Positions 1-64,000 of a stretch of DNA of 64,000 nt are shown piece after piece (position 1 is the first letter of the stretch; each line of letters starts with the position of its first letter). The DNA comes from a virus. The translations under genes and the position numbers were made by a program. The stretch is from positions 48,952 to 112,951 of IMG/VR virus record IMGVR_UViG_3300046787_000327; one strand, given 5' to 3'. The notes under the pieces are model-generated. The model did not search any database and was not told where the DNA came from. It was given only the letters and a program-made list of their open reading frames with translations.

Positions 1-1
1 T

Positions 2-3000
2 AACCCTTCAAAGAAGGCTAGCGAATTTCTTGCTGGTCTTGGAATTAATATTAAGGGGCTCGTTGAAGCAAACAAGGGAGACCTTAAAGGAACAGTTGTT
101 GGATTTGCTAGAGCATTAGACACACTTGATCCACTTAACCGTGCTCGTGCAATCGAACAGTTGTTTGGTAAGTTCCAGTTTGCTCGTCTTTCAACTTTGT
201 TTAAGAACGTAACATCAGATTCATCTCAGGCAGCCCGTGCACTTGGTCTTGCAGGAGCGTCAGTTGAAGAGTTGGCAATCCTGTCTGAGCGAGAATTGGG
301 CAAGGTTGAAAATGCTGTAGGAGTAAAGTTCCAGAAGCAACTAGAAAACATTAAGTTACAACTTGTTCCAATTGGTAAAGCATTCTTAGAAGCAGTTACA
401 CCAGTTGTTCAGTTCGCTGGCAAGATTCTTGAAAAGTTTAACAATCTATCAGATGGTACAAAAAAGTTTGTTGTAGGCTTTATTGCAATACTCGGCGGTA
501 TAGCACCAGTAGCACTCATGACTGTTGGTCTTGTTGCTAATGGTGTTGCTAACCTAATTAAGTTCTTTGGTATGCTTCGTGGAGGAATGGCAAAACTTAA
601 TGGCCAAAACAATGTACTTGGTGGTGGGTTTGATTATCTGACACAAGCAGAGATTGACAATCTAGCACAAACAGAAGCACTCCATGTTTCTCACTCAGAA
701 CTTATTTCTACATTTAATGTTGAAAAGACATCAGTTGATCTTCTTGCACAAGCATATGCAAATGCTGCATCACAAGCCAGAGCACTTGCTTCTGGATCAC
801 CAGGACTATTTAATGCAACCCCAGGTGCAGTAGGAGCAGTTTCAGGACTTCCTAAATTTGCTAATGGAAAGGTTCCAGGTAACGAATCTGAAGGAGATAG
901 CGTTCTTGCACTAGTTGCACCAGGTGAAACTATTGTTCCAACAGATAAGTCAAAGAAGTATGGTCCACTGCTCAAGGCTATTATGGGCGATAAACTTCCA
1001 GGATACATTAAGGGCAAGAGAGCAATAACATCTGATCAAGAATCTTTTATTTCTCAAACAGCAAGCATCGCTCCATCACAAGCAGGTGTTGCAGATGAGA
1101 TGGCAAAGCAATTAGAGTTTATTAATAAGGCATCTGCTGAAAAACTTATTGCGTATGCCAGAGCAACTGGTAGAAATGTAACAGATGCAAGCGAAGAGAC
1201 TCTAGAAGAATTGAGAAAATCTCTTGTTACAGATGTAGAAAAAATCTTTACCAGTGTTGCAGAGACAGCAAGAGAAAAAGGAAAAGAAGTAACAGTAAGT
1301 GCACTCAAGTCAGCAACAAAGAAAAAGGGCACTGCAGGAGATTCCAGCATTCATGAATTTTATAACCCAAGAGCAAACCAGCAGCAGTCAACACAGTTTG
1401 GGCATGCAGAAACATCAAAAACTTACAAGGTAGATCAGTTATCACAGGTTGCAAAAATTACAGACGCCAAGGCAAATGCCGAAGCAGATGCAATTATAAA
1501 TGCAATTAACAACTACAATAAGAAGAATGGCACAAGCGTTGAAATGCCAAAAGCAACACCAGTAAGTGGTTTTGGATTTGACATGAGAGGTGAAATTAAC
1601 AAGGCCATGAATGATGGTGCTATGCAACTTAAAGATGGCACAGATACAATCGATGCTTTTATGAAAGATTTCAAAGAGCGTGGGATTGAAAAATGGAGAA
1701 AGTCTGTTGAAATTGGTGGGGGTAACTTTGAACAGTTATCTTCATCTTTAAAGATTTATGATGATAAGATATTAGAGTCAGTCCAAGCATGGAAGACTGC
1801 AAACCCAGGTAAGGCATTTACTGATACAGAGTTTATGAAGATTGAGCAGAGTGTTCGCTCACAAGTAACTAATGTTGGTGAAGGCCTAGGGGCAGTGTTT
1901 GAAGAAGCAAGAAATACTGTTACAGCAATCAGACTTAAGTTAACTAAGGTTCAAAGAGACATCCTAAATGATGATGCTGTTGCAAGAGGAGATGTTGCAC
2001 CAGGAGAAAAGAAGTATGCTGATGATAGAACAACCTATCAAATGGGCGGAACTGAAAGAAGAAACTCTACTGGCTATGGAAAGTTTATTGATGATGAACT
2101 AACAGATGCAGAAAATGCTGCAGAAACAAAATCTCCTTCAGAGAGAACAAGAAGACTTGGTGTCAATATTGGTGAAGGTTTAAGAATAGGCCTTGAGCAA
2201 AAAACTAATGAAGTAAGATCTCAAGCAGACCAACTTGCCGATGCAGCAATTCCAAAAGTAGATACTGCAAACCAAGCAAAGTATAACAATCTCAAGAGTG
2301 ATCCATATGAAAGACAAGTTCAAAAGTCTATTGATAGACAAAATAGAAAACTTTATGGACCAGCAACTCCTGTAGTTGCACAGCCGTCTTCATCTACTGA
2401 GACATCAATGACCGTAGATATTGATCCTCAAGCACTCATGGCTGATATGGCTGCAGCAAAGGCTGCTCGAAAGAGAGCAAAAGAATTAGATAGACAAGCA
2501 TCAGAAGCAGAAGCAGCAGCAGCCAAGATGAGGGCTGAAGCAGCAAAGTGGGAAGAGATTGCTGCTAGAGAAAATAACCAAAACATTTATACCAATGAAA
2601 ATGTTCGTGTTTTACAAAAGCAAGCAGATGCAGTAGAACTTAAAGCAGCACAGTTAAGAATTCAGGCTGCAGAAGAAAGATCAAAGGCTGTAACAAAGTC
2701 TAAGAAATCTGGAACAGTTGCAGATGGAGCCAAGAATGTTAAGGCTGCAGCAAAAGAAGCGGGTAAAACTAGAGGTGCTCAAGAGCAGGTAACCGATGCT
2801 ACAGAAAACGTTGCACAAGAGCAGGTTAAGTATGGTAATGAGGTAAAGAAGTCTAAGAAGAGAGCAAAGCAAAATGCAGATGCTTCTGGAGATGTCTTAA
2901 TAGCAGAAGAAGATATTGCAAGAAATGCTAACCTTACCGCAACTGCGACTAATACACAAGCACAGAATACTCTTACAACAGCAGAGTTAACTCAGGCAAC

Positions 3001-6000
3001 AGAGAATGTTTTACAGGATTCTCTAGATAATAATGAGCAGATTGCTAGAGCAGAAGACGATAGAGCGAAGTCTGCAGAAGAAATTGCTAAACTTGAAAAT
3101 GATATTGAAGCACAAAAGAGAAAAGAAAAAGAGGCTGGGCAAGCAGCACTTGCTGCACGTATGGCAGGACCAGTCATCCCTGAAGGGTCTCAAACAGATC
3201 AAAAAAATGTTAACCCATTAACAGCAATGGGGTATGAAGATGCATATGATGAGGCTTCAACTTACACAAGAGACAAGGATGGTCAAATCTTATTTGATCC
3301 AGAACTTGGTCCAAATGGTGAGAAGAATCCAACAACAATGACTCAAAAGCAAATCACAAAGAAGAAGCGTGGCATGCGTAGAGAAAAGGTTGGCAAGTAT
3401 TCTGGTAAGGCTTCTGGTGCTTTAGGTATGGCAACTATGGCAGCAGGCATGATGGGTGCACCACCACAGGTAACAGCAGCACTTGGTGCGGCTTCAACCG
3501 TTGCACAGTTTGCTCCTATGCTCGCAGGTATGGGGCCAGTTGGTTGGGCAGCAGCAGGAATCATGGCAGTAGGTGCAGGAGCCTATATGCTAAATAAGCA
3601 CTTCAATAAGATGGCTGCCGAGGCAGCAAAGTTTGCAACATCAACTTCAGCAACTCGTGAGAGTATGAAGAAGATGGGTGAGATGACTGGCAGGGTCGGG
3701 GCATCTGAAATTATGGATCGTCGTAGAACTACAACTAGATACAATAAGTACAGCGACTCCGTTAAGATGAATACAACCTTTGGAAATAAGTTCCTAGGGT
3801 CAGACCTTGGAAAAGACACAAAGAAGGTTTTCCAAGAAAATGTTAAGAAGATGGGACTTGAGCAGGCAACTAGTGACTTGTCTCTTAAACTTGCTGCCCA
3901 GATTGCAGATGGCGTACTCGATAAAGACCAGGCAGAATCAATCGCTGCATCTCTTGCACTCTCATTAAAAGATAAAAGCATTGAAATGCAGGTTACTGGA
4001 AAACTAAGAACTCTTATTGGTCCAGATGGAGAAAACTTAAAAGATAAGCCATTAAAGACAAGACTTTTGCTTGTTGCTACAGCAAGACAGAGAAGCGAAA
4101 AACAACTTAAGACTATTGATGAAAAGAAGGCTAAGGGTGAATCTGTAAGAAAAGATATTGCTATGCTTGCTGCATACAATATGAACAACCTAGAACTTGC
4201 CACGATGGTTGCTGATCAAGTTGAAAATGAGTTTGAGATTCAAAAGAAGAAACTAGAAACTGAAATTGCTTCAACAACAAATCTACAGAAAAAATTAGAA
4301 CTAGAAAAGCAACTGAAGACACTTACTGCAAACAATGTTGCAGATCAACAAAGAACAAGCCAAGAAATATTGATGAATATTGCTCAGGCAGAAATTGACT
4401 TCCAGAAAGTATTTAGTGATACTGGAATCGGTGGCCAGGCAATGCGAGAGGATGCATACTTTGATGCGTCTAGATCAACTGTCGAATCAGCCTATAAGGG
4501 CACATCAGAAGAGGCTGCTGCTAAGAAATTCTTAGATAGAACAAAGGGCCTACAGGATGGAGCAGAGACTGGAAAGTACAATGCAAACACTGGAACATAT
4601 CAAAAGAACGGTCTAGGAACAGAGAAAGCAGCGCAAACATTCCAAGCAAAAATGGAAATGATGGTAGGAAGCAAAGCAATCAGCCCTACAGAGGCAAATG
4701 CCTGGATGAGTCTTTTTAGTGGAAGACTGAATGAATTAGATCTAGCAATCAACACAAGCATTAAGCAAAATGGACTTGGTAAGACCAAAGAACTTTTTGG
4801 AATGTTTGAAGGTTTTACAAAGAAAAAAGTAGCAACGCAAATGATCCAGGAGATCTTGTTAACTAAAAAAGATCCTGCAGAGTTCGATGCAATTATGGAG
4901 ACTCTTGCCAACCTTAAATCTCTAGATGGAACTGCAATTGACATGGAGGTGCTTGTTAGTGCAATCGGTCTTCCTGGTATTCAAAAGTTACAGGAAGAGT
5001 TTGATGCTATTGAAAAAAGAAAAGATGAATTAAAAAAGAAGGACAAGAAGTTTACTTTAGAAGATGAAGTAAAGAGTGCTGGCACATCTGCTCCTGCAGT
5101 TCAAGCACTTATTGGTGATGAAGAAAAAAGAAAAAAGTTTGATGCTTTATCAAGAGAAGCACAGGCAGACTTTTTACAGAAACTAGCAGGAGCCTATGCA
5201 TCTCAGTCGCAAGTTGATGATGCAACGCTTGCCCTTGAAGCAGAGAAGCAAGCAAAAACTCTCTTATGGATGGAGGGAGTAAAAGATAGTGACAAGGACT
5301 ATCAAACAAAACTAAAGGCATATGTTGATACGTATCTTTCAAAAACTGATTCTGAAAGAGCAGTAGACTCTCTAGATATGTACCTAGATCCAACAATTGA
5401 TACAAAGTCTGCTCCTGGTGGTGGCATTGAGGATGGAAAGAAAGAAAGAGATACCACCTATGATGAACTGAATAAGAGGCTCAGAAATGTACGCCTTGCA
5501 TCAATCAATGCTGCTGGTGGTATAGGTGAACTTACAAAAGCACTTGCAAAGACTGGTATAAAAGCAATCAATGATCAGTTCAGAGGACTTGAGCAACAAC
5601 TAATTAAAACAGGTAAGGCTGGTCAGTTTGTAGACTATCTTGCTGGACTAGATCAGGATCAACTTAATAAGTTTGGTAAGGCAGCAACCAAAAAGGGTAT
5701 TGACCCAAACACGGGCAAGAAGAAGTCTGGAGTTAAGGTTGGAGACTTTATTCTTAATGCCACAGGGCAAAAGATGGAGAAAGGCTTTAATAAGGCCATC
5801 ATCGGTGACTATAATAATGCTCAGGTTCGTTCTGTTGAATTAAATAAGCAAGAGATTGCAGCACGAACTAAACTTCTTGCACTAGGGTTCCAAGAGTCAG
5901 ATATCCGAACTATGCTCGCTGATGAAAATTATAGAACACTGATCGCAACAGGTAAGGTAACACAAAAAGAATTAGAAACAAATGCTGCACTTACAAAGCA

Positions 6001-7960
6001 AGCAAGAATTAGAGCATCTATTAGTGGTGCAGTTGCAGGGTTTAAAGATAAGCAACAGACCGCAGACAGCCAAAAGCGTATTCCAGAAGTTGTTCAGATG
6101 CTACAGATGGCCAACATTAGTGCTGAAGGAATTAGTTCTGTTATATCAGACCCAGCAATGCTTGATACCCTAATTGATGGTATGGACAACTTTGCAGGTC
6201 TTGGACAAGATGCACAAGATGAATTTAGAACACTGCTAGATCAGATTAATGAGATACCAGCACAAAAGATTATCGAGTTAGTATTTACTCAAACTACAGA
6301 GCAGAAGGCAATCGCAGGAGCCGAAGCAGCAGTACAAATGTTTGATGCATACAAGCAAATAGATGAAAACACTATCAAGAACAGTAAGGGTAACACATTT
6401 GCTGGACTTCAAGCAATGATGGAAGATTTAAACAATCAGGCAAAGATTGTTCAGAATGGTATCAATCTAACTCAATCTAGAATTGATGACCTGCAAAAAG
6501 AGGTAGATGCGGATCAAAGAAATATTGAAACTAAATTTACTCGACCAATAGAAGCCAAGCAAAAAGCGATTGATAAGTTAAATAGATCAGCAGAGATTAA
6601 CTTTGTTAGACCAATCCAGGCACTTCAAGAAAGATCTAACGTACTTTCACATGACCTAGATGTTATGAACCATGCTGCAGAAGAAATTAATAAGAAGTAT
6701 GATAAGCAGCAAGAAGCATTACAAGAAGTTGCTAAGGTTAATCAGCAAATCATTGCTCAACAACAACAACAACTTGGTCTTGCAGATGCATTGTCTAAGG
6801 GTGACATCTCAGCAGCAGCAAAGGCTGTTCAAGATATGCGAGCAACCAATGCTAGCAACTATGCTCAGAACTCTCAAGAAGCATTGCAAAAGGCAAGAGA
6901 GAATGAAGTCAAGGGTCTTAAGGGTGGCGTCAGTGGATTAACCCAAGATCAAATTCAAGAAGAGCAGTATCAAATTGGCCAACAGACATATGCCTTAGAA
7001 CAGCAGAAGGCGTTAGTTGATAAGCAAATTCTTGCTATCCAAGATGAAATCTATACACTTGAGCAATCAAGACTTGTAGCACTTGATGCAATTCAGGTTA
7101 AGACAGACAAGATTGCTAGTATTGTTAATGGTGAACTGCTAGACCAGCAGACTAAGTTAAAGAAGATTACTGATCAAAACCTTGAGTACCAATCACAAAG
7201 CGATCTTCTTGCAGCAATCATTACTGCAAACGACAAGGCTCGTGTCATATCTGATAAAACAAGAGCAGCATGGGATGCAACCCTTATTGCTGCTAAGGCA
7301 TCAGAAACATTACTCAAGGGCGAATTGGCTACTGCACTTGGTATTGCAGCAGCAGAATCTGGAAAGATTCAAACTTCCTGGGAAGCAATTAAAAAATCCT
7401 ACGATGCAATTCAGGGTAAGTCACTTGAGGTTAAGAATACAGTTGTAGATGAGTACATGCCAGACACTAAGGATAAGAATACTACAACTCCACCTGTTAC
7501 AACACCTACTGTGAGTGCAGCAGACAAGGCAGCATCTGTAGCATACACAAATCCAAATCTTACAGCAGCAGAGCAAGCAGCAGCGATCAATTACAAAACT
7601 GCTACCCCATCTGCTTCTGATATTATTGCAGCAAGAAAAGCGAAGTACGGATACCTGTCTTCTGGTGGTCTGGTTCCTAAGTACTTTGCAGCAGGAGGGT
7701 ATGCAAGGGGTACCGATACAATTCCAGCAATGCTCACACCAGGAGAATTCGTGATGAGTAGATATGCTGTTAATAGCCATGGGGTAGACACTCTTAAGGC
7801 TATGAACTCAGGCTCACAAACATCAACTGGAGATTCAGTGTATAATTATAACCTTAGCGTTAATGTGAAATCTGATGCAAACCCAGACGATATTGCAAGA
7901 ACAGTTATGACTCAGATTAGACAGATTGATTCACAAAGAATTAGGGGGAATAGGTTCTAA
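2..7960 (+). CDS. Tail tape measure protein (5' partial)
   Basis: This is the tape measure that sets tail length and is ejected with the DNA. The frame is open from base 2, so the true start lies upstream; 2652 residues are visible. Residues ~43-75 carry the motif RAIEQLFGKFQF, typical of TP901-type tape measure proteins. Hydrophobic segments lie at ~156-193 and ~1137-1197. Long Ala/Glu/Lys/Gln-rich coiled-coil stretches fill much of the middle. The C-terminus (~2550-2590) has the usual Gly-rich GGLVPKYFAAGGYARGTD...PGEFVMS motif; a similar APGETIVP block sits near residue 300. At about 1.5 angstrom per residue this implies a tail near or above 400 nm. The stop overlaps the next ATG by one base. 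Confidence 0.96.
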   Translation, partial: NPSKKASEFLAGLGINIKGLVEANKGDLKGTVVGFARALDTLDPLNRARAIEQLFGKFQFARLSTLFKNVTSDSSQAARALGLAGASVEELAILSERELGKVENAVGVKFQKQLENIKLQLVPIGKAFLEAVTPVVQFAGKILEKFNNLSDGTKKFVVGFIAILGGIAPVALMTVGLVANGVANLIKFFGMLRGGMAKLNGQNNVLGGGFDYLTQAEIDNLAQTEALHVSHSELISTFNVEKTSVDLLAQAYANAASQARALASGSPGLFNATPGAVGAVSGLPKFANGKVPGNESEGDSVLALVAPGETIVPTDKSKKYGPLLKAIMGDKLPGYIKGKRAITSDQESFISQTASIAPSQAGVADEMAKQLEFINKASAEKLIAYARATGRNVTDASEETLEELRKSLVTDVEKIFTSVAETAREKGKEVTVSALKSATKKKGTAGDSSIHEFYNPRANQQQSTQFGHAETSKTYKVDQLSQVAKITDAKANAEADAIINAINNYNKKNGTSVEMPKATPVSGFGFDMRGEINKAMNDGAMQLKDGTDTIDAFMKDFKERGIEKWRKSVEIGGGNFEQLSSSLKIYDDKILESVQAWKTANPGKAFTDTEFMKIEQSVRSQVTNVGEGLGAVFEEARNTVTAIRLKLTKVQRDILNDDAVARGDVAPGEKKYADDRTTYQMGGTERRNSTGYGKFIDDELTDAENAAETKSPSERTRRLGVNIGEGLRIGLEQKTNEVRSQADQLADAAIPKVDTANQAKYNNLKSDPYERQVQKSIDRQNRKLYGPATPVVAQPSSSTETSMTVDIDPQALMADMAAAKAARKRAKELDRQASEAEAAAAKMRAEAAKWEEIAARENNQNIYTNENVRVLQKQADAVELKAAQLRIQAAEERSKAVTKSKKSGTVADGAKNVKAAAKEAGKTRGAQEQVTDATENVAQEQVKYGNEVKKSKKRAKQNADASGDVLIAEEDIARNANLTATATNTQAQNTLTTAELTQATENVLQDSLDNNEQIARAEDDRAKSAEEIAKLENDIEAQKRKEKEAGQAALAARMAGPVIPEGSQTDQKNVNPLTAMGYEDAYDEASTYTRDKDGQILFDPELGPNGEKNPTTMTQKQITKKKRGMRREKVGKYSGKASGALGMATMAAGMMGAPPQVTAALGAASTVAQFAPMLAGMGPVGWAAAGIMAVGAGAYMLNKHFNKMAAEAAKFATSTSATRESMKKMGEMTGRVGASEIMDRRRTTTRYNKYSDSVKMNTTFGNKFLGSDLGKDTKKVFQENVKKMGLEQATSDLSLKLAAQIADGVLDKDQAESIAASLALSLKDKSIEMQVTGKLRTLIGPDGENLKDKPLKTRLLLVATARQRSEKQLKTIDEKKAKGESVRKDIAMLAAYNMNNLELATMVADQVENEFEIQKKKLETEIASTTNLQKKLELEKQLKTLTANNVADQQRTSQEILMNIAQAEIDFQKVFSDTGIGGQAMREDAYFDASRSTVESAYKGTSEEAAAKKFLDRTKGLQDGAETGKYNANTGTYQKNGLGTEKAAQTFQAKMEMMVGSKAISPTEANAWMSLFSGRLNELDLAINTSIKQNGLGKTKELFGMFEGFTKKKVATQMIQEILLTKKDPAEFDAIMETLANLKSLDGTAIDMEVLVSAIGLPGIQKLQEEFDAIEKRKDELKKKDKKFTLEDEVKSAGTSAPAVQALIGDEEKRKKFDALSREAQADFLQKLAGAYASQSQVDDATLALEAEKQAKTLLWMEGVKDSDKDYQTKLKAYVDTYLSKTDSERAVDSLDMYLDPTIDTKSAPGGGIEDGKKERDTTYDELNKRLRNVRLASINAAGGIGELTKALAKTGIKAINDQFRGLEQQLIKTGKAGQFVDYLAGLDQDQLNKFGKAATKKGIDPNTGKKKSGVKVGDFILNATGQKMEKGFNKAIIGDYNNAQVRSVELNKQEIAARTKLLALGFQESDIRTMLADENYRTLIATGKVTQKELETNAALTKQARIRASISGAVAGFKDKQQTADSQKRIPEVVQMLQMANISAEGISSVISDPAMLDTLIDGMDNFAGLGQDAQDEFRTLLDQINEIPAQKIIELVFTQTTEQKAIAGAEAAVQMFDAYKQIDENTIKNSKGNTFAGLQAMMEDLNNQAKIVQNGINLTQSRIDDLQKEVDADQRNIETKFTRPIEAKQKAIDKLNRSAEINFVRPIQALQERSNVLSHDLDVMNHAAEEINKKYDKQQEALQEVAKVNQQIIAQQQQQLGLADALSKGDISAAAKAVQDMRATNASNYAQNSQEALQKARENEVKGLKGGVSGLTQDQIQEEQYQIGQQTYALEQQKALVDKQILAIQDEIYTLEQSRLVALDAIQVKTDKIASIVNGELLDQQTKLKKITDQNLEYQSQSDLLAAIITANDKARVISDKTRAAWDATLIAAKASETLLKGELATALGIAAAESGKIQTSWEAIKKSYDAIQGKSLEVKNTVVDEYMPDTKDKNTTTPPVTTPTVSAADKAASVAYTNPNLTAAEQAAAINYKTATPSASDIIAARKAKYGYLSSGGLVPKYFAAGGYARGTDTIPAMLTPGEFVMSRYAVNSHGVDTLKAMNSGSQTSTGDSVYNYNLSVNVKSDANPDDIARTVMTQIRQIDSQRIRGNRF

Positions 7961-8619
7961 TGGCTACATCATCATACATGACAGGCAGAAGATCATATGC
8001 AAGACCACAGGCAGCCCTATGGTCTAATAATCCTGGCACTCTTGTAGGTGGCCTATATATCCCAACAGGCTTAGAAGTTGGACAAGATCCAGGGCTAGAA
8101 ACAAACTCGTCTGTCCTGGATCAGTTCCTTATCCTATCTGACCATAATCGAGGAGAAATAAAAGTAACTCCTAACCGCATTGAAAAGCGTGAAAGAATGA
8201 TTAATGGCCATATGAGATCCTACCATATTGCTGATAAGTTAAACTTTGATATTTCTTGGAATATGCTTCCATCAAGGTCTTTCAGAACAAGGCCAGACTT
8301 TAACCCTACTACAGGCAAGAGCACCTCTACAGGGGTCTCTGGAAGGCCTACAGGGGCAGATGAGCAGTACACTGTAGATGGCGGAGCAGGAGCAGGAGAA
8401 CTACTTGAGTGGTACGAAAATCACAAAGGATCATTCTGGATGTTCTTGGCTTACGATAAGTATAATAATTTTGGCAATGATGATGCAGCATATGGACACT
8501 TAGCCCAGTATAACCAAATCGTAGAGGTTTATATTTCTAAGTTTGATTACAGCGTTGTCTCCAGAGGTGCATCAAATCATGATTTATGGAATGTCTCAGT
8601 ATCCCTGGAAGAAGTCTAA
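7960..8619 (+). CDS. Minor tail protein (distal-tail-like)
   Basis: 219 residues, translationally coupled to the tape measure gene (TAATG). Position directly after the tape measure gene is where siphoviruses encode the distal tail or first minor tail protein. The sequence is rich in aromatic residues and beta-type segments (for example KLNFDISWNMLPSRSF and GSFWMFLAYDKYNNFG), as in DIT-like proteins. No catalytic motif is visible. Assignment rests on context and composition, not on a recognised family signature. Confidence 0.75.
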   Translation: MATSSYMTGRRSYARPQAALWSNNPGTLVGGLYIPTGLEVGQDPGLETNSSVLDQFLILSDHNRGEIKVTPNRIEKRERMINGHMRSYHIADKLNFDISWNMLPSRSFRTRPDFNPTTGKSTSTGVSGRPTGADEQYTVDGGAGAGELLEWYENHKGSFWMFLAYDKYNNFGNDDAAYGHLAQYNQIVEVYISKFDYSVVSRGASNHDLWNVSVSLEEV

Positions 8620-11600
8620 TGTTTGAGAATAAAGAGTTACAGTCACACCTAGAAGAGTCACAGACGGTAAAAAGTCAGTCTGCTATTATTGCAGAGTGGA
8701 ATATGAATATTGCATCAAATATTCAGATGATCGGAAACTACAGATATAGGTCTACAGACCCTACCTCTAGTTTTTATTTATTACCAAACTCGTTTGATGT
8801 AAATGATTCAGCGGGGTATTATACTGGTGCTACGGATGCAGATATTACAATCGATGGCGGGATGGATGATTTAGATGTTCCAACGCTATTGGTATCTAAA
8901 AAAGATAAACTAAAAACATTATACTCTCTAGAAGATTGCTTTAAGCAGTTTAGACCTAGATCTGGAATTAACAAAGCAAGGTATATATCTGGTTCATACT
9001 TACACCATGCTAATACATCAATGGCAAATAGACCAAGGTACTATATGCCAGACAAGGATGACCTATTTAAGTATTGGACATCCTATAGAACTGAAGGCTC
9101 TTCAGAATATGGAATTGCTAATAAAAATGTAAATAACCAAAAGGTGATTGACGATGCTGTTCCATTTGTTGTCTATAAGGAAAATGTACCAGCCAATAGA
9201 CTTGTTGTAAAAATGCAAACACATATAGGCACTGTTGATCTAGGCTCTATGTCAAATGGCTCAACCAGCATTCCAGATCCACTTTATGGTAATTCAAATA
9301 AGGCTACTCCACTTAAGTGGAAGATCCAACATTTAAAAGGAAACAACTGGGTAGACACGTACCTCTTTGACTACAACACAACAAGAGATAATGGATCCCC
9401 AGTCATTGGACCTGATGGATACGTTGAGTTAGAGTATGGACTCAAGGTACCAGCAAGATATAAGGACAGATTTATTTTTGCAGCAAGTGTTGCATCTGAA
9501 ACAGTGCTACCAGATAACAACACTGAGGGGTATGCCTATCTGGTTAAAGAAAATGATTTAGATATTGGAACATTCTATATTTGGCAGGGTGAGGCCTATG
9601 AAACCTTTGCTCCAGAGTATGGTTGGCAATTAGCAAGTCCAGACACAGATAGACTTACTAACTTTGTTACAGACTTGACAGATCCAGATAGATATACTTC
9701 TAACGTAGATGGAACTTCTAAGTACCGTGAGTTTGAGTACATTCGTGGTGTAAGAATTGTTGTAAACTCTATGACAAAAACAAACAGTACATTCGACTTG
9801 ATTGAAATTTCTCCAAGACTATCTGTAAATATTACAGACAAGGTAACAGATTTTTCAATTAATAAGAGCGCATCAGATCTTGGACTCAGCGGTATGCCAG
9901 TAGGACAGTTGTTAGCATCTACAGGAAAGTTGGGCTTATTTGATTATGATGATGCTTTTAATGATGAGAATGATAGTAGTATTATTAAGGATTATATTGC
10001 ACGGAATATTCAGTTTAAGTTTTACGAGGTTATTGTAGATGTTGATGGCTTTGATTACTTTGTGCCACTTAAGACTCTATACTCAGACTCATTTCCAAGT
10101 ATTTCAAATGCAGACAAGAAGGTATCAATTAGCCTAAGAGATATGTTCTTTTATTTAGAATCAACCACGGCTCCACAAATTTTATCTACAGAGACATCCC
10201 TAAGTTCTGCTGTATGCTTATTGCTAGATTATTTAGGTTTTTCAAACTATACATTTAAGCGTTTGCCAAACGAAAAAGAAGTTATAATTCCATACTTTTT
10301 TATTGCACCAGATACATCTATTGCACAGGTGTTGCAGGATCTAGCAGTGTCAACGCAAACAGCAATGTTCTTTGATGAGTACAATAACTTTGTTGCTATG
10401 AGCAAAAACTATATGTTGCCTGCACCTGGTGACAGAGCAACGAGCACGACCCTGTTTGGAACAAACGATCAGCAAGATTCAGGTGTAATTGAAAATGAGC
10501 ACACAAATATCAAACTTGCAAATATTATCGAATACACAGATCAAGACTCTAAGATTTATAATGATGGAAGCATAACTTATAATGCAAGACATATTCAAAA
10601 ATCAATTGGCTCATTGAAGCAGGCAAGCCTTATCGACAATGAAAAAACCTGGATCTATAAGCCAGTACTATTGTGGGAAGTTGCTGGAACTCAAAATACA
10701 AAGTCAGTAAATGGTGAGGTGGGAAACCAGTCATCATATGTTCTTTCTGCTATTCCTCTCAATTCAGACTTGACTGCAGATGTCCCTGTTGTTGTTAATA
10801 ATAAACTAATTAATAATACTATGAACTTTGGCGAAGCAGTTTATTGGATCACACGATACAACGGATACTTCTATGCCAATGGCGAGGTTATCAAGTTTGA
10901 TGCCGTAGAATACAATGTTGCTGGAATTGGAAATGTTTGGATTACAGATGTCCAAGAGTATCAGGACTACGCATCCAAGGTTCCATTTAATGGAAAGATT
11001 TATCCTACAGGTTCAGTGCGAATCTACAGCGAGCCAAACTATCAAGAAATCGCTGGCGTATTAAAATTAAAAAATGGCCCAGTTGCAAAGCATGGCCGTG
11101 GGCAATTTGGTACAAGCGTTGTTTCACACAAGGCAGGTCTAGATAACTACTGGTCAAATAATGACAATGTTCGTGGAGTAACTATGAAGATTGACTCTTT
11201 GTTTAATTCAGTTGCAACCGAATTGCCAACCACCTCTACTGGACTTACAGTTGGAGCAGCAGGAAAATCTTCGTTCATTAATCTTGGAACCAATCCAGTT
11301 GGAACACCACCAACAAGTAATGAGATTGCACAGAAGACTGCAAGAAATGGAATCATTAAAAACTTTTTATCTTCTACTAATCTAGATCAGTCTGTTACAA
11401 ACTCATTATCAAGTACACAAACTGGCACTGTCCAGTCATCAGCCCTTGTACTGAGTGGACCTGCTATGACAACTTACCCAAAGCCAACAGAGTTCATCTC
11501 TTATGTATACAAGCCACTTACAGATAAATTTAAACATTTTGGCACAAGAATGAGAATTGTTGGAAAGATTGAGAACAATTTAGATCGTGGACAGAGTGCG

Positions 11601-12950
11601 GTAGGAAGTTCCACATACTATGTTGTTCCAGGAACCACACCAGACAAGAACATAAATATTTCTGGAGGATCTGGCGGTATGGCAGTAATGCTAAACCCAG
11701 AGACAAACAACGGTTACTACTTTGAGATTGTAGCAATTGGATCAGTAGGCGTAACTAATACTGCAACAAGTAATGTTAATAACGTATTTTTCTATAAGTT
11801 GCTGAAGGATGAGTTAGGAAATGCAGTGCCAGTTAAACTGTGGGAAGGACTATCAAACATCATCGTTGATGATGGAAATTTTGTTGGTCAGTACAGAGTT
11901 GCAGCAGAAGAAAACCCTACGGTCTACGACCTTTCTGTTGAATATGAAGATGTCGGATCTTTGAGAAGATTCTATCTATACATCAACAACACATTGGTAA
12001 AGATTGTAGACGACACAGCACCTCTTCCAGCATACAAAAATATGGCACTCTTTACAAGAGGTGCTTCTAGAGTTATGTTTGAAAACATCTTTGCAATCGC
12101 AAATAACTATTCTCAGAATACTTCTTTTGCACTAGACACACCAGTGCAGTCCATCTTTGATGGAGATGAGTTAAACGTAAATGAATCGTTTAGAAAATAT
12201 GCTATGAGTGGAATTGTACAGGGAACACACCTATCTGGGATATCTGCAAATGAGCCACCTAAGTACAACATATACTTTGAGGAGTTTGGAACCATTATGC
12301 GTGAAGCCTCTGTATTTAATATTAAGTATGATAAGGCCTACCCAGCATTATACGCAAAGTTGTCACCAACATTTAATAGATTAAAGGGATATACAGTATC
12401 TGGATTTAGAGCGGGATCGTATGGAGCAGACTTTATTATTTTCAATGCAACAGATACAGCCTTAAGCCTAGATGAGACAACTGGAAACTACCTTAGAATT
12501 CAGGGTATAACATTTACTCAGCAGTCTCAGAATGTGCTAAAGGTCGATGACTATTTCTCTAAAACCTCAAGTATGTCAGACCCTCTGATAAGTAATGGGG
12601 TAGTAATTGAGTCACCAATCAAGGCTAAAAAAGACTATGAAGATATTAAGATTAGCAGACTTACTTATGGCAAGAAGGACTTTAGTTTAAATGTTCCATA
12701 CATTCAGACACAAGATGATGCTACTGATTTGATGAAGTGGACAATCTCAAAGATCATGAAGCCTCGTAAGTCTATTGGTTTAAAGATTTTTGCAATGCCT
12801 ACGCTGCAACTGGGAGATTTAGTTAAGATCAACTATGTGAACAATGGTATTGATAAGGCTGGAACGAAAGACTATGTTATTTATAATATTGAGTACTCTA
12901 AGAACTCTAGTGGACCATCAATGAGCGTGTTTGTTAGTGAGGTATCATAA
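8619..12950 (+). CDS. Large minor tail protein / tail-tip protein
   Basis: 1443 residues. The ATG at 8619 overlaps the previous stop (TAATG); an upstream in-frame ATG at 8586 would lie inside the previous gene and was not chosen. Size and position match the large tail-associated hub/baseplate proteins of siphoviruses. Residues ~960-1200 contain long alternating beta strands with lectin-like character (RRFYLYINNTLVKIVDD; ENIFAIANNYS), suggesting a carbohydrate-binding jelly-roll insert. The C-terminal ~80 residues (LQLGDLVKINYVNNG) resemble the end domain of actinophage tail-tip proteins. Probably contacts the cell surface; no enzyme motif was seen. Confidence 0.8.
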   Translation: MFENKELQSHLEESQTVKSQSAIIAEWNMNIASNIQMIGNYRYRSTDPTSSFYLLPNSFDVNDSAGYYTGATDADITIDGGMDDLDVPTLLVSKKDKLKTLYSLEDCFKQFRPRSGINKARYISGSYLHHANTSMANRPRYYMPDKDDLFKYWTSYRTEGSSEYGIANKNVNNQKVIDDAVPFVVYKENVPANRLVVKMQTHIGTVDLGSMSNGSTSIPDPLYGNSNKATPLKWKIQHLKGNNWVDTYLFDYNTTRDNGSPVIGPDGYVELEYGLKVPARYKDRFIFAASVASETVLPDNNTEGYAYLVKENDLDIGTFYIWQGEAYETFAPEYGWQLASPDTDRLTNFVTDLTDPDRYTSNVDGTSKYREFEYIRGVRIVVNSMTKTNSTFDLIEISPRLSVNITDKVTDFSINKSASDLGLSGMPVGQLLASTGKLGLFDYDDAFNDENDSSIIKDYIARNIQFKFYEVIVDVDGFDYFVPLKTLYSDSFPSISNADKKVSISLRDMFFYLESTTAPQILSTETSLSSAVCLLLDYLGFSNYTFKRLPNEKEVIIPYFFIAPDTSIAQVLQDLAVSTQTAMFFDEYNNFVAMSKNYMLPAPGDRATSTTLFGTNDQQDSGVIENEHTNIKLANIIEYTDQDSKIYNDGSITYNARHIQKSIGSLKQASLIDNEKTWIYKPVLLWEVAGTQNTKSVNGEVGNQSSYVLSAIPLNSDLTADVPVVVNNKLINNTMNFGEAVYWITRYNGYFYANGEVIKFDAVEYNVAGIGNVWITDVQEYQDYASKVPFNGKIYPTGSVRIYSEPNYQEIAGVLKLKNGPVAKHGRGQFGTSVVSHKAGLDNYWSNNDNVRGVTMKIDSLFNSVATELPTTSTGLTVGAAGKSSFINLGTNPVGTPPTSNEIAQKTARNGIIKNFLSSTNLDQSVTNSLSSTQTGTVQSSALVLSGPAMTTYPKPTEFISYVYKPLTDKFKHFGTRMRIVGKIENNLDRGQSAVGSSTYYVVPGTTPDKNINISGGSGGMAVMLNPETNNGYYFEIVAIGSVGVTNTATSNVNNVFFYKLLKDELGNAVPVKLWEGLSNIIVDDGNFVGQYRVAAEENPTVYDLSVEYEDVGSLRRFYLYINNTLVKIVDDTAPLPAYKNMALFTRGASRVMFENIFAIANNYSQNTSFALDTPVQSIFDGDELNVNESFRKYAMSGIVQGTHLSGISANEPPKYNIYFEEFGTIMREASVFNIKYDKAYPALYAKLSPTFNRLKGYTVSGFRAGSYGADFIIFNATDTALSLDETTGNYLRIQGITFTQQSQNVLKVDDYFSKTSSMSDPLISNGVVIESPIKAKKDYEDIKISRLTYGKKDFSLNVPYIQTQDDATDLMKWTISKIMKPRKSIGLKIFAMPTLQLGDLVKINYVNNGIDKAGTKDYVIYNIEYSKNSSGPSMSVFVSEVS

Positions 12951-13447
12951 TGGCAATTGATGCAACAGCAAACCAACCAACGACTACTACTAGTTCTGCT
13001 GCTAACCCACCAGTAAAGGTGGCAACCCCAGACCTTTTTGTGTTCAAGGATGAAGTTGTTCCAATTGAGGTAATGACTGACCTTATCTTTGAAAATATCG
13101 GGGGACAAGAACTAATCAATATATCTAGACATGACATCATCTCTGGACAGAGTATTATGTACAGCCCTATTAAGAACATGAGCAGGTTGTATTTGCAGTA
13201 TAATCCTCAAAACATTCTTAATATTCAGGATACATCTGCTACATATTTTAGAAATTATCCAATCAAACTAGAGGCGTCAATCCCTTCGCCAGGATCAGGA
13301 CCAGATGGAGAGACTGTCTTTATTGATCCAGACACTGGAGACCTTGTGATTGAGGTTGTAAACCTTGAACCAGATGAGCAAATTGACGTACAGGTCTTGA
13401 TTTCTGGAACGCTACTTGATGGTACAATATATACTGGGGGAATTTAA
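12950..13447 (+). CDS. Virion-associated protein, tail cassette
   Basis: 165 residues, coupled to its neighbour by TAATG. The N-terminal ~20 residues are Thr/Ala/Pro-rich and probably disordered. The rest is beta-rich, with FENIGGQELINISRHDII and a C-terminal half ending YTGGI. I do not recognise the family. Location between the tail-tip protein and a fibre-like protein makes a small structural or baseplate role likely. Confidence 0.7.
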   Translation: MAIDATANQPTTTTSSAANPPVKVATPDLFVFKDEVVPIEVMTDLIFENIGGQELINISRHDIISGQSIMYSPIKNMSRLYLQYNPQNILNIQDTSATYFRNYPIKLEASIPSPGSGPDGETVFIDPDTGDLVIEVVNLEPDEQIDVQVLISGTLLDGTIYTGGI

Positions 13448-14607
13448 TGATTACAAATACTGGAAAAAGCATTATCACAAAATACTTGATTGGTCAAGCA
13501 CCAGCATATGCTTCTTATATTGCTGTTGGATGTGGCACAAATGCAATAGATCCCTCTGATTCATTTGGAGATTACTCTGACAAGACTACGCTAGATTTTG
13601 AAATGTTTCGTGTTCCAATCACATCTCGTGGATTTGTTACTGAAGATGGCCAGGACAAAATTGTTCTAACTGCTGAATTACCAACAGAAGAAAGATATGA
13701 GATCACAGAGGTGGGAGTTTATTCTGCTGGCTCTAACCCTTCAGTAGGTGCTTACGATAGCAGAACCCTTTATGCTTTTACAGAAAATGAAAACTGGGAG
13801 TACCACTCTGCAAATTCTGCTGCTGCAATTCCAGTAATCTATGAACCTCTTGATAGTGAAGAAGATGGGGTAATGTCATTTACCCAAAAGGTTATCCAAA
13901 CAAATGCAGACAATAGAACTTTTACTAGCAGTGAAAGATTAGACAGAAATGAAAGATGTCGCTTTTTAAATAATACCATCATGATGGCTGGAGATACCTC
14001 AAAGATATCTGTTAGCAACACTGGAAAACTTAGCGTAGTTCCAACATGGACCGTTGGTGGGCAATCCTTTACATCTACTCACGTACACCTTAATGGAATT
14101 GCTCCAGACTTTAACAGACAGTCTCCGCTAGATGAGATTAGAATGGCATTTTCTGTTGCTAATAAGGATGGATCATCTACACAGCGTCCATCAAAGATTT
14201 TGATCCTTGCAGAGTTCTCTTCTGATGATGCTCATGATACGGGTCAGTATGCAAGATTTGAGGTAAACATTGAGCACAATGCATCAAGTGAGACTAACAA
14301 TCTTTTAACCAATAGATACTTTGTTGTAAACAAGCAGTTACAGGAACTAACAAAGAGTCAGGACTTCTCTTGGAGTTCAGTTGACATCTTTAAGATTTAT
14401 GTTTGTGTATTAGATACAGATGGAAATCCATCAGACGATTATTATGTTTGTTTGGATGCTTTGCGACTTGAAAGTTTAAGTGCTCAGAACCCACTGTACG
14501 GATTATCTGGGTACACAGTTGTTAAGAATACATACTCTAGACCAATTGTCAAGTCTGCCAATACAACTAACTTCATTGAGTTTAGATTTAATGTTGGTGT
14601 AGCCTGA
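13447..14607 (+). CDS. Tail fibre / baseplate-like protein
   Basis: 386 residues; the ATG overlaps the previous stop. The N-terminus (ITNTGKSIITKYLIGQAPAY, residues 2-21) followed by ELPTEERYEITEVGVYSAG (~77-95) resembles the N-terminal attachment region of phage tail-collar/fibre proteins, where an EVGLY-type motif is common. The C-terminal half is beta-rich and ends TTNFIEFRFNVGVA. Likely a baseplate-attached fibre or adaptor; the family match is from pattern memory. Confidence 0.7.
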   Translation: MITNTGKSIITKYLIGQAPAYASYIAVGCGTNAIDPSDSFGDYSDKTTLDFEMFRVPITSRGFVTEDGQDKIVLTAELPTEERYEITEVGVYSAGSNPSVGAYDSRTLYAFTENENWEYHSANSAAAIPVIYEPLDSEEDGVMSFTQKVIQTNADNRTFTSSERLDRNERCRFLNNTIMMAGDTSKISVSNTGKLSVVPTWTVGGQSFTSTHVHLNGIAPDFNRQSPLDEIRMAFSVANKDGSSTQRPSKILILAEFSSDDAHDTGQYARFEVNIEHNASSETNNLLTNRYFVVNKQLQELTKSQDFSWSSVDIFKIYVCVLDTDGNPSDDYYVCLDALRLESLSAQNPLYGLSGYTVVKNTYSRPIVKSANTTNFIEFRFNVGVA

Positions 14608-15041
14608 TGGCAACAAGTAAGGTTAAGCGGGTAGTAATTAAAAAAGAAGATCTTCCTGCCTATAGTGGAGACAACCAGTCATATATATTAAGGTACAGAG
14701 TAATATCTGAAGACCGAAATAGATCTTCTCAGTGGTCTCCTCAATATAGACTTCCCATCCCATCACAAACACAGATTGAATATGCAATTACAGCCAACCC
14801 AACAACTAAAATGATCAATCTAGTGTGGGGAACATCTGAAGCATCTAAGTTCGATGTATACATTAAATGGGATAGTAGTCCTTATATCTATGCAGGATCT
14901 GTGAATACATCAATGTATGCTTGTTTAATTAAGAATGGTGCATCATCTGTAAAGATTGCTGTACAGGTTCCAACATTTCCAAAGCAGAGATTCACCAGTG
15001 CAACACTTTTTGAAACCACTGAAACCAGTGTAGTGGTATAA
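14607..15041 (+). CDS. Tail-cassette protein, Fn3-like fold possible
   Basis: 144 residues, coupled by TGATG to the preceding fibre-like gene. The segment LRYRVISEDRNRSSQWSPQY (~28-47) is a beta-hairpin pattern seen in small actinophage tail proteins. The regular strand periodicity after it would fit a fibronectin-III-like domain. Function is not shown by the sequence; a decoration or adhesion role is inferred from position. Confidence 0.65.
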   Translation: MATSKVKRVVIKKEDLPAYSGDNQSYILRYRVISEDRNRSSQWSPQYRLPIPSQTQIEYAITANPTTKMINLVWGTSEASKFDVYIKWDSSPYIYAGSVNTSMYACLIKNGASSVKIAVQVPTFPKQRFTSATLFETTETSVVV

Positions 15042-15042
15042 T
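15034..15042 (+). promoter_or_regulatory. Extended -10 promoter, leaderless start
   Basis: TGGTATAAT ends six bases before the ATG at 15049, so transcription should begin at or next to the start codon. There is no well-placed -35; the TGn extension probably compensates. Confidence 0.6.
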
Positions 15043-15048
15043 AGTAGT

Positions 15049-15492
15049 ATGGCAAAAATTCCTCTCCCAGAGCGTGGTCAACCACTAGATGTTGCATACA
15101 TCTATCAGTTGGCTAATGCTATTAATGAACTGTCTAGCCAGGTATCTCCAGCATTATACAAGTATGTTACTATTGATACCCCAGGTGTAGGTCAGCAAAG
15201 CGTAAAGGCTTCTGAGGCAAGGATTCTTGGCGGGTACAAAGAGATCGTAAATAGTGCAAGCAAGACAAAGGGTGACACAGTTCCGTTCTCTTATGAGTTT
15301 AGCACTGACTTCAAGTACGCACCTGTAGCAGTTGCTACGCCTCTTAATGTTGGAAACACTCCTGCAGGAAAGAATGTCTCTGTTGTTTTAAAATCTGTAA
15401 CTACATCAAAAATTGAGGGTGTTGTAATCTTCAATGAAACAGGAGACCTTTCTGTAGCAGTAAACCTAGTAGTTATCGGAATCCCTAACTAA
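15049..15492 (+). CDS. Hypothetical protein, end of tail cassette
   Basis: 147 residues. The start ATG at 15049 lies exactly one TSS distance from an extended -10 box, so it may be read from a leaderless mRNA. It begins MAKIPLPERGQPLDVAYIYQ and then shows alternating polar/hydrophobic beta strands. The C-terminal half (VAVATPLNVGNTPAGKNVSV onward) resembles beta-sandwich tail or head decoration proteins. A structural role is probable from context; the family is not recognised. Confidence 0.65.
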   Translation: MAKIPLPERGQPLDVAYIYQLANAINELSSQVSPALYKYVTIDTPGVGQQSVKASEARILGGYKEIVNSASKTKGDTVPFSYEFSTDFKYAPVAVATPLNVGNTPAGKNVSVVLKSVTTSKIEGVVIFNETGDLSVAVNLVVIGIPN

Positions 15493-15683
15493 TGCTTAAA
15501 TGTGAAAAATGCAAAAGTAGAATGTTTGTTGATAGACAATATAGTAGTTCTACACACCTAGAAACTTACTGCATCATGTGCGGTCATAGAAGATTTTTTA
15601 ATCCACCACAGAATTCATCGGAGGGCAGATGGCTTTTAGAAAAGGAAGCATCGAGAGCGAAGGCTACAATAACGCACCTGTAA
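15492..15683 (+). CDS. Small zinc-ribbon protein
   Basis: 63 residues, coupled to the preceding gene by TAATG. Two cysteine pairs (CEKC at 4-7, CIMCG at 28-32) form a four-Cys zinc ribbon, followed by a basic amphipathic tail. The 3' 55 bases overlap the next gene in another frame. It probably binds nucleic acid or a protein partner; this follows only from the zinc ribbon. Confidence 0.65.
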   Translation: MLKCEKCKSRMFVDRQYSSSTHLETYCIMCGHRRFFNPPQNSSEGRWLLEKEASRAKATITHL

Positions 15684-16171
15684 TTCCAGGGAATAAAAAA
15701 GTTTGGTTTCTCAATGGTGATCTTGTTAGAATTCATCATCTCAATAGATCTAATGGCATCATGTCTGTTTATAATATTACACAGGACAGGCTTGAAAGTT
15801 GTTTGATTGGTGACTTTAAAAAGAAGAGAGAGCGAGCCTACACTGTAGGGGAAACTGCTATTCTTGTTAATAGGCATAAGAAATATATGCCATCATTAAT
15901 GAAACGAGGAATCATTCCTCACCCAATGGGGTCTCAGAAAGGTGGCAAGACTGGCTTTCAGGTAAGATCCTATTACTCAGAATCGCAAGTTAGAGCCATC
16001 CGTGATATACTTGCTACATACCATATTGGTAGGCCACGCAAAGATAATTTAATAACAAATGATATGACTCCCAGTGTGCAAGAGTTGACACGGCGTATGG
16101 GAGACGGTATACTTACATATGTAAGAACTGAAGATGGAAGGTTTGTTCCAGTTTGGAATGAGTCTATTTAA
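15629..16171 (+). CDS. Putative DNA-binding protein (MerR-like HTH possible)
   Basis: 180 residues. The start is fixed by a strong GGAGGG Shine-Dalgarno at 15619-15624, although it places the start 55 bases inside the preceding gene. The middle region (KKYMPSLMKRGIIPHP ... SYYSESQVRAIRDILA, ~84-128) looks like a winged-helix or MerR/excisionase-type DNA-reading unit. It opens the replication module, so a regulatory role is plausible. Confidence 0.6.
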   Translation: MAFRKGSIESEGYNNAPVIPGNKKVWFLNGDLVRIHHLNRSNGIMSVYNITQDRLESCLIGDFKKKRERAYTVGETAILVNRHKKYMPSLMKRGIIPHPMGSQKGGKTGFQVRSYYSESQVRAIRDILATYHIGRPRKDNLITNDMTPSVQELTRRMGDGILTYVRTEDGRFVPVWNESI

Positions 16172-16184
16172 CGAAGGGTATGAA

Positions 16185-16394
16185 ATGGAAAACGAATCAA
16201 CAAAGGTATCTGTTACACTAGGATACACACTTAATCTAGGAAACTTTCAGTCACTCAGAATTGATCTGGGTATTGTAGAGTCTCGTAAGAATGGTGAAAC
16301 AATTGACCAAGCCTTTGAGCGTGTCTACAAGTTCGTTGAGGACAAGTTGACAGACAAGATCAAGGAAGCCCAATCGGAGGCATCTGAAGACTAA
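16185..16394 (+). CDS. Conserved phage hypothetical
   Basis: 69 residues. ATG 16185 was chosen over ATG 16158 because GAAGGG at 16173-16178 is a well-spaced ribosome binding site. The beta-strand pair VSVTLGYTLNLGNFQSLRID followed by an acidic/basic helix is a pattern seen in small phage proteins of unknown function near replication genes. No function is assigned. Confidence 0.65.
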   Translation: MENESTKVSVTLGYTLNLGNFQSLRIDLGIVESRKNGETIDQAFERVYKFVEDKLTDKIKEAQSEASED

Positions 16395-16702
16395 TGGCAG
16401 AACGCAAAGACCGCATGGCTTTGCTTTCACGCTACAGCAAGTTCCATACTGCAAAGTATGAGCAAAAGCCATCACTAAACCTAAATGTAGAACAATGGGC
16501 AGCAGATGCTCTCATTGAGTCCTACGGCATTGGAGGATGCTATGATATTCTTGAGTATTACTTTAGTATTGCTCAGTCTCCTAGTTGGAACTACTTTTCG
16601 TACAATACGGAAAAAATATTTCAAGCAAAGTTAGATAAAGAGAAAGACCAAAAAGAGAGAGAAGAGCGTAGACGAATGGCAAAGGAGTGGCTAAGTGAAT
16701 AA
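16394..16702 (+). CDS. Hypothetical protein upstream of helicase
   Basis: 102 residues, TAATG coupling with the preceding gene, and 8 bases overlap with the helicase gene. The C-terminal ~30 residues are a highly charged helix (LDKEKDQKEREERRR). A small helical protein directly before a DnaB gene could be a helicase loader or adaptor. That is position-based inference; no ATPase or DnaD-type motif is visible. Confidence 0.6.
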   Translation: MAERKDRMALLSRYSKFHTAKYEQKPSLNLNVEQWAADALIESYGIGGCYDILEYYFSIAQSPSWNYFSYNTEKIFQAKLDKEKDQKEREERRRMAKEWLSE

Positions 16703-17915
16703 TACAGAGGCAAAGGTAATCTCCGCAGTCCTACAGGATAAGCAGGTCCATGTTCTTTTACAAGCAAACATCGACAATCTTCTCAGAACTCATAATGATG
16801 TCTGGGACTTTATCCGCAATTACTTTGAGAACAATAGTGCATGTCCTCCAGTATCTTTGGTTGTTGAAAAGTTTAGAGACTTTCACCCTATTGATGGTGT
16901 TGGTGCAACCAAGCATCACCTGGAAGAACTGCAAACAGAATACCTCAATGATAGTCTAAAAGACATTTTGAGATCTGCAGCAGGAGATGTTCAAGCAGGC
17001 AATGGCAATGCAGCACTAGACCATTTGATTACACAGACCTCAGAACTTAAGAAAAACACTTCTGCAATTCGTGATATCGATGTAACAGATCTAGAGTCTG
17101 CACTTGCATACTTCGAGCACCTAAAGGAGCAGAAGTTGCTTGGTCATGTTGGTATCAAAACTAACTTGCCAGGGTTTGACAACTACCTTCCTTCTGGAAT
17201 TATGCCTGGACAACTTGGCGTGTTTCTTGCTTATCCTGGTATTGGTAAATCATGGATGGCCCTATACTTTGCGGTACAGGCTTGGAAGCAGGGCAAGTCT
17301 CCACTAGTAATCTCACTTGAAATGTCTGAGACTGAAGTTCGTAACCGTGTATTTACTATCATGGGTGAAGGTCTTTGGTCACATCGCAAGTTATCAAATG
17401 GTGAAGTAGAACTAGACACCCTTAAGGAATGGCACAAGCGTCATCTAGAGGGTAAGCCAGAGTTCCACATCATCTCTAATGATAACGGTGGCGAGATCAA
17501 TCCTTCCGTACTTCGTGGAAAGATTGACCAGTACAAGCCAGACTTTGTGATTGTGGACTACCTACAGTTGATGAGCCCAAACCAAAAGGCTGATAACGAA
17601 ACGGTAAAGATGAAGAACCTTTCACGAGAACTTAAACTTATGGCTATTGGAGAAGAGATTCCACTAATTGCTATTTCATCTGCTACTCCAGACGATGTTA
17701 ATGATCTTAGTGGTGTTCCTACACTTGGACAGACCGCTTGGTCTAGACAGATCGCCTATGATGCTGACTGGGTTATTGCCCTTGGTCGTGCCACCAACAG
17801 CGATGTCATTGAGTGTGCATTCCGTAAGAACCGTAACGGCTTTATGGGAGACTTCCTAGTACAGGTTGACTTTGATAGAGGGTACTATCGATATAAAGAT
17901 TTTGAAGATAAGTAG
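16695..17915 (+). CDS. DnaB-type replicative DNA helicase
   Basis: 406 residues, GTG start. It should unwind DNA at the phage fork as a hexamer. The first ~130 residues are helical, matching the DnaB N-terminal region. The RecA-fold domain follows: Walker A PGIGKS at ~181-186, VISLEMS at ~205-211 and Walker B FVIVDYLQLM at ~284-293. The C-terminal part has the TAWSRQIAYDADWVIAL segment typical of DnaB motif H4. It lies in an operon-like row with primase, SSB and polymerase. Confidence 0.93.
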   Translation: MNNTEAKVISAVLQDKQVHVLLQANIDNLLRTHNDVWDFIRNYFENNSACPPVSLVVEKFRDFHPIDGVGATKHHLEELQTEYLNDSLKDILRSAAGDVQAGNGNAALDHLITQTSELKKNTSAIRDIDVTDLESALAYFEHLKEQKLLGHVGIKTNLPGFDNYLPSGIMPGQLGVFLAYPGIGKSWMALYFAVQAWKQGKSPLVISLEMSETEVRNRVFTIMGEGLWSHRKLSNGEVELDTLKEWHKRHLEGKPEFHIISNDNGGEINPSVLRGKIDQYKPDFVIVDYLQLMSPNQKADNETVKMKNLSRELKLMAIGEEIPLIAISSATPDDVNDLSGVPTLGQTAWSRQIAYDADWVIALGRATNSDVIECAFRKNRNGFMGDFLVQVDFDRGYYRYKDFEDK

Positions 17916-17916
17916 T

Positions 17917-17922
17917 TATAAT
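17917..17922 (+). promoter_or_regulatory. -10 box, leaderless start
   Basis: TATAAT directly after the helicase stop codon, five bases before the ATG at 17928. No clear -35. Consistent with a leaderless internal promoter for the primase/SSB/polymerase genes. Confidence 0.45.
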
Positions 17923-17927
17923 ATGAT

Positions 17928-18281
17928 ATGCAAGAAATCAAGGGGTACGCCCCACCTACCTTCTACCATCATAGGCCTATCAAGAAGTTCTATCTTGATG
18001 GGGTCATACATGATGAGTCAGCACTTGGTAGGTTAAAGGATGAATACATTAGGCTCTTGGACTCAGAAATGCGACTTTCTGGATATGTCCCAAGGCTTGA
18101 CATAATCCCAGATTTTACGATAGACTATAACCACACAAAAAAATATTTTGAATTTCAACTAACAGTACACGGGACTTATACAGGGAGAAAACAGAGCGAA
18201 TGGATAGCAGGAATAGACGTAAGCACACCAATCTATATACAAAAGAACAAATTAAAAGAGTCCTTACGGGAACAGGTGTAA
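17928..18281 (+). CDS. Conserved hypothetical in replication module
   Basis: 117 residues between helicase and primase; its last 82 bases overlap the primase gene. It contains FYLDGVIHDESALGRLKDEY and a beta-rich C-terminal half (KKYFEFQLTVHGTYTGRKQ). I do not recognise the family. Persistent placement among replisome genes suggests a replication accessory role. Confidence 0.65.
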   Translation: MQEIKGYAPPTFYHHRPIKKFYLDGVIHDESALGRLKDEYIRLLDSEMRLSGYVPRLDIIPDFTIDYNHTKKYFEFQLTVHGTYTGRKQSEWIAGIDVSTPIYIQKNKLKESLREQV

Positions 18282-19144
18282 CCATTGAGTCAGAGATTGA
18301 CTCTGACTATATCGTCTTTTGTCCTTACCATAACAACAACAGAACCCCTGCAGGAGAAGTAGATAAGTTTAATGGAACCTTCTTTTGCTTTTCATGTCAC
18401 CATGTGGCTAATCTAGTTGAGTTTGTTATGCACATGTCAAGTCGCACTTACTTCGAGGCTGTTAGATATATTAAAGGCAAAGAGACTGAGCAAGATCTTG
18501 AAAGAGATATTAATCAGAAACTTCTTGCAAAGCCTGACTTCGTTCCATATGATGAACTAATTCTCAAGAGACTAAATAATAACTTATTTGGATCTGACAG
18601 AGCAAAGAACTATTTTGAATATAGAAAGATTACTCCAGCATCTTGGTCAAAGTTTACACTAGGTTTCTCTGAGAAACAGGATATGGTTACTGTACCAGTG
18701 CACAGTCCAGATGGAATGCCTGTAGGGTTTGTTGGTAGATCAATTGAAGGTAAGGAGTTTAAGAATACTCCAGGTCTGCCTAAAGCAAAAACATTGTTTA
18801 ATCTTCATAGAGTAAAGACTGCAGATAAAGTCTATGTGGTAGAATCATCTTTCGATGCAATTCGTTTAGACCAGGTTGGATTTCCTGCAGTAGCAACCCT
18901 TGGTGCGAATGTATCAAACATACAAATAGAATTGCTTCAGAAGTATTTCAATAACATTATTGTTATTGCAGATAATGATGAGGCGGGAGGAAATATGAAA
19001 ACTAAGATAATTGAAAAACTTGGTTCTCGTGTATCCGTTATACAACTAAATAAACAATATAAAGATATAGGCGACATGGATGACAAGTCTATTAAAGAAC
19101 TAGATTATGAGTTTGACAAGTCAATACTATCCATGCTAAACTAA
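18200..19144 (+). CDS. DnaG-type DNA primase
   Basis: 314 residues; should make RNA primers for the phage polymerase. A CHC2 zinc finger is visible (C41-x2-H44, C63-x2-C66). The TOPRIM catalytic core follows, with VYVVESSFDAI (E215) and IVIADNDEAGG (D258, D260) as metal-binding acids. It is shorter than cellular DnaG and lacks an evident helicase-binding C-terminal domain. The start at 18200 lies inside the preceding gene; an ATG further downstream would damage the zinc-finger domain. Confidence 0.93.
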   Translation: MDSRNRRKHTNLYTKEQIKRVLTGTGVTIESEIDSDYIVFCPYHNNNRTPAGEVDKFNGTFFCFSCHHVANLVEFVMHMSSRTYFEAVRYIKGKETEQDLERDINQKLLAKPDFVPYDELILKRLNNNLFGSDRAKNYFEYRKITPASWSKFTLGFSEKQDMVTVPVHSPDGMPVGFVGRSIEGKEFKNTPGLPKAKTLFNLHRVKTADKVYVVESSFDAIRLDQVGFPAVATLGANVSNIQIELLQKYFNNIIVIADNDEAGGNMKTKIIEKLGSRVSVIQLNKQYKDIGDMDDKSIKELDYEFDKSILSMLN

Positions 19145-19171
19145 TACATAACAACACAAAAGGAGCAACAC

Positions 19172-19825
19172 ATGAGCGTAATTAAAGGTCTTAAGGACAT
19201 TAGCGCACTACTCGACAAGCCAAAGTACGAAAGTACAGGACAAAAGGTTCGTTGGGTAAAGTTAGCAGATGGTCAATCTGCAAAGATCCGTTTCGTAGAG
19301 GAACTCGATCAAGACTCAGCACACTACAACGAGGGCCGTGGTCTTTCAGTAGTAGTATCAGAACACACAAACCCAAAGGATTACAAGCGTAAGGCTGCTT
19401 GCACTATTGATTCAGAGGGTCGCTGCTTCGGTTGCGAAATGGCAAAGAAGGAACCTAAGTCTGGCTGGAGAGCACGACTTCGTTTCTACTGCAATGTCCT
19501 AATCAATGACGGTACAGAAGATGCATACATCGCTGTATGGTCACAGGGTATCTCAAAGCAGTCAGCATTCAATAACATTCGTGAGTATGCACTTGATACA
19601 GGTAGCATCTCAAACCTTGAGTGGAAGTTAAAGCGTAATGGACAGGGAACTGAAACCAACTACACACTTCTACCTTCAAAGCCAGATACAGAACCATTTG
19701 CATGGGAAGGCTTTGAATACTTCAACCTAGAAAAGGTTGTCCGTGAAGTTCCTTACCCAGAGCAGGAAGCATTCTACTTTGGGTTTGACACTCCATCCGT
19801 TACCAGCACGAATATCGACTGGTAA
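19172..19825 (+). CDS. Phage single-stranded DNA-binding protein (gp32-like)
   Basis: 217 residues with a good AAAGGAG site 10 bases upstream. The N-terminus (VRWVKLADGQSAKIRFVEEL, ~27-46) and a zinc-type cluster C-x7-C-x2-C (CTIDSEGRCFGC, ~77-88) resemble T4 gp32-type ssDNA-binding proteins of large actinophages. It lies between primase and polymerase, as expected. The C-terminal tail is not strongly acidic, which is unlike many SSBs. Confidence 0.8.
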   Translation: MSVIKGLKDISALLDKPKYESTGQKVRWVKLADGQSAKIRFVEELDQDSAHYNEGRGLSVVVSEHTNPKDYKRKAACTIDSEGRCFGCEMAKKEPKSGWRARLRFYCNVLINDGTEDAYIAVWSQGISKQSAFNNIREYALDTGSISNLEWKLKRNGQGTETNYTLLPSKPDTEPFAWEGFEYFNLEKVVREVPYPEQEAFYFGFDTPSVTSTNIDW

Positions 19826-19828
19826 TAA

Positions 19829-22800
19829 ATGAGTTACGTAGGCTTACACGTACACACCCACTATTCCCTCTTTGACGGAATCGCTACTCCAGAAGAATAC
19901 ATTGACCGTGCAGTTGAGTTGGGGATGCCAGCAATTGCTATCACCGACCACGGTACTTTATCTGGGCATAGGGAACTGCACCGTATTGCAAAAGCGAAGG
20001 GTATTAAGCCTATACTTGGTGTAGAAGGCTATATGTGTCAAGATAGATTCGATACAAGAGATAAGTCTGAAAGAGACGGAGACCTTGATCTAGTCTACAA
20101 CCATATAGTCCTTCTCGCCAAGAACCAAATTGGTTTAGAGAACCTTAACAAGATTAATGAGATTGCGTGGACAGAAGGCTACTTCAAGAAGCCACGATTC
20201 GACTTTGAAATCTTGGAAAAGTATTCAGAAGGTATTATTGTTACCTCTGCTTGTCCAAGTAGCGTACTTGTAAAGGCACTTGAAAATAATGAGTTTGCCA
20301 TTGCTAAGAAGCATATTGAATGGTTTAAACGAGTATTTAATGATGACTACTACATTGAAGTTATGCCACACAATGAGGCAGAGATTAATAAGCAGTTAAT
20401 TCAATTGGCTGATGAGTTTGGAGTGCAGGTTGTCGTTACACCTGACTGCCACCATAGTTCAGTCGATCAGAAGGAGATTCAAGAATTTAAACTTCTGTTA
20501 AATACGCATGTCAAAATAGACAAAGAGCATACCTTTGAAAAGTCTAAGAAGTATACAGACATGATGGAACGCTTGGATTACCTATACGGACATGATCGTC
20601 AGATCACATTTAACGAGTTTGACATTCACCTACTCTCTTATGAGGAGATGAAGTCTGCTATGGAAGCCCAGGGTATTGACCGTCCAGATATTTACTCTAA
20701 CACACTTGCTATCGCTGAAAAAGTTGGGGACTATGGAATTCAGGAAGGTCTAGACCTACTACCAGTACAATACAAGCACCCAGATAAAGAACTTAAAGAG
20801 TTAGCCCTTGCTGGACTCACAGAGCGAGGTGTAGACTCACAAGAATATCTAGATAGATTAGATGAAGAACTGCAAGTAATTAAGGACAAGAAGTTTGCAC
20901 CGTACTTCCTAGTTGTTCGAAGCATGATTAACTGGGCTAAGAAGGAAGACATCATGGTAGGTCCTGGTCGTGGATCTGCTGCAGGCTCATTGCTTTGTTA
21001 TGCACTTGGTATTACAGATATTGATCCAATCAAGCATGGACTACTGTTCTTCCGATTTATTAACCCAGACCGTAATGACTTCCCTGATATCGATACTGAT
21101 ATTCAAGATACTCGTCGTGAAGAGGTTAAAGATTATCTAGTTAGACAGTATCGACATGTTGCATCTATTGCTACATTCCTTTCTTTTAAGGATAAGGGTG
21201 TTGTACGAGATGTTGCACGAGTGCTCAACATTCCACTTACAGATGTTAACAAGGTTCTAAAACTTGTAGATACATGGGATGACTTCTGCACATCTAAAGC
21301 AACTAGAGAATTTAGAGAGAAATATCCAGAGGTAGAAATTTATGGAGAACAACTTCGTGGTCGTATTAGAGGCACTGGCATTCACGCTGCTGGTGTTGTC
21401 ACTAGTAAAGACCCCATCTTCCGATTCGCACCAATGGAGACACGATCTTCTACTGGTAGCGATGAGCGTATCCCTGTTGTTGCTGTGGATATGGAAGAGG
21501 CAGAACGGATTGGCCTAATCAAGATTGATGCTTTGGGTCTTAAAACTCTATCAGTCCTTAAAGATACACTAGATATCATTGAGGAACGAGATGGAAAGAA
21601 AATTGACCTTCTCAAGATTGATATGGATGATGCCAATGTTTATCAAATGCTTTCTGACGGGTACACAAAGGGTGTATTCCAGTGTGAAGCAGCACCATAT
21701 ACAAACCTGCTAGTTAAGATGGGTGTAAAGAATCTTGCAGAATTAGCAGCATCAAATGCTTTGGTTCGTCCAGGTGCTATGAATACAATTGGTAAAGACT
21801 ACATTGCTATTAAGCATGGTCGTCAGAATCCAAACTATAAGCACCAAATTATTAAATCCTTTACTGCAGAGACATACGGATGTATTCTCTATCAGGAGCA
21901 GGTTATGCAGGCTTGTGTGGCATTGGGTGGCATGTCTATGACTGATGCTGACAAGGTTCGTAAGATTATTGGTAAGAAGAAGGATGCAAAAGAGTTTGAT
22001 GTGTTTAAGGATCAGTTCATTAAGGGTGCTTCTCAATACATTAGCCCTAATGTTGCACTAGACCTATGGCATGACTTTGAGGCTCACGCAGGGTACTCAT
22101 TTAACAAGTCACACGCAGTAGCATACTCAACACTCTCATACTGGACAGCATGGTTGAAGTACCACTATCCACTAGAGTTTATGTACTCACTACTAAAGAA
22201 TGAAAAGGATAAAGATGCAAGAACTGAATACCTCATTGAAGCGAAGCGTATGGGCATTTCGATTAAACTGCCACATATTAACGATTCGGATATTGATTTT
22301 AAAATTGAAGGCAAGGGTATTCGGTTTGGGTTATCAGGAATTAAGTTCATCTCTGATAAAATTGCAGAAAGATATCTTGCTGCTCGCCCGTTCGTATCCT
22401 ACAAAGAACTTGAAGAGTTTACCTTTACAAAGGGTAACGGGGTTAATTCTAGGGCTCTTCAAGCACTAAGAGTTGTGGGTGCAGCAACCTTCCAGGATAA
22501 TCCTAGAAATGATGCAGAGATTAAAGAGAATCTATACGAGTACCTAAACCTACCTGAGTTCAATATCTCAGTTCCTTCACACTACCACGCTTTCATAACA
22601 GAGGCTGAGGATTATGAGGAGAAGGGGTCCTTTATTCTCATGGGAATGGTGAAGGGAATTAAGCGAGCAAAAGGCTGGGCTAGAGTAGAACTCCTTGATA
22701 AGACTGGTAGTGTTGGAATCTTTGATGATGAGAACACAACTATTGAGGCTGGAAGTTCGTACATTATCCTTGCCAATGATAACAGAATTGTTTCTGCAGT

Positions 22801-23101
22801 ACCTGTAGATCAAATCAAGGTATCGGATGCAGCAATGATTAAGTTCTTAAACTATAAGATGTTGCCATATAAAGATGATGACATGTTTGTAGTTTCATTT
22901 AAGTCAAGAGTTACAAAGGCTGGCAAGAAGATGGCCTCACTAACTCTTGCAGATGCTTCAAGAGGTCTTCACTCAGTGACTGTGTTCCCTACAGCATTTG
23001 CAAAGGCATTCATGAAGATCGAAGAAGGCAATACCTATAAGTTTAGTTTCGGAAAGACTAAAGATGGAACAGTTATATTGGAGGATGTAAATAATGCTTG
23101 A
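19829..23101 (+). CDS. DNA polymerase III alpha subunit (DnaE-type)
   Basis: 1090 residues, close to cellular DnaE length. The PHP domain is at the N-terminus (H7 and H9 in LHVHTHYSLFDG; AITDHGTLSGH). The C-family polymerase core includes GPGRGSAAGSLLCYAL and the catalytic pair in FPDIDTDIQD (~413-422), with the third acid in LIKIDALGLKTL. Near the C-terminus an OB-like region appears (SFILMGMVKGIKRAKGWARV). It should be the replicative polymerase for the phage, together with the helicase and primase upstream. Confidence 0.96.
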   Translation: MSYVGLHVHTHYSLFDGIATPEEYIDRAVELGMPAIAITDHGTLSGHRELHRIAKAKGIKPILGVEGYMCQDRFDTRDKSERDGDLDLVYNHIVLLAKNQIGLENLNKINEIAWTEGYFKKPRFDFEILEKYSEGIIVTSACPSSVLVKALENNEFAIAKKHIEWFKRVFNDDYYIEVMPHNEAEINKQLIQLADEFGVQVVVTPDCHHSSVDQKEIQEFKLLLNTHVKIDKEHTFEKSKKYTDMMERLDYLYGHDRQITFNEFDIHLLSYEEMKSAMEAQGIDRPDIYSNTLAIAEKVGDYGIQEGLDLLPVQYKHPDKELKELALAGLTERGVDSQEYLDRLDEELQVIKDKKFAPYFLVVRSMINWAKKEDIMVGPGRGSAAGSLLCYALGITDIDPIKHGLLFFRFINPDRNDFPDIDTDIQDTRREEVKDYLVRQYRHVASIATFLSFKDKGVVRDVARVLNIPLTDVNKVLKLVDTWDDFCTSKATREFREKYPEVEIYGEQLRGRIRGTGIHAAGVVTSKDPIFRFAPMETRSSTGSDERIPVVAVDMEEAERIGLIKIDALGLKTLSVLKDTLDIIEERDGKKIDLLKIDMDDANVYQMLSDGYTKGVFQCEAAPYTNLLVKMGVKNLAELAASNALVRPGAMNTIGKDYIAIKHGRQNPNYKHQIIKSFTAETYGCILYQEQVMQACVALGGMSMTDADKVRKIIGKKKDAKEFDVFKDQFIKGASQYISPNVALDLWHDFEAHAGYSFNKSHAVAYSTLSYWTAWLKYHYPLEFMYSLLKNEKDKDARTEYLIEAKRMGISIKLPHINDSDIDFKIEGKGIRFGLSGIKFISDKIAERYLAARPFVSYKELEEFTFTKGNGVNSRALQALRVVGAATFQDNPRNDAEIKENLYEYLNLPEFNISVPSHYHAFITEAEDYEEKGSFILMGMVKGIKRAKGWARVELLDKTGSVGIFDDENTTIEAGSSYIILANDNRIVSAVPVDQIKVSDAAMIKFLNYKMLPYKDDDMFVVSFKSRVTKAGKKMASLTLADASRGLHSVTVFPTAFAKAFMKIEEGNTYKFSFGKTKDGTVILEDVNNA

Positions 23102-23417
23102 TAACATGGCAGTTGAGTTACACAAGAACGCAGTAGTAAAGGGCTTTTGGCCAGAAGCAGAAGATGTTGATGACATCTTTGTTGCAAAGCAATTGATGAT
23201 GATCGTGTCAGAAGTTGTTGAGGCAATGGAAGCAATTCGTAAAGATAAGGGTGAGGAAGAGATCACTGCAGAGTTTGCAGACATTCTCATCAGAACTCTA
23301 GACCTTTATGCAGGAATTGTTGAAGCAGGGTATACTAGATTATCTCTAGATCATGTATTGAAGCAGAAGTCAGAGTTCAATAAGACTAGACCAGAGAAGC
23401 ATGGGGTTCGATTCTAA
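23094..23417 (+). CDS. MazG-like nucleotide pyrophosphohydrolase
   Basis: 107 residues overlapping the polymerase end by 8 bases. The all-alpha NTP pyrophosphatase signature is visible: SEVVEAMEA (E..E) followed by EFADILIRTLD (E..D), which bind magnesium. Such phage enzymes are proposed to hydrolyse abnormal NTPs or tune (p)ppGpp; the substrate cannot be read here. It is co-directional with polymerase and recombinase genes. Confidence 0.85.
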   Translation: MLDNMAVELHKNAVVKGFWPEAEDVDDIFVAKQLMMIVSEVVEAMEAIRKDKGEEEITAEFADILIRTLDLYAGIVEAGYTRLSLDHVLKQKSEFNKTRPEKHGVRF

Positions 23418-24430
23418 TGACTGTAACAATTGAAGATGTATTGGCTCAACTTAATCCTAAGTTGCGTAAGACTATTATGTCTGGTGATTCTATTCCACCA
23501 ACAGAATATGCAATTACCCCTAGCGTGGGCTTAAACCGTGCTCTCAATGGTGGACTTCCATACGGTAGACAAGTCCTTATTTGGGGGTCAAAGTCCTCTG
23601 CAAAGTCCTCTCTATGCCTTCAGATGATTGGTCTAGCACAGAAGGAAGGAAAACTCTGTGCATGGATTGATGCTGAAATGTCATACGATAAGTCTTGGGC
23701 TGAAAAACTTGGGGTAGATACTTCAAAGTTAATCGTATCTCAGTGCAGAACTATCAATGAAATGGTAGACATTGGCACTAGCCTAATGCAGGCAGGCGTA
23801 GACATGATCGTGGTTGACTCAATCACTTCCTTGCTTCCAGCCATTTACTTTGAAAAGGATTCAGATGAACTCAAGCAACTTGAAAATACAAAGCAGATTG
23901 GTGCAGAGTCACGAGACTTTTCCAATGCTTGGAAGATGATTAACTATGCTAATAACAAGGTTAAGCCAACTCTTTTTGTACTCATTAGTCAGAGTCGTAA
24001 TAATATTAGTGCTATGTATACTAGCCAGCAGCCTACTGGTGGTCAGGCTACTAAGTTCTATTCATCAACAGTTATTAAACTGTTCTCGTCAGAATCAGAT
24101 AACCAAGCAATTAAGGGGAAGATACATGTTGGGGATAAACTCATTGAAGAAAAGATTGGTAGAAAGGTACGCTGGGAACTTCAGTTCTCTAAAACATCTC
24201 CTGGCTTCCAATCTGGAGAGTATGACTTTTATTTTCGTGGCGATGATGTCGGCATTGATAGTATTGGCGATCTGGTGGACACGGCTGAGTTAGCAGGTCT
24301 TGTAAATCGTACAGGTGCTTGGTATCAACTAGAGGATGGCACAAAGGTCCAGGGTAGAGAAGGATTTGTCAACCGTGTTAAGGAAGACCTTGATCTGCAG
24401 GAGAGCCTACGAAAGCAACTCAATGGCTAG
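23417..24430 (+). CDS. RecA-like recombinase
   Basis: 337 residues, TAATG coupling. It should promote strand exchange for recombination-dependent replication or repair. The Walker A is GSKSSAKSS (57-65), differing from the usual GPESSGKTT by Ala for Gly before the Lys. The Walker B is VDMIVVDSITSLLP, and the DNA-binding loop region contains ISQSRNNISAMYTSQQPTGG. The C-terminus is short. Downstream genes include two putative resolvases, so a complete recombination cassette is likely. Confidence 0.9.
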   Translation: MTVTIEDVLAQLNPKLRKTIMSGDSIPPTEYAITPSVGLNRALNGGLPYGRQVLIWGSKSSAKSSLCLQMIGLAQKEGKLCAWIDAEMSYDKSWAEKLGVDTSKLIVSQCRTINEMVDIGTSLMQAGVDMIVVDSITSLLPAIYFEKDSDELKQLENTKQIGAESRDFSNAWKMINYANNKVKPTLFVLISQSRNNISAMYTSQQPTGGQATKFYSSTVIKLFSSESDNQAIKGKIHVGDKLIEEKIGRKVRWELQFSKTSPGFQSGEYDFYFRGDDVGIDSIGDLVDTAELAGLVNRTGAWYQLEDGTKVQGREGFVNRVKEDLDLQESLRKQLNG

Positions 24431-24599
24431 TTATACAGTCTATAATGGTCAATTTCTATGTCATGTCTGCAAGGTAGAAGTCAAAACACTAAGACTTTAT
24501 CCAGACACTAAGGTTGCAACTTGGATGTGTAAGGATAAGCACCTTAGCACCGTAAGTTTTAATAAGCGAAAGAGGAGTGATTTTGAGCGAGAGGAGTGA
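24423..24599 (+). CDS. Small zinc-finger protein
   Basis: 58 residues. ATG 24423 overlaps the recombinase stop by 8 bases; this start gives the compact domain MASYTVYNGQFLCHVCKVEV. Cys pair CHVC at ~13-16 and a later Cys in WMCKDKHLS could coordinate one zinc. Role unknown; it sits inside the recombination cassette. Confidence 0.6.
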   Translation: MASYTVYNGQFLCHVCKVEVKTLRLYPDTKVATWMCKDKHLSTVSFNKRKRSDFEREE

Positions 24600-24870
24600 G
24601 TCAAAGCGCTTCGGCGCAAAGCAACACAAGAACTCAGGACGAAACACTCACAAGGGGGATGCTACTTGGAGAAACTTTACAGTTGACTTCAAGGAGTACC
24701 CCAAAGGTATTACCATTAGCAAAGAGATTTGGGCTAAGGCTGTTACTGATGCTATCAGGAATGGTAATGATCCAGCAATATTTTTGGTACTGGGCGAGGG
24801 TAATGCCAAGGTAAGACTTGCAGTAATAGAGGTAGACATGCTAGAGCAACTAACTGAGGAGGAATCATGA
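24577..24870 (+). CDS. Putative small PD-(D/E)XK resolvase-like nuclease
   Basis: 97 residues with GTG start, overlapping its neighbour by 23 bases. The pattern KGDATWRNFTVDFKEY (~26-41) gives GD, then about nine residues, then (D/E)-x-K as VDFK. This is the metal-binding core of PD-(D/E)XK nucleases such as archaeal-type Holliday-junction resolvases. The following helix SKEIWAKAVTDAIRNG and strand DPAIFLVLGE fit that fold. Assignment is by motif; if the Asp or Lys is not conserved in relatives it would fail. Confidence 0.55.
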   Translation: MILSERSESKRFGAKQHKNSGRNTHKGDATWRNFTVDFKEYPKGITISKEIWAKAVTDAIRNGNDPAIFLVLGEGNAKVRLAVIEVDMLEQLTEEES

Positions 24871-25172
24871 CAGAACAACAAACAACTTTAGAGATGGTAA
24901 ACGGTCTTGCAGAGATTGCAGACTTTATGGAAGACGAGGAGTTGACTCAGGCTTTATCATTCATTGCTAAGATTATTATTAAGCCAGATATTCCTACACA
25001 GGTGGCTACGATTGAGATCGTACGCCTGCAGGCTATTGCAGCAAAGATGTCACTCAAGGCAACCTGGATGGCTAATGTAGATAAGTCTGACAGAGCAAAG
25101 AAGAATCTTTACTTTACTTCGGCAGAAGCAATCAATAATCTTGTGTCTGCCCTCAAGTACATCACACGATAA
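24867..25172 (+). CDS. Hypothetical helical protein
   Basis: 101 residues, ATGA overlap with the upstream gene. Mostly alpha-helical (MVNGLAEIADFMEDEELTQ; IVRLQAIAAKMSLKATWMAN). No family recognised. Its location between two nuclease-like genes suggests a recombination or replication accessory. Confidence 0.65.
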   Translation: MTEQQTTLEMVNGLAEIADFMEDEELTQALSFIAKIIIKPDIPTQVATIEIVRLQAIAAKMSLKATWMANVDKSDRAKKNLYFTSAEAINNLVSALKYITR

Positions 25173-25174
25173 TC

Positions 25175-25183
25175 TGCTATACT
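25175..25183 (+). promoter_or_regulatory. Extended -10 promoter
   Basis: TGCTATACT directly after the stop of the preceding gene, followed by a ~19-base leader to the ATG at 25209. Likely drives the nuclease-RuvC-terminase row. Confidence 0.5.
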
Positions 25184-25208
25184 TATACTAATAGAAACGA
25201 GAAATTAA

Positions 25209-26006
25209 ATGACAAAAAGTTTATTACAGCAGGTTATGTTAAAGAGAGCAGAGCAGCGGGAAAGTTTTGTAGACACCAAGGCTCTAATCGATAAAATTAA
25301 TTCTGGGTACACTATCAATAGAATTGATAAGCACACACAGAAGAAAACTTTTGCTCCTTCAACAATTGCATACTCTCATGGAGAGTGTCCTAGATATTGG
25401 TACTTGGCCTTTGATGGTCAGACCTTCGAAGACAATGCAGATGCATACGGCGCAGCGAACATGACTGCAGGAACGAAGTCTCATGAAAGAATTCAGGAAG
25501 CCATGGCCAATGTGCCAGATGGATTCTTGGTTGACTCAGAATTTAAGATTACTTATCCTGATCCACCAATCTTTGGGTACGGAGATGTAATGCTTAACTG
25601 GGAAGGCGAAGAACTTCTTGGTGAAATCAAGACAATGCTTAATGAAGGATTTGAGTATCGCAAGGCAGCAATGAAGCCAAAGACTGGCCACCTCATTCAG
25701 TTGCTTATCTATATGAAGATTCTAAAGAAGGCAAGAGCAGTTCTTATTTATGAGAACAAGAACAATCATGAACTACTGGTTTTGCCAGTAGAAGTAAACG
25801 ATCATTACCGTCGGTGGGTAGACCAGGCATTTGATTGGATGCGAGAAGTTCGTAAGGCATGGGTAGATAGAACCATTCCTAAGAAGAACTATAGATCAAA
25901 TTCAAAGATCTGTAAAACTTGTCCAATTCAAAAGGCTTGTGCATCAGCAGATGCAGGAGACATTAAGATAAATTCTCTGGAGCCACTGAAAGATGAAACA
26001 CTGTAA
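25209..26006 (+). CDS. Cas4/RecB-like PD-(D/E)XK nuclease with Fe-S cysteines
   Basis: 265 residues. The nuclease core is visible: THE-like TKSHERIQ (~89-96), GYGDVML (D126), GEIKTM (E139-x-K141) and the QLLIYM helix. A first Cys (GECPRYWYL, C60) and a terminal cluster CKTCPIQKAC (~240-249) match the [4Fe-4S] arrangement of Cas4/AddB-type nucleases. It probably processes DNA ends in phage recombination. No cas genes or CRISPR arrays were seen, so this is a phage recombination nuclease rather than part of a CRISPR locus. Confidence 0.85.
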   Translation: MTKSLLQQVMLKRAEQRESFVDTKALIDKINSGYTINRIDKHTQKKTFAPSTIAYSHGECPRYWYLAFDGQTFEDNADAYGAANMTAGTKSHERIQEAMANVPDGFLVDSEFKITYPDPPIFGYGDVMLNWEGEELLGEIKTMLNEGFEYRKAAMKPKTGHLIQLLIYMKILKKARAVLIYENKNNHELLVLPVEVNDHYRRWVDQAFDWMREVRKAWVDRTIPKKNYRSNSKICKTCPIQKACASADAGDIKINSLEPLKDETL

Positions 26007-26277
26007 CTGGTGCGATAAGCAATTTGAGACTGTAATTAGTTATCAGATATACTGCTGTGCAGAGTGTCGTGACTCAGCAACAAAAGAAAAGATCGCTATG
26101 CGATACATACATATGCGTCGTCAAAAGAGGAAGGGTAAGGAACGCAAGTGCAAATCTTGTGGGAACAACCTTTCAATCTATAATGATGAACCTCTATGTA
26201 TGGAATGTGTTATCAATCCAGTAGATGTAAATAAAACGCTTAAGCAGATAAAGGGGCTTGTTAATGGTAAAGAATAA
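25993..26277 (+). CDS. Double zinc-ribbon protein
   Basis: 94 residues overlapping the nuclease gene by 14 bases. Two Cys4 units are visible: CNWC...CCAEC (4-25) and CKSCGN...CMEC (~54-75), separated by a very basic stretch (MRRQKRKGKERK). A nucleic-acid-binding role is likely. Coupled to a RuvC-like gene downstream. Confidence 0.7.
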   Translation: MKHCNWCDKQFETVISYQIYCCAECRDSATKEKIAMRYIHMRRQKRKGKERKCKSCGNNLSIYNDEPLCMECVINPVDVNKTLKQIKGLVNGKE

Positions 26278-26854
26278 GTGGGGTGTTGAAATACAACCTG
26301 AAAGAATATGTGCCATTGATGCTAGTACCAATAGTCTCGCCTATGCAACATTTCATGATGGGCACCTTAAAGAGGTTGGAAAGATCAACTTTGAGGGCAA
26401 AGATATCTATGAAAAAGTAATTGACGCAGGCAGAAAGTCTAAGGGGCTGTTTGAGCATATTGTTAATGTAGATGCAATTGTCATTGAGCATACAGTATTT
26501 ATGAACAGCCCTAAGACTGCTGCTGATCTTGCACTAGTGCAGGGAGCACTTCTTGGTGCAGCGGGTCAGTCTGGGATCAGAACTATTGGTAAGGTAGCAC
26601 CTATTACTTGGCAAAACTTTATTGGTAACAAAAAGATCTCAAAGGATGAGAAACTTTTTATTAAGTCTCAACACCCTGGAAAATCTGATTCCTGGCTGAA
26701 GGGCTATGAAAGAGAACTGCGAAAGCAGAGAACTATTAACTTTATCAACATTCAGTATGATAAGGCTATTACTGATAATGATGTGGCAGATGCTTGTGGC
26801 ATTGGTCACTGGGCTGTAAAAAACTGGGGCAAAGCAATCGGAGTTGACAAATAA
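26264..26854 (+). CDS. RuvC-like Holliday-junction resolvase
   Basis: 196 residues. ATG 26264 is used because AAGGGG sits at 26251-26256. The RNase H-like fold acids are visible: D19 in CAIDASTNSLAY, E75 in AIVIEHTVF, and a final pair in DNDVADACGIG near residue 175. This should cleave branched DNA intermediates before packaging. Placement just upstream of the terminase genes fits that role. Confidence 0.82.
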   Translation: MVKNKWGVEIQPERICAIDASTNSLAYATFHDGHLKEVGKINFEGKDIYEKVIDAGRKSKGLFEHIVNVDAIVIEHTVFMNSPKTAADLALVQGALLGAAGQSGIRTIGKVAPITWQNFIGNKKISKDEKLFIKSQHPGKSDSWLKGYERELRKQRTINFINIQYDKAITDNDVADACGIGHWAVKNWGKAIGVDK

Positions 26855-26858
26855 TACT

Positions 26859-27014
26859 ATGGCTGCTAAACTATATACAAGTGAAGCCTTTATGCGTAAG
26901 AGATATCTTATGGATAAGAAGACACCAGAGGAGATTGCAAAGGAGTGCGGATGTACAGTAGAAACTGTTTATGTATACCTTGCAAAGTTCGGTTTGAGAA
27001 AGAGTAAAAGATGA
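26859..27014 (+). CDS. Small helix-turn-helix protein
   Basis: 51 residues. The C-terminal two thirds read as a resolvase/homeodomain-type HTH: TPEEIAKECGCTVETVYVYL, then a basic tail KFGLRKSKR. It probably binds DNA as a small regulator. Its stop overlaps the next ATG (ATGA). Confidence 0.65.
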   Translation: MAAKLYTSEAFMRKRYLMDKKTPEEIAKECGCTVETVYVYLAKFGLRKSKR

Positions 27015-27133
27015 ATAGACTTAAGAAGGCTTTGGTTGTTTCCACAATCGTTGGAGCAGTCGGAATTAGTTATGCCCTATACACACTTCGGGGCCTACCA
27101 GAAGCATTTGATTGGGTGGATGAAGATGAGTGA
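27011..27133 (+). CDS. Small single-TM protein
   Basis: 40 residues with a basic N-terminus (MNRLKK) and one hydrophobic helix (ALVVSTIVGAVGISYALY), then an acidic end. Overlaps neighbours on both sides by ATGA-type junctions. Membrane localisation is clear; function is unknown. Confidence 0.6.
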   Translation: MNRLKKALVVSTIVGAVGISYALYTLRGLPEAFDWVDEDE

Positions 27134-27368
27134 AAATTTAAACATTACGGTTGATCAAGTTAATCACCCGTCACATTACACTACTGACCCATCTGGTGTT
27201 GAGTGTATTCAGATTACTCGCCATCGTAATTTTAATATTGGCAATGCCTTTAAGTATCTTTGGAGAGCAGGCCTTAAGGATGAGTCTAAAACTATCCAAG
27301 ATCTTGAGAAGGCAATCTTCTACATCAAGGATGAGATTAATAGACTAGAGGGTAAGTATGACAACTGA
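27126..27368 (+). CDS. DUF3310 protein
   Basis: 80 residues from ATG 27126. The DUF3310 signature is clear: VNHPSHYTTDPSGVECIQIT, then GNAFKYLWRAGLKDESKT and DLEKAIFYIKDEI. This family is common in phages near nucleotide-metabolism or replication genes and includes T7 gp1.7-like nucleotide kinases; the activity here is not established. Confidence 0.85.
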   Translation: MSENLNITVDQVNHPSHYTTDPSGVECIQITRHRNFNIGNAFKYLWRAGLKDESKTIQDLEKAIFYIKDEINRLEGKYDN

Positions 27369-27891
27369 AGAAGAGTTAGTTAAGCATCTTGACCAAGTAA
27401 ATTTGGTTGTTGAAGAATATTTAAAGGGCAATGACCCAACACAGATTTCAAAGCAACTGACTATTCCAAGACAAAGAGTTGTTGCGTATATTGATGAGTG
27501 GAAGGTCAATGCATCTAACAATGCTGCTATTCGTGCTCGTGCAAAAGAAGCACTCGCAGGTGCAGACCAGCACTACGGCATTCTGATTACAAAATCTTAT
27601 GAAGTTATTGATGAAGCATCTATGACTAATAATCTTAGTGCAAAGACTGCTGCAATTAAACTTGTTATGGACATTGAGTCTAAGCGTATCGATATGCTTC
27701 AAAAGGCTGGACTACTTGAGAACAAAGAGTTGGCTGATGAAATGGTACAGATCGAAAAGCGTCAAGAAGTTCTTGTTGGTATCCTTAAAGATATCGCATC
27801 TACTCACCCAGAGGTAAGAGACTTAATCATGAGAAGATTATCTTCTATCTCTAAAGAAGATGAAGTGATTACGGTAATCGCTGATGTTTGA
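27358..27891 (+). CDS. Terminase small subunit (putative)
   Basis: 177 residues directly before and overlapping the large terminase. The N-terminal ~50 residues carry an HTH (PTQISKQLTIPRQRVVAYI, ~27-45), as in small terminases that recognise the packaging site. The rest is helical and could form the oligomerisation domain. Assignment depends on the HTH and the neighbour. Confidence 0.75.
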   Translation: MTTEEELVKHLDQVNLVVEEYLKGNDPTQISKQLTIPRQRVVAYIDEWKVNASNNAAIRARAKEALAGADQHYGILITKSYEVIDEASMTNNLSAKTAAIKLVMDIESKRIDMLQKAGLLENKELADEMVQIEKRQEVLVGILKDIASTHPEVRDLIMRRLSSISKEDEVITVIADV

Positions 27892-29653
27892 TGATTTTCT
27901 AGAGGCACTTAAAGATAATAACTTTAAGGAGATGCCTGTCAATGCTAAGACATTCGTTGAGGGTGAAGACTATCTAGGTCAGCCACCACTATCAGATGTC
28001 CAGTACGACATTGTAGAGGCCATGAGCCAGATCTACAAACTAGAAGATGTGATCGAAATTCTGGGGGAAACAGAGGGAACTCGCTACTACAAGAAGTATA
28101 CAAAGAACGAAATCATCCTACAACTTGGTAAGGGATCTGGTAAGGACTTCACATCTACAGTAGCATGTGCATACATTGTATACAAACTACTATGTCTAAA
28201 GGATCCAGCAAGATACTTTGGAAAGCCATCTGGCGATGCTATTGATATTATCAATGTGGCTATTAACGCACAGCAGGCTAAGAATGTTTTCTTTAAGGGA
28301 TTCAAGACTAAGATTGAAAGATCACCGTGGTTTGCAGGAAAGTACAATGCCAAGGCTGAGTCGATTGAGTTTGATGATTCTATTACGGTTTACTCTGGTC
28401 ACTCAGAGCGTGAGTCCCATGAGGGCTTGAACCTTATCCTTGCAGTACTCGATGAGATTTCTGGTTTTGCACAGGAAGTTGGAACAGGTAATGAGCAGGG
28501 AAAGACTGCTGACAATATCTATAAGGCATTCCGTGCTTCTGTAGACTCTCGTTTCCCAGACCTTGGAAAGGTTGCATTGCTATCCTTCCCTCGTTATCCT
28601 GGAGACTTTATCTCTCAAAAGTATGATGATGTTATTGCTGAGAAAGAAGTAATTAACTACACTCACAAGTTTATTATGAATCCAGATCTTCCAGAAGATG
28701 CTACTGGCAACTCTCTTGAAATCAACTGGGATGAAGACACAATTGTATCTTACAAGTACCCAGGGGTGTTTGCACTAAAGCGTCCTACATGGATTGTTAA
28801 CCCTACAAGAAAAATTGATGACTTTAAGTTAGCATTCTACACAGACCTTGGCGATGCTATGCAACGCTTTGCTTGTGTTCCTACATACTCATCCGATGCT
28901 TTTTTTAAGCAGATTGAGAAGGTTCGCACATGCATGACACTGAGGAACCCACTTGATCAGTTTAGAAGATTTGATGAAACCTTTAAGCCAGATCCAGATA
29001 AGACATACTATATCCACGCCGACCTTGCTCAGAAGCATGACAAGTGTGCAGTAGCAATTGCACATGTGGATAAGTGGGTAAATATTCAGGTAATTAAAGA
29101 TTACGCACAGGTAGCACCAGTAGTTGTAGTAGATGCAGTTGCATACTGGGAGCCAAAGGTAGAAGGTCCTGTAAACCTTTCAGAGGTCAAGCAATGGATT
29201 CAAAACCTTCGTAGACTTGGATTCAACATTGGTATGGTTTCATTTGACCGTTGGCAGTCATTTGATATCCAGAATGAATTGAAGCAGGTTGGAATGAGAA
29301 CTGAGACTGTTTCTGTTGCTAAAAAGCACTACGAAGACATGGCCATGCTTGTGTATGAGGAAAGACTTGCAATGCCAGCAATTGATCTTTTGTTTGAAGA
29401 GTTGACAGAACTTAAGATCATGAAGAATAATAGAGTTGACCACCCACGAAAATCCTCTAAGGACTTAGCGGATGCTGTGTGTGGGGCAATCTTTGGGGCA
29501 ATATCACATACCCCTAAAGACAATAATCTTGAGGTAGAGATTCATACTTTTAGGGATAGACCTAAAGTTGACAGCCCTATGTCAGGTGTGATAGAATATA
29601 AACCTATGCCAGATGATGTAAAAGATTATTTGGATAGATTCAATCTAATATAG
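27884..29653 (+). CDS. Terminase large subunit
   Basis: 589 residues; the packaging motor and nuclease. The ATPase domain shows Walker A LGKGSGKD (81-88) and Walker B LILAVLDE (184-191). The C-terminal RNase H-like nuclease has YYIHADLAQKHDKCAVAI, VSFDRWQSFD and a final DLADAVCGA with acidic residues in the expected order. Unlike in many siphoviruses, it lies after the replication genes; portal and capsid genes are not in this window. Confidence 0.95.
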   Translation: MFDDFLEALKDNNFKEMPVNAKTFVEGEDYLGQPPLSDVQYDIVEAMSQIYKLEDVIEILGETEGTRYYKKYTKNEIILQLGKGSGKDFTSTVACAYIVYKLLCLKDPARYFGKPSGDAIDIINVAINAQQAKNVFFKGFKTKIERSPWFAGKYNAKAESIEFDDSITVYSGHSERESHEGLNLILAVLDEISGFAQEVGTGNEQGKTADNIYKAFRASVDSRFPDLGKVALLSFPRYPGDFISQKYDDVIAEKEVINYTHKFIMNPDLPEDATGNSLEINWDEDTIVSYKYPGVFALKRPTWIVNPTRKIDDFKLAFYTDLGDAMQRFACVPTYSSDAFFKQIEKVRTCMTLRNPLDQFRRFDETFKPDPDKTYYIHADLAQKHDKCAVAIAHVDKWVNIQVIKDYAQVAPVVVVDAVAYWEPKVEGPVNLSEVKQWIQNLRRLGFNIGMVSFDRWQSFDIQNELKQVGMRTETVSVAKKHYEDMAMLVYEERLAMPAIDLLFEELTELKIMKNNRVDHPRKSSKDLADAVCGAIFGAISHTPKDNNLEVEIHTFRDRPKVDSPMSGVIEYKPMPDDVKDYLDRFNLI

Positions 29654-29667
29654 AAATAAGGAGCAAA

Positions 29668-31362
29668 ATGAATTCATTTAAGAAAATCGCCCTAGGTCTT
29701 GCTGCAGCAATGTCTTTTGGCGTAATGTCAGCACTTCCGACAAGTGCTGCTGTGAATGCACCCACTCTAACAATTGACTCAGCAACAGATGCTGTATCAA
29801 CTGGAGAGTCTGCAACTGCAGTAGTAACCTTGTCATTTGTGTCACAAACATCAGCAGATACGGCAACAATCATCTCTGCAATGTTTACACAGCCAACAGG
29901 TTCAGCAAAGTCTGCAACCTTCTCACTACTTGAGACATCTACAGCAACTGCAGCAATCGCAGGTAATCGTGTTTCAGCAGATGTTAACTCAACAGTTAAC
30001 ACACCAACATATGTAACAGCAAAGTTCTTAGTAACTTTGGATACACCAGCGGTAGCAGGTACATACGAGGCTCGTATTCTTACTACAAGCCCAATCAACG
30101 GTCCATCAGTTACATGGACTGTAACAGTTAAGGCAGCGGATCTAACACCTGCAGCCACAACTACAACATCAATTCTTAATAAGGGTGAGACAGTCTCTGC
30201 AACAGCAGATGAAGCAGTATATGCTCCAAAGGCAACTGCAACTGATGCATCAGCAGTTATTGCTGTTACACCTAAGAATGCAGCAGGTGGATCTGCAACT
30301 GAGTCAATTCTTGCAACTGTAACAGGTTCAGGACTTATCGGTTACGGAACAAACCCTGCAACAATCTCAGCACAGGGTCGTGCACTTGTAATCCCAGCAG
30401 GGAACCACATTGGTGTATTTGCTGACGGTACAGCAGGAGTATCAACAGTTACTCTTACAACTCTTGCAGGTGCAGTAATTGCAACAGAGAAGGTCACATT
30501 CTATGGCGACATTGCTTCAATCGTTGCAACCCCAGTTAAGTCTGTTATTGCAACAGGCTCAAATGTTTCAGTGGTTAAGGCAGTTGCATACGATGCATCT
30601 GGCGTAACAGTTGGGGCAGGAACACTTAATGCTTACTCAAGCGATGTCTCTGTAGTATCTGATTCAGGTACAGCAGCAACTATCGTTAATGGTGAGGCAG
30701 TATTTACACTTACTGGTGTAAAGGCTGGTGGAGTTGCTCTTACAGTTAAGTCAGGAACAGTTTCTGCAATTGCAGTTCCAGTTCGTGTAGAAGGAACACT
30801 TTCAGCAGTTAAGATTGCATTTGATAAGTCTGAGTATCTTCCAGGAGAAGCAGCAACAATTACTGTAACTCCAGTTGATGCAGCAGGACTTCCATTGTCT
30901 GCAAAGACATATGCTAATCTGTTTGCAACAGGGGGAATCACTTCATCTTACGCATTTGGATCAGGCTCAGATGTTCTAACTGGAGTTTCTGTAACAACAG
31001 ACACATCAACAGTTAAGACATTCAAGGTATTCATGCCATTGACTGAGACTGAAGTTAAGGTAACTGCAACTGGTGGAACTTCACTTCCACTTGCTGGACA
31101 GGTCGTAGTATCTGCAACAGCAAAGGTTACTAACAAGGCATCAGATGCAGCAAAGGAAGCAGCAGAGGCTGCAAAGGCTGCAACACTAGCAGCAGAAGCA
31201 GCAACAAAGGCTGCCGATGCAGCAACAGTAAAGGCTCAGGAAGCAGTAACAGCAGTTGCTACTCTTTCAGCACAGGTTGCTACATTAATCTCTTCACTTA
31301 AGAAGCAGATTACATCACTTACCGCACTGGTCATTAAGATCCAGAAGAAGGTTCGTGCATAA
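29668..31362 (+). CDS. Secreted S-layer-like surface protein
   Basis: 564 residues with an AAGGAG site. The N-terminus is a Sec signal peptide (basic MNSFKK, hydrophobic IALGLAAAMSFGVMS, cleavage near PTSAA). The body is Ala/Thr/Ser/Val-rich tandem beta-sandwich (Ig-like) repeats. The final ~80 residues form an Ala-rich coiled coil ending in a Lys-rich tail (ITSLTALVIKIQKKVRA). This architecture resembles cell-surface proteins of freshwater acI Actinobacteria rather than a virion protein. A rho-independent terminator follows it. It may coat or alter the host surface during infection, or be displayed on virions; which is unknown. Confidence 0.75.
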   Translation: MNSFKKIALGLAAAMSFGVMSALPTSAAVNAPTLTIDSATDAVSTGESATAVVTLSFVSQTSADTATIISAMFTQPTGSAKSATFSLLETSTATAAIAGNRVSADVNSTVNTPTYVTAKFLVTLDTPAVAGTYEARILTTSPINGPSVTWTVTVKAADLTPAATTTTSILNKGETVSATADEAVYAPKATATDASAVIAVTPKNAAGGSATESILATVTGSGLIGYGTNPATISAQGRALVIPAGNHIGVFADGTAGVSTVTLTTLAGAVIATEKVTFYGDIASIVATPVKSVIATGSNVSVVKAVAYDASGVTVGAGTLNAYSSDVSVVSDSGTAATIVNGEAVFTLTGVKAGGVALTVKSGTVSAIAVPVRVEGTLSAVKIAFDKSEYLPGEAATITVTPVDAAGLPLSAKTYANLFATGGITSSYAFGSGSDVLTGVSVTTDTSTVKTFKVFMPLTETEVKVTATGGTSLPLAGQVVVSATAKVTNKASDAAKEAAEAAKAATLAAEAATKAADAATVKAQEAVTAVATLSAQVATLISSLKKQITSLTALVIKIQKKVRA

Positions 31363-31378
31363 CTAAACCAACAACTAA

Positions 31379-31410
31379 GGGGGTTAGCCTAAGTGCTAGC
31401 CCTCTTTTTT
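31379..31410 (+). terminator. Rho-independent terminator
   Basis: A ten-pair stem (core GGGTTAGC / GCTAGCCC, loop CTAAGT) is followed by six T residues at 31405-31410. It ends the terminase/S-layer-like transcription unit. Confidence 0.9.
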
Positions 31411-31421
31411 GTGCAATAAAA

Positions 31422-31430
31422 TGGTATAAT
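31422..31430 (+). promoter_or_regulatory. Extended -10 promoter
   Basis: TGGTATAAT just after the terminator, giving a ~30-base leader with AGGGGGAAGG before the PA14-protein start. No good -35. Confidence 0.55.
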
Positions 31431-31467
31431 CATCCTATCAGACATCCTGTCTGCAAGGGGGAAGGTT

Positions 31468-33645
31468 ATCAAAAGATTAGCACTAAGATCAGCATTTATA
31501 ACAGCATTTCTAGCCCTGTGGTTACTATTATTTCCACAGGATGCGGCTCACGCTGATGAGATCAGTACTGTCCAAATAACCCCGTCAGAATCAAGCACAG
31601 TAACAGTAATAGTATTAACACCAACAGCCACTATTGAGGCAGCACAGACTGCAATAACTCAGGCTGAAACTGCCACGGCAGTCATACAAACCCAAGTAGA
31701 AGCCATTACAGGACCTTTAGAGACCGTTACAGCCACTATCACACAGGCTCAGAACTCTATTACACAGGCACAAGCAGTAGTCGATAGTGCTATTGTGGCT
31801 CTCTCTCAGGTAGACGGTGCAACAGTTCTTGTTGCTGATGCCCAGGAAAATCTTATTATTGCAGAAATAGCGGTAGAGGCACAGACAGAAGTGGTAGTAG
31901 ATAAAATACAGGTGGTTGAATCAGCAACTGCCATAGTAAATGAGAACACATCCGCTGGCCTAACTATGACAGTTATCCATAATCCTGGATACAACAATGC
32001 CCCTCCACTTAATGTTGGCACAGTTGTTAGAGTAGTTACTGATACCAATGGGATCAATGAGAATTTTGATGCTAATGCAAATTTAGTAATGGCAAATGAT
32101 GACTTCAAAGTAAAATGGGAAGGTGTTTGGACACCAACTCATACTGGAACAACATATCTATACGCACCCGCTGATGATGGAGTGCAGATATATTTAGATG
32201 GACAACTTATAATTAATGACTGGTTTGACAAGGGTGGTGGAGGATCCATCGCTGGAGTCCAGACTGTTGCAGGAACAGGAAAAGATTTTACACTCTGGTA
32301 CTATGAAAATGGTGGCGGTGCAAATGTTGTTTTAATGAAAAATACTGGAAACGGATGGTATGTAATTCCAGGATCTGAATTCAGCACATCTAGTGCTTCA
32401 CCAGAACAAATAGAAACACTTCAAACAGCACAAACAAATCTTCAAATTGCACAAGCAACACTTGACATTCTTGAGGCAGACCTTACAGCAGCAGAAGAAG
32501 ATTTAATTGAGGCAGAAGAAAACTTACAAGATGCTCAGGAAGATGTAAATGTTGCAATGGAAGCAGTAGGCAATGCAATCTCTACTATGAATGCAAGTGT
32601 GACAGAAGCACAAAGTTTAGTTATGCAAACATTACAAGCAGAAGAAGCAGAAAGAGCAAGAATTGCTGAAGAAGCCAGACAAGCAGAGTTAGCAAGACAA
32701 GCAGCAATCGCTGCAGAAAATGCAAGAATAGCAGCACAACAAGCATACGAAGCAGAGCAGTCTAGAATAGCAGCAGAAGCAGCAAGAGTTAAGGCAGAAG
32801 CAGAAGCGAAGGCAGCAGCAGAGGCTGCAGCAAAAGCAGAGGCAGATAGAATTGCTGCTGAGGAAGCAGCCAAGAAAGCAGAGGCTGATCGTATAGCAGC
32901 AGAGGAAGCAGCAGCAAAAGCCAAAGCAGAAGCAGAAAAAGCAGAAGCAGACAAGAAGGAAGCAGAATTAAAAGCAGCAAAAGCAGCAGAAGAAAAGGCT
33001 AAGGCAGAGGCAGATGCTAAGTTAAAAGCAGAAGAGGATGCAAAGAAGTTAGCAGAACAAAAGGCTGCAGAAGAGGCTAAGGCAAAGGCTGAAGAGGACA
33101 AAGCAAAGGCAGAGGCAGAGGCTAAGAAGGCAGAACAAGACAAACTAGATAAGTTAGCAGAAGAAGCCAAAAAAGGAAAAGAATTATCTACTGAAGAAAA
33201 AGCGGTAGTTGTAGAAGCATTGGTAGCAGATTTAAAGCCAGGAGAATCTATCTCAGCAGCACAGGTAGTTGCATCTGGAGTTTCTTATGCAGACCTACCA
33301 CCAGAGACACCCATTGAAGTAAGAACATCTGAGTCTGGTGAAGTTCTAGTTATTACAGCAGAAGTAGCAGCAAATGTTGAACTGGTTCAAGATCCAGGAG
33401 CATTGCTAGAAGCAGCATTTACAGACCCTGGAGCAGCCTTAGCAGCACTAGGAAGTATTGGGGCAGACATGACCCCAGGAGAAAGAGAAGAGGCAACCAA
33501 CATGGTTGTAGCAACAGTAGTTGCCACAGGAGCAGCCCTTAATGCTGTAGGTTTGGCTACTGGAGGATCAGCACCCGCTGCTCCATCTGGTGGATCAACA
33601 AGTGGGGCAAATTCAGGTGGTTCAAGGAGGAATGAAAGATGGTAA
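31468..33645 (+). CDS. Secreted PA14-domain coiled-coil protein, non-standard start
   Basis: About 725 residues. The frame holds a clear signal peptide (IKRLALRSAFITAFLALWLL, Ala-His-Ala cleavage) beginning at ATC 31468, with AGGGGG six bases upstream. No ATG, GTG or TTG lies between the in-frame stop at 31417 and the signal peptide. ATC at 31468, or CTG at 31447, is therefore the likely start; ATG 31795 would lose the signal. A PA14 carbohydrate-binding domain follows (~180-300; WTPTHTGTTYLYAPADDGVQ, IYLDGQLIINDWFD). Next is a long Ala/Glu/Lys coiled coil, then a hydrophobic C-terminal segment and a Gly/Ser/Arg tail. Probably a surface-exposed adhesin. Confidence 0.8.
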   Translation: MKRLALRSAFITAFLALWLLLFPQDAAHADEISTVQITPSESSTVTVIVLTPTATIEAAQTAITQAETATAVIQTQVEAITGPLETVTATITQAQNSITQAQAVVDSAIVALSQVDGATVLVADAQENLIIAEIAVEAQTEVVVDKIQVVESATAIVNENTSAGLTMTVIHNPGYNNAPPLNVGTVVRVVTDTNGINENFDANANLVMANDDFKVKWEGVWTPTHTGTTYLYAPADDGVQIYLDGQLIINDWFDKGGGGSIAGVQTVAGTGKDFTLWYYENGGGANVVLMKNTGNGWYVIPGSEFSTSSASPEQIETLQTAQTNLQIAQATLDILEADLTAAEEDLIEAEENLQDAQEDVNVAMEAVGNAISTMNASVTEAQSLVMQTLQAEEAERARIAEEARQAELARQAAIAAENARIAAQQAYEAEQSRIAAEAARVKAEAEAKAAAEAAAKAEADRIAAEEAAKKAEADRIAAEEAAAKAKAEAEKAEADKKEAELKAAKAAEEKAKAEADAKLKAEEDAKKLAEQKAAEEAKAKAEEDKAKAEAEAKKAEQDKLDKLAEEAKKGKELSTEEKAVVVEALVADLKPGESISAAQVVASGVSYADLPPETPIEVRTSESGEVLVITAEVAANVELVQDPGALLEAAFTDPGAALAALGSIGADMTPGEREEATNMVVATVVATGAALNAVGLATGGSAPAAPSGGSTSGANSGGSRRNERW

Positions 33646-33809
33646 AACTAATTAAGGATATTCTTGATCAGCAATGGACTCTCCTAGGCATGTTTATCGC
33701 TTGGGTTGTTTTGGACGGTAGTGCAAAAACAGTTGTTGGTTATGGAATTATTATAACAATGATCACATGGATACTTAGTTATCCAATTAGAAATAGAGAG
33801 GAGGACTAA
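33639..33809 (+). CDS. Small two-TM protein, holin-like
   Basis: 56 residues overlapping the PA14 gene by 7 bases, with AAGGAGG upstream. Two hydrophobic helices (LLGMFIAWVVL; VVGYGIIITMITWIL) are joined by a short polar turn, and the C-terminus is charged. This topology fits a small holin or membrane anchor. The endolysin is 3 kb away, so the holin reading is tentative. Confidence 0.6.
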   Translation: MVKLIKDILDQQWTLLGMFIAWVVLDGSAKTVVGYGIIITMITWILSYPIRNREED

Positions 33810-33811
33810 AT

Positions 33812-34111
33812 ATGAATAGTATCACAAACATTTGGAACATCCTTATGCGTATCGTTGCAGTATTTGCAGCAAACGCACTTGCAGTAATTGGAGCAGGAGC
33901 AATCGCAGGTATCTCAGTAGCAAAGGCTATGACGGTTGCTGGACTTAGTGCAGTAGCAGTTGTAGTTGAGAAGTTGGCTCGTGCATTTATGGATGACGGA
34001 AAACTTACAAGAGACGAGATTAACGCAGCATTTTCTACCACAGATAAAAATGCAATAACGATACAAGATGTTGCAGTTGAAAAGCGCAGAGCACGATCAA
34101 AGGCAGCATAA
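33812..34111 (+). CDS. Membrane protein with EF-hand-like loop
   Basis: 99 residues with GAGGAGG before the ATG. One or two hydrophobic helices (~10-50) are followed by FMDDGKLTRDEINAAF, which resembles a calcium-binding EF-hand loop, and then a basic tail. Similar small proteins occur near lysis genes in actinophages; a holin role is possible but unproven. Confidence 0.65.
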   Translation: MNSITNIWNILMRIVAVFAANALAVIGAGAIAGISVAKAMTVAGLSAVAVVVEKLARAFMDDGKLTRDEINAAFSTTDKNAITIQDVAVEKRRARSKAA

Positions 34112-34134
34112 TTAAGCATTAAAACACGCTTACT

Positions 34135-34162
34135 TGACAGCCCCTTCTAGAACTGGTATACT
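34135..34162 (+). promoter_or_regulatory. Near-consensus sigma70-type promoter
   Basis: TTGACA at 34135-34140, a 16-bp spacer and TGGTATACT ending at 34162. It drives the Ntn-hydrolase gene. The spacer holds one arm of the inverted repeat described separately. Confidence 0.85.
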
Positions 34163-34185
34163 TGATATATCGCACCTAGAAGGGG
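34141..34185. repeat. Perfect 10-bp inverted repeat around promoter
   Basis: CCCCTTCTAG at 34141-34150 and its exact complement CTAGAAGGGG at 34176-34185, centred on the end of the -10 hexamer. The right arm also contains the AGAAGGGG ribosome binding site for ATG 34193. Either a looping operator for a repressor, or a structure in read-through mRNA that would hide the ribosome site. Confidence 0.7.
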
Positions 34186-34192
34186 TTCTTGC

Positions 34193-34723
34193 ATGACTTG
34201 TATTGCTGTAGTTCGTGATGAATTAAATAATAAGATCTATATGGCTGGTGATCGTGGTGCTTCAGATAGTAGTACTATTCTATCATTAACTGCCCCAAAA
34301 GTTTGGAAACTTGGACCATACTTACTAGGATATGCTGGGTCAATGGACGGAGAGCGTCTTCGCTATAACTTTAATCCGTATGTGCCAGACATCAAGGACA
34401 CAGATAAGTTTATGCAAACTAAATTTATTAAACAACTACGCCAATTTTATAATGACTGGTGGGTCGATACAAGTAAGGACTCAGATTTTGGACTAATTGT
34501 TGCAATTCGTGGTGAGATATACGAGCACAGTTCTGCAGATATGTCTTTATCTAAATATACTTTGCCATTCTTAGCAATGGGTTCTGGATCAGATTTTGCT
34601 ATGGGACACCTTGATGCAACTCAAAAAGTTAAAGATCATCGCAAGCGTGTTGTTGGAGCAGTAAATTCAGCAATTAAATTTTCTCCAAGTTGTCAAGGTC
34701 CAGTTGACGTAGTAAGCATTTAA
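34193..34723 (+). CDS. Proteasome/HslV-like Ntn-hydrolase
   Basis: 176 residues. The N-terminus MTCIAVVRD...IYMAGDRGAS matches the start of proteasome beta and HslV subunits. Removal of Met exposes a Thr nucleophile; the Asp in AGD and the Lys in LTAPKVWKL stand at the places of the conserved Asp17 and Lys33. GYAGSMDGERL and LAMGSGSDFAMGHLDA match the later conserved turns. It could act as a self-compartmentalised peptidase or modify the host proteasome. There is no HslU-like ATPase or alpha subunit nearby. Confidence 0.8.
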   Translation: MTCIAVVRDELNNKIYMAGDRGASDSSTILSLTAPKVWKLGPYLLGYAGSMDGERLRYNFNPYVPDIKDTDKFMQTKFIKQLRQFYNDWWVDTSKDSDFGLIVAIRGEIYEHSSADMSLSKYTLPFLAMGSGSDFAMGHLDATQKVKDHRKRVVGAVNSAIKFSPSCQGPVDVVSI

Positions 34724-34732
34724 GGGTATACT
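34704..34732 (+). promoter_or_regulatory. Promoter, leaderless start
   Basis: TTGACG (34704-34709), a 17-bp spacer and TATACT (34727-34732); the ATG at 34739 lies six bases after the hexamer. A second hexamer, TATAAT, abuts it. Confidence 0.75.
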
Positions 34733-34738
34733 TATAAT

Positions 34739-34933
34739 ATGAACGAAGAGTTATCAATAGAAGAACAAGAGTTTGGTATTTGGATTACCAACGGTATTGA
34801 GCGGGGATGGATCACAGAACCGTATTGTGATACTCATGATGGTGGATACCAGTACATGAGTGAAGAAGAGATTGAAGAGTGGGACCAAGGTGGCGACCCA
34901 TGTTGTCATGTCGTAAGACTGATGATTTCGTAA
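34739..34933 (+). CDS. Conserved actinophage hypothetical
   Basis: 64 residues, acidic, probably leaderless. The pattern EEQEFGIWITNGIERGWITE, CDTHDGG, then EEWDQGGDPCCHVVRLM looks like a small protein I associate with many actinophages. The Cys/His residues could bind metal. Function unknown. Confidence 0.75.
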   Translation: MNEELSIEEQEFGIWITNGIERGWITEPYCDTHDGGYQYMSEEEIEEWDQGGDPCCHVVRLMIS

Positions 34934-34948
34934 TAGAAAAGGAATAAA

Positions 34949-35905
34949 ATGAAGAAGACTATCCTAGCAGTACTATCAGCAGCAATGTTGTTTTCAGTGG
35001 CAAGTCCAGCACAAGCAGAAGATCAGAAAGTTTTAGCGATCATTGATACTGCTATTAATTCTGACAACTTCCCATCAGTAATCTATGAGGCATGCTTTAC
35101 TGCTTCTAAGCCAAGCGGTTGTTCAAATGGCAATCTTTTTATGGAGGGCAAGGGAGCAGGAAAGTCGCCAGTTCCAGCATCACTTAACAGTACTACCTAT
35201 CACGGAGACAGTATGGTCAAGGCAGCACTTGCATCAAACCCTAACCTAAAAATTGTTTTTGTAAGAGTTTCAGATGTTTCTGCTAATGGCAATGGAGCAA
35301 TTTTTGCTAAGTCTCTTATTTCTGCAATTGAGTGGGTATCAAATAATGCTGATAAGCATAGCATTGATGCGGTCTCTATTAGTCTGTCTGGTGTAAGTAA
35401 CTCTGTGGATGTAGCAAATGCATCAGTTAAGGCAACTGCATTTTCACCTAATTGCACCAATACCAATGTTATTAATGCTGTTTCATCACTATCATCAAAG
35501 AATGTACCAACCTTCGCTGCAACAGGCAACAACGGGTCTAAGACTGTTATTGGTTTCCCAGCATGTATTCCAGGTGTAATTGGAGTCGGTGCACTATCAA
35601 ATCAAACAGATGGAGCAGACAAGTTAGGTGAGACAGCAACCAATAGAGGCCCAGGTCTAGATGTTGTTTCTAACGGCGCAATTAATATCACAAAGTATAA
35701 TGGTTCACCTATGACCCTTAGTGGTTCATCAGGAGCAAATGTTGTTACGGCATCTACATACCTTAACAAGAATACATATGCTACTTTTGCTGAGTATGTA
35801 GAAAAACTCTCAAAGGTGTCAGTTAAGTTCCTTGACTACAAGGATCCAAAGACGAATGCATTTGTTTGGGAGCCAGTACGCCTTCTACCAATTAGTTCTA
35901 ACTAA
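34949..35905 (+). CDS. Secreted subtilisin-like serine protease (S8)
   Basis: 318 residues. A signal peptide is clear (MKKTILAVLSAAMLFSVASP, cleavage near AQA-ED). The subtilase catalytic set is present in order: Asp33 in LAIIDTAI, His85 in TYHGDSMV, the oxyanion Asn in FAATGNNGS (~190-197) and Ser261 in LSGSSGANVV. There is no obvious propeptide. It should be exported through the host Sec pathway and act at or outside the cell surface. Possible targets are surface proteins or competing receptors; none can be read from sequence. Confidence 0.82.
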   Translation: MKKTILAVLSAAMLFSVASPAQAEDQKVLAIIDTAINSDNFPSVIYEACFTASKPSGCSNGNLFMEGKGAGKSPVPASLNSTTYHGDSMVKAALASNPNLKIVFVRVSDVSANGNGAIFAKSLISAIEWVSNNADKHSIDAVSISLSGVSNSVDVANASVKATAFSPNCTNTNVINAVSSLSSKNVPTFAATGNNGSKTVIGFPACIPGVIGVGALSNQTDGADKLGETATNRGPGLDVVSNGAINITKYNGSPMTLSGSSGANVVTASTYLNKNTYATFAEYVEKLSKVSVKFLDYKDPKTNAFVWEPVRLLPISSN

Positions 35906-35912
35906 TAAAAAG

Positions 35913-35936
35913 TCCTGGGCATGACTATAAACTGCC
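35913..35936 (+). other. CCTGRGC 3' hairpin, copy 1
   Basis: TCCTGGGCATGACTATAAAC followed by TGCC, stem GGCA/TGCC plus one wobble pair. It lies just after the protease stop and reads in the same sense. The change GAGC to GGGC relative to the copy at 43613 is matched in the other arm, i.e. compensatory. Confidence 0.6.
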
Positions 35937-36493
35937 TACTTTAATCTTAAGAATGTTGTCATTGAATACCTTGTTCCATCGTATACTTCCTTGACTCCAT
36001 GGCGATACGCTTCATGTGCAGGGTGCAAAACTAAACTGTAGGCTTCTGGCTTAAACTCTAAGCCGATGTTAGGATAGAATATTTCTCCACCTTGGTAGTC
36101 ACCATTCAAGTAAAGAACAACTCCGTATTTGAACTTGGGGCCAAGACCAGAATCACTATGTGTTTTCATTAGTTGTCCTTTAGATGCCCTGTAAATGCCA
36201 CTGAACCCAGTGTATTCATAGATATCTTTGTTAAGTATTTTATTAATTTCTTTTTGAATTTTAACAAATAGATCATTAACAAGTTTTTGTTTTTCTGTAT
36301 CAAATCCTTCACACTGATCCAAAAGAAGGATTCTATCTTCCCACTCATTGTGTTCATCTCTATCTGTATTATTATACTTTGCCCACTCTTCTCTAGTAGC
36401 ACTTTTTGCTAGACCTGCCAAAGATAAGGCATCGTTAGGTGTTATAAAATTTTTTATTACAAAAATGTTAGGATCAGGATTTGTTATTATCAT
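35936..36493 (-). CDS. 2-oxoglutarate/Fe(II)-dependent oxygenase (P4H-like)
   Basis: 185 residues from ATG 36493, convergent with the protease gene. Start choice: TATACT lies six bases upstream, so a leaderless mRNA begins at MIITNPDPN. The double-stranded beta-helix ligands are visible: H-x-D in MKTHSDSG and distal His in YRHGVKEVYDGTRYSM, whose Arg would bind 2-oxoglutarate. This matches prolyl-4-hydroxylase-type enzymes. The substrate is unknown. Confidence 0.85.
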   Translation of the reverse strand: MIITNPDPNIFVIKNFITPNDALSLAGLAKSATREEWAKYNNTDRDEHNEWEDRILLLDQCEGFDTEKQKLVNDLFVKIQKEINKILNKDIYEYTGFSGIYRASKGQLMKTHSDSGLGPKFKYGVVLYLNGDYQGGEIFYPNIGLEFKPEAYSLVLHPAHEAYRHGVKEVYDGTRYSMTTFLRLK

Positions 36494-36499
36494 ACATAT

Positions 36500-36505
36500 A
36501 GTATA
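36500..36505 (-). promoter_or_regulatory. -10 box, leaderless start (- strand)
   Basis: TATACT on the minus strand, six bases before ATG 36493. It is divergent from the endolysin promoter 18 bp away. Confidence 0.6.
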
Positions 36506-36522
36506 CACTGCCAAGTCACTAG

Positions 36523-36551
36523 TTGACAGGTATTATGCCATATGCTATAAT
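36523..36551 (+). promoter_or_regulatory. Consensus promoter of the endolysin gene
   Basis: TTGACA (36523-36528), 17-bp spacer, TATAAT (36546-36551) with TGC extension: a perfect sigma70-type promoter. Leader of ~22 bases with AAAGGAGG before ATG 36580. Suggests very strong late expression. Confidence 0.92.
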
Positions 36552-36579
36552 TAACTAGAACTCAAAGGAGGCCATAACC

Positions 36580-37359
36580 ATGGCGGTAAAAGGATCAGTA
36601 GAAGCAATCATTGAGGTTGCCAAGAAAGAAGTTGGAACCATTGAAGGTCCAAAAGATAATGAAACTAAGTACGGAGCATGGATGAAGGTTAACTTCCAGC
36701 CATGGTGCCAGTCCTTTGTTTCTTGGTGTGCATCACAGGCTGGTGTAGCAAAGTTTCCAAAGTCTGCTTCAACAGTAGCAGCATCAGATCAGTTTAAGAA
36801 GGAGGGTCGTTGGGCAGATGCTCGTAATGACGATCCAACTCCAGGAGACTGGATTTATTTTGATTTCCCAGATGATGGTGTAAATCGTATTTCACACGTA
36901 GGTCTTTGCATCAAGAACAATGGTGATGGCACTATTCAAGTTATTGAAGGAAACACTTCAGGAACTGCTAAGGGAGACCAGCGAAATGGCGGAATGTGTG
37001 TAGAGAAGACTCGTGCATATGTAAAGAACAAGAAGGGCATTCTTAATGCTGTTGTAGGTTGGGGTCGTCCAGTCTATGCAGGAGAAGAAAATGCTCCGTT
37101 GCTTTCTAAGGCTACAACTGTTGCAGAAGCAAAGCCTGCATCAAAGACAGTAGCAAAGAAGTCTGCTGCATTTAAGCCACTTAAGAATGGCTCTAAGGGC
37201 ACTGGTGTAAAGACTATTCAGACACTTCTTGGCATTAAGGCTGATGGATCATTTGGTCCAGGCACTGCAAAGGCTGTTCAAGACTTCCAAAAGAAGGCGG
37301 GACTGCCAACAACAGGTATTGTTGATCAGGCTACGCTAAAGGCATTGAAGGCAAAGTAA
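36580..37359 (+). CDS. Endolysin: CHAP amidase/peptidase plus peptidoglycan-binding domain
   Basis: 259 residues. The CHAP domain has the catalytic Cys in PWCQSFVSWC (C43), His105 in RISHVGLC and Glu122 in VIEGNT. After an Ala/Lys-rich linker (~175-195), a PG_binding_1 repeat covers ~197-257 (KNGSKGTGVKTIQTLLGIKA; GPGTAKAVQDFQKKAGLPTT). No signal peptide, so a holin should be needed. It is under the strongest promoter of the window. Confidence 0.93.
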   Translation: MAVKGSVEAIIEVAKKEVGTIEGPKDNETKYGAWMKVNFQPWCQSFVSWCASQAGVAKFPKSASTVAASDQFKKEGRWADARNDDPTPGDWIYFDFPDDGVNRISHVGLCIKNNGDGTIQVIEGNTSGTAKGDQRNGGMCVEKTRAYVKNKKGILNAVVGWGRPVYAGEENAPLLSKATTVAEAKPASKTVAKKSAAFKPLKNGSKGTGVKTIQTLLGIKADGSFGPGTAKAVQDFQKKAGLPTTGIVDQATLKALKAK

Positions 37360-37559
37360 TGGAATCAACTAAGAGAACATTATTAAAGACAGCAAGTTGG
37401 GAAACTTTTCACCTTGTTGGTGTTGCTGGAGTAATTTATTTGTTTACTGGTGAATGGGAGTATGCAAGTCTTGGTGCTCTTTTGTATATTGGCTGGGAAG
37501 CAATCGGATACTTTCTTCATGAAAGAGTCTGGGCAAAGTTTGGGCATAAGGTGAAGTAA
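37359..37559 (+). CDS. DUF2061 membrane protein
   Basis: 66 residues, TAATG coupling to the endolysin. The DUF2061 pattern is visible: KRTLLKTASWETFHLVGVAG, IYLFTGEWEYASLGALLYIG and YFLHERVW. Two hydrophobic helices. Position right after the endolysin makes it a holin candidate, though the family is not known for that function. Confidence 0.75.
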   Translation: MESTKRTLLKTASWETFHLVGVAGVIYLFTGEWEYASLGALLYIGWEAIGYFLHERVWAKFGHKVK

Positions 37560-38398
37560 TGATTGATATCAGCCCAGTAGATTTTATATCTATACCAGAG
37601 ATCAAAGATAACCCTGACAAATACAAGGAAATCTACTTTAGAGATAAGATTATTGTATTTCGCAATGCTAATCTAAATGAAGAGCAGCAGTCAGAATTGA
37701 TGATCTTTTTTGGTGATCTATTGGGCTGGTACCCAAACTCAGAAAAGCCTACGATACTTAATTATAAGGAAGACCACCATAGACAAATGGTCAATGGAAT
37801 TGATATTCCTAAAGATCAACTTATGTTGTCTTGGCATGTAGAGCATGTTGAAAACGAAGAAGATCCTCACTGTGGGGCAACCTGGAGAATGGAAAAGTTT
37901 GAATGCGATGAAGACTCTGGTCATACATATTTTGTTGATATGACAAATATGTATAATCTTTTACAAAAAGATGAGCAAGACTTTCTATCAAAGTGTGAGG
38001 TAAGAGTTGAGACTACTGTTCGTAGAGATGAAAATGAAGAAGTAAAAGAGTTTGAGATCATAAGAAACTTTAACTGTATTAGTCTTCATCCAGTAACTGG
38101 AGAAAAAACTGTGCGATTGTCATTATTTTCAGAGCACGGACTACTAAATAGTTTAAACAAGTTTGATGGTCGTGATCCTAGCAAAGAAGAAAATGATAAG
38201 TTTGTTAGAATTTATAAATGGATCATTGACCAGGTTTGGTACAACGAAGATATTCGCATGGTGTTACGATGGAAGCAAGGAGATCTTGCTGTACCAGACT
38301 TATACAAACTTGCACACTCAGTAAGTGGTGGTTTTACAAAAAATCAGAGGACGCTGCGTGGGCAATTTGGAAAATTAAAGCCTTGGAGAGGAGAATAA
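37559..38398 (+). CDS. TauD/TfdA-like 2-oxoglutarate oxygenase
   Basis: 279 residues, TAATG coupling. The iron ligands fit H-x-(D/E)...H: SWHVEHVE (~100-107) and LYKLAHSVSGGF (~253-264), with RTLRGQF providing the 2-oxoglutarate Arg. DSGHTYFVDMTNMYNLL matches the GDT-x-FxD segment of TauD proteins. The first metal motif uses Glu rather than the common Asp. The substrate is unknown. It is the second oxygenase flanking the endolysin. Confidence 0.8.
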   Translation: MIDISPVDFISIPEIKDNPDKYKEIYFRDKIIVFRNANLNEEQQSELMIFFGDLLGWYPNSEKPTILNYKEDHHRQMVNGIDIPKDQLMLSWHVEHVENEEDPHCGATWRMEKFECDEDSGHTYFVDMTNMYNLLQKDEQDFLSKCEVRVETTVRRDENEEVKEFEIIRNFNCISLHPVTGEKTVRLSLFSEHGLLNSLNKFDGRDPSKEENDKFVRIYKWIIDQVWYNEDIRMVLRWKQGDLAVPDLYKLAHSVSGGFTKNQRTLRGQFGKLKPWRGE

Positions 38399-38399
38399 G

Positions 38400-38510
38400 A
38401 TGCGTATTAAAATTATTAAATTAGTTATAAATTTTTTAGGTTATGAAATGGGGAGACAATTTCCTAACTCACCAGTATGGATGATTAAAGAAAAGAAAAA
38501 GGTTAAGTAA
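38400..38510 (+). CDS. Micro-protein, basic
   Basis: 36 residues beginning MRIKIIKLVINFLGYEMG and ending in a Lys-rich tail. The start overlaps nothing but follows the oxygenase stop by one base after a GGAGA site. Function unknown. Confidence 0.5.
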   Translation: MRIKIIKLVINFLGYEMGRQFPNSPVWMIKEKKKVK

Positions 38511-38511
38511 T

Positions 38512-38700
38512 ATGGCATTATATGAATACAAGTGTACTGGTTCTTGCGAGGGTATTATCCCAATCAAAAGGCCTATGGCAGATGATGATCCAGGGTATAA
38601 CTGTGAGACTTGCAATCTACCTCTAACTCGTGTATACTCAGATGTAGGAGCAGTTTTCACTGGGAGTGGCTTTTATAGCACCGATAATAGAAAGAAGTAG
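38512..38700 (+). CDS. FmdB-family zinc ribbon protein
   Basis: 62 residues. YEYKCTGSCEG then CETCNLPLTRVYSDVGAVF and GSGFYSTDNR match the FmdB/CxxC zinc ribbon family. Four Cys bind one zinc. Found widely in Actinobacteria and their phages; role unknown. Confidence 0.8.
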   Translation: MALYEYKCTGSCEGIIPIKRPMADDDPGYNCETCNLPLTRVYSDVGAVFTGSGFYSTDNRKK

Positions 38701-38708
38701 AGTATACT

Positions 38709-38975
38709 ATGAGTACAATGACCAATACAGTAAAAGTTGTAGATGCAGCAGAGTACCGACTAGGAGCACAAGACCGCTGTGACGCAGCGTGTTCAGCAGA
38801 GGCTTTGGTTCAAGTTACTGGTCTTGATGGAGACCTAATGTTCTGTGGACACCACTACAACAAGATCATGTCTATTCCAGATGCTAAGAATAATATGATG
38901 AAGTTTGCCATTACAATTCGTGATGAGCGTGATAAGTTAATTGAAAACAAGTTAAAGGATGAAAACTATGTATGA
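38709..38975 (+). CDS. DUF7455-like zinc protein
   Basis: 88 residues. The DRCDAACSAEALVQVTGLDG ... LMFCGHHYNK pattern follows the actinobacterial family with CDRCGA and FCxHH. Cys and two His could bind zinc. A TATACT hexamer directly precedes the first ATG, so translation may start at the second ATG (38718) on a nearly leaderless mRNA. Confidence 0.7.
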   Translation: MSTMTNTVKVVDAAEYRLGAQDRCDAACSAEALVQVTGLDGDLMFCGHHYNKIMSIPDAKNNMMKFAITIRDERDKLIENKLKDENYV

Positions 38976-39375
38976 GTATTATGTTAGAAAAGTAGAGAAT
39001 GTTGTTGATGGAGATACCATCGATGTTCTTATTGATTTAGGGTTTGATATCCTCTTTGCATCTCGTGTAAGATTGGCTGGTATTGATACCCCTGAGTCTC
39101 GCACAAAGGATCTTGCTGAGAAGGCTCTTGGTCTAGAAGCAAAAGATTACCTAAAGAAGGCTCTTAAGGATGCAAAGTCTGTTGTCATTAAGACTGAGAA
39201 GATGGACTCATCTGAGAAGTATGGTCGCATTTTGGGCTGGGTATATATTAATGGAGATACAGTATCTCTCAATGACATGATGATCAATGATGGTTATGCA
39301 TGGGGATATCTAGGCGATACCAAGGTTAAGGACTTCGATGCACTTGCAAAGGCTAGAAAGAAGTCTGGCAAATGA
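38968..39375 (+). CDS. Staphylococcal-nuclease-like thermonuclease
   Basis: 135 residues from ATG 38968, chosen for AAAGGA spacing; ATG 38959 is possible. SNase-fold motifs: VVDGDTIDV, VRLAGIDTPESR (catalytic Arg and Glu) and KYGRILGWVYING (second Arg). No signal peptide, so it would act in the cytoplasm, perhaps on host DNA or RNA. Confidence 0.88.
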   Translation: MYEYYVRKVENVVDGDTIDVLIDLGFDILFASRVRLAGIDTPESRTKDLAEKALGLEAKDYLKKALKDAKSVVIKTEKMDSSEKYGRILGWVYINGDTVSLNDMMINDGYAWGYLGDTKVKDFDALAKARKKSGK

Positions 39376-39623
39376 GTCATGTCCTATACTTTACTGCTGA
39401 GTGGTGTAACCCATGTCAGCGAACAAGGCCTGTTGCAGAAGAGTTGAAGAGAGATGGAGTCATCGACTTCATGTTTATTGATGCTGACACAGAAGTAGAA
39501 CTTCTTACAAAGTTTGGGGTTAAGTCAATCCCAACATACATTCTTCTTGAAGATGGAAGAGAAGTTAAACGCATGAATGGTGCAAAAACAAAACAAGATT
39601 TCTTAGACTTTATTGGAGAATAA
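39372..39623 (+). CDS. Thioredoxin-like protein
   Basis: 83 residues, ATGA overlap with the nuclease gene. Redox motif WCNPC at 11-15, cis-Pro in SIPTYILL. Probably a thiol-disulfide carrier for phage or host ribonucleotide reductase, or for the nearby zinc proteins; partner not visible. Confidence 0.88.
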   Translation: MSHVLYFTAEWCNPCQRTRPVAEELKRDGVIDFMFIDADTEVELLTKFGVKSIPTYILLEDGREVKRMNGAKTKQDFLDFIGE

Positions 39624-39844
39624 TGAATCCAAAATCAGATGCCATGATTGAGCATCTAATTAATCAGGGTGCAGTGGAAATATTTGATATTGATCACGAC
39701 GGCCATATGCTATACAAGATAACAGATAGACTTAAAGAAGTAAGTCCAGAAATGTATGAAAACTTACGAGATCAATATGAAGATCATCTGTTTAGGCTTG
39801 TAGAGCAGGGACCTACGACTATGACTTGGAGACTTAATGGATGA
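39623..39844 (+). CDS. Hypothetical, paralogue A
   Basis: 73 residues, TAATG coupling. It shares a pattern with the next gene: IEHLINQGAVE, D-x-D, GHMLYKITDRLKEVSPEMYE. The two look like tandem paralogues of an unknown acidic protein. Confidence 0.7.
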   Translation: MNPKSDAMIEHLINQGAVEIFDIDHDGHMLYKITDRLKEVSPEMYENLRDQYEDHLFRLVEQGPTTMTWRLNG

Positions 39845-40169
39845 CGATCAGATAATCGAAGATCTTATTCTTAGTGGTGCATTAGAGTTTGCTGGATTAG
39901 ATATTGATTCTGGTGAGATGCTGTATAACTTTACCGAAAAGTTAAAGGATATTAATCCAGAATTGCACAATGAATTCTCCACATATTTCTATTCAGAGGT
40001 TTCAGAACTATGGGCCTCTGGATTTTTGGATATGTACTTTACAGAAGATAATCCAAAGGTTACTCTTACTGCAAAAGCACTCGATCCAGATGAGGTTGCA
40101 AAGTTAGATAAAGAAAAGCAGTACACACTGAAAGAAATAGTACGAATAATTATGAAAGATGGAAAGTAG
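39837..40169 (+). CDS. Hypothetical, paralogue B
   Basis: 110 residues overlapping its neighbour by 8 bases. IEDLILSGALEFAGLDID, GEMLYNFTEKLKDINPEL aligns with paralogue A; it has an extra ~40-residue C-terminal helix (DPDEVAKLDKEKQYTLKEI). Function unknown. Confidence 0.7.
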   Translation: MDDDQIIEDLILSGALEFAGLDIDSGEMLYNFTEKLKDINPELHNEFSTYFYSEVSELWASGFLDMYFTEDNPKVTLTAKALDPDEVAKLDKEKQYTLKEIVRIIMKDGK

Positions 40170-40177
40170 GAGGCGTA

Positions 40178-40603
40178 ATGGAATTCTTATTGGGGTCAGT
40201 TGTAACCACAATAATCCTTTATGCTGCCATGAAGTATTTTGAAAAACTATACCTTGTTGTAACAAAAGATAATAAGTATAAGTTTAATCAAAGTTCCTTG
40301 CATGAACTGGTTAAACCATTACTTCCAGAAGATCTTTTTATTCCAGAAAGAAAAATAACACAGTCATTTTTGCATGAACAAAAAACAAACATGCGTGTTA
40401 TTATTTTGGATGGATTTGCTTATTGGATTAAAGACAATACATTTTATAGGTCTGAGATGGATGGCTTTGATATTAGAAAAGACTCAGCAGAAGTAGTTGA
40501 CATAATGGGTTTGAATAAGGTACAATTAGATAAGATGATTTTTATTATAGATAAACTAAGGGAAGGATTACCCAATGATAGTTGGAGTACAGGGAACGAG
40601 TAA
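40178..40603 (+). CDS. Membrane-anchored hypothetical
   Basis: 141 residues with an N-terminal TM helix (FLLGSVVTTIILYAAMKYF) followed by a cytoplasmic or external mixed domain. AGGAGG precedes the ATG. No family recognised. Confidence 0.65.
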   Translation: MEFLLGSVVTTIILYAAMKYFEKLYLVVTKDNKYKFNQSSLHELVKPLLPEDLFIPERKITQSFLHEQKTNMRVIILDGFAYWIKDNTFYRSEMDGFDIRKDSAEVVDIMGLNKVQLDKMIFIIDKLREGLPNDSWSTGNE

Positions 40604-40925
40604 TTTTTCCGACTACAAAGTTTTTCTTCGTAGCATGGCAGTTGCAATGTCAATGCTTACTGAAGAAGATTTAGAGTTTGAGATCTATTCTGCAGGTCCA
40701 GGAAATATCAATGATATGGTTTCTGAGTTTACAAACCTATCAGAGCGAGGACTAAAGGCTCGTGGAAAGAAGATTAAGTTTCACAAAGTTGCTCCAACAT
40801 GGATCAGCGATAACATCAAGTCATTTAGATATATCGTTTACTTGGCAACACCAAGTGAGCAATCGTCTAAATTAGTTCTAGAAGCACAAGACAACAATGT
40901 CGAAGTGGGAATTTTCAAATACTAA
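40575..40925 (+). CDS. Rossmann-like (SLOG-type) protein, putative
   Basis: 116 residues overlapping the previous gene by 29 bases. MIVGVQGTSNFSDYKVFLRS begins like nucleotide-binding SLOG/DUF2493 proteins (strand, Gly-rich turn, FxD); later strand KSFRYIVYLATP fits the fold. Could bind a nucleotide ligand; no catalytic evidence. Confidence 0.6.
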   Translation: MIVGVQGTSNFSDYKVFLRSMAVAMSMLTEEDLEFEIYSAGPGNINDMVSEFTNLSERGLKARGKKIKFHKVAPTWISDNIKSFRYIVYLATPSEQSSKLVLEAQDNNVEVGIFKY

Positions 40926-40935
40926 GGAGTATGAA

Positions 40936-41145
40936 ATGGTAGTAACAACACTTGAAAAGATGGAAGAGATTGTTTCAAACAACAAGGCTCTCAGTTGGAA
41001 TGGCTGGACTGTAGTCCACTCATTTGTTTCAGACAAGGCACGAACATCAAAGTTTGGCGCACTCGTTGACGGTAAGTGGCAGATGCAAAAGGAATTCGTT
41101 CCAACAAACACTGGGTGGGAGATCCCAGACAAGTTTGTGAGGTAG
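40936..41145 (+). CDS. Hypothetical protein
   Basis: 69 residues; ATG 40936 chosen because of TAAGGAG at 40923-40929. Compact alpha/beta protein (MVVTTLEKMEEIVSNNKALS; WQMQKEFVPTNTGWEIP). Family not recognised. It precedes the WhiB gene by 3 bases. Confidence 0.65.
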   Translation: MVVTTLEKMEEIVSNNKALSWNGWTVVHSFVSDKARTSKFGALVDGKWQMQKEFVPTNTGWEIPDKFVR

Positions 41146-41148
41146 CCA

Positions 41149-41430
41149 ATGAAGCACGATTGGAAAGACCAGGCTTTGTGTTTAGATTATGACACAAATC
41201 TGTTCTTTGATAAGTATGAAGAAGATGAGTTACTAAGACCAGCAATTGATAAGTTCTGCTCTGGATGTCCAGTAGCAAAGACTTGTTTTGCAGTTGGTGT
41301 ATCTCAAAAAGAGTGGGGAATTTGGGGAGGAGTCTACCTAGAAGGTGGCGGTATCTCTAAAGAATTTAGTAAGCATAAGTCAAAGGCTGACTGGGCAACA
41401 ACCTGGCAGTATCTGACTATGGAGGTTTAG
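41149..41430 (+). CDS. WhiB-family Fe-S transcription regulator
   Basis: 93 residues. The four cluster cysteines are C11, C37, C40 and C46 (CSGCPVAKTC), followed by the family turn GIWGG (57-61) and a basic C-terminus. WhiB proteins are restricted to Actinobacteria and their phages and bind sigma factor region 4. It likely redirects host transcription. Strongest host-lineage marker in the window. Confidence 0.93.
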   Translation: MKHDWKDQALCLDYDTNLFFDKYEEDELLRPAIDKFCSGCPVAKTCFAVGVSQKEWGIWGGVYLEGGGISKEFSKHKSKADWATTWQYLTMEV

Positions 41431-41431
41431 T

Positions 41432-41641
41432 ATGTGGTCATGGATATTAGCAGCAGTTGGGGTAACTGGAATCTTCCTAGTTGGTCGTAAGACTATCTGG
41501 GGATGGCTAATCCTATTGCTCAATGAATGTATCTGGATTGCATATGCTCTTGCGACTAAGCAATATGGCTTTATTGCAATGGCTACCGCATATTCTGCGG
41601 TATATATTAAATCTTTTATTCATTGGAAGAGAGACGAATAG
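41432..41641 (+). CDS. Small membrane protein
   Basis: 69 residues with two to three hydrophobic helices (WILAAVGVTGIFLV; GWLILLLNECIWIAYALA; MATAYSAVYIKSF). Resembles short PnuC-like or orphan membrane proteins of actinophages. Transport role unproven. Confidence 0.7.
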   Translation: MWSWILAAVGVTGIFLVGRKTIWGWLILLLNECIWIAYALATKQYGFIAMATAYSAVYIKSFIHWKRDE

Positions 41642-41880
41642 TGTATACAGAACAGAATAGAAGAGCATTTAGGGCTGTTGCACACTTTGCTCCACCTGGT
41701 TTTACTGTACAGATAGTTGATAACGATCACTTTTTGACAGTAAAGGCAAGTGAAAGAAGTTTTATGTCTCTGACTGGTGAGGATAAAATCCGAGCAGTTG
41801 AATATATGGTTAGAGTAAAGCAAGCGTTAGAAGATACTGGTGCAATTGTGTTACTAGTTCGTGAAGGTGGAGAAGAATAA
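41641..41880 (+). CDS. Hypothetical protein
   Basis: 79 residues from GTG 41641, which overlaps the previous stop (TAGTG). VYTEQNRRAFRAVAHFAPPG ... YMVRVKQALEDTGAIVLLVR; alpha/beta. Family not recognised; similar short proteins with ALEDTGAIVxLVR-like ends occur in actinophages. Confidence 0.65.
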   Translation: MYTEQNRRAFRAVAHFAPPGFTVQIVDNDHFLTVKASERSFMSLTGEDKIRAVEYMVRVKQALEDTGAIVLLVREGGEE

Positions 41881-41881
41881 T

Positions 41882-42001
41882 ATGGAAAATAGTACTGAGA
41901 CTACATTCGACGATGAGTTTCCTCGTGATGGTGCCACTATCAAGGATATAAGATTGGAGATGACAGATGATACTAACTATAACCTTAAGCGTACTGCTTA
42001 G
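41882..42001 (+). CDS. Micro-protein, acidic
   Basis: 39 residues (MENSTETTFDDEFPRDGATI onward). It follows the previous gene by one base and overlaps the next by 35 bases. Function unknown; only composition and tiling support it. Confidence 0.45.
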   Translation: MENSTETTFDDEFPRDGATIKDIRLEMTDDTNYNLKRTA

Positions 42002-42365
42002 TTTTTTTGTACTGCTATCTGCAGTAATGGGGTTTAGGCTTGTTACTCTACGTAATGATCTTGTAGAGTTTGAACTTCGTGCTGCACTTCTTGAGCAGGG
42101 TGTGAAGAAGGCCTTAGAGAATGCCCCTGCTATTGAAAATAGCGAAGGGTTTTTAAGGTTTGTTTCCGAGTCTCGTGACTGGGCATTTCAATATATTGAA
42201 GAGGTCCAGGCTGTATTGCAGGAGTTTGCAGAAGATATTGAGCCAGAGATAGCATATTTCAAGGAGTATGGAGATATTTCTTCTATGTCGCCCAACTACT
42301 ACTCTATGAAAAAGATTGCAGCATCCTACGATAAACTAAAAGAAGTGTTGCCAAAGGAGAAGTAG
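41967..42365 (+). CDS. Membrane-anchored coiled-coil protein
   Basis: 132 residues. N-terminal TM helix (ILTITLSVLLSFFVLLSAVM) then an acidic helical domain (WAFQYIEEVQAVLQEFAEDI). TTGGAGA precedes the ATG. Spanin-like or regulatory roles are conceivable, none shown. Confidence 0.65.
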   Translation: MILTITLSVLLSFFVLLSAVMGFRLVTLRNDLVEFELRAALLEQGVKKALENAPAIENSEGFLRFVSESRDWAFQYIEEVQAVLQEFAEDIEPEIAYFKEYGDISSMSPNYYSMKKIAASYDKLKEVLPKEK

Positions 42366-42366
42366 C

Positions 42367-43197
42367 ATGGACTTTTATTATTTTGGTGGATTTATTGGTG
42401 ATCAACAGGTTCAGCATATTGAAGATCATCATTTTGCAGGAATATTGTTTACCTATGATATCCGCCAAGGTGATTTTTTTACCAGAGTGGCAAGAGATAT
42501 AGATCTTAGCAAAAAGATCAAATATATGGTGGCTATCAGACCATATGTCATATCTCCACAGTACCTGTCAATGATATCTCAGTCAATGCATGACATAATG
42601 CCAAATAGATTACAGATAAATCTTATATCTGGACACATAAAGCCTCATGAAAAAGAGGTTGGCGGTGTTTTAGGAAACCTAAACGATTCATCTTCTCATA
42701 TTGATAAGTCTAATTATCTAATTGAATATATTGAATGCCTAGACAAACTAAAAAACTCTATTCAAAAAACTGCAGTACCAGATTATTATGTTTCAACTAC
42801 TAATCAATACGTATTTGATGCAGCATCTAAATTGAATAATAAAATGATTATTCAGTATGCAGAATATAACCAGGGGTGTTGGACTAACTATGAGAACTAC
42901 CAAACTAACAATCAGATAGTGACTATGGGTGAAAAAATTGATGTTAAAGGTAAAGACATAATGATATCTATTGCTCCTATTTTAAGAAAAACACAAGAAG
43001 AGATTGATTCATTAGAAAAATCAAAGCATACAACAGACACTGCTTATTTTACCTATGATGAGTTTGAGGCAAGAATCGAAGAAATAAAGAAAGATGGCAT
43101 AAATCAATTAATGTTTATCTCTTGGCCAACGGAAGAGAGAGAATATGTAATGGATTTTGTGAAACAATATAAAGAAAAGGAATTGGCTATTCTATAG
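42367..43197 (+). CDS. Luciferase-like monooxygenase (TIM barrel)
   Basis: 276 residues. IKYMVAIRPYVISPQYLSMI and SQSMHDIMPNRLQINLISGH match the strand-helix core of bacterial luciferase/SsuD-type, FMN- or F420-dependent monooxygenases; the C-terminal barrel strand is INQLMFISWP. It is somewhat shorter than usual, ~330 residues in SsuD. Could be an auxiliary metabolic gene acting on a sulfonate, cell-wall lipid or F420 substrate. No flavin reductase is nearby. Confidence 0.7.
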   Translation: MDFYYFGGFIGDQQVQHIEDHHFAGILFTYDIRQGDFFTRVARDIDLSKKIKYMVAIRPYVISPQYLSMISQSMHDIMPNRLQINLISGHIKPHEKEVGGVLGNLNDSSSHIDKSNYLIEYIECLDKLKNSIQKTAVPDYYVSTTNQYVFDAASKLNNKMIIQYAEYNQGCWTNYENYQTNNQIVTMGEKIDVKGKDIMISIAPILRKTQEEIDSLEKSKHTTDTAYFTYDEFEARIEEIKKDGINQLMFISWPTEEREYVMDFVKQYKEKELAIL

Positions 43198-43212
43198 TCA
43201 TTATGCTATATT
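43183..43212 (+). promoter_or_regulatory. Promoter for holin-like gene
   Basis: TTGGCT (43183-43188), 18-bp spacer, TGC-TATATT ending at 43212; leader with AGGAG before ATG 43243. Confidence 0.6.
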
Positions 43213-43242
43213 AATGTAGCATTATTTACACTAGGAGAAAAA

Positions 43243-43539
43243 ATGAACAGCACACAACTAAAGGCACTGCTTGCATCATACGGACGATCAGTTCTTGCAG
43301 CAGCGACAACACTGTACATGGCAGGGGTAACAGATCCAAAGGATCTTGCATACTCATTGGCTGGAGCACTTATTCCAGTAGTACTTCGCTATGCAAACCC
43401 TAATGATAAGGCGTTTGGTCGTCTTCCAGAGGTTGCAGAAGTGGAACTAGCACTCAAGACAGTAAAGCCAGTAAAGGCACCTGTTAAGAAGGCTGCTGTC
43501 AAGAAGACAGTTGCAAAGAAGTCAGCACCAAAGAAGTAG
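43243..43539 (+). CDS. Holin-like membrane protein
   Basis: 98 residues. SYGRSVLAAATTLYMAGVTD then LAYSLAGALIPVVLRYANP gives two amphipathic/hydrophobic helices, followed by a Lys/Ala/Pro-rich tail (VKKAAVKKTVAKKSAPKK). Matches small membrane proteins of actinophages often proposed as holins. Own promoter upstream. Confidence 0.65.
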   Translation: MNSTQLKALLASYGRSVLAAATTLYMAGVTDPKDLAYSLAGALIPVVLRYANPNDKAFGRLPEVAEVELALKTVKPVKAPVKKAAVKKTVAKKSAPKK

Positions 43540-43561
43540 TATAATTAAATCCTATACACCC

Positions 43562-43637
43562 AGACACCTGGGCAGTGTAGGTAACACAAGGGTCGCTACC
43601 CCTTGGATGGTGTCCTGAGCATGACCATAAACTGCTC
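43562..43637 (+). ncRNA. Candidate three-way-junction RNA with CCTGAGC hairpin
   Basis: In the gap between two genes: P1 GACACC/GGTGTC (43563-43568 with 43610-43615) encloses a hairpin GTGT-AGGTA-ACAC and a hairpin AAGGG-TCGCTAC-CCCTT. Then comes GAGCA (43617-43621) paired with TGCTC (43633-43637). The last hairpin is copy 2 of the CCTGAGC family. No protein is evident here. Transcribed from the holin-like gene; may stabilise or process its 3' end. Confidence 0.45.
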
Positions 43638-43648
43638 GCTATTAGTTC

Positions 43649-43657
43649 TGGTATAAT
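43649..43657 (+). promoter_or_regulatory. Extended -10, leaderless start
   Basis: TGGTATAAT six bases before ATG 43664. Confidence 0.65.
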
Positions 43658-43663
43658 TAAAAT

Positions 43664-43837
43664 ATGACACGACAAAGCCACGAATACAAAGAAGAAGATG
43701 CTGCAGTTGATCTTCTCATCCACACGAAATCCCCAACTAAGTGGCTGCTTATTGATAGAGAAACTGGTCAAGTTTACCAGGGTAATGTCAATGGGTACTG
43801 GGATAGGCTAGACCCAGTTTCTAAAGACATGATATAA
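43664..43837 (+). CDS. Small conserved hypothetical, leaderless
   Basis: 57 residues. HEYKEEDAAVDLLIHTKSPT then KWLLIDRETGQVYQGNVNG. A two-strand 'read-out' pattern WLLIDRETGQVY is typical of small actinophage proteins near tail-fibre genes. Its terminal codons form the TATAAT of the next promoter. Function unknown. Confidence 0.7.
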   Translation: MTRQSHEYKEEDAAVDLLIHTKSPTKWLLIDRETGQVYQGNVNGYWDRLDPVSKDMI

Positions 43838-43838
43838 T
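43830..43838 (+). promoter_or_regulatory. Extended -10 embedded in a stop codon, leaderless start
   Basis: TGATATAAT overlaps the last codons of the 57-residue gene; the ATG at 43845 is six bases downstream. Confidence 0.6.
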
Positions 43839-43844
43839 GTTTGC

Positions 43845-44117
43845 ATGACAATCCACTTAAACCCATACCTCAGTTCATCAGAGGCAACAAGAATTTCTCC
43901 AAACGGAGTGCACTCAGGTGTAGATATTACAGTTCAAAATCTAAGCGACACAGCGTATGTCTACATTGGTGCAGATGATGTTAATCCAGAAAGTTTTGGA
44001 TACCGCCTTTCTCCAGGAGCAGCATGGTCTGTTGAACTACCTGGTACAGACTCTCTTTATGCAATTGCAGAGGAACCTACATATATCGCAGTATTGCAGA
44101 CTGGACTTGAGAACTAA
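43845..44117 (+). CDS. Fibre-associated beta protein
   Basis: 90 residues. VDITVQNLSDTAYVYIGADD, SFGYRLSPGAAWSVELPGTD, LYAIAEEPTYIAVLQTGLE form regular beta strands, a pattern familiar from small tail-associated proteins of actinophages. It overlaps the tail fibre start (TAATG). Probably a virion decoration or fibre accessory. Confidence 0.7.
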   Translation: MTIHLNPYLSSSEATRISPNGVHSGVDITVQNLSDTAYVYIGADDVNPESFGYRLSPGAAWSVELPGTDSLYAIAEEPTYIAVLQTGLEN

Positions 44118-46573
44118 TGGCACGGTTTACTGGAGCAGAGGGCAGTAACAATGGTGGAGCAGCACTCAACTATGTCCAAGTAGTTGGCACACAGCAGACA
44201 ATCTCATCTGCACCTAATTCAATTGTCGATCTTAATATTACAACAACAGGTAAGCCTGTACAAATTTCCGTAACTGGTGAAGGTGCTAATGCAAATGCTG
44301 GTTCTTGGTTAAGACTTAATTTATTCCGTGACGATGTTGAAATCGGAAATGCTATTCAGATGGAGTCATCTGCAGCATCTGAAAATGTTCCATTTGCAAT
44401 TAACTTTATTGACGATGTTCAGGCAGGTACATACAACTACTCTGCTCGTGTTACAACACTTGCTGGAGGCAACTGGACATTTGGCGAGGCTGCTGGTCCT
44501 GTTATGAATGCCGTTGAACTTACAGGATTTAAGGGTGATCGTGGTCTTAGAGGACTTACTGGTGATCAAGGTCCACAAGGTGAGCCTGGTCCTGCAGGAT
44601 CTGGTGGTGGAGATTTAGTTATTCCAACAGCAATCAAGGATGAAAACGATTCTGACTTTATTACTTTTACAAGAACAAATACTGGAACTGCCCGTATTGA
44701 TGCACCACAGGATGACCTCTCACTTCGTTCTGCTGCAGACATCACTCTTTATGCTGGAACAGATGGACCAGGAAACGTTTATATTGGTTGGGGAGATGCA
44801 GAGTATACTCCTGACTCACCAAACCGTGTAGCAACTATTGGAGATATTCAGGCAGAATCAAATCATGGAGATTTCTATTTTGATGCAACAACACTAAAGG
44901 TAGATTCTTCAAATGATATGGTTTTAGAAGCAAACGAAGGTGATGGAACTATTGCTGCACAGATAAAAGTTGGTGCTGGATATGTTCCAATTGATATCGC
45001 TGCCTATGAAGTACAGGAAAATTCATTTAATACTGGAGATTGGTCTGCAGCCGAATGGCAGCAAGATGGTTATGGTGCAGGACTGATTGCTTTAACTGGT
45101 ATGACAAACTTGGAACAATATCTTAATAACTTTAATGGGGATTTTCAAAAGATTCTTATAAATAACTCTACACTAGTTGTTTATAACGGCGCAAGTTATG
45201 GTGGCGGAAATGCAACTATCTATGTTTCTGAAGCACCAATAGAAACAACAGCAGTTAACGATTTAACTTTTATTCAGTCCCTTCGTTCTGGCTTAAGAAT
45301 TGATCTAGATGATTCACAAATGGATCTCAATGCCCCTAACATGGACCTAGGTCTTTATGCAGGAGATGATCTAGACATTAGTGCTGGAGATGACATTAGA
45401 TTCTATTCTAACAACAATAATAACAGTTATCAGTGGAGAATGACTTCAGACGGAATGTTTGAACTTCCAGGTGATGGATATATTTCAAATCCTTCACAGT
45501 CTTCTGGCGATGGATATAATAATGACACAATTCATATTGTTCCAGATAGCGATTTAAATTCAGATCAGTACTTAATTATTGATCCAACCGCTCCAAACCA
45601 TATTCATATTCGTGCAGGTGGAACACAAGATTCTTCCAATGCTGATTTAATTATTGGCGGGGAACTGACCAATGTAAGAGTATCTGATGGAGACAGAAAT
45701 GTAACTATTAGTTCAAAGCCACTTCCACAGTCAATGGCTCATCTAAATGTTAATGCTGTACCAGGAGATAATTTTATAACAAACGATGTTGTAACTGCTA
45801 CTCCAGGATGGACAGTAGAAGTAGATGGTATTTCATACCAAATCTCTGATGTTTATTATGACAATCCTTCACCAGGACAGACTACCATGGTTGCTCCAGG
45901 TGCAATTTTTATTTATGAAGGAGTTTACAATGTGTTTGCTCCACAATCTACACTTCAGTGGGAATTTGATTACAATGGAACTCTATATGGTCCAGCAGGA
46001 GGTTATGTAACTGTTGCAGGAATTACAGGAGAGCCAGGGGATAACATATTTAATGTTGTTGCAGATCAAAATCTTGTATTGCAAAATGGTGAAGGCTATG
46101 GAGCATATCTAAATGACTCTAACAGTGGTTTAAACCAGATTGCAACAATTGGAGATTTAAACAACATTTATTCAGGCGAGGTGTCATTTACTGTTAATGG
46201 TGGCTCTCTCGGAACAATGCCAACATTTAATGGTGCCCCACTATTTAGCGGTACATATGTAAAGACAGGACCAATGGTACACTTCCAGATCCAAGTAGAT
46301 ATGGATAACATTACTAACTTTGGTACTGGACAATACTATGTTGATCTACCGTTCGATGCTAAGTATGCTTACCAAGTAAGAGAAGGCTGCCTGCATGATA
46401 TTTCAACAAGCAATCAGTTTGCTATTGGTGGCCATGTTGCAGCAGGAACTAATAGATTATTACTAACATACACTGGTTCTAATGGACAAGATGAGGTTTT
46501 TGATCATGACAGTCCAGTAAACCTAAATGTTGCAGATAACTTCCATGTTTCTGGTACCTACATTTCTCAGTAG
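44117..46573 (+). CDS. Collagen-like tail fibre / receptor-binding protein
   Basis: 818 residues. The N-terminal ~130 residues form a beta domain. It is followed by Gly-x-y collagen-like repeats (~135-160: GFKGDRGLRGLTGDQG...GEPG), a long beta-rich shaft (repeat-like LDISAGDDIRFYSNN) and a C-terminal head (~690-818, YYVDLPFDAKYAYQVREG). This is the usual design of a trimeric host-recognition fibre. Confidence 0.88.
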   Translation: MARFTGAEGSNNGGAALNYVQVVGTQQTISSAPNSIVDLNITTTGKPVQISVTGEGANANAGSWLRLNLFRDDVEIGNAIQMESSAASENVPFAINFIDDVQAGTYNYSARVTTLAGGNWTFGEAAGPVMNAVELTGFKGDRGLRGLTGDQGPQGEPGPAGSGGGDLVIPTAIKDENDSDFITFTRTNTGTARIDAPQDDLSLRSAADITLYAGTDGPGNVYIGWGDAEYTPDSPNRVATIGDIQAESNHGDFYFDATTLKVDSSNDMVLEANEGDGTIAAQIKVGAGYVPIDIAAYEVQENSFNTGDWSAAEWQQDGYGAGLIALTGMTNLEQYLNNFNGDFQKILINNSTLVVYNGASYGGGNATIYVSEAPIETTAVNDLTFIQSLRSGLRIDLDDSQMDLNAPNMDLGLYAGDDLDISAGDDIRFYSNNNNNSYQWRMTSDGMFELPGDGYISNPSQSSGDGYNNDTIHIVPDSDLNSDQYLIIDPTAPNHIHIRAGGTQDSSNADLIIGGELTNVRVSDGDRNVTISSKPLPQSMAHLNVNAVPGDNFITNDVVTATPGWTVEVDGISYQISDVYYDNPSPGQTTMVAPGAIFIYEGVYNVFAPQSTLQWEFDYNGTLYGPAGGYVTVAGITGEPGDNIFNVVADQNLVLQNGEGYGAYLNDSNSGLNQIATIGDLNNIYSGEVSFTVNGGSLGTMPTFNGAPLFSGTYVKTGPMVHFQIQVDMDNITNFGTGQYYVDLPFDAKYAYQVREGCLHDISTSNQFAIGGHVAAGTNRLLLTYTGSNGQDEVFDHDSPVNLNVADNFHVSGTYISQ

Positions 46574-46575
46574 TC

Positions 46576-46584
46576 TGGTATAAT
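46576..46584 (+). promoter_or_regulatory. Extended -10, leaderless start
   Basis: TGGTATAAT seven bases before ATG 46592. Confidence 0.6.
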
Positions 46585-46591
46585 AAATAGT

Positions 46592-46924
46592 ATGACTACT
46601 GCACCTATTCCTGAAAATCCAATCATGCCTACTCAAACCTATGAGGGGTGTGAGTGTGAAACATGTGCAGAAAATAATACCTCTTGTGCTACCTGCCCTG
46701 ATTGTGGTGGTATGGATGCAGAAACAGAAATGGCTATGTATGATGCTTCTATTGGCAAGGCTGACCCCTGCTGGGAAGGCTATGTTCAAAGAGGGATGAA
46801 GCCAGGGGATAATGGACAGCCAGTCCCTAACTGTGTTCCAGTTGCTAAGTTAGATGAAATGTTTTCTAATTTTGGCAAGGATTATACAAGATCAACTACT
46901 AGTAACTATAGAATGGAAGATTAA
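46592..46924 (+). CDS. Cys-rich conserved hypothetical
   Basis: 110 residues. Six Cys in CECETCAENNTSCATCPDCG (~23-42) suggest a compact metal site. The C-terminal half (MYDASIGKADPCWEGYVQRG, MKPGDNGQPVPNCVPVAK) resembles a segment common in actinophage proteins. Leaderless by its promoter. Function unknown. Confidence 0.75.
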   Translation: MTTAPIPENPIMPTQTYEGCECETCAENNTSCATCPDCGGMDAETEMAMYDASIGKADPCWEGYVQRGMKPGDNGQPVPNCVPVAKLDEMFSNFGKDYTRSTTSNYRMED

Positions 46925-47052
46925 TGCCAAAGAAGAAGGCTGGATCATTTAACGACACTCAGATCAAAGATGGATGGATTGTAAAGATCCGCAAGGATGG
47001 CACTATAAAGGCCATTGTAGGCCCGTACGAGCCCAAACACCCTAACAAGTAG
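46924..47052 (+). CDS. Small basic conserved hypothetical
   Basis: 42 residues, TAATG coupling. SFNDTQIKDGWIVKIRKDGT then IKAIVGPYEPKHP; a short beta protein. Convergent with the tRNA cluster that starts 6 bases downstream. Confidence 0.65.
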   Translation: MPKKKAGSFNDTQIKDGWIVKIRKDGTIKAIVGPYEPKHPNK

Positions 47053-47058
47053 GGTAAG

Positions 47059-47133
47059 TGGTAGCCCCAACGGGAATCGAACCCGTCTTGCCAGATTGAA
47101 AATCTGGAGTCCTAACCGATAGACGATAGGGCC
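47059..47133 (-). tRNA. tRNA-Glu(TTC)
   Basis: Full cloverleaf on the minus strand; anticodon loop TTTTCAA between CCAGA and TCTGG. Discriminator A and an encoded CCA. First acceptor pair is G-U. Confidence 0.93.
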
Positions 47134-47137
47134 TTAG

Positions 47138-47218
47138 TCCGTCATCTTGGAATCGAACCAAGCATGCTATCAGCGGGGGATTTACAGTCCCCTGTCCCAC
47201 CTTGGAACATATGACGGA
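47138..47218 (-). tRNA. tRNA-Tyr(GTA)
   Basis: Acceptor TCCGTCA/TGACGGA is perfect; anticodon loop CTGTAAA; long variable arm typical of bacterial tRNA-Tyr. CCA not encoded. Confidence 0.92.
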
Positions 47219-47222
47219 AAAG

Positions 47223-47305
47223 CGGAAATAATAGGATTCGAACCTATGGATCTTTCGATCTACGATTTAGCAAACCGTTGCATTCGGCCTCTCTGCCATA
47301 TTTCC
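47223..47305 (-). tRNA. tRNA-Ser(GCT)
   Basis: Acceptor GGAAATA/TATTTCC, discriminator G; anticodon loop TTGCTAA; long variable arm as expected for Ser. CCA not encoded. Confidence 0.92.
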
Positions 47306-47310
47306 ATTTG

Positions 47311-47383
47311 CTGGGGATGCAGGCCTCGATCCTGCGACTTGCGAATTAACAGTTCGCCACTCTACCAACTGAGTTAATCCCCA
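47311..47383 (-). tRNA. tRNA-Asn(GTT)
   Basis: Acceptor TGGGGAT/ATCCCCA perfect, discriminator G; anticodon loop CTGTTAA in stem GCGAA/TTCGC. CCA not encoded. Confidence 0.92.
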
Positions 47384-47417
47384 TTGTATTAAAAGTATAT
47401 CATATTAAGTTGTTTTG

Positions 47418-47489
47418 CGTCCCCGATAGGATTCGAACCTATGACCTACACCTTAGAAGGGTGTCACTCTTCCGCTGAGTTACGGAGAC
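47418..47489 (-). tRNA. tRNA-Arg(TCT)
   Basis: Acceptor GTCTCCG/CGGGGAC, discriminator G; anticodon loop CTTCTAA in stem ACACC/GGTGT. Reads AGA, suiting A-rich phage genes. Confidence 0.92.
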
Positions 47490-47493
47490 TTAG

Positions 47494-47567
47494 TACAACA
47501 GGTAGGACTCGAACCTACGATAACCGAATTATGAGTTCGGGGCCTTAACCGACTTGGCTACTGTTGC
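47494..47567 (-). tRNA. tRNA with CAT anticodon (Met or Ile2)
   Basis: Acceptor GCAACAG/CTGTTGT with a G-U end pair, discriminator A; loop CTCATAA in stem CCGAA/TTCGG. It lacks the initiator GGG/CCC stem, so it is elongator Met or, if the C is lysidine-modified, Ile2. These cannot be separated by eye. Confidence 0.88.
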
Positions 47568-47581
47568 TTATTTAGTTTTGC

Positions 47582-47650
47582 TTCTCCCCTAGGACTCGAA
47601 CCTAGATTGCTGGTGCCAAAAACCAGAGTCCTGCCATTGGACGAAGGAGA
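47582..47650 (-). tRNA. tRNA-Gln(TTG)
   Basis: Acceptor TCTCCTT/GGGGAGA, discriminator A; anticodon loop TTTTGGC in stem CTGGT/ACCAG. The D arm is short (69 nt overall). Confidence 0.88.
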
Positions 47651-47655
47651 ATTAG

Positions 47656-47729
47656 TGCTTCTCACAGGACTTGAACCTGTAACACCCAGATCCTAAATCT
47701 GGTGCCTCTACCAATTGGGCTAGAGAAGC
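47656..47729 (-). tRNA. tRNA-Leu(TAG), short variable loop
   Basis: Acceptor GCTTCTC/GAGAAGC perfect, discriminator A; anticodon loop TTTAGGA in CCAGA/TCTGG, with G37 as in Leu. The variable region is only ~5 bases (GTGTT), whereas bacterial tRNA-Leu normally has a long arm. Confidence 0.88.
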
Positions 47730-47743
47730 AATGTGAGCAGAAT

Positions 47744-47900
47744 GTGACTAGCATCCTCTCACTGACTCTACACTAGATATCCTACGAGTAGTAGCAACCA
47801 CGGACACACTCGTTCCTGCGGTAAGGTTAGTACCGTTGCTAGATTTCGGTCCAGTCCCTACATATCTTATTCACGATTGATATAACCGAGTGTTAGTCAC
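47744..47900 (-). ncRNA. Candidate structured RNA inside tRNA cluster
   Basis: About 157 nt between tRNA-Leu(TAG) and tRNA-Trp, with no coding frame of note. On the minus strand the ends pair perfectly (GTGACTA at 47900-47894 with TAGTCAC at 47750-47744). Further 6-7 bp perfect helices: ACACTCG/CGAGTGT (47893-47887 with 47812-47806), AGCAAC/GTTGCT (47840-47835 with 47798-47793, crossing the former as a pseudoknot) and hairpin CGGTA-CTAACCT-TACCG (47835-47819). It matches no RNA family I know. Confidence 0.5.
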
Positions 47901-47907
47901 TACACTG

Positions 47908-47978
47908 CAGAGTCTCTAGGAGTCGAACCTAGGCTTACCGCTTTGGAGACGGTAGTGCTTCCGTAACACTTAGACCCT
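47908..47978 (-). tRNA. tRNA-Trp(CCA)
   Basis: Acceptor AGGGTCT/AGACTCT, discriminator G; anticodon loop CTCCAAA in ACCGT/GCGGT. Confidence 0.9.
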
Positions 47979-47979
47979 A

Positions 47980-48053
47980 TGGAGCGAGTGACCAGACTCG
48001 AACTGGCACCTCCAACTTGGAAGGATGGCGTACTGCCCTTATACTACACTCGC
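47980..48053 (-). tRNA. tRNA-Gly(TCC)
   Basis: Acceptor GCGAGTG/CACTCGC perfect, discriminator T, CCA encoded; loop CTTCCAA. One T-T mismatch in the anticodon stem (CCATC/GTTGG). Confidence 0.9.
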
Positions 48054-48076
48054 AATTACTCTATTTAATTATACTG

Positions 48077-48149
48077 TACCCGAAGTGAGATTCGAACTCA
48101 CGCTTGGTAAATTTTAAGTCTACTGCCTCTACCGCTGGGCTATTCGGGC
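48077..48149 (-). tRNA. tRNA-Leu(TAA), short variable loop
   Basis: Acceptor GCCCGAA/TTCGGGT with a G-U end pair, discriminator A; anticodon loop CTTAAAA in GTAGA/TTTAC. Variable region only ~5 bases (CAAGC), again class-I-like instead of class II. Confidence 0.87.
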
Positions 48150-48154
48150 AAACC

Positions 48155-48310
48155 TTAGTTTGCTAATAAGCCAATTAGTAAACCAATAGTAAACATTGAT
48201 AAACCAATCACCCAGTGATACCTACGCATCAGATAATCTCTAACAATCTTATCTTGCATAGACTCTGGAACTTCTACATACTTGTCACGACCATATTCAA
48301 TTTCATACAT
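48155..48310 (-). CDS. Small C-tail membrane protein
   Basis: 51 residues with CAGGAGGAC ribosome site. Polar N-terminal half (MYEIEYGRDKYVEVPE) and one hydrophobic C-terminal helix (WVIGLSMFTIGLLIGLLA). Its start overlaps the upstream micro-gene. Likely a tail-anchored membrane protein; role unknown. Confidence 0.65.
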   Translation of the reverse strand: MYEIEYGRDKYVEVPESMQDKIVRDYLMRRYHWVIGLSMFTIGLLIGLLAN

Positions 48311-48407
48311 CAGTTTTGTCCTCCTGATCAACACCGTAAGTCATAGTAAAGTAACACACAAAGAACCCTGCAGCAAATGCGGGGATAATAAATAATGCAT
48401 CAATCAT
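48303..48407 (-). CDS. TM micro-protein, leaderless
   Basis: 34 residues: MIDALFIIPAFAAGFFVCYF then an acidic tail. ATG 48407 lies six bases after TATACT. Overlaps the next gene by 8 bases. Function unknown. Confidence 0.6.
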   Translation of the reverse strand: MIDALFIIPAFAAGFFVCYFTMTYGVDQEDKTDV

Positions 48408-48413
48408 ATATTA

Positions 48414-48419
48414 AGTATA
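48414..48419 (-). promoter_or_regulatory. -10 box, leaderless start (- strand)
   Basis: TATACTTA on the minus strand; six bases separate the hexamer from ATG 48407. Confidence 0.6.
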
Positions 48420-48429
48420 CCTTATAGAA

Positions 48430-48570
48430 CTAGTCTTGTAAAGTTGGAACTGAAGCATCTGGCATTGTTTCTCCACATGGACAGATAATTGAATCAGGAA
48501 GGTCATGGACCTCTGTCTCAATAGTAATAGATGTCTTGCACTCTGGGCACTTATAAGTAATGTTTGTCAT
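48430..48570 (-). CDS. Zinc-ribbon micro-protein, leaderless
   Basis: 46 residues with CPECKTSITIE ... CPCGETMPD: four Cys in a zinc-ribbon layout. ATG 48570 is six bases from an extended -10. Function unknown. Confidence 0.65.
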   Translation of the reverse strand: MTNITYKCPECKTSITIETEVHDLPDSIICPCGETMPDASVPTLQD

Positions 48571-48576
48571 GTACTA

Positions 48577-48585
48577 ATCATAGCA
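48577..48585 (-). promoter_or_regulatory. Divergent promoter pair, minus member
   Basis: TGCTATGAT on the minus strand, six bases before ATG 48570. The plus-strand partner begins only 6 bp away. Confidence 0.6.
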
Positions 48586-48590
48586 GACTA

Positions 48591-48599
48591 TGGTATGAT
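48591..48599 (+). promoter_or_regulatory. Divergent promoter pair, plus member
   Basis: TGGTATGAT six bases before ATG 48606. Confidence 0.6.
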
Positions 48600-48605
48600 T
48601 GTCAA

Positions 48606-48770
48606 ATGGAATGCACACACGATAATAAGAAGCCCTATGTTTACGGGTACATGAGCAGTGACTTTATTAAGAATAACTGGGATCCTAGTGAGTACTACGG
48701 TGGTTATCGTAAGACTGCTGAGATGCCAGAGTCTTTTTGTCCAGACTGTCTAGAAGATTTATACGAATAG
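48606..48770 (+). CDS. Zinc-binding micro-protein, leaderless
   Basis: 54 residues. MECTHDNKKPYVYGYMSSDF ... ESFCPDCLEDLYE has C/H residues at the N-terminus and CPDC near the C-terminus, which could bind zinc. It is the only plus-strand gene in this minus-strand block and its end overlaps an antisense gene by 86 bases. Confidence 0.6.
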   Translation: MECTHDNKKPYVYGYMSSDFIKNNWDPSEYYGGYRKTAEMPESFCPDCLEDLYE

Positions 48771-48888
48771 GCTCTAGGCCATCATTAATAATCTTATTCC
48801 TAATCTTTTGCTGCTTACGCTCAAATTTAGATAAGACTGGTTTAGATTGTTTACGTTTAAGGTTTTTATTGTGACGCTTTTGGCTCAC
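48685..48888 (-). CDS. Basic hypothetical protein
   Basis: 67 residues, GTG start at 48888 that overlaps the upstream stop (GTGA). Extremely basic N-terminal half (SQKRHNKNLKRKQSKPVLSK), likely nucleic-acid binding. The 3' 86 bases are antisense to the plus-strand gene ending at 48770, so its C-terminus could be a pass-through. Confidence 0.5.
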   Translation of the reverse strand: MSQKRHNKNLKRKQSKPVLSKFERKQQKIRNKIINDGLEPIRINLLDSLDKKTLASQQSYDNHRSTH

Positions 48889-49019
48889 GAAACACCATAA
48901 TTTTTTAGATGTTTAGGGCACACGCCAGCAATGATAAACTTATTATCCATCGCAGCGAGGTCGTTAAACTCAGCCTTATTGTTGCAATAATGGCATAGTT
49001 CTATAGTTGTTGTAGTCAT
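48885..49019 (-). CDS. Zinc-finger micro-protein, leaderless
   Basis: 44 residues: LCHYCNNKAEFNDLAAMDNK then CPKHLKNYG; C-x2-C...C-x2-H layout. Of two adjacent ATGs, 49019 lies six bases from the -10 box and is preferred. Confidence 0.65.
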   Translation of the reverse strand: MTTTTIELCHYCNNKAEFNDLAAMDNKFIIAGVCPKHLKNYGVS

Positions 49020-49025
49020 CATTTT

Positions 49026-49034
49026 ATTATATCA
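49026..49034 (-). promoter_or_regulatory. Extended -10, leaderless start (- strand)
   Basis: TGATATAAT on the minus strand upstream of ATG 49019. Confidence 0.65.
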
Positions 49035-49040
49035 TATCCG

Positions 49041-49277
49041 CTACATGTCTACTTTATAGACAGTTCCCCACCTAAAATATGGACGGTATAGGATGTTTGA
49101 TGTGATCGCATAAAACTTAAATACAATACCATGGTCATCATGGTCATCGTAATACATAGCCATCTCTAGACTATATGCAGCAGGAACCTCACAGAGGTTA
49201 GCAAACCATCTAAGAGGAAGGATTCTCGTCCTGTGTTGCTTGGTAAACTTCCATTGGTACCCATCGTAATCTTCCAT
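49041..49277 (-). CDS. Hypothetical protein
   Basis: 78 residues from ATG 49277, chosen because GAGAG precedes it; ATG 49295 is possible. Aromatic-rich (YDGYQWKFTKQHRTRILPLR; YYDDHDDHGIVFKFYAI). It overlaps another reading frame between 49210 and 49277, so one of the two may be false. No family recognised. Confidence 0.45.
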   Translation of the reverse strand: MEDYDGYQWKFTKQHRTRILPLRWFANLCEVPAAYSLEMAMYYDDHDDHGIVFKFYAITSNILYRPYFRWGTVYKVDM

Positions 49278-49341
49278 CTTTATACTCTCTCTCATATCCT
49301 AATGACTTCCAGTCCATACGCATAATCTTAGGCTCTTTCAT
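49210..49341 (-). CDS. Small hypothetical, overlapping frame
   Basis: 43 residues (MKEPKIMRMDWKSLGYEREY onward). The ATG overlaps the upstream TGA (ATGA), in line with the whole chain of coupled genes here. It shares 68 bases with the gene above in another frame. Confidence 0.4.
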   Translation of the reverse strand: MKEPKIMRMDWKSLGYEREYKDGRLRWVPMEVYQATQDENPSS

Positions 49342-49421
49342 CGATTACTTCCAATTGCAATCCAGATTATCCACACTACAGTGGATGCCCCTGCCAAAAA
49401 TCCTAATGTAAAGTTAATCAT
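49338..49421 (-). CDS. TM micro-protein
   Basis: 27 residues: one hydrophobic helix (LGFLAGASTVVWIIWIAIG). Both ends overlap neighbours by ATGA. Function unknown. Confidence 0.5.
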   Translation of the reverse strand: MINFTLGFLAGASTVVWIIWIAIGSNR

Positions 49422-49516
49422 TTCTTTGTGCACCATATCCTATAATCACTCATGGTTTGATGAGTGTCCCAGTATTCAATATCTTCTTTATCCATACCGC
49501 ATGTACTACAAATCAT
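49418..49516 (-). CDS. Cys-rich micro-protein
   Basis: 32 residues: MICSTCGMDKEDIEYWDTHQ then WCTKK. CxxC plus a later Cys suggests metal binding. ATGA overlaps on both sides make a translated gene likely. Confidence 0.5.
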   Translation of the reverse strand: MICSTCGMDKEDIEYWDTHQTMSDYRIWCTKK

Positions 49517-49779
49517 TTACGCACCTTTGGTTTTGGCATTCGCTCCTTGATCAATTCTATCACAGAGTCAACACCTTCTGCAAATGATAGGGCATCATCT
49601 TTAGCCCAGGAAATATTGCCATCCTCACTAAGTGAGCCACCACGATAAACTATATAATCACGCTTAGTCTGCTCAAAAAGTTCAATGAGTTGTTTTCTTT
49701 CAAATGCAATGGCCTTGCTACAGCCACTACACGGACATGCCCATTCTCCTCTGGCAGGCGTTTGATTTGGATCAGCCAT
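49513..49779 (-). CDS. Zinc-binding hypothetical
   Basis: 88 residues. RGEWACPCSGCSKAIAFE (C-x-C-x2-C) near the N-terminus, then a long helix and a C-terminal basic stretch. ATGA/TAATG coupling on both sides. Resembles short Cys-containing actinophage proteins; no function assigned. Confidence 0.65.
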   Translation of the reverse strand: MADPNQTPARGEWACPCSGCSKAIAFERKQLIELFEQTKRDYIVYRGGSLSEDGNISWAKDDALSFAEGVDSVIELIKERMPKPKVRK

Positions 49780-49982
49780 TAGTTATCTCTCGCAATTCTT
49801 TCTGCGTAATCCTTGACATAAATAAACATCTTATTGGCGTCTTCAAGTTGATCAAAATTCGACGGTAAAGCCATTAAAGCAATCTCATCTCCAATAGACT
49901 TACGAATCTTAGCAACTATCTTATGTGTACCATTACACATACCTTCTGCATCTGTAGTGAACATGCATGAACATTTACCCAT
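49779..49982 (-). CDS. Hypothetical protein
   Basis: 67 residues. CSCMFTTDAEGMCNGTHKIV at the N-terminus could bind metal; the rest is helical (KMFIYVKDYAERIARD). Stop/start overlaps both sides. Confidence 0.6.
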   Translation of the reverse strand: MGKCSCMFTTDAEGMCNGTHKIVAKIRKSIGDEIALMALPSNFDQLEDANKMFIYVKDYAERIARDN

Positions 49983-50356
49983 TAAATTACCTCCTGTATA
50001 ATATTAAGAATAGCATCAGTCTTCTCTTTAGTCAAACCCTTTAGTTCATAACTAGGAAATCCAACTTTATCATTTTCATCCCAGTACTGTGTGCTATTTA
50101 AATATTCAACAGCATCTTCAAGTTCCCTCTTTATCTTATCACGCAAAAGAGTAAGTGCCATTTCTTCTGTAGCACATTTAGGGCTAGTCCAATGGCTAAT
50201 AATGTACCCATGGTGATATGCAACATAGTATGGCTCTTCTCCGTAAGACCAGATTTTATGAATATACCAGTGGCAATCACGGTCTTTGTGATGATCCTTG
50301 TTTACATATTCATACCACACATCAGTTAGTTTAGTTACTTCTTCTTCAAGGGTCAT
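49982..50356 (-). CDS. Hypothetical protein
   Basis: 124 residues. His/Trp/Tyr-rich middle (DCHWYIHKIWSYGEEPYYVA) flanked by helices. Shares the trailing-helix style of its neighbours. Family not recognised. Confidence 0.65.
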   Translation of the reverse strand: MTLEEEVTKLTDVWYEYVNKDHHKDRDCHWYIHKIWSYGEEPYYVAYHHGYIISHWTSPKCATEEMALTLLRDKIKRELEDAVEYLNSTQYWDENDKVGFPSYELKGLTKEKTDAILNIIQEVI

Positions 50357-50357
50357 T

Positions 50358-50726
50358 TTAACCCTTTCTCAATTCCGCTTTTAGTTCTCGCTTAATAGTT
50401 TTCCATTCATGGTCATGATGATACCAACGATTAGCATCTTCTTTAATAGCATAGGCTTCTACTTCTTCTGCAGTCCCCCAGAAAATATCTTTAACAATTG
50501 ATTCCTTTAGTATATCAACTTCTTCTTGGTTATCGCAACTTTGCAGGGCATCGCAATAAGAACATGATCCGTATCCAACTACAGTAAACCCAAACTTATT
50601 ACCATTTTTTAGCAGGTATACATAATCACCCTGCCAATCACCAATGTTCCAATCTTTAACAATAGTTCCAGCAGACGCAACTAGAGAGTCATACGAATCT
50701 TCTGGTAAAAACCATTCATCTTCCAT
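50358..50726 (-). CDS. Hypothetical protein (SMI1/KNR4-like feel)
   Basis: 122 residues. GDYVYLLKNGNKFGFTVVGY ... SCSYCDALQSC. Acidic and aromatic. Read-out strands GDYVYLLKNG and YGFTVVGYG recall small immunity-type folds, but there is no firm family match. Confidence 0.6.
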   Translation of the reverse strand: MEDEWFLPEDSYDSLVASAGTIVKDWNIGDWQGDYVYLLKNGNKFGFTVVGYGSCSYCDALQSCDNQEEVDILKESIVKDIFWGTAEEVEAYAIKEDANRWYHHDHEWKTIKRELKAELRKG

Positions 50727-50881
50727 TATTTACCCCTCGCAATACGAACACAATTTTCAACTATTGGATTATCTTTATACTTCTGTGCCCATTCAAGGAT
50801 ATCCTGAGCAATCTTCTCACGAAGTTCCTGCTCATCATCCTTATATTTATAGCCAATAATATCTCTTCTATCTTTACTCAT
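50726..50881 (-). CDS. Small helical protein
   Basis: 51 residues from ATG 50881 (SD GGGGAGAAA). KYKDDEQELREKIAQDILEW ... CVRIARGK. One long amphipathic helix. Similar short helical proteins ending in IARG are frequent in actinophages. Confidence 0.55.
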   Translation of the reverse strand: MSKDRRDIIGYKYKDDEQELREKIAQDILEWAQKYKDNPIVENCVRIARGK

Positions 50882-51122
50882 TTTCTCCCCTAGTGATAGA
50901 GATTGCTCTATGCTTTGCAATAAAATCAAGAGGTGCAGTAATCTCTCGTCCACATATGCACCCAGTAGGTGTCATAATGTATCTTGAATCTGCCTCAATC
51001 TCCTGAGCAATTGTTTGGCGGGTATATGCAATAATCTTATCTACTTGATCATGCCAATCTTCTGCTCTTAAAGGCCAATCCTTTGGCGGTAAATATAGTA
51101 CTGATAATTCATACTCTTGCAT
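50874..51122 (-). CDS. Hypothetical protein
   Basis: 82 residues. SVLYLPPKDWPLRAEDWHDQ, TRQTIAQEIEADSRY, then a CICGREI motif. The AQEIEA helix resembles the AQDILE helix of the next gene. Function unknown. Confidence 0.6.
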   Translation of the reverse strand: MQEYELSVLYLPPKDWPLRAEDWHDQVDKIIAYTRQTIAQEIEADSRYIMTPTGCICGREITAPLDFIAKHRAISITRGENE

Positions 51123-51295
51123 TACTTCCCCTCCAATACCCAGTTAATTGATTTAATGGTTTTATATATATAATACTTATCATCATCTAGTTGATATGAT
51201 TTACCTAGAGATTCTAATTCTTTCCATGACATTCCCGCTTTTTTAAGCAGGTTGTCACGGCTTGTGATTAGTTCTTCTTGAGTTTTAATGATCAT
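51122..51295 (-). CDS. Hypothetical protein
   Basis: 57 residues (MIIKTQEELITSRDNLLKKA onward), start and stop overlapping both neighbours (ATGA, TAATG). Helical, Lys-rich. Not recognised. Confidence 0.55.
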   Translation of the reverse strand: MIIKTQEELITSRDNLLKKAGMSWKELESLGKSYQLDDDKYYIYKTIKSINWVLEGK

Positions 51296-51477
51296 CCTAA
51301 GTCTACCTCAATGATTTGTCCAGTACCCTGCTTTGATACCTTCTTATGCCTACGCTTCATTGCTCTGGTTGCACCACTCTTAGTATGTGCATACCCAGAG
51401 TACCTCATGCTGTTATATTTAAATTCCCACCACCAGCCTCTGGCAATTTCTGGGTACTGTTTAATAGTTCCAATCAT
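51292..51477 (-). CDS. Small basic protein
   Basis: 61 residues: GWWWEFKYNSMRYSGYAHTK then ATRAMKRRHKKVSKQG. Beta hairpin plus basic helix, like small DNA- or RNA-binding phage proteins. ATGA overlaps. Confidence 0.6.
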   Translation of the reverse strand: MIGTIKQYPEIARGWWWEFKYNSMRYSGYAHTKSGATRAMKRRHKKVSKQGTGQIIEVDLG

Positions 51478-51677
51478 GACAACTCTTTCTCAATAGCCTC
51501 AATAATTAACTGGAATGCAGTTTGTAGTCCTTGATTAAATTCTTCATTGACATAGTTTCCGTCTTTGTATGTCGCAGCCAACTCCACTACTGCACGAAGG
51601 GCTAACTGCCAACCAGTATCGTATTTATCTGATGGACTTATTTCATTTATCTTTTCCAGCAATTCATCGTGGGTCAT
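51474..51677 (-). CDS. HDELL-type hypothetical, paralogue A
   Basis: 67 residues. MTHDELLEKINEISPSDKYD ... ALRAVVELAATYKDG ... IEAIEKELS. The HDELL / AVVEL / AIEKEL pattern also occurs in the next gene and in many actinophage small proteins. Function unknown. Confidence 0.65.
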   Translation of the reverse strand: MTHDELLEKINEISPSDKYDTGWQLALRAVVELAATYKDGNYVNEEFNQGLQTAFQLIIEAIEKELS

Positions 51678-51970
51678 CTCAACTCCTTCTCAATAGCCCT
51701 AATGGTGGGACAGGGGTATTCGTGATAAATAGCATCTTGACATTCCCAACAAGCACCATCTACATTTCTGTGCAATTCCACTACTGCAAGAAGAGCAAAT
51801 GAATGTTTTAATAGGTCATACCCTTTAGCAGTAACCTTTACACCGTCTTGTCCTTTATTAACTTCGCAGTCTAATTGACCTATTCTTTCTAGCAATTCAT
51901 CGTGAGACAAACGCTGCAATAACTCAGAATCTTCTTCTCTAATAACTTCTATTGCTTCATCCCGTGTCAT
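51674..51970 (-). CDS. HDELL-type hypothetical, paralogue B, Cys motif
   Basis: 98 residues from ATG 51970 (TAATG coupling). RLSHDELLERIGQLD ... FALLAVVELHRNVDG, CWECQDAIYHEYPCPTIRAI, IEKELR. The CxxC...C-P segment is the actinophage form of this family. Paralogue A lacks the Cys block. Confidence 0.68.
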   Translation of the reverse strand: MTRDEAIEVIREEDSELLQRLSHDELLERIGQLDCEVNKGQDGVKVTAKGYDLLKHSFALLAVVELHRNVDGACWECQDAIYHEYPCPTIRAIEKELR

Positions 51971-52176
51971 TAGTATCCTCCTAAGCACTCATTGCGAGTG
52001 TGTGATAATCTTGTTCGTGTGTAGTCCTTTTTGTTCGGGGCATAGAATTCTTCACCGCAAGCAAAACATGCACCAGTCCACTCACCAGCAAAGAAGTCAT
52101 AACGCATACCCTTGAAGTTGGCATACTTACGCTCTACAAAGGCTTCAAATGGGTCAGGAATCTCAAAGGTAATCAT
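51970..52176 (-). CDS. Zinc-finger hypothetical
   Basis: 68 residues. EWTGACFACGEEFYAPNKKD ... RLSHTRNECLGG gives C-x2-C...H-x4-C, a C2HC zinc site. Coupled to both neighbours. Possible nucleic-acid binder. Confidence 0.65.
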   Translation of the reverse strand: MITFEIPDPFEAFVERKYANFKGMRYDFFAGEWTGACFACGEEFYAPNKKDYTRTRLSHTRNECLGGY

Positions 52177-52304
52177 TTCTGAGGTGGCACACAGTCTAGA
52201 CAGAATGCTGCACCTGCACTTGCAACCTTAGCAGTAACAGGATCAACATAGAAAGTTGAAGCATCGTCAATGTGGCGACGGCATACAAAGCACTTGCGTG
52301 TCAT
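52173..52304 (-). CDS. Zinc-ribbon micro-protein
   Basis: 43 residues: RKCFVCRRHIDDASTFYVDP ... AAFCLDCVPPQK. Two CxxC pairs. ATGA and TAATG overlaps. Confidence 0.62.
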   Translation of the reverse strand: MTRKCFVCRRHIDDASTFYVDPVTAKVASAGAAFCLDCVPPQK

Positions 52305-52483
52305 TAGTTCCCATTCCACTTATAAGCAATATAGTTAAACATGTTAAGAGTTCCAACAAGAAACCAGAATGCAACCTTGTACATATTGAAGTCAGTTTCT
52401 GTAAGGGCATAGACAAGCAAGCCCAACGCAAAGAAGGCGAAAAATAGGTTCATACGGCCAATAAATTTATCTAAAGTAGTCAT
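52304..52483 (-). CDS. Two-TM small protein, leaderless
   Basis: 59 residues: NLFFAFFALGLLVYALTE and AFWFLVGTLNMFNYIAYKW. First gene after a clear promoter; ATG 52483 is six bases from TATACT. Membrane function unknown. Confidence 0.68.
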   Translation of the reverse strand: MTTLDKFIGRMNLFFAFFALGLLVYALTETDFNMYKVAFWFLVGTLNMFNYIAYKWNGN

Positions 52484-52489
52484 ATACTA

Positions 52490-52518
52490 AGTATACCCTT
52501 CGGCGCAAAATAAGTCAA
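52490..52518 (-). promoter_or_regulatory. Strong promoter, leaderless start (- strand)
   Basis: TTGACT (52518-52513), 17-bp spacer, TATACT (52495-52490), then six bases to ATG 52483. Drives the long coupled gene chain down to ~49 kb. A TGCACC-ACA-GGTGCA hairpin lies upstream at 52562-52576. Confidence 0.8.
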
Positions 52519-52583
52519 GTCTTTAAAGTTCGGCGACATAGAGGATCTGTAAACCATCCTATGCACCACAGGTGCACTAGCGG

Positions 52584-52769
52584 TTAGTATGGCCCCTCCA
52601 TAAACCAAACTAAATAAGCAATTACTTCCTCTGATCGTCCTGCCTTAATCATCTCATCTGGAGACATCCCAAAAGAATGGTTGTGTCCGTATAGCCATTG
52701 TCTGATATTTATAGGGTCTGTAAAGATAGCCCCTAGTAGTTCATTAATAATCTGGGTATTAGTCATCAT
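52584..52769 (-). CDS. DUF2384 (MbcA/ParS/Xre antitoxin)-like protein
   Basis: 61 residues from ATG 52769 (SD GGGAG). TDPINIRQWLYGHNHSFGMS, then PDEMIKAGRSEEVIAYL follows the toxin-binding domain of MbcA/ParS antitoxins (W..PN..L.G.(S/T)P.EL...G..EEV). There is no adjacent RES-type toxin, so it may neutralise a host toxin or be an orphan. Confidence 0.5.
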   Translation of the reverse strand: MMTNTQIINELLGAIFTDPINIRQWLYGHNHSFGMSPDEMIKAGRSEEVIAYLVWFMEGPY

Positions 52770-52848
52770 CGCTGCTCTCCCATATCTGTCCACATTTAGT
52801 ACAGGTAATACCTGCTTCTCGCATATAGTAAGTATGGCTGCATGTCAT
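52759..52848 (-). CDS. Zinc micro-protein
   Basis: 29 residues: MTCSHTYYMREAGITCTKCG, then IWESSDDD. Cys/His set looks like a single zinc ribbon. ATGA overlap with the upstream gene. Confidence 0.5.
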   Translation of the reverse strand: MTCSHTYYMREAGITCTKCGQIWESSDDD

Positions 52849-53135
52849 CTAGGAAATTCCTGTCTAATCTTCTGCTTCTTCTCAGCATGAGATAGTTGCA
52901 TGGCTTCTTTGAGGTTTTTAGGTTTCTTCCTGTTGCCATCATCATCACTTCTAATCTTAAGAGAATAGATCTGGGACTTAAACTCTGGGAATTTCTTTGC
53001 CAGTTTCTTAAGTAGTTTGTTATACTCTTCTGTCTCAAGCCTATTCTTGTGGTCTTCTAACTTTTGCAGGATTTCGATAGCCTCCTGGTTTAAGATAGAG
53101 TTAGCGTCAGTTGCAGATACTTTCCAAACAGTCAT
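52845..53135 (-). CDS. Coiled-coil hypothetical, leaderless
   Basis: 96 residues from ATG 53135, six bases from a GATACT hexamer. Long charged helix (AIEILQKLEDHKNRLETEEY; NKLLKKLAKKFPEFK) then basic tail. The upstream extension to 53189 would cover the promoter and was not used. Confidence 0.6.
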   Translation of the reverse strand: MTVWKVSATDANSILNQEAIEILQKLEDHKNRLETEEYNKLLKKLAKKFPEFKSQIYSLKIRSDDDGNRKKPKNLKEAMQLSHAEKKQKIRQEFPR

Positions 53136-53141
53136 GATATA

Positions 53142-53147
53142 AGTATC
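53142..53147 (-). promoter_or_regulatory. -10-like box, leaderless start (- strand)
   Basis: GATACTTA on the minus strand, six bases before ATG 53135; weak first base. Confidence 0.45.
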
Positions 53148-53174
53148 CCATAAAGGGCACGGTATGTCAACTAC

Positions 53175-53183
53175 TGCTATAAT
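53175..53183 (+). promoter_or_regulatory. Extended -10, leaderless start
   Basis: TGCTATAAT six bases before ATG 53190; divergent from the minus-strand promoter ~30 bp away. Confidence 0.7.
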
Positions 53184-53189
53184 ATTCAA

Positions 53190-53891
53190 ATGAACTTAGT
53201 ATACATTTGTCGTGAGGGCGAAAATGAAGAACTTAGATACTCACTCAGATCAGTATGCAAAAATATCGAAAATCCCAGGGTATGGGTAGTAGGCGGTAAG
53301 CCAGACTGGTATACAGGTAATCACCTAAAGGTAAAGCAATCCCAGACTAAGTACCAGAATGTAGTAAATAACCTAGATGCTATTGTCCGTAGCCCAGAAA
53401 TCCCTAATGACTTCGTAATAATGAATGATGATTTCTTTATCATAAAGCCTATAGATAAGGTTGAGGCTTATCATGGAGGACTGTTGCAGGATAAGATAGA
53501 AGTCTTTACTCACAACCTTGGCTCATCATTTTACATTAAACTATTAAAGAACACACATAACAGGCTAGTACATATGGGCTTTGAGAACCCACTGGATTAC
53601 TCTATCCATGTGCCTATGGAGTTTAATAAAGAAAAGTTATCCACAGTGATCAAGCCCAGGATGTCCTATCGTACCCTATATGGCAATATTTATGGGGTAG
53701 AGGGGACTCAAATCACTGATGTTAAAAAGCATAGAGGACAGACCATGGCCTGGGCTAACACAGATATCCAAGACCTACCATACTTATCCACAAGCGATGC
53801 TTCATTCGTGGATGTACATAAGTCTATCCTTAAAGACATGTTCCCAGAGCCATGTAAGTTTGAGAAAAAATCCAGGGTAAATCGTGGATGA
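53190..53891 (+). CDS. Stealth-like / glycosyltransferase-like protein
   Basis: 233 residues. ENEELRYSLRSVCKNIENPR, WVVGGKPDWY and PNDFVIMNDDFFIIKPI match conserved regions 1 and 2 of Stealth (hexose-1-phosphate transferase) proteins, including the N-D-D nucleotide-sugar/metal motif. Later His residues (HNLGSSFYIKLLKNTHNRLV) fit region 3. It may decorate phage DNA, virions or host glycans. Two TTATCCACA sites occur in its coding sequence. Confidence 0.7.
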   Translation: MNLVYICREGENEELRYSLRSVCKNIENPRVWVVGGKPDWYTGNHLKVKQSQTKYQNVVNNLDAIVRSPEIPNDFVIMNDDFFIIKPIDKVEAYHGGLLQDKIEVFTHNLGSSFYIKLLKNTHNRLVHMGFENPLDYSIHVPMEFNKEKLSTVIKPRMSYRTLYGNIYGVEGTQITDVKKHRGQTMAWANTDIQDLPYLSTSDASFVDVHKSILKDMFPEPCKFEKKSRVNRG

Positions 53892-54204
53892 AGCCATACT
53901 CTATATACTCTATAGCCCTATACATAAGGCAGTCAAGATAGGCATATCAGATATATCAGGTAAGAGGTTTAAAGCCCATAGGACCAAAGGATGGGTATTG
54001 GTTTCATATTGGCATTTTTTCGAACGGGATAAGGCAAGAGCCGTAGAATCTATAGTACTAAATACACTAAGAGAAAGATACGGACATTATCTAGATAAGG
54101 CTGATATGCCACAAGGTGGGTTTACAGAGACATTTGATGCAAATAAGGTTACTAGACGGATGTTGATCAGAATGGTCAATAAGGCGATTAAAGTTAGCCA
54201 ATAA
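53884..54204 (+). CDS. GIY-YIG-like (T5orf172-type) protein
   Basis: 106 residues overlapping the previous gene by 8 bases. ILYILYSPIHKAVKIGISDI, GKRFKAHRTKGW resembles the GIY-YIG/T5orf172 nuclease domain start (strand, loop, VKIGIS). The later catalytic Arg/Glu are plausible (ERDKARAVESIVLNTLRERY). Small nuclease or nucleic-acid binder. Confidence 0.6.
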   Translation: MDEAILYILYSPIHKAVKIGISDISGKRFKAHRTKGWVLVSYWHFFERDKARAVESIVLNTLRERYGHYLDKADMPQGGFTETFDANKVTRRMLIRMVNKAIKVSQ

Positions 54205-54310
54205 CTATATCTGATTTACCCTTGCATTTTGGACATTGAGCAGTTGGGTTAGGAGTTCCATAGGCTATTTCAAACATATATCCACAATCAAAACAGAGTA
54301 CTTTAGGCAT
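54194..54310 (-). CDS. Zinc-ribbon micro-protein, leaderless
   Basis: 38 residues: VLCFDCGYMFEIAYG then QCPKCKGKSDIV; two CxxC pairs. ATG 54310 follows TGCTATACT by six bases. Its 3' end overlaps the plus-strand GIY-YIG-like gene by 11 bases. Confidence 0.65.
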   Translation of the reverse strand: MPKVLCFDCGYMFEIAYGTPNPTAQCPKCKGKSDIVIG

Positions 54311-54316
54311 GACTTA

Positions 54317-54325
54317 AGTATAGCA
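54317..54325 (-). promoter_or_regulatory. Extended -10, leaderless start (- strand)
   Basis: TGCTATACT on the minus strand before ATG 54310. Confidence 0.65.
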
Positions 54326-54329
54326 TAAG

Positions 54330-54900
54330 GTGTTGTAATACCTTAATTTGGATCATCTTAAGGTGTTATAGACACTTAAAGTAAATGGCGTTTTACTTTA
54401 AAATAGAGAAATGTTTTAAAGTTTCTTACATAGTTATCCACAGGTTTGATACCCCTAAAATGTTAGTTATCCACAGGTTTATCCACAGATAAATATTACT
54501 GATTAGATTGTTTGTCATTCTAGAAGTGGAGTGAAGTGGAGGATAGTGGTTTATAGAACATTTTCATTGAAGGGATCGTAATCCTAACGGGCCAAACCCC
54601 CTATCCCCAAACCTTTTATCCCCCTTATACCACATATCCCCAAACATGTCAAACCCTATATCTCATATGCATGATAGCACCAAACCATCTGTTTGTCAAG
54701 TATTGTTTGTACCAAACACCTATGACAAATTTGATCAAATATCGACAATTTGTTTTATAATTAATTATTAATTAAATAAATTAAAAAGAAATAAATAAAA
54801 AACAAATTGTTTTTAATTGTTTTATATATAGGGTTTGTATATAGTACTATAGGGATTTGGTATCAGATGTTGTTTGATATCCCCTGGCAGAAACGGCCTG
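54330..54900. other. Candidate replication origin
   Basis: A 650-base gene-free gap. Three perfect DnaA boxes TTATCCACA lie in tandem at 54434-54442, 54467-54475 and 54479-54487. About 250 bp downstream is an extreme A+T tract (54745-54850) that could act as the unwinding element. Short palindrome-like words (AATTTGATCAAAT) and two copies of CTTAAGGTGTT-like sequence are also present. The phage encodes helicase, primase and polymerase but no initiator was recognised, so host DnaA could start replication here. Confidence 0.6.
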
Positions 54901-54980
54901 GTACGGGGAAGAGAAAAGGCCCTTCGTAATGTCGTGCAGTATACCATCTACCACTGACAAGCCAGGTACGGGGAAAAGAA

Positions 54981-55178
54981 TTAGTCCTTCGTAATCTTAT
55001 TTTCGATTTGATCCTGCCACGTTTTTGGGCGGGGAGGGAAGAAAGCCTTGAATGTTACTATACTATAGAGCATACCACATATAGCACCTACAGCCTTATC
55101 AAACTCTATAGAGTCATGAGGAGTATCGTGTCTATGGGATGTATTCTTATACATCTGTGCGAAATGGTCTCTACTCAT
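54981..55178 (-). CDS. Hypothetical protein, leaderless
   Basis: 65 residues from ATG 55178 (six bases after TATAAT). MSRDHFAQMYKNTSHRHDTP ... DKAVGAICGMLYSIVTFKAF. One hydrophobic helix (~30-50). The last codons lie inside an iteron copy. Function unknown. Confidence 0.6.
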   Translation of the reverse strand: MSRDHFAQMYKNTSHRHDTPHDSIEFDKAVGAICGMLYSIVTFKAFFPPRPKTWQDQIENKITKD

Positions 55179-55184
55179 ACCCTG

Positions 55185-55214
55185 ATTATAGCATCCAAAC
55201 ATTATATTTGACAA
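55185..55214 (-). promoter_or_regulatory. Promoter, leaderless start (- strand)
   Basis: TTGTCA (55214-55209), 18-bp spacer, TGC-TATAAT (55190-55185), six bases to ATG 55178. The rest of 55215-55400 holds repeats, two GACGTC sites and no credible gene. Confidence 0.7.
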
Positions 55215-55400
55215 ACCTTGTTTGGTATGGTATGGGGAAAAGAATTTGATCTTCGTAATCTAAATCTGGGGAAAATATACTTGACTTCGTAATGTTTGTT
55301 TGGTAAAATGCAAATTGGGTGGTTTGTCCGATATGTCCGATTTGACGTCCAGGACGTCCCCACCCCCAGGCTTTTGTCAAGCCCAGGGGATCAGGGAGAA

Positions 55401-55709
55401 CTAGTCTTCTTCTGCTTCTTTCTTAGCCTGCTTCTTATTGTAAGCAAACACCAAGATACTTCCTAGATTAATCTCATCAAGGACTTCGAAATCTGATTCC
55501 TCAACCTCTAGTAACTCTAGTAACATCTTGTATGTTTCGTTAATCATTTCTTCGCCTAGTGGGGTTACTTCTTTAACAATCCCCTCGGCAATCATGTAGG
55601 CAAGTGGGCAACCCAAATCATTGTATTCCATAAACGCTGAGAAATCCTCATCATTACGGAACTCAATCCATAGTTGTCCTACTACGCCTGCCTTATCTGC
55701 AAACTCCAT
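55401..55709 (-). CDS. Acidic hypothetical
   Basis: 102 residues, strongly acidic (EEMINETYKMLLELLEVEES; KKQAKKEAEED tail). WIEFRNDEDFSAFMEYNDLG suggests an alpha/beta core. DNA-mimic or regulator roles are only conjecture from charge. Confidence 0.6.
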   Translation of the reverse strand: MEFADKAGVVGQLWIEFRNDEDFSAFMEYNDLGCPLAYMIAEGIVKEVTPLGEEMINETYKMLLELLEVEESDFEVLDEINLGSILVFAYNKKQAKKEAEED

Positions 55710-55711
55710 AT

Positions 55712-55933
55712 TTATCTCCCTTTGGTTTCTTCCATAAGTTTATCATACTCTTCTTGTGCAGTCAAGGCTAAAACATCAAACCTCTTAAACACGATTACTG
55801 GTAGATTTCTTACCAAGTAATATCCTACTCGCTCTAAGTCAATCGAAAAATCTTCCGTAAGGAGTTTCGCTAACTGTTCTGCTTTTCTTGATTCTTTAGT
55901 ATGTACTGGAGTTGCTCTTATACTTCTAGCCAT
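55712..55933 (-). CDS. Hypothetical protein
   Basis: 73 residues: basic N-terminus (MARSIRATPVHTKESRKAEQ), helical rest with FKRFDVLALTAQEEYDKLME. Ribosome site GGGAG upstream. Followed two bases later by the acidic gene, so they may form an operon and a charge-complementary pair. Confidence 0.6.
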   Translation of the reverse strand: MARSIRATPVHTKESRKAEQLAKLLTEDFSIDLERVGYYLVRNLPVIVFKRFDVLALTAQEEYDKLMEETKGR

Positions 55934-55964
55934 GATACTCCCTTCCTGTTAATTGTACCGCAAA

Positions 55965-56035
55965 AGTTAGGGGGAGGCAAACCCCATGCTTACCTCCCCA
56001 CTGCCACCGTAGACCCCTCTGTGGTGGCTTATGGC
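55965..56035 (-). terminator. Double-hairpin terminator (- strand)
   Basis: Downstream of the minus-strand gene ending at 56039: hairpin GCCACC/GGTGGC, then GGGGAGG/CCTCCCC (loop ~14) followed by TAACTTTT. Ends the 57-56 kb operon. Confidence 0.65.
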
Positions 56036-56038
56036 CTG

Positions 56039-56383
56039 CTATGCAGGAACTCTATCATATGCATTAATGAATGCCTCAAAATCTACGGGCACATTATCAG
56101 TAATAGTCTTGTTAACAAAGTCAATGACTACCGTCTGCTCGCCTAGGTCAAAGTTAGTACCTGATACCGCATAGATACCAAAGCCTGTCTCATCTAGGAT
56201 GCTATCTGAAATAAGATAACTAATCATCATTCTGGTCCCATACGTAGAATCAAACCAGCGAGGCTTGGCATGCACAAGTGCTGCAGCAATGTCAGTCTCC
56301 CATGAGTCTTGGCCCCAGTGTGAGTATAGAACTACGGATGAATCAGTACCATCCTTGAATACAAAATTAATACGGGCTCCCAT
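56039..56383 (-). CDS. Hypothetical protein
   Basis: 114 residues. NFVFKDGTDSSVVLYSHWGQ, SWETDIAAALVHAKPRW ... FGIYAVSGTNFDLGEQTVVI. Beta-rich with helix, a pattern recalling small phage proteins of unknown role. TAATG coupling with the upstream gene. Confidence 0.65.
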   Translation of the reverse strand: MGARINFVFKDGTDSSVVLYSHWGQDSWETDIAAALVHAKPRWFDSTYGTRMMISYLISDSILDETGFGIYAVSGTNFDLGEQTVVIDFVNKTITDNVPVDFEAFINAYDRVPA

Positions 56384-56535
56384 TACTCTTCATCCAATCT
56401 CTCTAGTGCTACGATGCTAATGTCATACAGAATTTCCTTGTATACCTCGTCCATCTCTTCGGTATCAGTGTTAGCCTCAAAACTCATATACTGTCCTGTT
56501 GGCTCGTGTATTACTTCAATTGACCATTTTGGCAT
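56383..56535 (-). CDS. Small acidic hypothetical
   Basis: 50 residues (MPKWSIEVIHEPTGQYMSFE ... DISIVALERLDEE). Both ends overlap neighbours by one base. Function unknown. Confidence 0.6.
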   Translation of the reverse strand: MPKWSIEVIHEPTGQYMSFEANTDTEEMDEVYKEILYDISIVALERLDEE

Positions 56536-57050
56536 TATCGTCCACCTAGGTCAAACCATGTATCTTCTGTTTCTACATCTTTGTTTTCTGTCATTTGGGT
56601 CTCCTCTGTTGGGTTCTCTAATTTTAGCATTTCTTCTTCGGTAATGCAAATCGGGCATCGCTCATAGTCATAGTATCTATCATTAATTAATTGGCCATCA
56701 TCTTCCATCTCTTCCCCGCAACCTTCGCAGTAGTACCAGTATGAAGAGACTTTGATTTGGATAACGCACTCTTCCTCATTTGGTGCGGGGACCTCGGTAA
56801 TGAAGTATCCTAATCTATTTATATAGTGAAAGCCATTCCAGATATAAGAACCACCATCATCACCATCACCATAGGTCCAGATACAGAGTGGATTCTGCTG
56901 CTTAACAAACTCATACTCATCACCATATGTCTCAAACATAATGCCTGAACCTGATTCATCTTGGAATGAGGCATTCTTGTCTATATGATTAGTGATAGGC
57001 TTGTAAGTGGCTGTCCACTCTTCCATTGTCATTTCTTTAAAGTCGCTCAT
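56535..57050 (-). CDS. Zinc-containing hypothetical
   Basis: 171 residues. YYCEGCGEEMEDDGQLINDR ... ERCPICITEEE gives a four-Cys zinc site (~107-135); highly acidic overall. Tandem TATACTTATAAT lies ~30 bases upstream of the ATG. First gene of a three-gene operon ending at the terminator near 55.97 kb. Confidence 0.68.
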   Translation of the reverse strand: MSDFKEMTMEEWTATYKPITNHIDKNASFQDESGSGIMFETYGDEYEFVKQQNPLCIWTYGDGDDGGSYIWNGFHYINRLGYFITEVPAPNEEECVIQIKVSSYWYYCEGCGEEMEDDGQLINDRYYDYERCPICITEEEMLKLENPTEETQMTENKDVETEDTWFDLGGR

Positions 57051-57096
57051 GGGGTGTCTTTCTACTAGGGTATATTATAAGTATAGCGGTTTGATA

Positions 57097-57351
57097 TTAA
57101 TCTGTCAACTTCATACGGACAATATCATAGGCATCAATCGCCCCTGCTGTGTAATCAGACATGGCATCTTCGTTCTCCTGGATATACTCATCACGCAGTA
57201 GGGTTAGTTCTTCAATACGCCCCTTTACAAATGACAACAGATCCTGGGTAACATTATCCTCTGCACAATCTCCGCAGTAGGTTTCATCTCCATGTGAATA
57301 AGGAAGAGAAGTTCCACATCCATTGCACCAAGACTCATCATACATTCCCAT
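57097..57351 (-). CDS. Zinc-ribbon hypothetical
   Basis: 84 residues. ESWCNGCGTSLPYSHGDETY, CGDCAEDN: four Cys zinc ribbon; then a long acidic helix. TAATG coupling with the upstream gene. Confidence 0.68.
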   Translation of the reverse strand: MGMYDESWCNGCGTSLPYSHGDETYCGDCAEDNVTQDLLSFVKGRIEELTLLRDEYIQENEDAMSDYTAGAIDAYDIVRMKLTD

Positions 57352-57557
57352 TACTCAACCTCAATCACTGGTAGGTAGTCTGCATTAAAGATTAGTGAGT
57401 AGGCAGATGACAAACCTTCTGCATATCCTTCTGCATGGGTGCGTTCCATAGAGAGCATTGCATCAGAGTAGTCGTCCTCTTCTTCCTCTTTAGCAATCTC
57501 ATTGAACTCAGCCCAAGCCTTATCAATCATTTGCTTTAGCATTTCTTGTGGGGTCAT
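57351..57557 (-). CDS. Helical hypothetical
   Basis: 68 residues from ATG 57557 (AAGGAGA site). MLKQMIDKAWAEFNEIAKEE ... HAEGYAEGLSSAYSLI. Own promoter TTGACA-18-TACAAT (57596-57625) within the upstream gene. Function unknown. Confidence 0.62.
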   Translation of the reverse strand: MTPQEMLKQMIDKAWAEFNEIAKEEEEDDYSDAMLSMERTHAEGYAEGLSSAYSLIFNADYLPVIEVE

Positions 57558-57567
57558 TTGTTTCTCC

Positions 57568-58095
57568 TTAGCAGTGAAAATCAATTGGTACTAAAAATTG
57601 TAGCAGACCTGATTTGGATTTGTCAAGTCGCTCTGGCAGGTATCCCATGTGTGCTGTGTATTCAACCATATCGTAAAAGTAGGAGTCAGATGTATAACTA
57701 TCTGATAACAGTTCCCCTGCCTTTTTGATATAGTATGAGTTCATATCAAATCGGTTCTCATCAGCAGGTAGTCCACTGTTTGAGATGTAGTCAACGATAT
57801 CACTCATAAACTTATCAGTCTTGATACGCTTTAGCATATGGTTCATCTCATCAATACGAGCCTGCTTGCATGATTGGATAATCTCATTAAACTTGTCAGG
57901 GTCTTCTGTATAAGACACAACCATATCAGATGAGTTCTCATACTGTGAGTCAGACCAACGCCCTCCTCCAACTACATGCCAGTCAGACCATTCAACAAAG
58001 TTGCCTCCGTCATCATTAATTAATCTAGCAACAACTTGGTTAAAAGCGTCTTCTTTATCTTCAGCCTCAACAGCCCACCAATGTAATGTATGCAT
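57568..58095 (-). CDS. Hypothetical protein
   Basis: 175 residues. MHTLHWWAVEAEDKEDAFNQ ... FVEWSDWHVVGGGRWSDSQY: a beta domain of the type seen in early phage proteins, then helices. TAATG coupled to an acidic gene upstream. Family not recognised. Confidence 0.65.
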   Translation of the reverse strand: MHTLHWWAVEAEDKEDAFNQVVARLINDDGGNFVEWSDWHVVGGGRWSDSQYENSSDMVVSYTEDPDKFNEIIQSCKQARIDEMNHMLKRIKTDKFMSDIVDYISNSGLPADENRFDMNSYYIKKAGELLSDSYTSDSYFYDMVEYTAHMGYLPERLDKSKSGLLQFLVPIDFHC

Positions 58096-58289
58096 TAGTC
58101 TTCTGTCTCCCCGTCTTCGTCCTCATCTTCGTAGACTTCTTCAGCCATTTCTTCTACATTAATTGAATAGACTTCTGAGAACATTGTGTAATCTTCCCAC
58201 TTCCAGCCTTGCTCTTCTGCTTCCTCAACTGAGTTAGCCTCTACTTCGTATTCAAGGTCTACTCGTACTTTTACATAATACTGTGGCAT
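58095..58289 (-). CDS. Small acidic protein
   Basis: 64 residues with AAAGGAG site. YYVKVRVDLEYEVEANSVEE AEEQ then a poly-Asp/Glu tail (EVYEDEDEDGETED). Sequence is like DUF-type 'VEAxSxEEAE' proteins. Possible DNA mimic by charge. Confidence 0.62.
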   Translation of the reverse strand: MPQYYVKVRVDLEYEVEANSVEEAEEQGWKWEDYTMFSEVYSINVEEMAEEVYEDEDEDGETED

Positions 58290-58313
58290 TTGGGTCTCCT
58301 TTTGTTGTATATA

Positions 58314-58520
58314 TTAATTATAGGGGTTGGTGTTGATTTTTACAACTTGTGGGGATGTGATGTTAGTCACAGGCTCCTTGACTGTAGCATCTTCCCAGCC
58401 TAAGAGGATCAGTTCATTAGGATAATCACACACACAGGTGGGGGACTGCTTAAAATCCTGGGTAGTGACTTCAAACATAGTATCACAGTATGTACAGATA
58501 AGGTTATACTTAAGCCACAT
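58314..58520 (-). CDS. Cys-containing hypothetical
   Basis: 68 residues. NLICTYCDTMFEVTTQDFKQ, CVCDYP: four Cys in zinc-ribbon spacing, then a beta tail. Function unknown. It starts two bases after the upstream gene. Confidence 0.62.
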   Translation of the reverse strand: MWLKYNLICTYCDTMFEVTTQDFKQSPTCVCDYPNELILLGWEDATVKEPVTNITSPQVVKINTNPYN

Positions 58521-58521
58521 A

Positions 58522-58686
58522 TTACTCCCCCCAATACTGCATAATAAGATTCATAGTAGTGTGTAGAGAACAATCACAGTCTCCACCGTTCATGTTTTCC
58601 ATGAATTCAAAGTGCGATAGGTTATCCTCGTAGATTTCTTGTACGAGTTCGTGGATAGCATAGGGCTTATAAGTTGTTTGGGTCAT
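58522..58686 (-). CDS. Hypothetical, leaderless
   Basis: 54 residues (MTQTTYKPYAIHELVQEIYE ... GGDCDCSLHTTMNLIMQYWG). ATG 58686 is six bases from TACAAT. First gene of the 58.7-57.6 kb row. Confidence 0.62.
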   Translation of the reverse strand: MTQTTYKPYAIHELVQEIYEDNLSHFEFMENMNGGDCDCSLHTTMNLIMQYWGE

Positions 58687-58692
58687 GTATTA

Positions 58693-58721
58693 ATTGTAGC
58701 AAAACCTGGGGAAAAATACAA
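58693..58721 (-). promoter_or_regulatory. Promoter, leaderless start (- strand)
   Basis: TTGTAT (58721-58716), 17-bp spacer, TGC-TACAAT (58698-58693). An iteron copy overlaps the -35; a CRP-like box lies ~75 bp upstream of the expected TSS. Confidence 0.7.
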
Positions 58722-58752
58722 CTCTTCGTAAACCGTTTTGACCTAAAATGTA

Positions 58753-58777
58753 TGTGATATGCATCACAGGGGACGTC
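58753..58777. promoter_or_regulatory. CRP/GlxR-like box plus GACGTC
   Basis: TGTGATATGCATCACA (58753-58768) is a perfect palindrome of form TGTGA-N6-TCACA, immediately followed by GGGGACGTCCCC (58769-58780 region). Confidence 0.7.
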
Positions 58778-58817
58778 CCCGCATTTTTATGCAGAGCCCT
58801 GCATATTTATTTACTTG

Positions 58818-58891
58818 CGATCCGTACGGGACTCGAACCCGTGACCTCCACCGTGACAGGGTGGCGAACTAACCAACTATTCTAACGGACC
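58818..58891 (-). tRNA. tRNA-Asp(GTC)
   Basis: Isolated from the main cluster. Acceptor GGTCC GT/ACGGATC with one wobble, discriminator G; anticodon loop CTGTCAC in CCACC/GGTGG. Confidence 0.92.
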
Positions 58892-58896
58892 TTGAT

Positions 58897-58920
58897 GAGC
58901 CTTTTGAAATCATGCTCAGG
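58897..58920 (-). other. CCTGAGC 3' hairpin, copy 3
   Basis: Minus strand: CCTGAGC then ATGATTTCAAAAG then GCTC. Lies between the DUF932 gene stop and tRNA-Asp, in gene sense. Confidence 0.55.
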
Positions 58921-58938
58921 ATTTAATTATAGCAGATG

Positions 58939-59961
58939 CTATGCTAATTGCATAACGCCCTGCACAATTTTTAGCAAGCGATTCTTCTCTGCGTTAATTG
59001 CAGGGTCAAATCCTGATGCTGATGCAAGAATAGATTCGTTAGAACCATTACGAGCAGAGCGGTACCAGTCTAGTCGCTCAGTGAGTGCATTGTAAGCACC
59101 CCAAGCGTTACCAGCAATCATGCCATTGAATTCACCAGTGTAGATATCGTTAATAACATCTACCTTGTTTTCCCACTTCTTGAACGCACCCTTAGAATCC
59201 TTCTCAGGCTTAGGGTATGCAGCAAGAATGATATCGTTGAAAGCCTTAGCATTGACTTCCTTCTCGAACATAGCCTTAGCCATGATGTCGAATTCGTCCA
59301 TGTATGCATTAGCAAGACCAAGAGTCTCACGAGCAATCTGCACCTTGCCTGATGCGGTTTGCGTGTGGCGAATCTTGAATGACTGTTTGATTCCCTTATT
59401 CTTCTTACGACCTACGCCACCAAGAGCAAGGTTAAGAGTGTTAGCACACACAACACGAACGGGAGTGATAGATGCCTGAATAGCAATAGAACCGTCGTGT
59501 GATGTGTTGATGAGAAGATAAGTTTTAACCTTATCTGCAACACCGCTAGGGTCAAGAACTGTCTCACGCTCTAGGGCAAGAGCACCGAATACAACACGCC
59601 CACCCTTGATAGAGCCAGCGGTTTCCCATCGTCCGCCACCGTCTAGGATATTATCACCGAATGAGAATAAATCTTCATTCTGCATAACATGGTAACGCTC
59701 ACCAACCACACCAAGAATATCAGTCTGATTCTTGTCGGTAGGGTTAGTACGCAAAACATATTGGTAATTCTTATCGCTTGTAAGATGGGTAGGGGTTTCC
59801 AAATCCTCAAGACGAACATTCCAACCATTGAGGTTTGCAGCCTCAAGCATTTCTGCGGTTGTCTTTTCTTCTGTGAATACGGTACCCAATCCATGCCAAG
59901 CAGGTTCACGGAAAGATGCGAAAGATGTCTTGCCGTTTTGAATTTCTAGGTCATGTGCCAT
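58939..59961 (-). CDS. DUF932 phage/plasmid-like protein
   Basis: 340 residues. Matches the TIGR03299/DUF932 pattern: PAWHGLGTVF (~20-29), ILGVVGERYHVMQNEDLFSF, RWETAGSIKGGRVVFGAL, and the end domain AGNAWGAYNALTERLDW. These proteins occur on phages and plasmids and their role is unclear. Start ATG 59961 has a purine-rich leader (AAAAGAGATAACTC); its promoter carries the TGTC spacer element. Confidence 0.87.
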   Translation of the reverse strand: MAHDLEIQNGKTSFASFREPAWHGLGTVFTEEKTTAEMLEAANLNGWNVRLEDLETPTHLTSDKNYQYVLRTNPTDKNQTDILGVVGERYHVMQNEDLFSFGDNILDGGGRWETAGSIKGGRVVFGALALERETVLDPSGVADKVKTYLLINTSHDGSIAIQASITPVRVVCANTLNLALGGVGRKKNKGIKQSFKIRHTQTASGKVQIARETLGLANAYMDEFDIMAKAMFEKEVNAKAFNDIILAAYPKPEKDSKGAFKKWENKVDVINDIYTGEFNGMIAGNAWGAYNALTERLDWYRSARNGSNESILASASGFDPAINAEKNRLLKIVQGVMQLA

Positions 59962-59993
59962 GAGTTATCTCTTTTCTGTTTGTTGATAATATA

Positions 59994-60022
59994 AGTATAC
60001 ACAACACCACCGACAAATACAA
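59994..60022 (-). promoter_or_regulatory. Early promoter with TGTC spacer element
   Basis: TTGTAT (60022-60017), 17-bp spacer, TATACT (59999-59994). TTGTCG (60016-60011) is exactly 11 bp from the -10. Confidence 0.65.
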
Positions 60023-60047
60023 ATCGGGATAGTTAAACATAGGGCAA

Positions 60048-60117
60048 ATCGGACATTTTTGATGTGATCTTAAACACACGGCGTGTCGACTTGACAAACC
60101 TTGATCGGCGGGACGTC
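60048..60117. promoter_or_regulatory. Operator block: AAATCGGACAT, TGTGA box, GACGTC
   Basis: AAATCGGACAT, then a half-conserved TGTGA-TCTTAA-ACACA (60063-60078), GCGTGTCG, CTTGACAAAC and GACGTC (60112-60117). The same order of words recurs at 61712-61791. Confidence 0.6.
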
Positions 60118-60138
60118 GCAAAATTTGAGAGTTTTGGT

Positions 60139-60165
60139 GAGCAGTTTACATGGCCATGCTCAGGG
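60139..60165 (-). other. CCTGAGC 3' hairpin, copy 4
   Basis: Stem GAGCA (60161-60157) with TGCTC (60143-60139) on the minus strand, preceded by CCCT. It lies ~50 bases after the stop of the next upstream gene. Confidence 0.6.
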
Positions 60166-60212
60166 CCCTTACCCAGTTTTTAGACATCTGGTAGGTCCAT
60201 GCTCATAGCCCC

Positions 60213-60641
60213 CTATGAAATATTGTCGGATGATTGCAATGACGAAACATCAAGTGAGAAATCATCAATTGAATAATCAAATGAGTCAACACTGAATTCA
60301 AGACCATTCGCAACATCATCTGCGTCAACATCGAATGGAACCTCTAGTTCGATTTCGAAATCAACTGTTGCAGTTACGGTAACTGTCTTTGTAAGTTCGA
60401 AGTCGCAAATCTCTGCAAGAGACTGTGCAACATTCTCACTGATATCATTATCACGCAATGACTCTACTACGTATTCTTTAACTGTATTAATAAGGTTTTG
60501 GCGTTCGGCCTTTACGGTGAAGGCATATGAAGAATTCTTAGAGACCTCATCTTGCAGGCGAGTGATGTACTCATCCTTTTTCTCAATAAGTTCAAGTAGT
60601 GCTGCTGCTTGACGCTCTAGGTAATCGGTTGTTGCTGACAT
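60213..60641 (-). CDS. Hypothetical, coiled coil plus acidic domain
   Basis: 142 residues from ATG 60641 (AAAGAGG site). N-terminal coiled coil (YLERQAAALLELIEKKDEYI) then a strongly acidic beta region (ATVDFEIELEVPFDVDADDV). Acidic tail SVDSFDYSIDDFSLDVSS. Common type in early actinophage regions; function unknown. Confidence 0.68.
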   Translation of the reverse strand: MSATTDYLERQAAALLELIEKKDEYITRLQDEVSKNSSYAFTVKAERQNLINTVKEYVVESLRDNDISENVAQSLAEICDFELTKTVTVTATVDFEIELEVPFDVDADDVANGLEFSVDSFDYSIDDFSLDVSSLQSSDNIS

Positions 60642-60675
60642 AGGGGGTACCTCTTTCGTTGTTGTTATTAATACT

Positions 60676-60704
60676 AGTCTACACGAGACCTCTGACAAAT
60701 ACAA
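60676..60704 (-). promoter_or_regulatory. Early promoter with TGTC spacer element
   Basis: TTGTAT (60704-60699), TTGTCA (60698-60693), 11 bp, TAGACT (60681-60676). Confidence 0.6.
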
Positions 60705-60737
60705 ATCCTGTGATCCATTTGGGCTACCCTGGTGGGT

Positions 60738-60811
60738 GAGCAGTTTTACAACTTGCTCAGGTTAGTTTGGGGGAGAGGCTTGAACTAGGTATTGCTACCT
60801 CTCTCCCCCAA
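60738..60811 (-). other. Intergenic hairpins including CCTGAGC copy 5
   Basis: After the minus gene ending at 60818: a strong GGGGGAGAG/CCTCTCCCCC hairpin (60770-60811), then CCTGAGCA...TGCTC (60762-60738). No T run follows, so a classical rho-independent terminator is not shown; may be a 3'-end stabiliser. Confidence 0.55.
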
Positions 60812-60817
60812 TTCTAT

Positions 60818-61219
60818 TTAGAGGTACTGTGCTACCTGCTTGAAGGTTGAGGCATTTACAAACTCCTCATCAGTCATTTTGAGAATACGAATTGCGTTCT
60901 CAATCTCTACGATTTCGTACTGACCAAGTTCACGCTCCAAGTCCATTGAAGGCTTCTCAGGAAGTTTAACTGTATTAGCAGGAAGTGTGATAGTTACATT
61001 GAGTTCGTTGCGCCAGTTCTCATGTGCAGAAACTTCTGCCTTTGAGATATGCTTGAACACAATATCCGCAACTTCCTTAGCATACGACTTCTCTGTTTTT
61101 TCGTAGTCCTTACGCTTCTTCTCGTTAGAAACTTCTGCCTTCTTTGCAGACGCTAACTTATCTTCAAGTGCCTTGATTACCTTAGTTGTTGCTACCTTAA
61201 CTGAAATTGCTCTTGCCAT
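60818..61219 (-). CDS. Basic/helical hypothetical
   Basis: 133 residues. Long charged helix (KVIKALEDKLASAKKAEVSN; KKRKDYEKTEKSYAKEVADI) followed by beta segment (NWRNELNVTITLPANTV) and acidic helix. An early-region protein type common in actinophages; role unknown. Confidence 0.68.
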   Translation of the reverse strand: MARAISVKVATTKVIKALEDKLASAKKAEVSNEKKRKDYEKTEKSYAKEVADIVFKHISKAEVSAHENWRNELNVTITLPANTVKLPEKPSMDLERELGQYEIVEIENAIRILKMTDEEFVNASTFKQVAQYL

Positions 61220-61257
61220 GTGGGGTCTTTCCTTTTCTATTAGTTGGGGGTTTTGGT

Positions 61258-61349
61258 GAGCCTTTTAACAACTTGCTCAGGTTGTCCCACTCTATTTATT
61301 TAGACACGCATTTCTGTGGGGCGTGGTTGTTTTGGCGTTAGTGCCAAAC
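61258..61349 (-). other. Intergenic hairpins including CCTGAGC copy 6
   Basis: After the minus gene ending at 61350: TTTGGC-ACTAAC-GCCAAA, then CACGC/GCGTG, then CCTGAGC...GGCTC (61282-61258), in gene sense. Confidence 0.55.
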
Positions 61350-61514
61350 TTACTTTGATGTCCAAGTTGTGTAACGAACTGAACCATCAACATTTAACTT
61401 CACACGAACATTTCCATTAGCCTGTGGGATAATCTCCTGAATTGTTCCTGTTACCTTTGACTTCTGTGTTGTGTAGAGGTCGCCTACCTTGTATGTGTTT
61501 GTTGCTACTGCCAT
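61350..61514 (-). CDS. Small beta protein
   Basis: 54 residues: ATNTYKVGDLYTTQKSKVTG, TIQEIIPQANGNVRVKL, then WTSK. The pattern resembles a KOW/SH3-like beta barrel; possible RNA- or protein-binding early factor. Confidence 0.65.
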   Translation of the reverse strand: MAVATNTYKVGDLYTTQKSKVTGTIQEIIPQANGNVRVKLNVDGSVRYTTWTSK

Positions 61515-61557
61515 TTTTGTATTTCCTTTTCTGTTAGGGTTACTTGCTTATGTATTA

Positions 61558-61580
61558 AGTATAACATTTCCGACTGACAT
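61558..61580 (-). promoter_or_regulatory. Early promoter with TGTC spacer element
   Basis: ATGTCA (61580-61575), 11 bp, TATACT (61563-61558); -35 TTGCAA further up. Confidence 0.6.
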
Positions 61581-61627
61581 TTTGCAAATACATTTCCTAA
61601 TAATCTCATAATATAAGACATTATTCA

Positions 61628-61791
61628 TGTGACTTGCATCACCTGTTTTCCGTGTTTCCTTATATTATAAGTATAGCGAAAAATGTCATAAATAACAAAT
61701 CTCAAATGGTATAAATCGGACATTGGCTATGTGATAAAGCCCACAAAAATAAAGCGTGTCGTAACTTGACAAACAGGTGCTGGCCGACGTC
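61628..61791. promoter_or_regulatory. Second promoter, two CRP-like boxes and GACGTC
   Basis: The 350-base gap between the genes at 61514 and 61880 holds: TGTGA-CTTGCA-TCACC (61628-61643); a second -10 tandem TATACTTATAAT (61664-61675, minus strand); AAATCGGACAT; TGTGA-TAAAGC-CCACA (61730-61745); GCGTGTCG; CTTGACAAAC; GACGTC (61786-61791). No gene seen. Confidence 0.6.
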
Positions 61792-61879
61792 CCAAAATTC
61801 CAGGGGATCGGTTAGGACCCACTGGAACCAAGGAATGCTGACAGTGTTATCAAGAATATGAATAGATAGAATAGGCCAC

Positions 61880-62602
61880 TCATTTCTTACTCGCACTAAA
61901 TACGATGTCTGCTTTATTATAAACACACAGTGAGCAAGATACGCAGGCGGACCCTGCACTGCTAATAAGTGGAATGGCCTTTTTGTTTTCAGGACATTTT
62001 GCTCCTGGCTTACCTGTTAACTCTTTCATATCCTCTTGACCAATTGCAAAATTCTTAGCAAGATATGCTAACTTAATTCCGCTTTCAGTCTTAAGTTTAA
62101 TTCCAGTTTGCTTGTTGTCGCTATCTGTAGAATAGTACAAAGATAGATTAGGCTGGTCCTTAAGCATTAATGCTGCAGATTCTACACGAGTGTATACCCA
62201 GAATTGTACGAAACGGTAATCCATGATAACTTGCTTCCATGCATATGCATACGTATCATTAAAGAAATCTCCGTCCCAGTGAATGCGGAAGAGTAATGGT
62301 GCGTCTTTCTTTGCACAGTCTTTGATAAAGTCAACAATCATTTCCTTAAGCAATGTAACCATGGTCTCATAGTCTGCGTCTTTAAGTAAATTCCAGTTAT
62401 GTAGTAGGTTTACCTTTACAGAAGGAAATACCTTTTCTAACTTTCCTGCATAGCAGACAGACTCGCATACGGATGTTGCTCCAGGGCATGAGTATGCTTT
62501 GCCTGCGGGTAGGCCGAAGGTGTTAGCAATTGTGGCAGTCTTACCGTTAGGGGATACGGCATTAGTTACTTTTCTATCTTTAGAACGGAGCAGTTTAGTC
62601 AT
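61880..62602 (-). CDS. Gp88-like protein
   Basis: 240 residues. The GP88 family signature is visible: GLPAGKAYSCPGATSVCESV, CYAGKLEK, then FRIHWDGDFFNDTYAYAWKQ and YTRVESAALM, with C-terminal Cys cluster CPENKK ... CVSCSLC. Cys residues may bind a metal cluster; such proteins are frequent in early regions of actinophages. Function unknown. Confidence 0.83.
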   Translation of the reverse strand: MTKLLRSKDRKVTNAVSPNGKTATIANTFGLPAGKAYSCPGATSVCESVCYAGKLEKVFPSVKVNLLHNWNLLKDADYETMVTLLKEMIVDFIKDCAKKDAPLLFRIHWDGDFFNDTYAYAWKQVIMDYRFVQFWVYTRVESAALMLKDQPNLSLYYSTDSDNKQTGIKLKTESGIKLAYLAKNFAIGQEDMKELTGKPGAKCPENKKAIPLISSAGSACVSCSLCVYNKADIVFSASKK

Positions 62603-62610
62603 GGGGGTCC

Positions 62611-62757
62611 TTACTTTAGGTTATACTTTAATTGTAGCATTTCGCTCTGACATTTTCTACCCTTGCGAGAGTAGGCTTTCTTCGAAGGTACGGCAGAAGC
62701 AGCATTAGAACGGCGTAGTTCCATTAGTCTGCGTAATTCCTCTGGTGTTTTCTTCAT
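62611..62757 (-). CDS. Basic micro-protein, leaderless
   Basis: 48 residues: MKKTPEELRRLMELRRSNAA ... SRKGRKCQSEMLQLKYNLK. Highly basic; likely nucleic-acid binding. Its 3' part contains the promoter of the Gp88-like gene. Confidence 0.6.
   Translation of the reverse strand: MKKTPEELRRLMELRRSNAASAVPSKKAYSRKGRKCQSEMLQLKYNLK
62631..62653 (-). promoter_or_regulatory. Early promoter with TGTC spacer element
   Basis: ATGTCA (62653-62648), 11 bp, TGC-TACAAT (62636-62631), upstream of the Gp88-like gene (leader with AAGGA). Confidence 0.6.
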
Positions 62758-62763
62758 GTATTA

Positions 62764-62793
62764 ATACTAACACACATGGTCTTAAAATGTCAA
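62764..62793 (-). promoter_or_regulatory. Promoter, leaderless start (- strand)
   Basis: TTGACA (62793-62788), 18-bp spacer, TGT-TAGTAT (62769-62764), six bases to ATG 62757. Confidence 0.6.
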
Positions 62794-62803
62794 CTTGGAT
62801 CTA

Positions 62804-62829
62804 TGTGATTAATCTCACACGGGGACGTC
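62804..62829. promoter_or_regulatory. CRP/GlxR-like box plus GACGTC
   Basis: TGTGATTAATCTCACA (62804-62819), perfect TGTGA-N6-TCACA, followed by GGGGACGTCCC (GACGTC at 62824-62829). It lies 10 bp upstream of a TTGACA -35. Confidence 0.72.
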
Positions 62830-62849
62830 CCATTTTTCAGGGGAGAGGT

Positions 62850-63098
62850 TTAATCCTCTACTTCTTCTTCACGGAATACATACAACTTAATTGTATCAGT
62901 GTAGTTATACTCTGTTACATCTCTATCACCATAGTCATTAACATGACCTACATAGTATGTATCACCTGTTGCATCTGAGTCGATACCTAATACAGTTACG
63001 ATATCGCCTTCAACTTCGATAATGTCTTCCTCCATTAGTTGGTCTGGAGTAAGTAAGTCTGCGTAGATTAGTTCCATGCTGTTTATTGTAGCAGTCAT
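62850..63098 (-). CDS. Acidic hypothetical
   Basis: 82 residues from ATG 63098 (GAGGAGGAA site). MEEDIIEVEGDIVTVLGIDS ... TIKLYVFREEEVED. A short SH3-like/beta protein with very acidic ends. Coupled by position to the gene upstream. Confidence 0.66.
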   Translation of the reverse strand: MTATINSMELIYADLLTPDQLMEEDIIEVEGDIVTVLGIDSDATGDTYYVGHVNDYGDRDVTEYNYTDTIKLYVFREEEVED

Positions 63099-63099
63099 T

Positions 63100-63375
63100 T
63101 TAGTATTCCTCCTCTGGAAGCCATGGTGATAGGTGGTGAGCATCTACGATAGCCGATGCAGGACATGAAGAATTACCCCGCCAGAATACGCCTTCAGGCA
63201 ATTCAATATCACGCTGATAGTCTTCCTCATAGTACGCATCGATAGCATCGATACATGGCTGCACCATTGTTAGCGGTACAGGTGGATAGTGATTACCCTG
63301 CAAGTGGAAACCGATAGCCTGTTCAAGGGTGATATCGATATTCTCTGCCAAATCAGTTGCTGTGTTAAGTCCCAT
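63100..63375 (-). CDS. Conserved actinophage hypothetical
   Basis: 91 residues. LEQAIGFHLQGNHYPPVPLT, CIDAIDAYYEEDYQRDIELP, GVFWRGNSSCPASAIVDAHH. The same chain (HLQ..HYPPVP...DAI.A...GD....LP.G..WR) is typical of actinophage early proteins. Function unknown. Confidence 0.75.
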   Translation of the reverse strand: MGLNTATDLAENIDITLEQAIGFHLQGNHYPPVPLTMVQPCIDAIDAYYEEDYQRDIELPEGVFWRGNSSCPASAIVDAHHLSPWLPEEEY

Positions 63376-63376
63376 A

Positions 63377-63592
63377 TTACTTACCCCCTACATTTCCGTC
63401 ACGATAGAATATCTTAGTATGCATTTTGCCATTAGGCTCTGATAGGTTAATTGTGCGGTATTCATTAGCGAATCCATAATCAACACACGCATTAAAGACA
63501 TTAACTGCCTCTAGTGCATTATCATAGCGACCAATCCAATTAGGTTGTGACGCTCCGTCATAAGTTGAAGTTACTGAGTATTCATAGTCCAT
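63377..63592 (-). CDS. Conserved hypothetical
   Basis: 71 residues. YSVTSTYDGASQPNWIGRYD, NALEAVNVFNACVDYGFAN, EYRTINLSEPNGKMHTKIF: beta-alpha-beta-beta small fold seen in many actinophage early genes. TAATG coupling. Confidence 0.7.
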   Translation of the reverse strand: MDYEYSVTSTYDGASQPNWIGRYDNALEAVNVFNACVDYGFANEYRTINLSEPNGKMHTKIFYRDGNVGGK

Positions 63593-63741
63593 TATTTAGC
63601 CTCCGCTGTTAAGAATAGTTGGTTGATATAGTCATAGCCTATCATGGCTTCTACCTCACGGTCAAGATAGCAACGGAAGCAATAGAGTTCTGTTACATCT
63701 ACTGCGTTCTCATTACACTGCATACATGTATAGTCGGTCAT
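63592..63741 (-). CDS. Zinc-ribbon micro-protein
   Basis: 49 residues: YTCMQCNENAVDVTELYCFR CYLD contains two CxxC pairs. First gene of a four-gene coupled row; AAGGA ribosome site. Confidence 0.68.
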   Translation of the reverse strand: MTDYTCMQCNENAVDVTELYCFRCYLDREVEAMIGYDYINQLFLTAEAK

Positions 63742-63771
63742 GGGGGTTCCTTCTTTCTCTTTAATAATTTA

Positions 63772-63794
63772 ATCCTACACTAGAACGGGGACAA
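63772..63794 (-). promoter_or_regulatory. Early promoter with TGTC spacer element
   Basis: TTGTCC (63794-63789), 11 bp, TAGGAT (63777-63772). Confidence 0.55.
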
Positions 63795-63831
63795 ATAGTG
63801 GGATATTCTTAAACTTTTTTCGGCTAGAATA

Positions 63832-63847
63832 TGTGAAATAAATCACA
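63832..63847. promoter_or_regulatory. CRP/GlxR-like box
   Basis: TGTGA-AATAAA-TCACA, ~74 bp upstream of the expected start of the 63741 gene row. Confidence 0.68.
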
Positions 63848-63892
63848 CTTACTTAATCCTATTTTGATCACTAGGGGGTGGGGTAGGGGGTA

Positions 63893-63929
63893 GCATGACC
63901 AGTCATAGGCTGGGGTACCTATGACCAGT
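63893..63929. repeat. Direct and inverted repeat
   Basis: ATGACCAGTCA occurs twice (63895-63905, 63920-63930), and TCATAGG/CCTATGA form a 7-bp hairpin between them. Lies between the last minus genes; may be an operator or a terminator for the gene entering from the right. Confidence 0.5.
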
Positions 63930-63937
63930 CAAACCTA

Positions 63938-64000
63938 CTACTCTGACTTTACTGCGATAGTACGATAGGTAGTGCGGATAGAGCGAGGGTCTTTAACCTC
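63938..64000 (-). CDS. C-terminal end of a gene continuing past the window
   Basis: 20 residues visible (EVKDPRSIRTTYRTIAVKSE) before tandem TAG TAG stops on the minus strand. The sense composition looks coding; product unknown. Confidence 0.5.
   Translation of the reverse strand, partial: EVKDPRSIRTTYRTIAVKSE

Follow-up and report, generated by a model that had tools for sequence, protein, structure and literature searches.

Near-perfect CRP/GlxR-type boxes at helical steps from the early promoters of a putative acI actinophage, probable operators of a host regulator

The window analysed here, a stretch of 64,000 nucleotides, covers positions 48,952–112,951 of a 112,951-bp virus record (IMG/VR IMGVR_UViG_3300046787_000327). 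Since the first and last 127 bp of the record are identical, the unit is 112,824 bp (a 112.8-kb genome) and its early region runs continuously across the record ends. Within this genome, 14 of the 18 TGTGA-N6-TCACA boxes with at most one mismatch are found in 9 kb of early DNA (107,307–112,824 plus 1–3,472), together with six of the eight copies of GACGTC; TGTGA is the commonest arm among all 5-6-5 palindromes of the whole genome, and a count against the remaining genome confirmed that the motif is rare outside the box region. The early proteins are mostly without a known family. A tRNA was the sole match in a comparison with Rfam, which rules out a known RNA family as the identity of the conserved blocks. 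This freshwater phage, apparently a lytic actinophage, encodes WhiB. Genes referred to below are:

41149–41430, plus strand: whiB-like gene, a marker of an actinobacterial host
58939–59961, minus strand: DUF932 gene (phrog_1221), an early gene and the query for relatives
61880–62602, minus strand: gp88-like early gene (PF17338)

Four perfect TGTGA-N6-TCACA boxes occur in the window, as compared with 0.17 expected, and none of 100 shuffles reached at least four; a fifth lies just beyond the record end (G000:2292). The preliminary description had located perfect boxes at 58753, 62804 and 63832 and degenerate ones at 60063, 61628 and 61730. All are present at those coordinates, the latter three with one mismatch each, and a perfect box at 58356 has to be added to that list. 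The seven boxes are:

58356–58371, minus strand: perfect CRP/GlxR box, 10 bp upstream of the -35 and overlapping the 3' end of ORF 58314–58520
58753–58768, minus strand: perfect box, 31 bp upstream of the -35
60063–60078, minus strand: box with one mismatch, 40 bp upstream of the -35, its position kept in most relatives
61628–61643, minus strand: box with one mismatch, 40 bp upstream of the -35
61730–61745, minus strand: box with one mismatch, 31 bp upstream of the -35
62804–62819, minus strand: perfect box, 10 bp upstream of the -35
63832–63847, minus strand: perfect box, upstream of the candidate promoter 63766–63794

A general promoter scan of the region returned 21 hits against 15.2 expected (sd 4.7), which is not above chance; promoters were therefore accepted only beside boxes and gene starts. 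The following were predicted:

58317–58345, minus strand: TTGTAA-17-TATAAT, serving gene 58095–58289, also in an independent promoter scan
58693–58721, minus strand: TTGTAT-17-TACAAT, leaderless, with the start codon at the predicted +1
59994–60022, minus strand: DUF932 promoter, TTGTAT-17-TATACT, with an alternative at 59988–60016
61558–61587, minus strand: TTGCAA-18-TATACT
61670–61698, minus strand: TTGTTA-17-TATACT, a second, tandem promoter
62764–62793, minus strand: TTGACA-18-TAGTAT, serving the leaderless gene 62614–62757, also in the independent promoter scan
63766–63794, minus strand: candidate promoter TTGTCC-17-TAAATT, gap 37, or gap 31 with the alternative -10 TAGGAT at 63772

In the clearest cases of this genome the gap between box and -35 is thus 10, 31 or 40 bp, and several of the box-linked promoters have weak -35 hexamers. 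Two plus-strand promoters beyond the record end, with boxes at G000 3361 and 3472, show gaps of 21 and 11. Boxes had been described as lying 55–85 bp from start codons. They do lie upstream of gene starts, at a measured distance that is broader, about 46–115 bp, and the box at 61730 belongs to a second promoter further upstream, the pair 61730/61628 representing two tandem promoters. At several promoters the predicted transcription start coincides with the start codon, which would make these genes leaderless. The distance from box to -35 is more meaningful than that from box to start codon.

Other motifs accompany the boxes:

58772–58777, unstranded: GACGTC within GGGGACGTCCCC, adjoining the box at 58753
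60046–60056, minus strand: AAATCGGACAT, that is, the ATGTCCGATTT element, about 6 bp 3' of the box
60080–60088, plus strand: GGCGTGTCG, the strongest co-motif upstream of boxes in relatives
60112–60117, unstranded: GACGTC
61713–61723, minus strand: ATGTCCGATTT element
61754–61761, plus strand: GCGTGTCG
61786–61791, unstranded: GACGTC
62824–62829, unstranded: GACGTC within GGGGACGTCCC, adjoining the box at 62804

The four GACGTC copies reported earlier are thereby confirmed, and the word order said to be common to two blocks (60046–60117 and 61713–61791) is real; boxes 58356, 61628 and 63832 have no GACGTC nearby. From the pairing, a second palindrome-binding factor had been proposed. In its favour, GACGTC co-occurs significantly upstream of boxes (14/201, versus 1/201 downstream); against it, GACGTC is one of several motifs, and a stronger one is GGCGTGTCG, the leading word upstream of boxes, seen 34 times where 1.6 were expected. 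Repeats of ATGTCCGA and DnaA boxes are likewise found near boxes. In relatives, the intervals of the longer gaps hold a conserved module: promoters of the 31 class have ATGTCCGAT repeats there, and those of the 41 class have TGAGCGTCTCA. In the 21 class, GGCGTGTCG stands immediately upstream of TTGACA. The ATGTCCGA repeats are common to several lineages, which suggests that the factor reading them is a host factor.

With promoters called blind by a simple matrix, this genome by itself gave no significant helical phasing (Rayleigh, n=13, p about 0.2), which was therefore tested in other sequences; the case for phasing rests on relatives and on an independent scan of IMG/VR. The DUF932 gene retrieved 434 relatives in IMG/VR, of which 80 loci were kept. 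In 74 of 81 sequences the DUF932 start is preceded, at about 117 bp, by a box with at most two mismatches; the half-sites of these boxes are conserved around a free N6 centre. Across the 80 related early loci (930 kb), TGTGA-N6-TCACA is the commonest 5-6-5 palindrome, with 292 occurrences against 58 for the next. Gaps from box to -35 peak at 10, 21, 31 and 41 bp in these relatives, one helical turn apart, and 29 of 75 dissimilar representatives fall exactly on those values (about 4 expected for an even distribution), whereas oppositely oriented promoters show no peaks there. The arrangement of TTGTAA-17-TATAAT with gap 10 recurs in many of them. Streptomyces BE-type phages, the closest cultured relatives, carry no boxes.

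In the scan, which covered all of IMG/VR, the box was sought with TTGACA following at 5–35 bp, and only gap distributions were used. Among the matches listed, 24 of 89 had gap 10, seven had gap 11 and each other gap had about two; with TTGTAA in place of TTGACA, gap 10 accounted for 20 of the 79 matches listed, while a control palindrome of the same letters gave one at gap 10 among its listed matches. High-GC contigs with gap 10 yielded no tie to cultured phages. A whiB-like gene was present at 7 of 80 CRP-box loci and at none of 80 control loci, and five of these seven whiB-bearing loci (L225, L254, L269, L270 and L279) form a separate lineage without the DUF932 and gp88 genes. A search with a protein of this second lineage found OX376640 and OX376641, the cultured phages LanE43-AprE7 and LanE43-AprF5, known to infect 'Ca. 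Planktophila' LanE-43 (PMC10202952). Phages E7 and F5 have two perfect boxes apiece in 39 kb, where 0.02–0.03 would be expected. The same box and gap are common to unrelated whiB-bearing actinophages.

One relative (81%) lies inside an Actinomycetota MAG contig. From this contig and the cultured phages of another lineage we infer that the putative host family is Nanopelagicaceae (acI), drawing on genomes of 0.8–2.2 Mb with 40–48% GC; shared sequence, examined as a direct host link, gave tRNA-level similarity and weak protein matches only. A phage-borne CRP was sought and rejected, as no cNMP-binding protein is encoded in the phage genome. The likely host, on the other hand, has a CRP of the required specificity: a protein of about 230 aa is found in 63 of 81 genomes of the putative family, one per genome in most, the tested representative is an orthologue of Rv3676, the M. 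tuberculosis CRP, and of GlxR (E about 1e-78), and the DNA-reading helix GASRETVNK is invariant in 28 of 28 family members. The suggestion that early genes sense host cAMP fared less well. Class III adenylate cyclase (PF00211) is absent from all 12 complete host-family genomes and from the phage, while the C. glutamicum control was found; cAMP sensing is thus unsupported, and the host CRP may need no cAMP or respond to a different signal.

The operator itself is avoided by these hosts. The perfect box does not occur in the 12 complete host-family genomes (~17 Mb), in which GTGA-N6-TCAC is found 79 times, as opposed to 310 and 358 times with the N9 and N12 spacings that keep codon phase. N6 gives the lowest count in every one of the 12; for the reversed word, spacing makes no difference (268, 265 and 250). 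Among 231 4-6-4 palindromes counted in one whole genome, none is as depleted as GTGA (4 found, 21.6 expected). Codon phase accounts for part of this single-genome depletion; as the cause of the avoidance, codon-phase bias is rejected by the N9 and N12 spacings and the reversed control. A type I restriction site behind the avoidance was also rejected, since a host that methylates its site has no need to avoid it, while the phage would. In 57 other Actinomycetes genomes the perfect box is instead in excess (181 versus 13 for the reversed word, summed). The likely host has almost no CRP sites upstream of its own promoters, and autoregulation of CRP was discarded, there being no box near crp. The best explanation for avoidance confined to one exact spacing is a host protein that binds the site, which in turn favours CRP as the protein that reads the boxes in the phage. 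These data show that the phages use a site kept out of the chromosomes of their likely hosts.

The proposal of CRP/GlxR-type early operators is thus well supported by spacing, conservation, the orthologous host CRP and the cultured acI phages. TGTGA-N6-TCACA is the known actinobacterial CRP/GlxR consensus (PMC4117774, PMC7999487), and, judging from sequence comparison, the boxes are probably host CRP/GlxR-type operators by which the phage switches on its early promoters. As soon as the DNA has entered, host CRP dimers would bind the boxes and bring host RNA polymerase to the sigma-A-type promoters of the early genes, and the conserved motifs GGGACGTCCC and GGCGTGTCG and the ATGTCCGA repeats could be binding sites of other factors. 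With strong operators, in hosts that avoid the site, the phage promoters would be first in line for CRP. CRP probably activates here, since all sites lie upstream of the -35 and in phase. For gaps of 10, 21, 31 and 41 the box centres are predicted at about -53.5, -64.5, -74.5 and -84.5 relative to predicted starts, all on a single helix face. CRP sites of M. tuberculosis that precede the start are linked to activation, strong ones being found from -55.5 to -62.5 (PMC4117774).

The clustering of sites in the early region of one phage, as is usual for phage repressor operators, and the number of early proteins without a known family would also fit a phage-encoded regulator, for instance a Cro/XRE- or BldD-like protein, reading the same palindrome. 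Such a regulator is unlikely, however, given that unrelated lineages share box and gap, that the cultured Planktophila phages carry the boxes, that the motif matches the actinobacterial CRP/GlxR consensus (PMC4117774, PMC7999487) and that host genomes avoid it, a sign of a host protein. If host CRP is accepted as the reader, it might instead repress, silencing the early genes for as long as a signal persists. CRP-cAMP at the pir promoter of phage T1 provides a precedent (PMC6737242), and the effect of CRP, up or down, is set by position (PMC4117774). Repressing sites, though, overlap the start or the core promoter (PMC4117774), whereas every position here is upstream of the -35 and helically phased, a pattern associated with activation, and several promoters have the weak -35 hexamers noted above; repression accordingly seems improbable. 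That the boxes act mainly as decoys titrating CRP off host promoters is very unlikely: each phage genome does bring about 14 strong sites, which replication multiplies, into a host without a single perfect site, yet a decoy could work at any distance from a promoter and the gaps are fixed. Titration is compatible with activation by host CRP as a side effect.

Several known systems resemble parts of this arrangement. The E. coli class I promoters of the lac type share a CRP box upstream of the -35 and the helical period, but the lac gap is 17 bp, as compared with the phage series of 10, 21, 31 and 41. Centres in the E. coli class I/II register fall at -41.5, -61.5, -71.5 and so on, and the gap-10 register of the phage (about -53.5, from predicted starts) is 2–3 bp off it. 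The GlxR and CRP(Mt) operators of Actinobacteria have the same palindrome, and the host-family CRP is orthologous to their regulators with an identical recognition helix. The M. tuberculosis CRP sites at -55.5, -57.5, -58.5 and -62.5 (PMC4117774) are near the predicted phage positions. Unlike those operators, the sites described here belong to phage DNA and are present in several near-perfect copies; in the putative host family the site is avoided and no class III cyclase was found. Action of host CRP on phage promoters is already known from the repression of T1 pir (PMC6737242). At T1 pir/dam/recE a host CRP-family protein likewise acts on phage promoters, but in a lysogeny-lysis switch involving repression at few E. 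coli promoters (PMC6737242), whereas the phages described here are apparently lytic actinophages with many early promoters in phase. The open-access papers searched gave no account of actinophages from several lineages whose early promoters rest on near-perfect host CRP operators, placed in one-turn steps and avoided by the likely host.

A broader and more tentative idea, which we regard as possible rather than probable, is that the CRP of acI bacteria is constitutively active, possibly free of cAMP, so that strong operators would be harmful and purged from the chromosome; unrelated phages would then have converged on this 'forbidden' operator to start their early genes, winning out over host promoters and perhaps depriving those promoters of CRP.

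Few freshwater bacteria are more abundant than the acI actinobacteria, whose phages are still poorly understood. Our findings offer these phages a common rule of early transcription, host CRP operators in one-turn steps, and also reveal a host that avoids its own CRP operator genome-wide. The cultured 'Ca. Planktophila' strain and its phages E7 and F5 already allow the rule to be tested.

In the putative host family, inferred to be Nanopelagicaceae (acI), most genomes (G002 and others) carry one CRP; hardly any CRP sites can be recognised in the promoters of these genomes, and no class III adenylate cyclase occurs in the 12 complete genomes searched. The records of the cultured Planktophila phages OX376640 and OX376641 are titled 'Caudovirales sp. 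ct2KA10' and give neither a host nor an annotation.

Besides CRP boxes (TGTGA-N6-TCACA), the early region of the window holds the following elements:

58817-58891, lone tRNA-Asp gene within the early region
60080-60117 and 61754-61791, composite GGCGTGTCG-CTTGACAAA-GACGTC
60134-60166, 60733-60760 and 61254-61281, inverted element CCTGAGC...GCTCACC between early genes

Read on the plus strand, the composite, which is also present in the IMG/VR locus L272, offers a -35-like TTGACA followed 14-15 bp on by GACGTC. GACGTC occupies the expected -10 place, and the composite is not a normal promoter. The inverted element, whose AAAACTGCTCA is common in relatives too, may be terminator-like or another regulatory repeat. 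The tRNA-Asp gene stands apart from the cluster of 11 tRNA genes at 47059-48149.

Beyond the window, at 2437-2450 of the whole record (L005), CGAACATCTGTTCG is a perfect actinobacterial LexA/SOS-like box, the sole copy in the whole phage genome; it adjoins the CRP-box promoter at 2421.

Three copies of TTATCCACA, perfect DnaA boxes by sequence, lie on the same strand within 54 bp (window 54434-54487) of the noncoding DNA that separates two convergent genes, and two further perfect boxes, flanked by CRP boxes, occur at 3327 and 3339 of the record. The early DNA of relatives (930 kb) contains 334 occurrences of TTATCCACA/TGTGGATAA. These groups of DnaA boxes are possible phage origins that would use the host DnaA.
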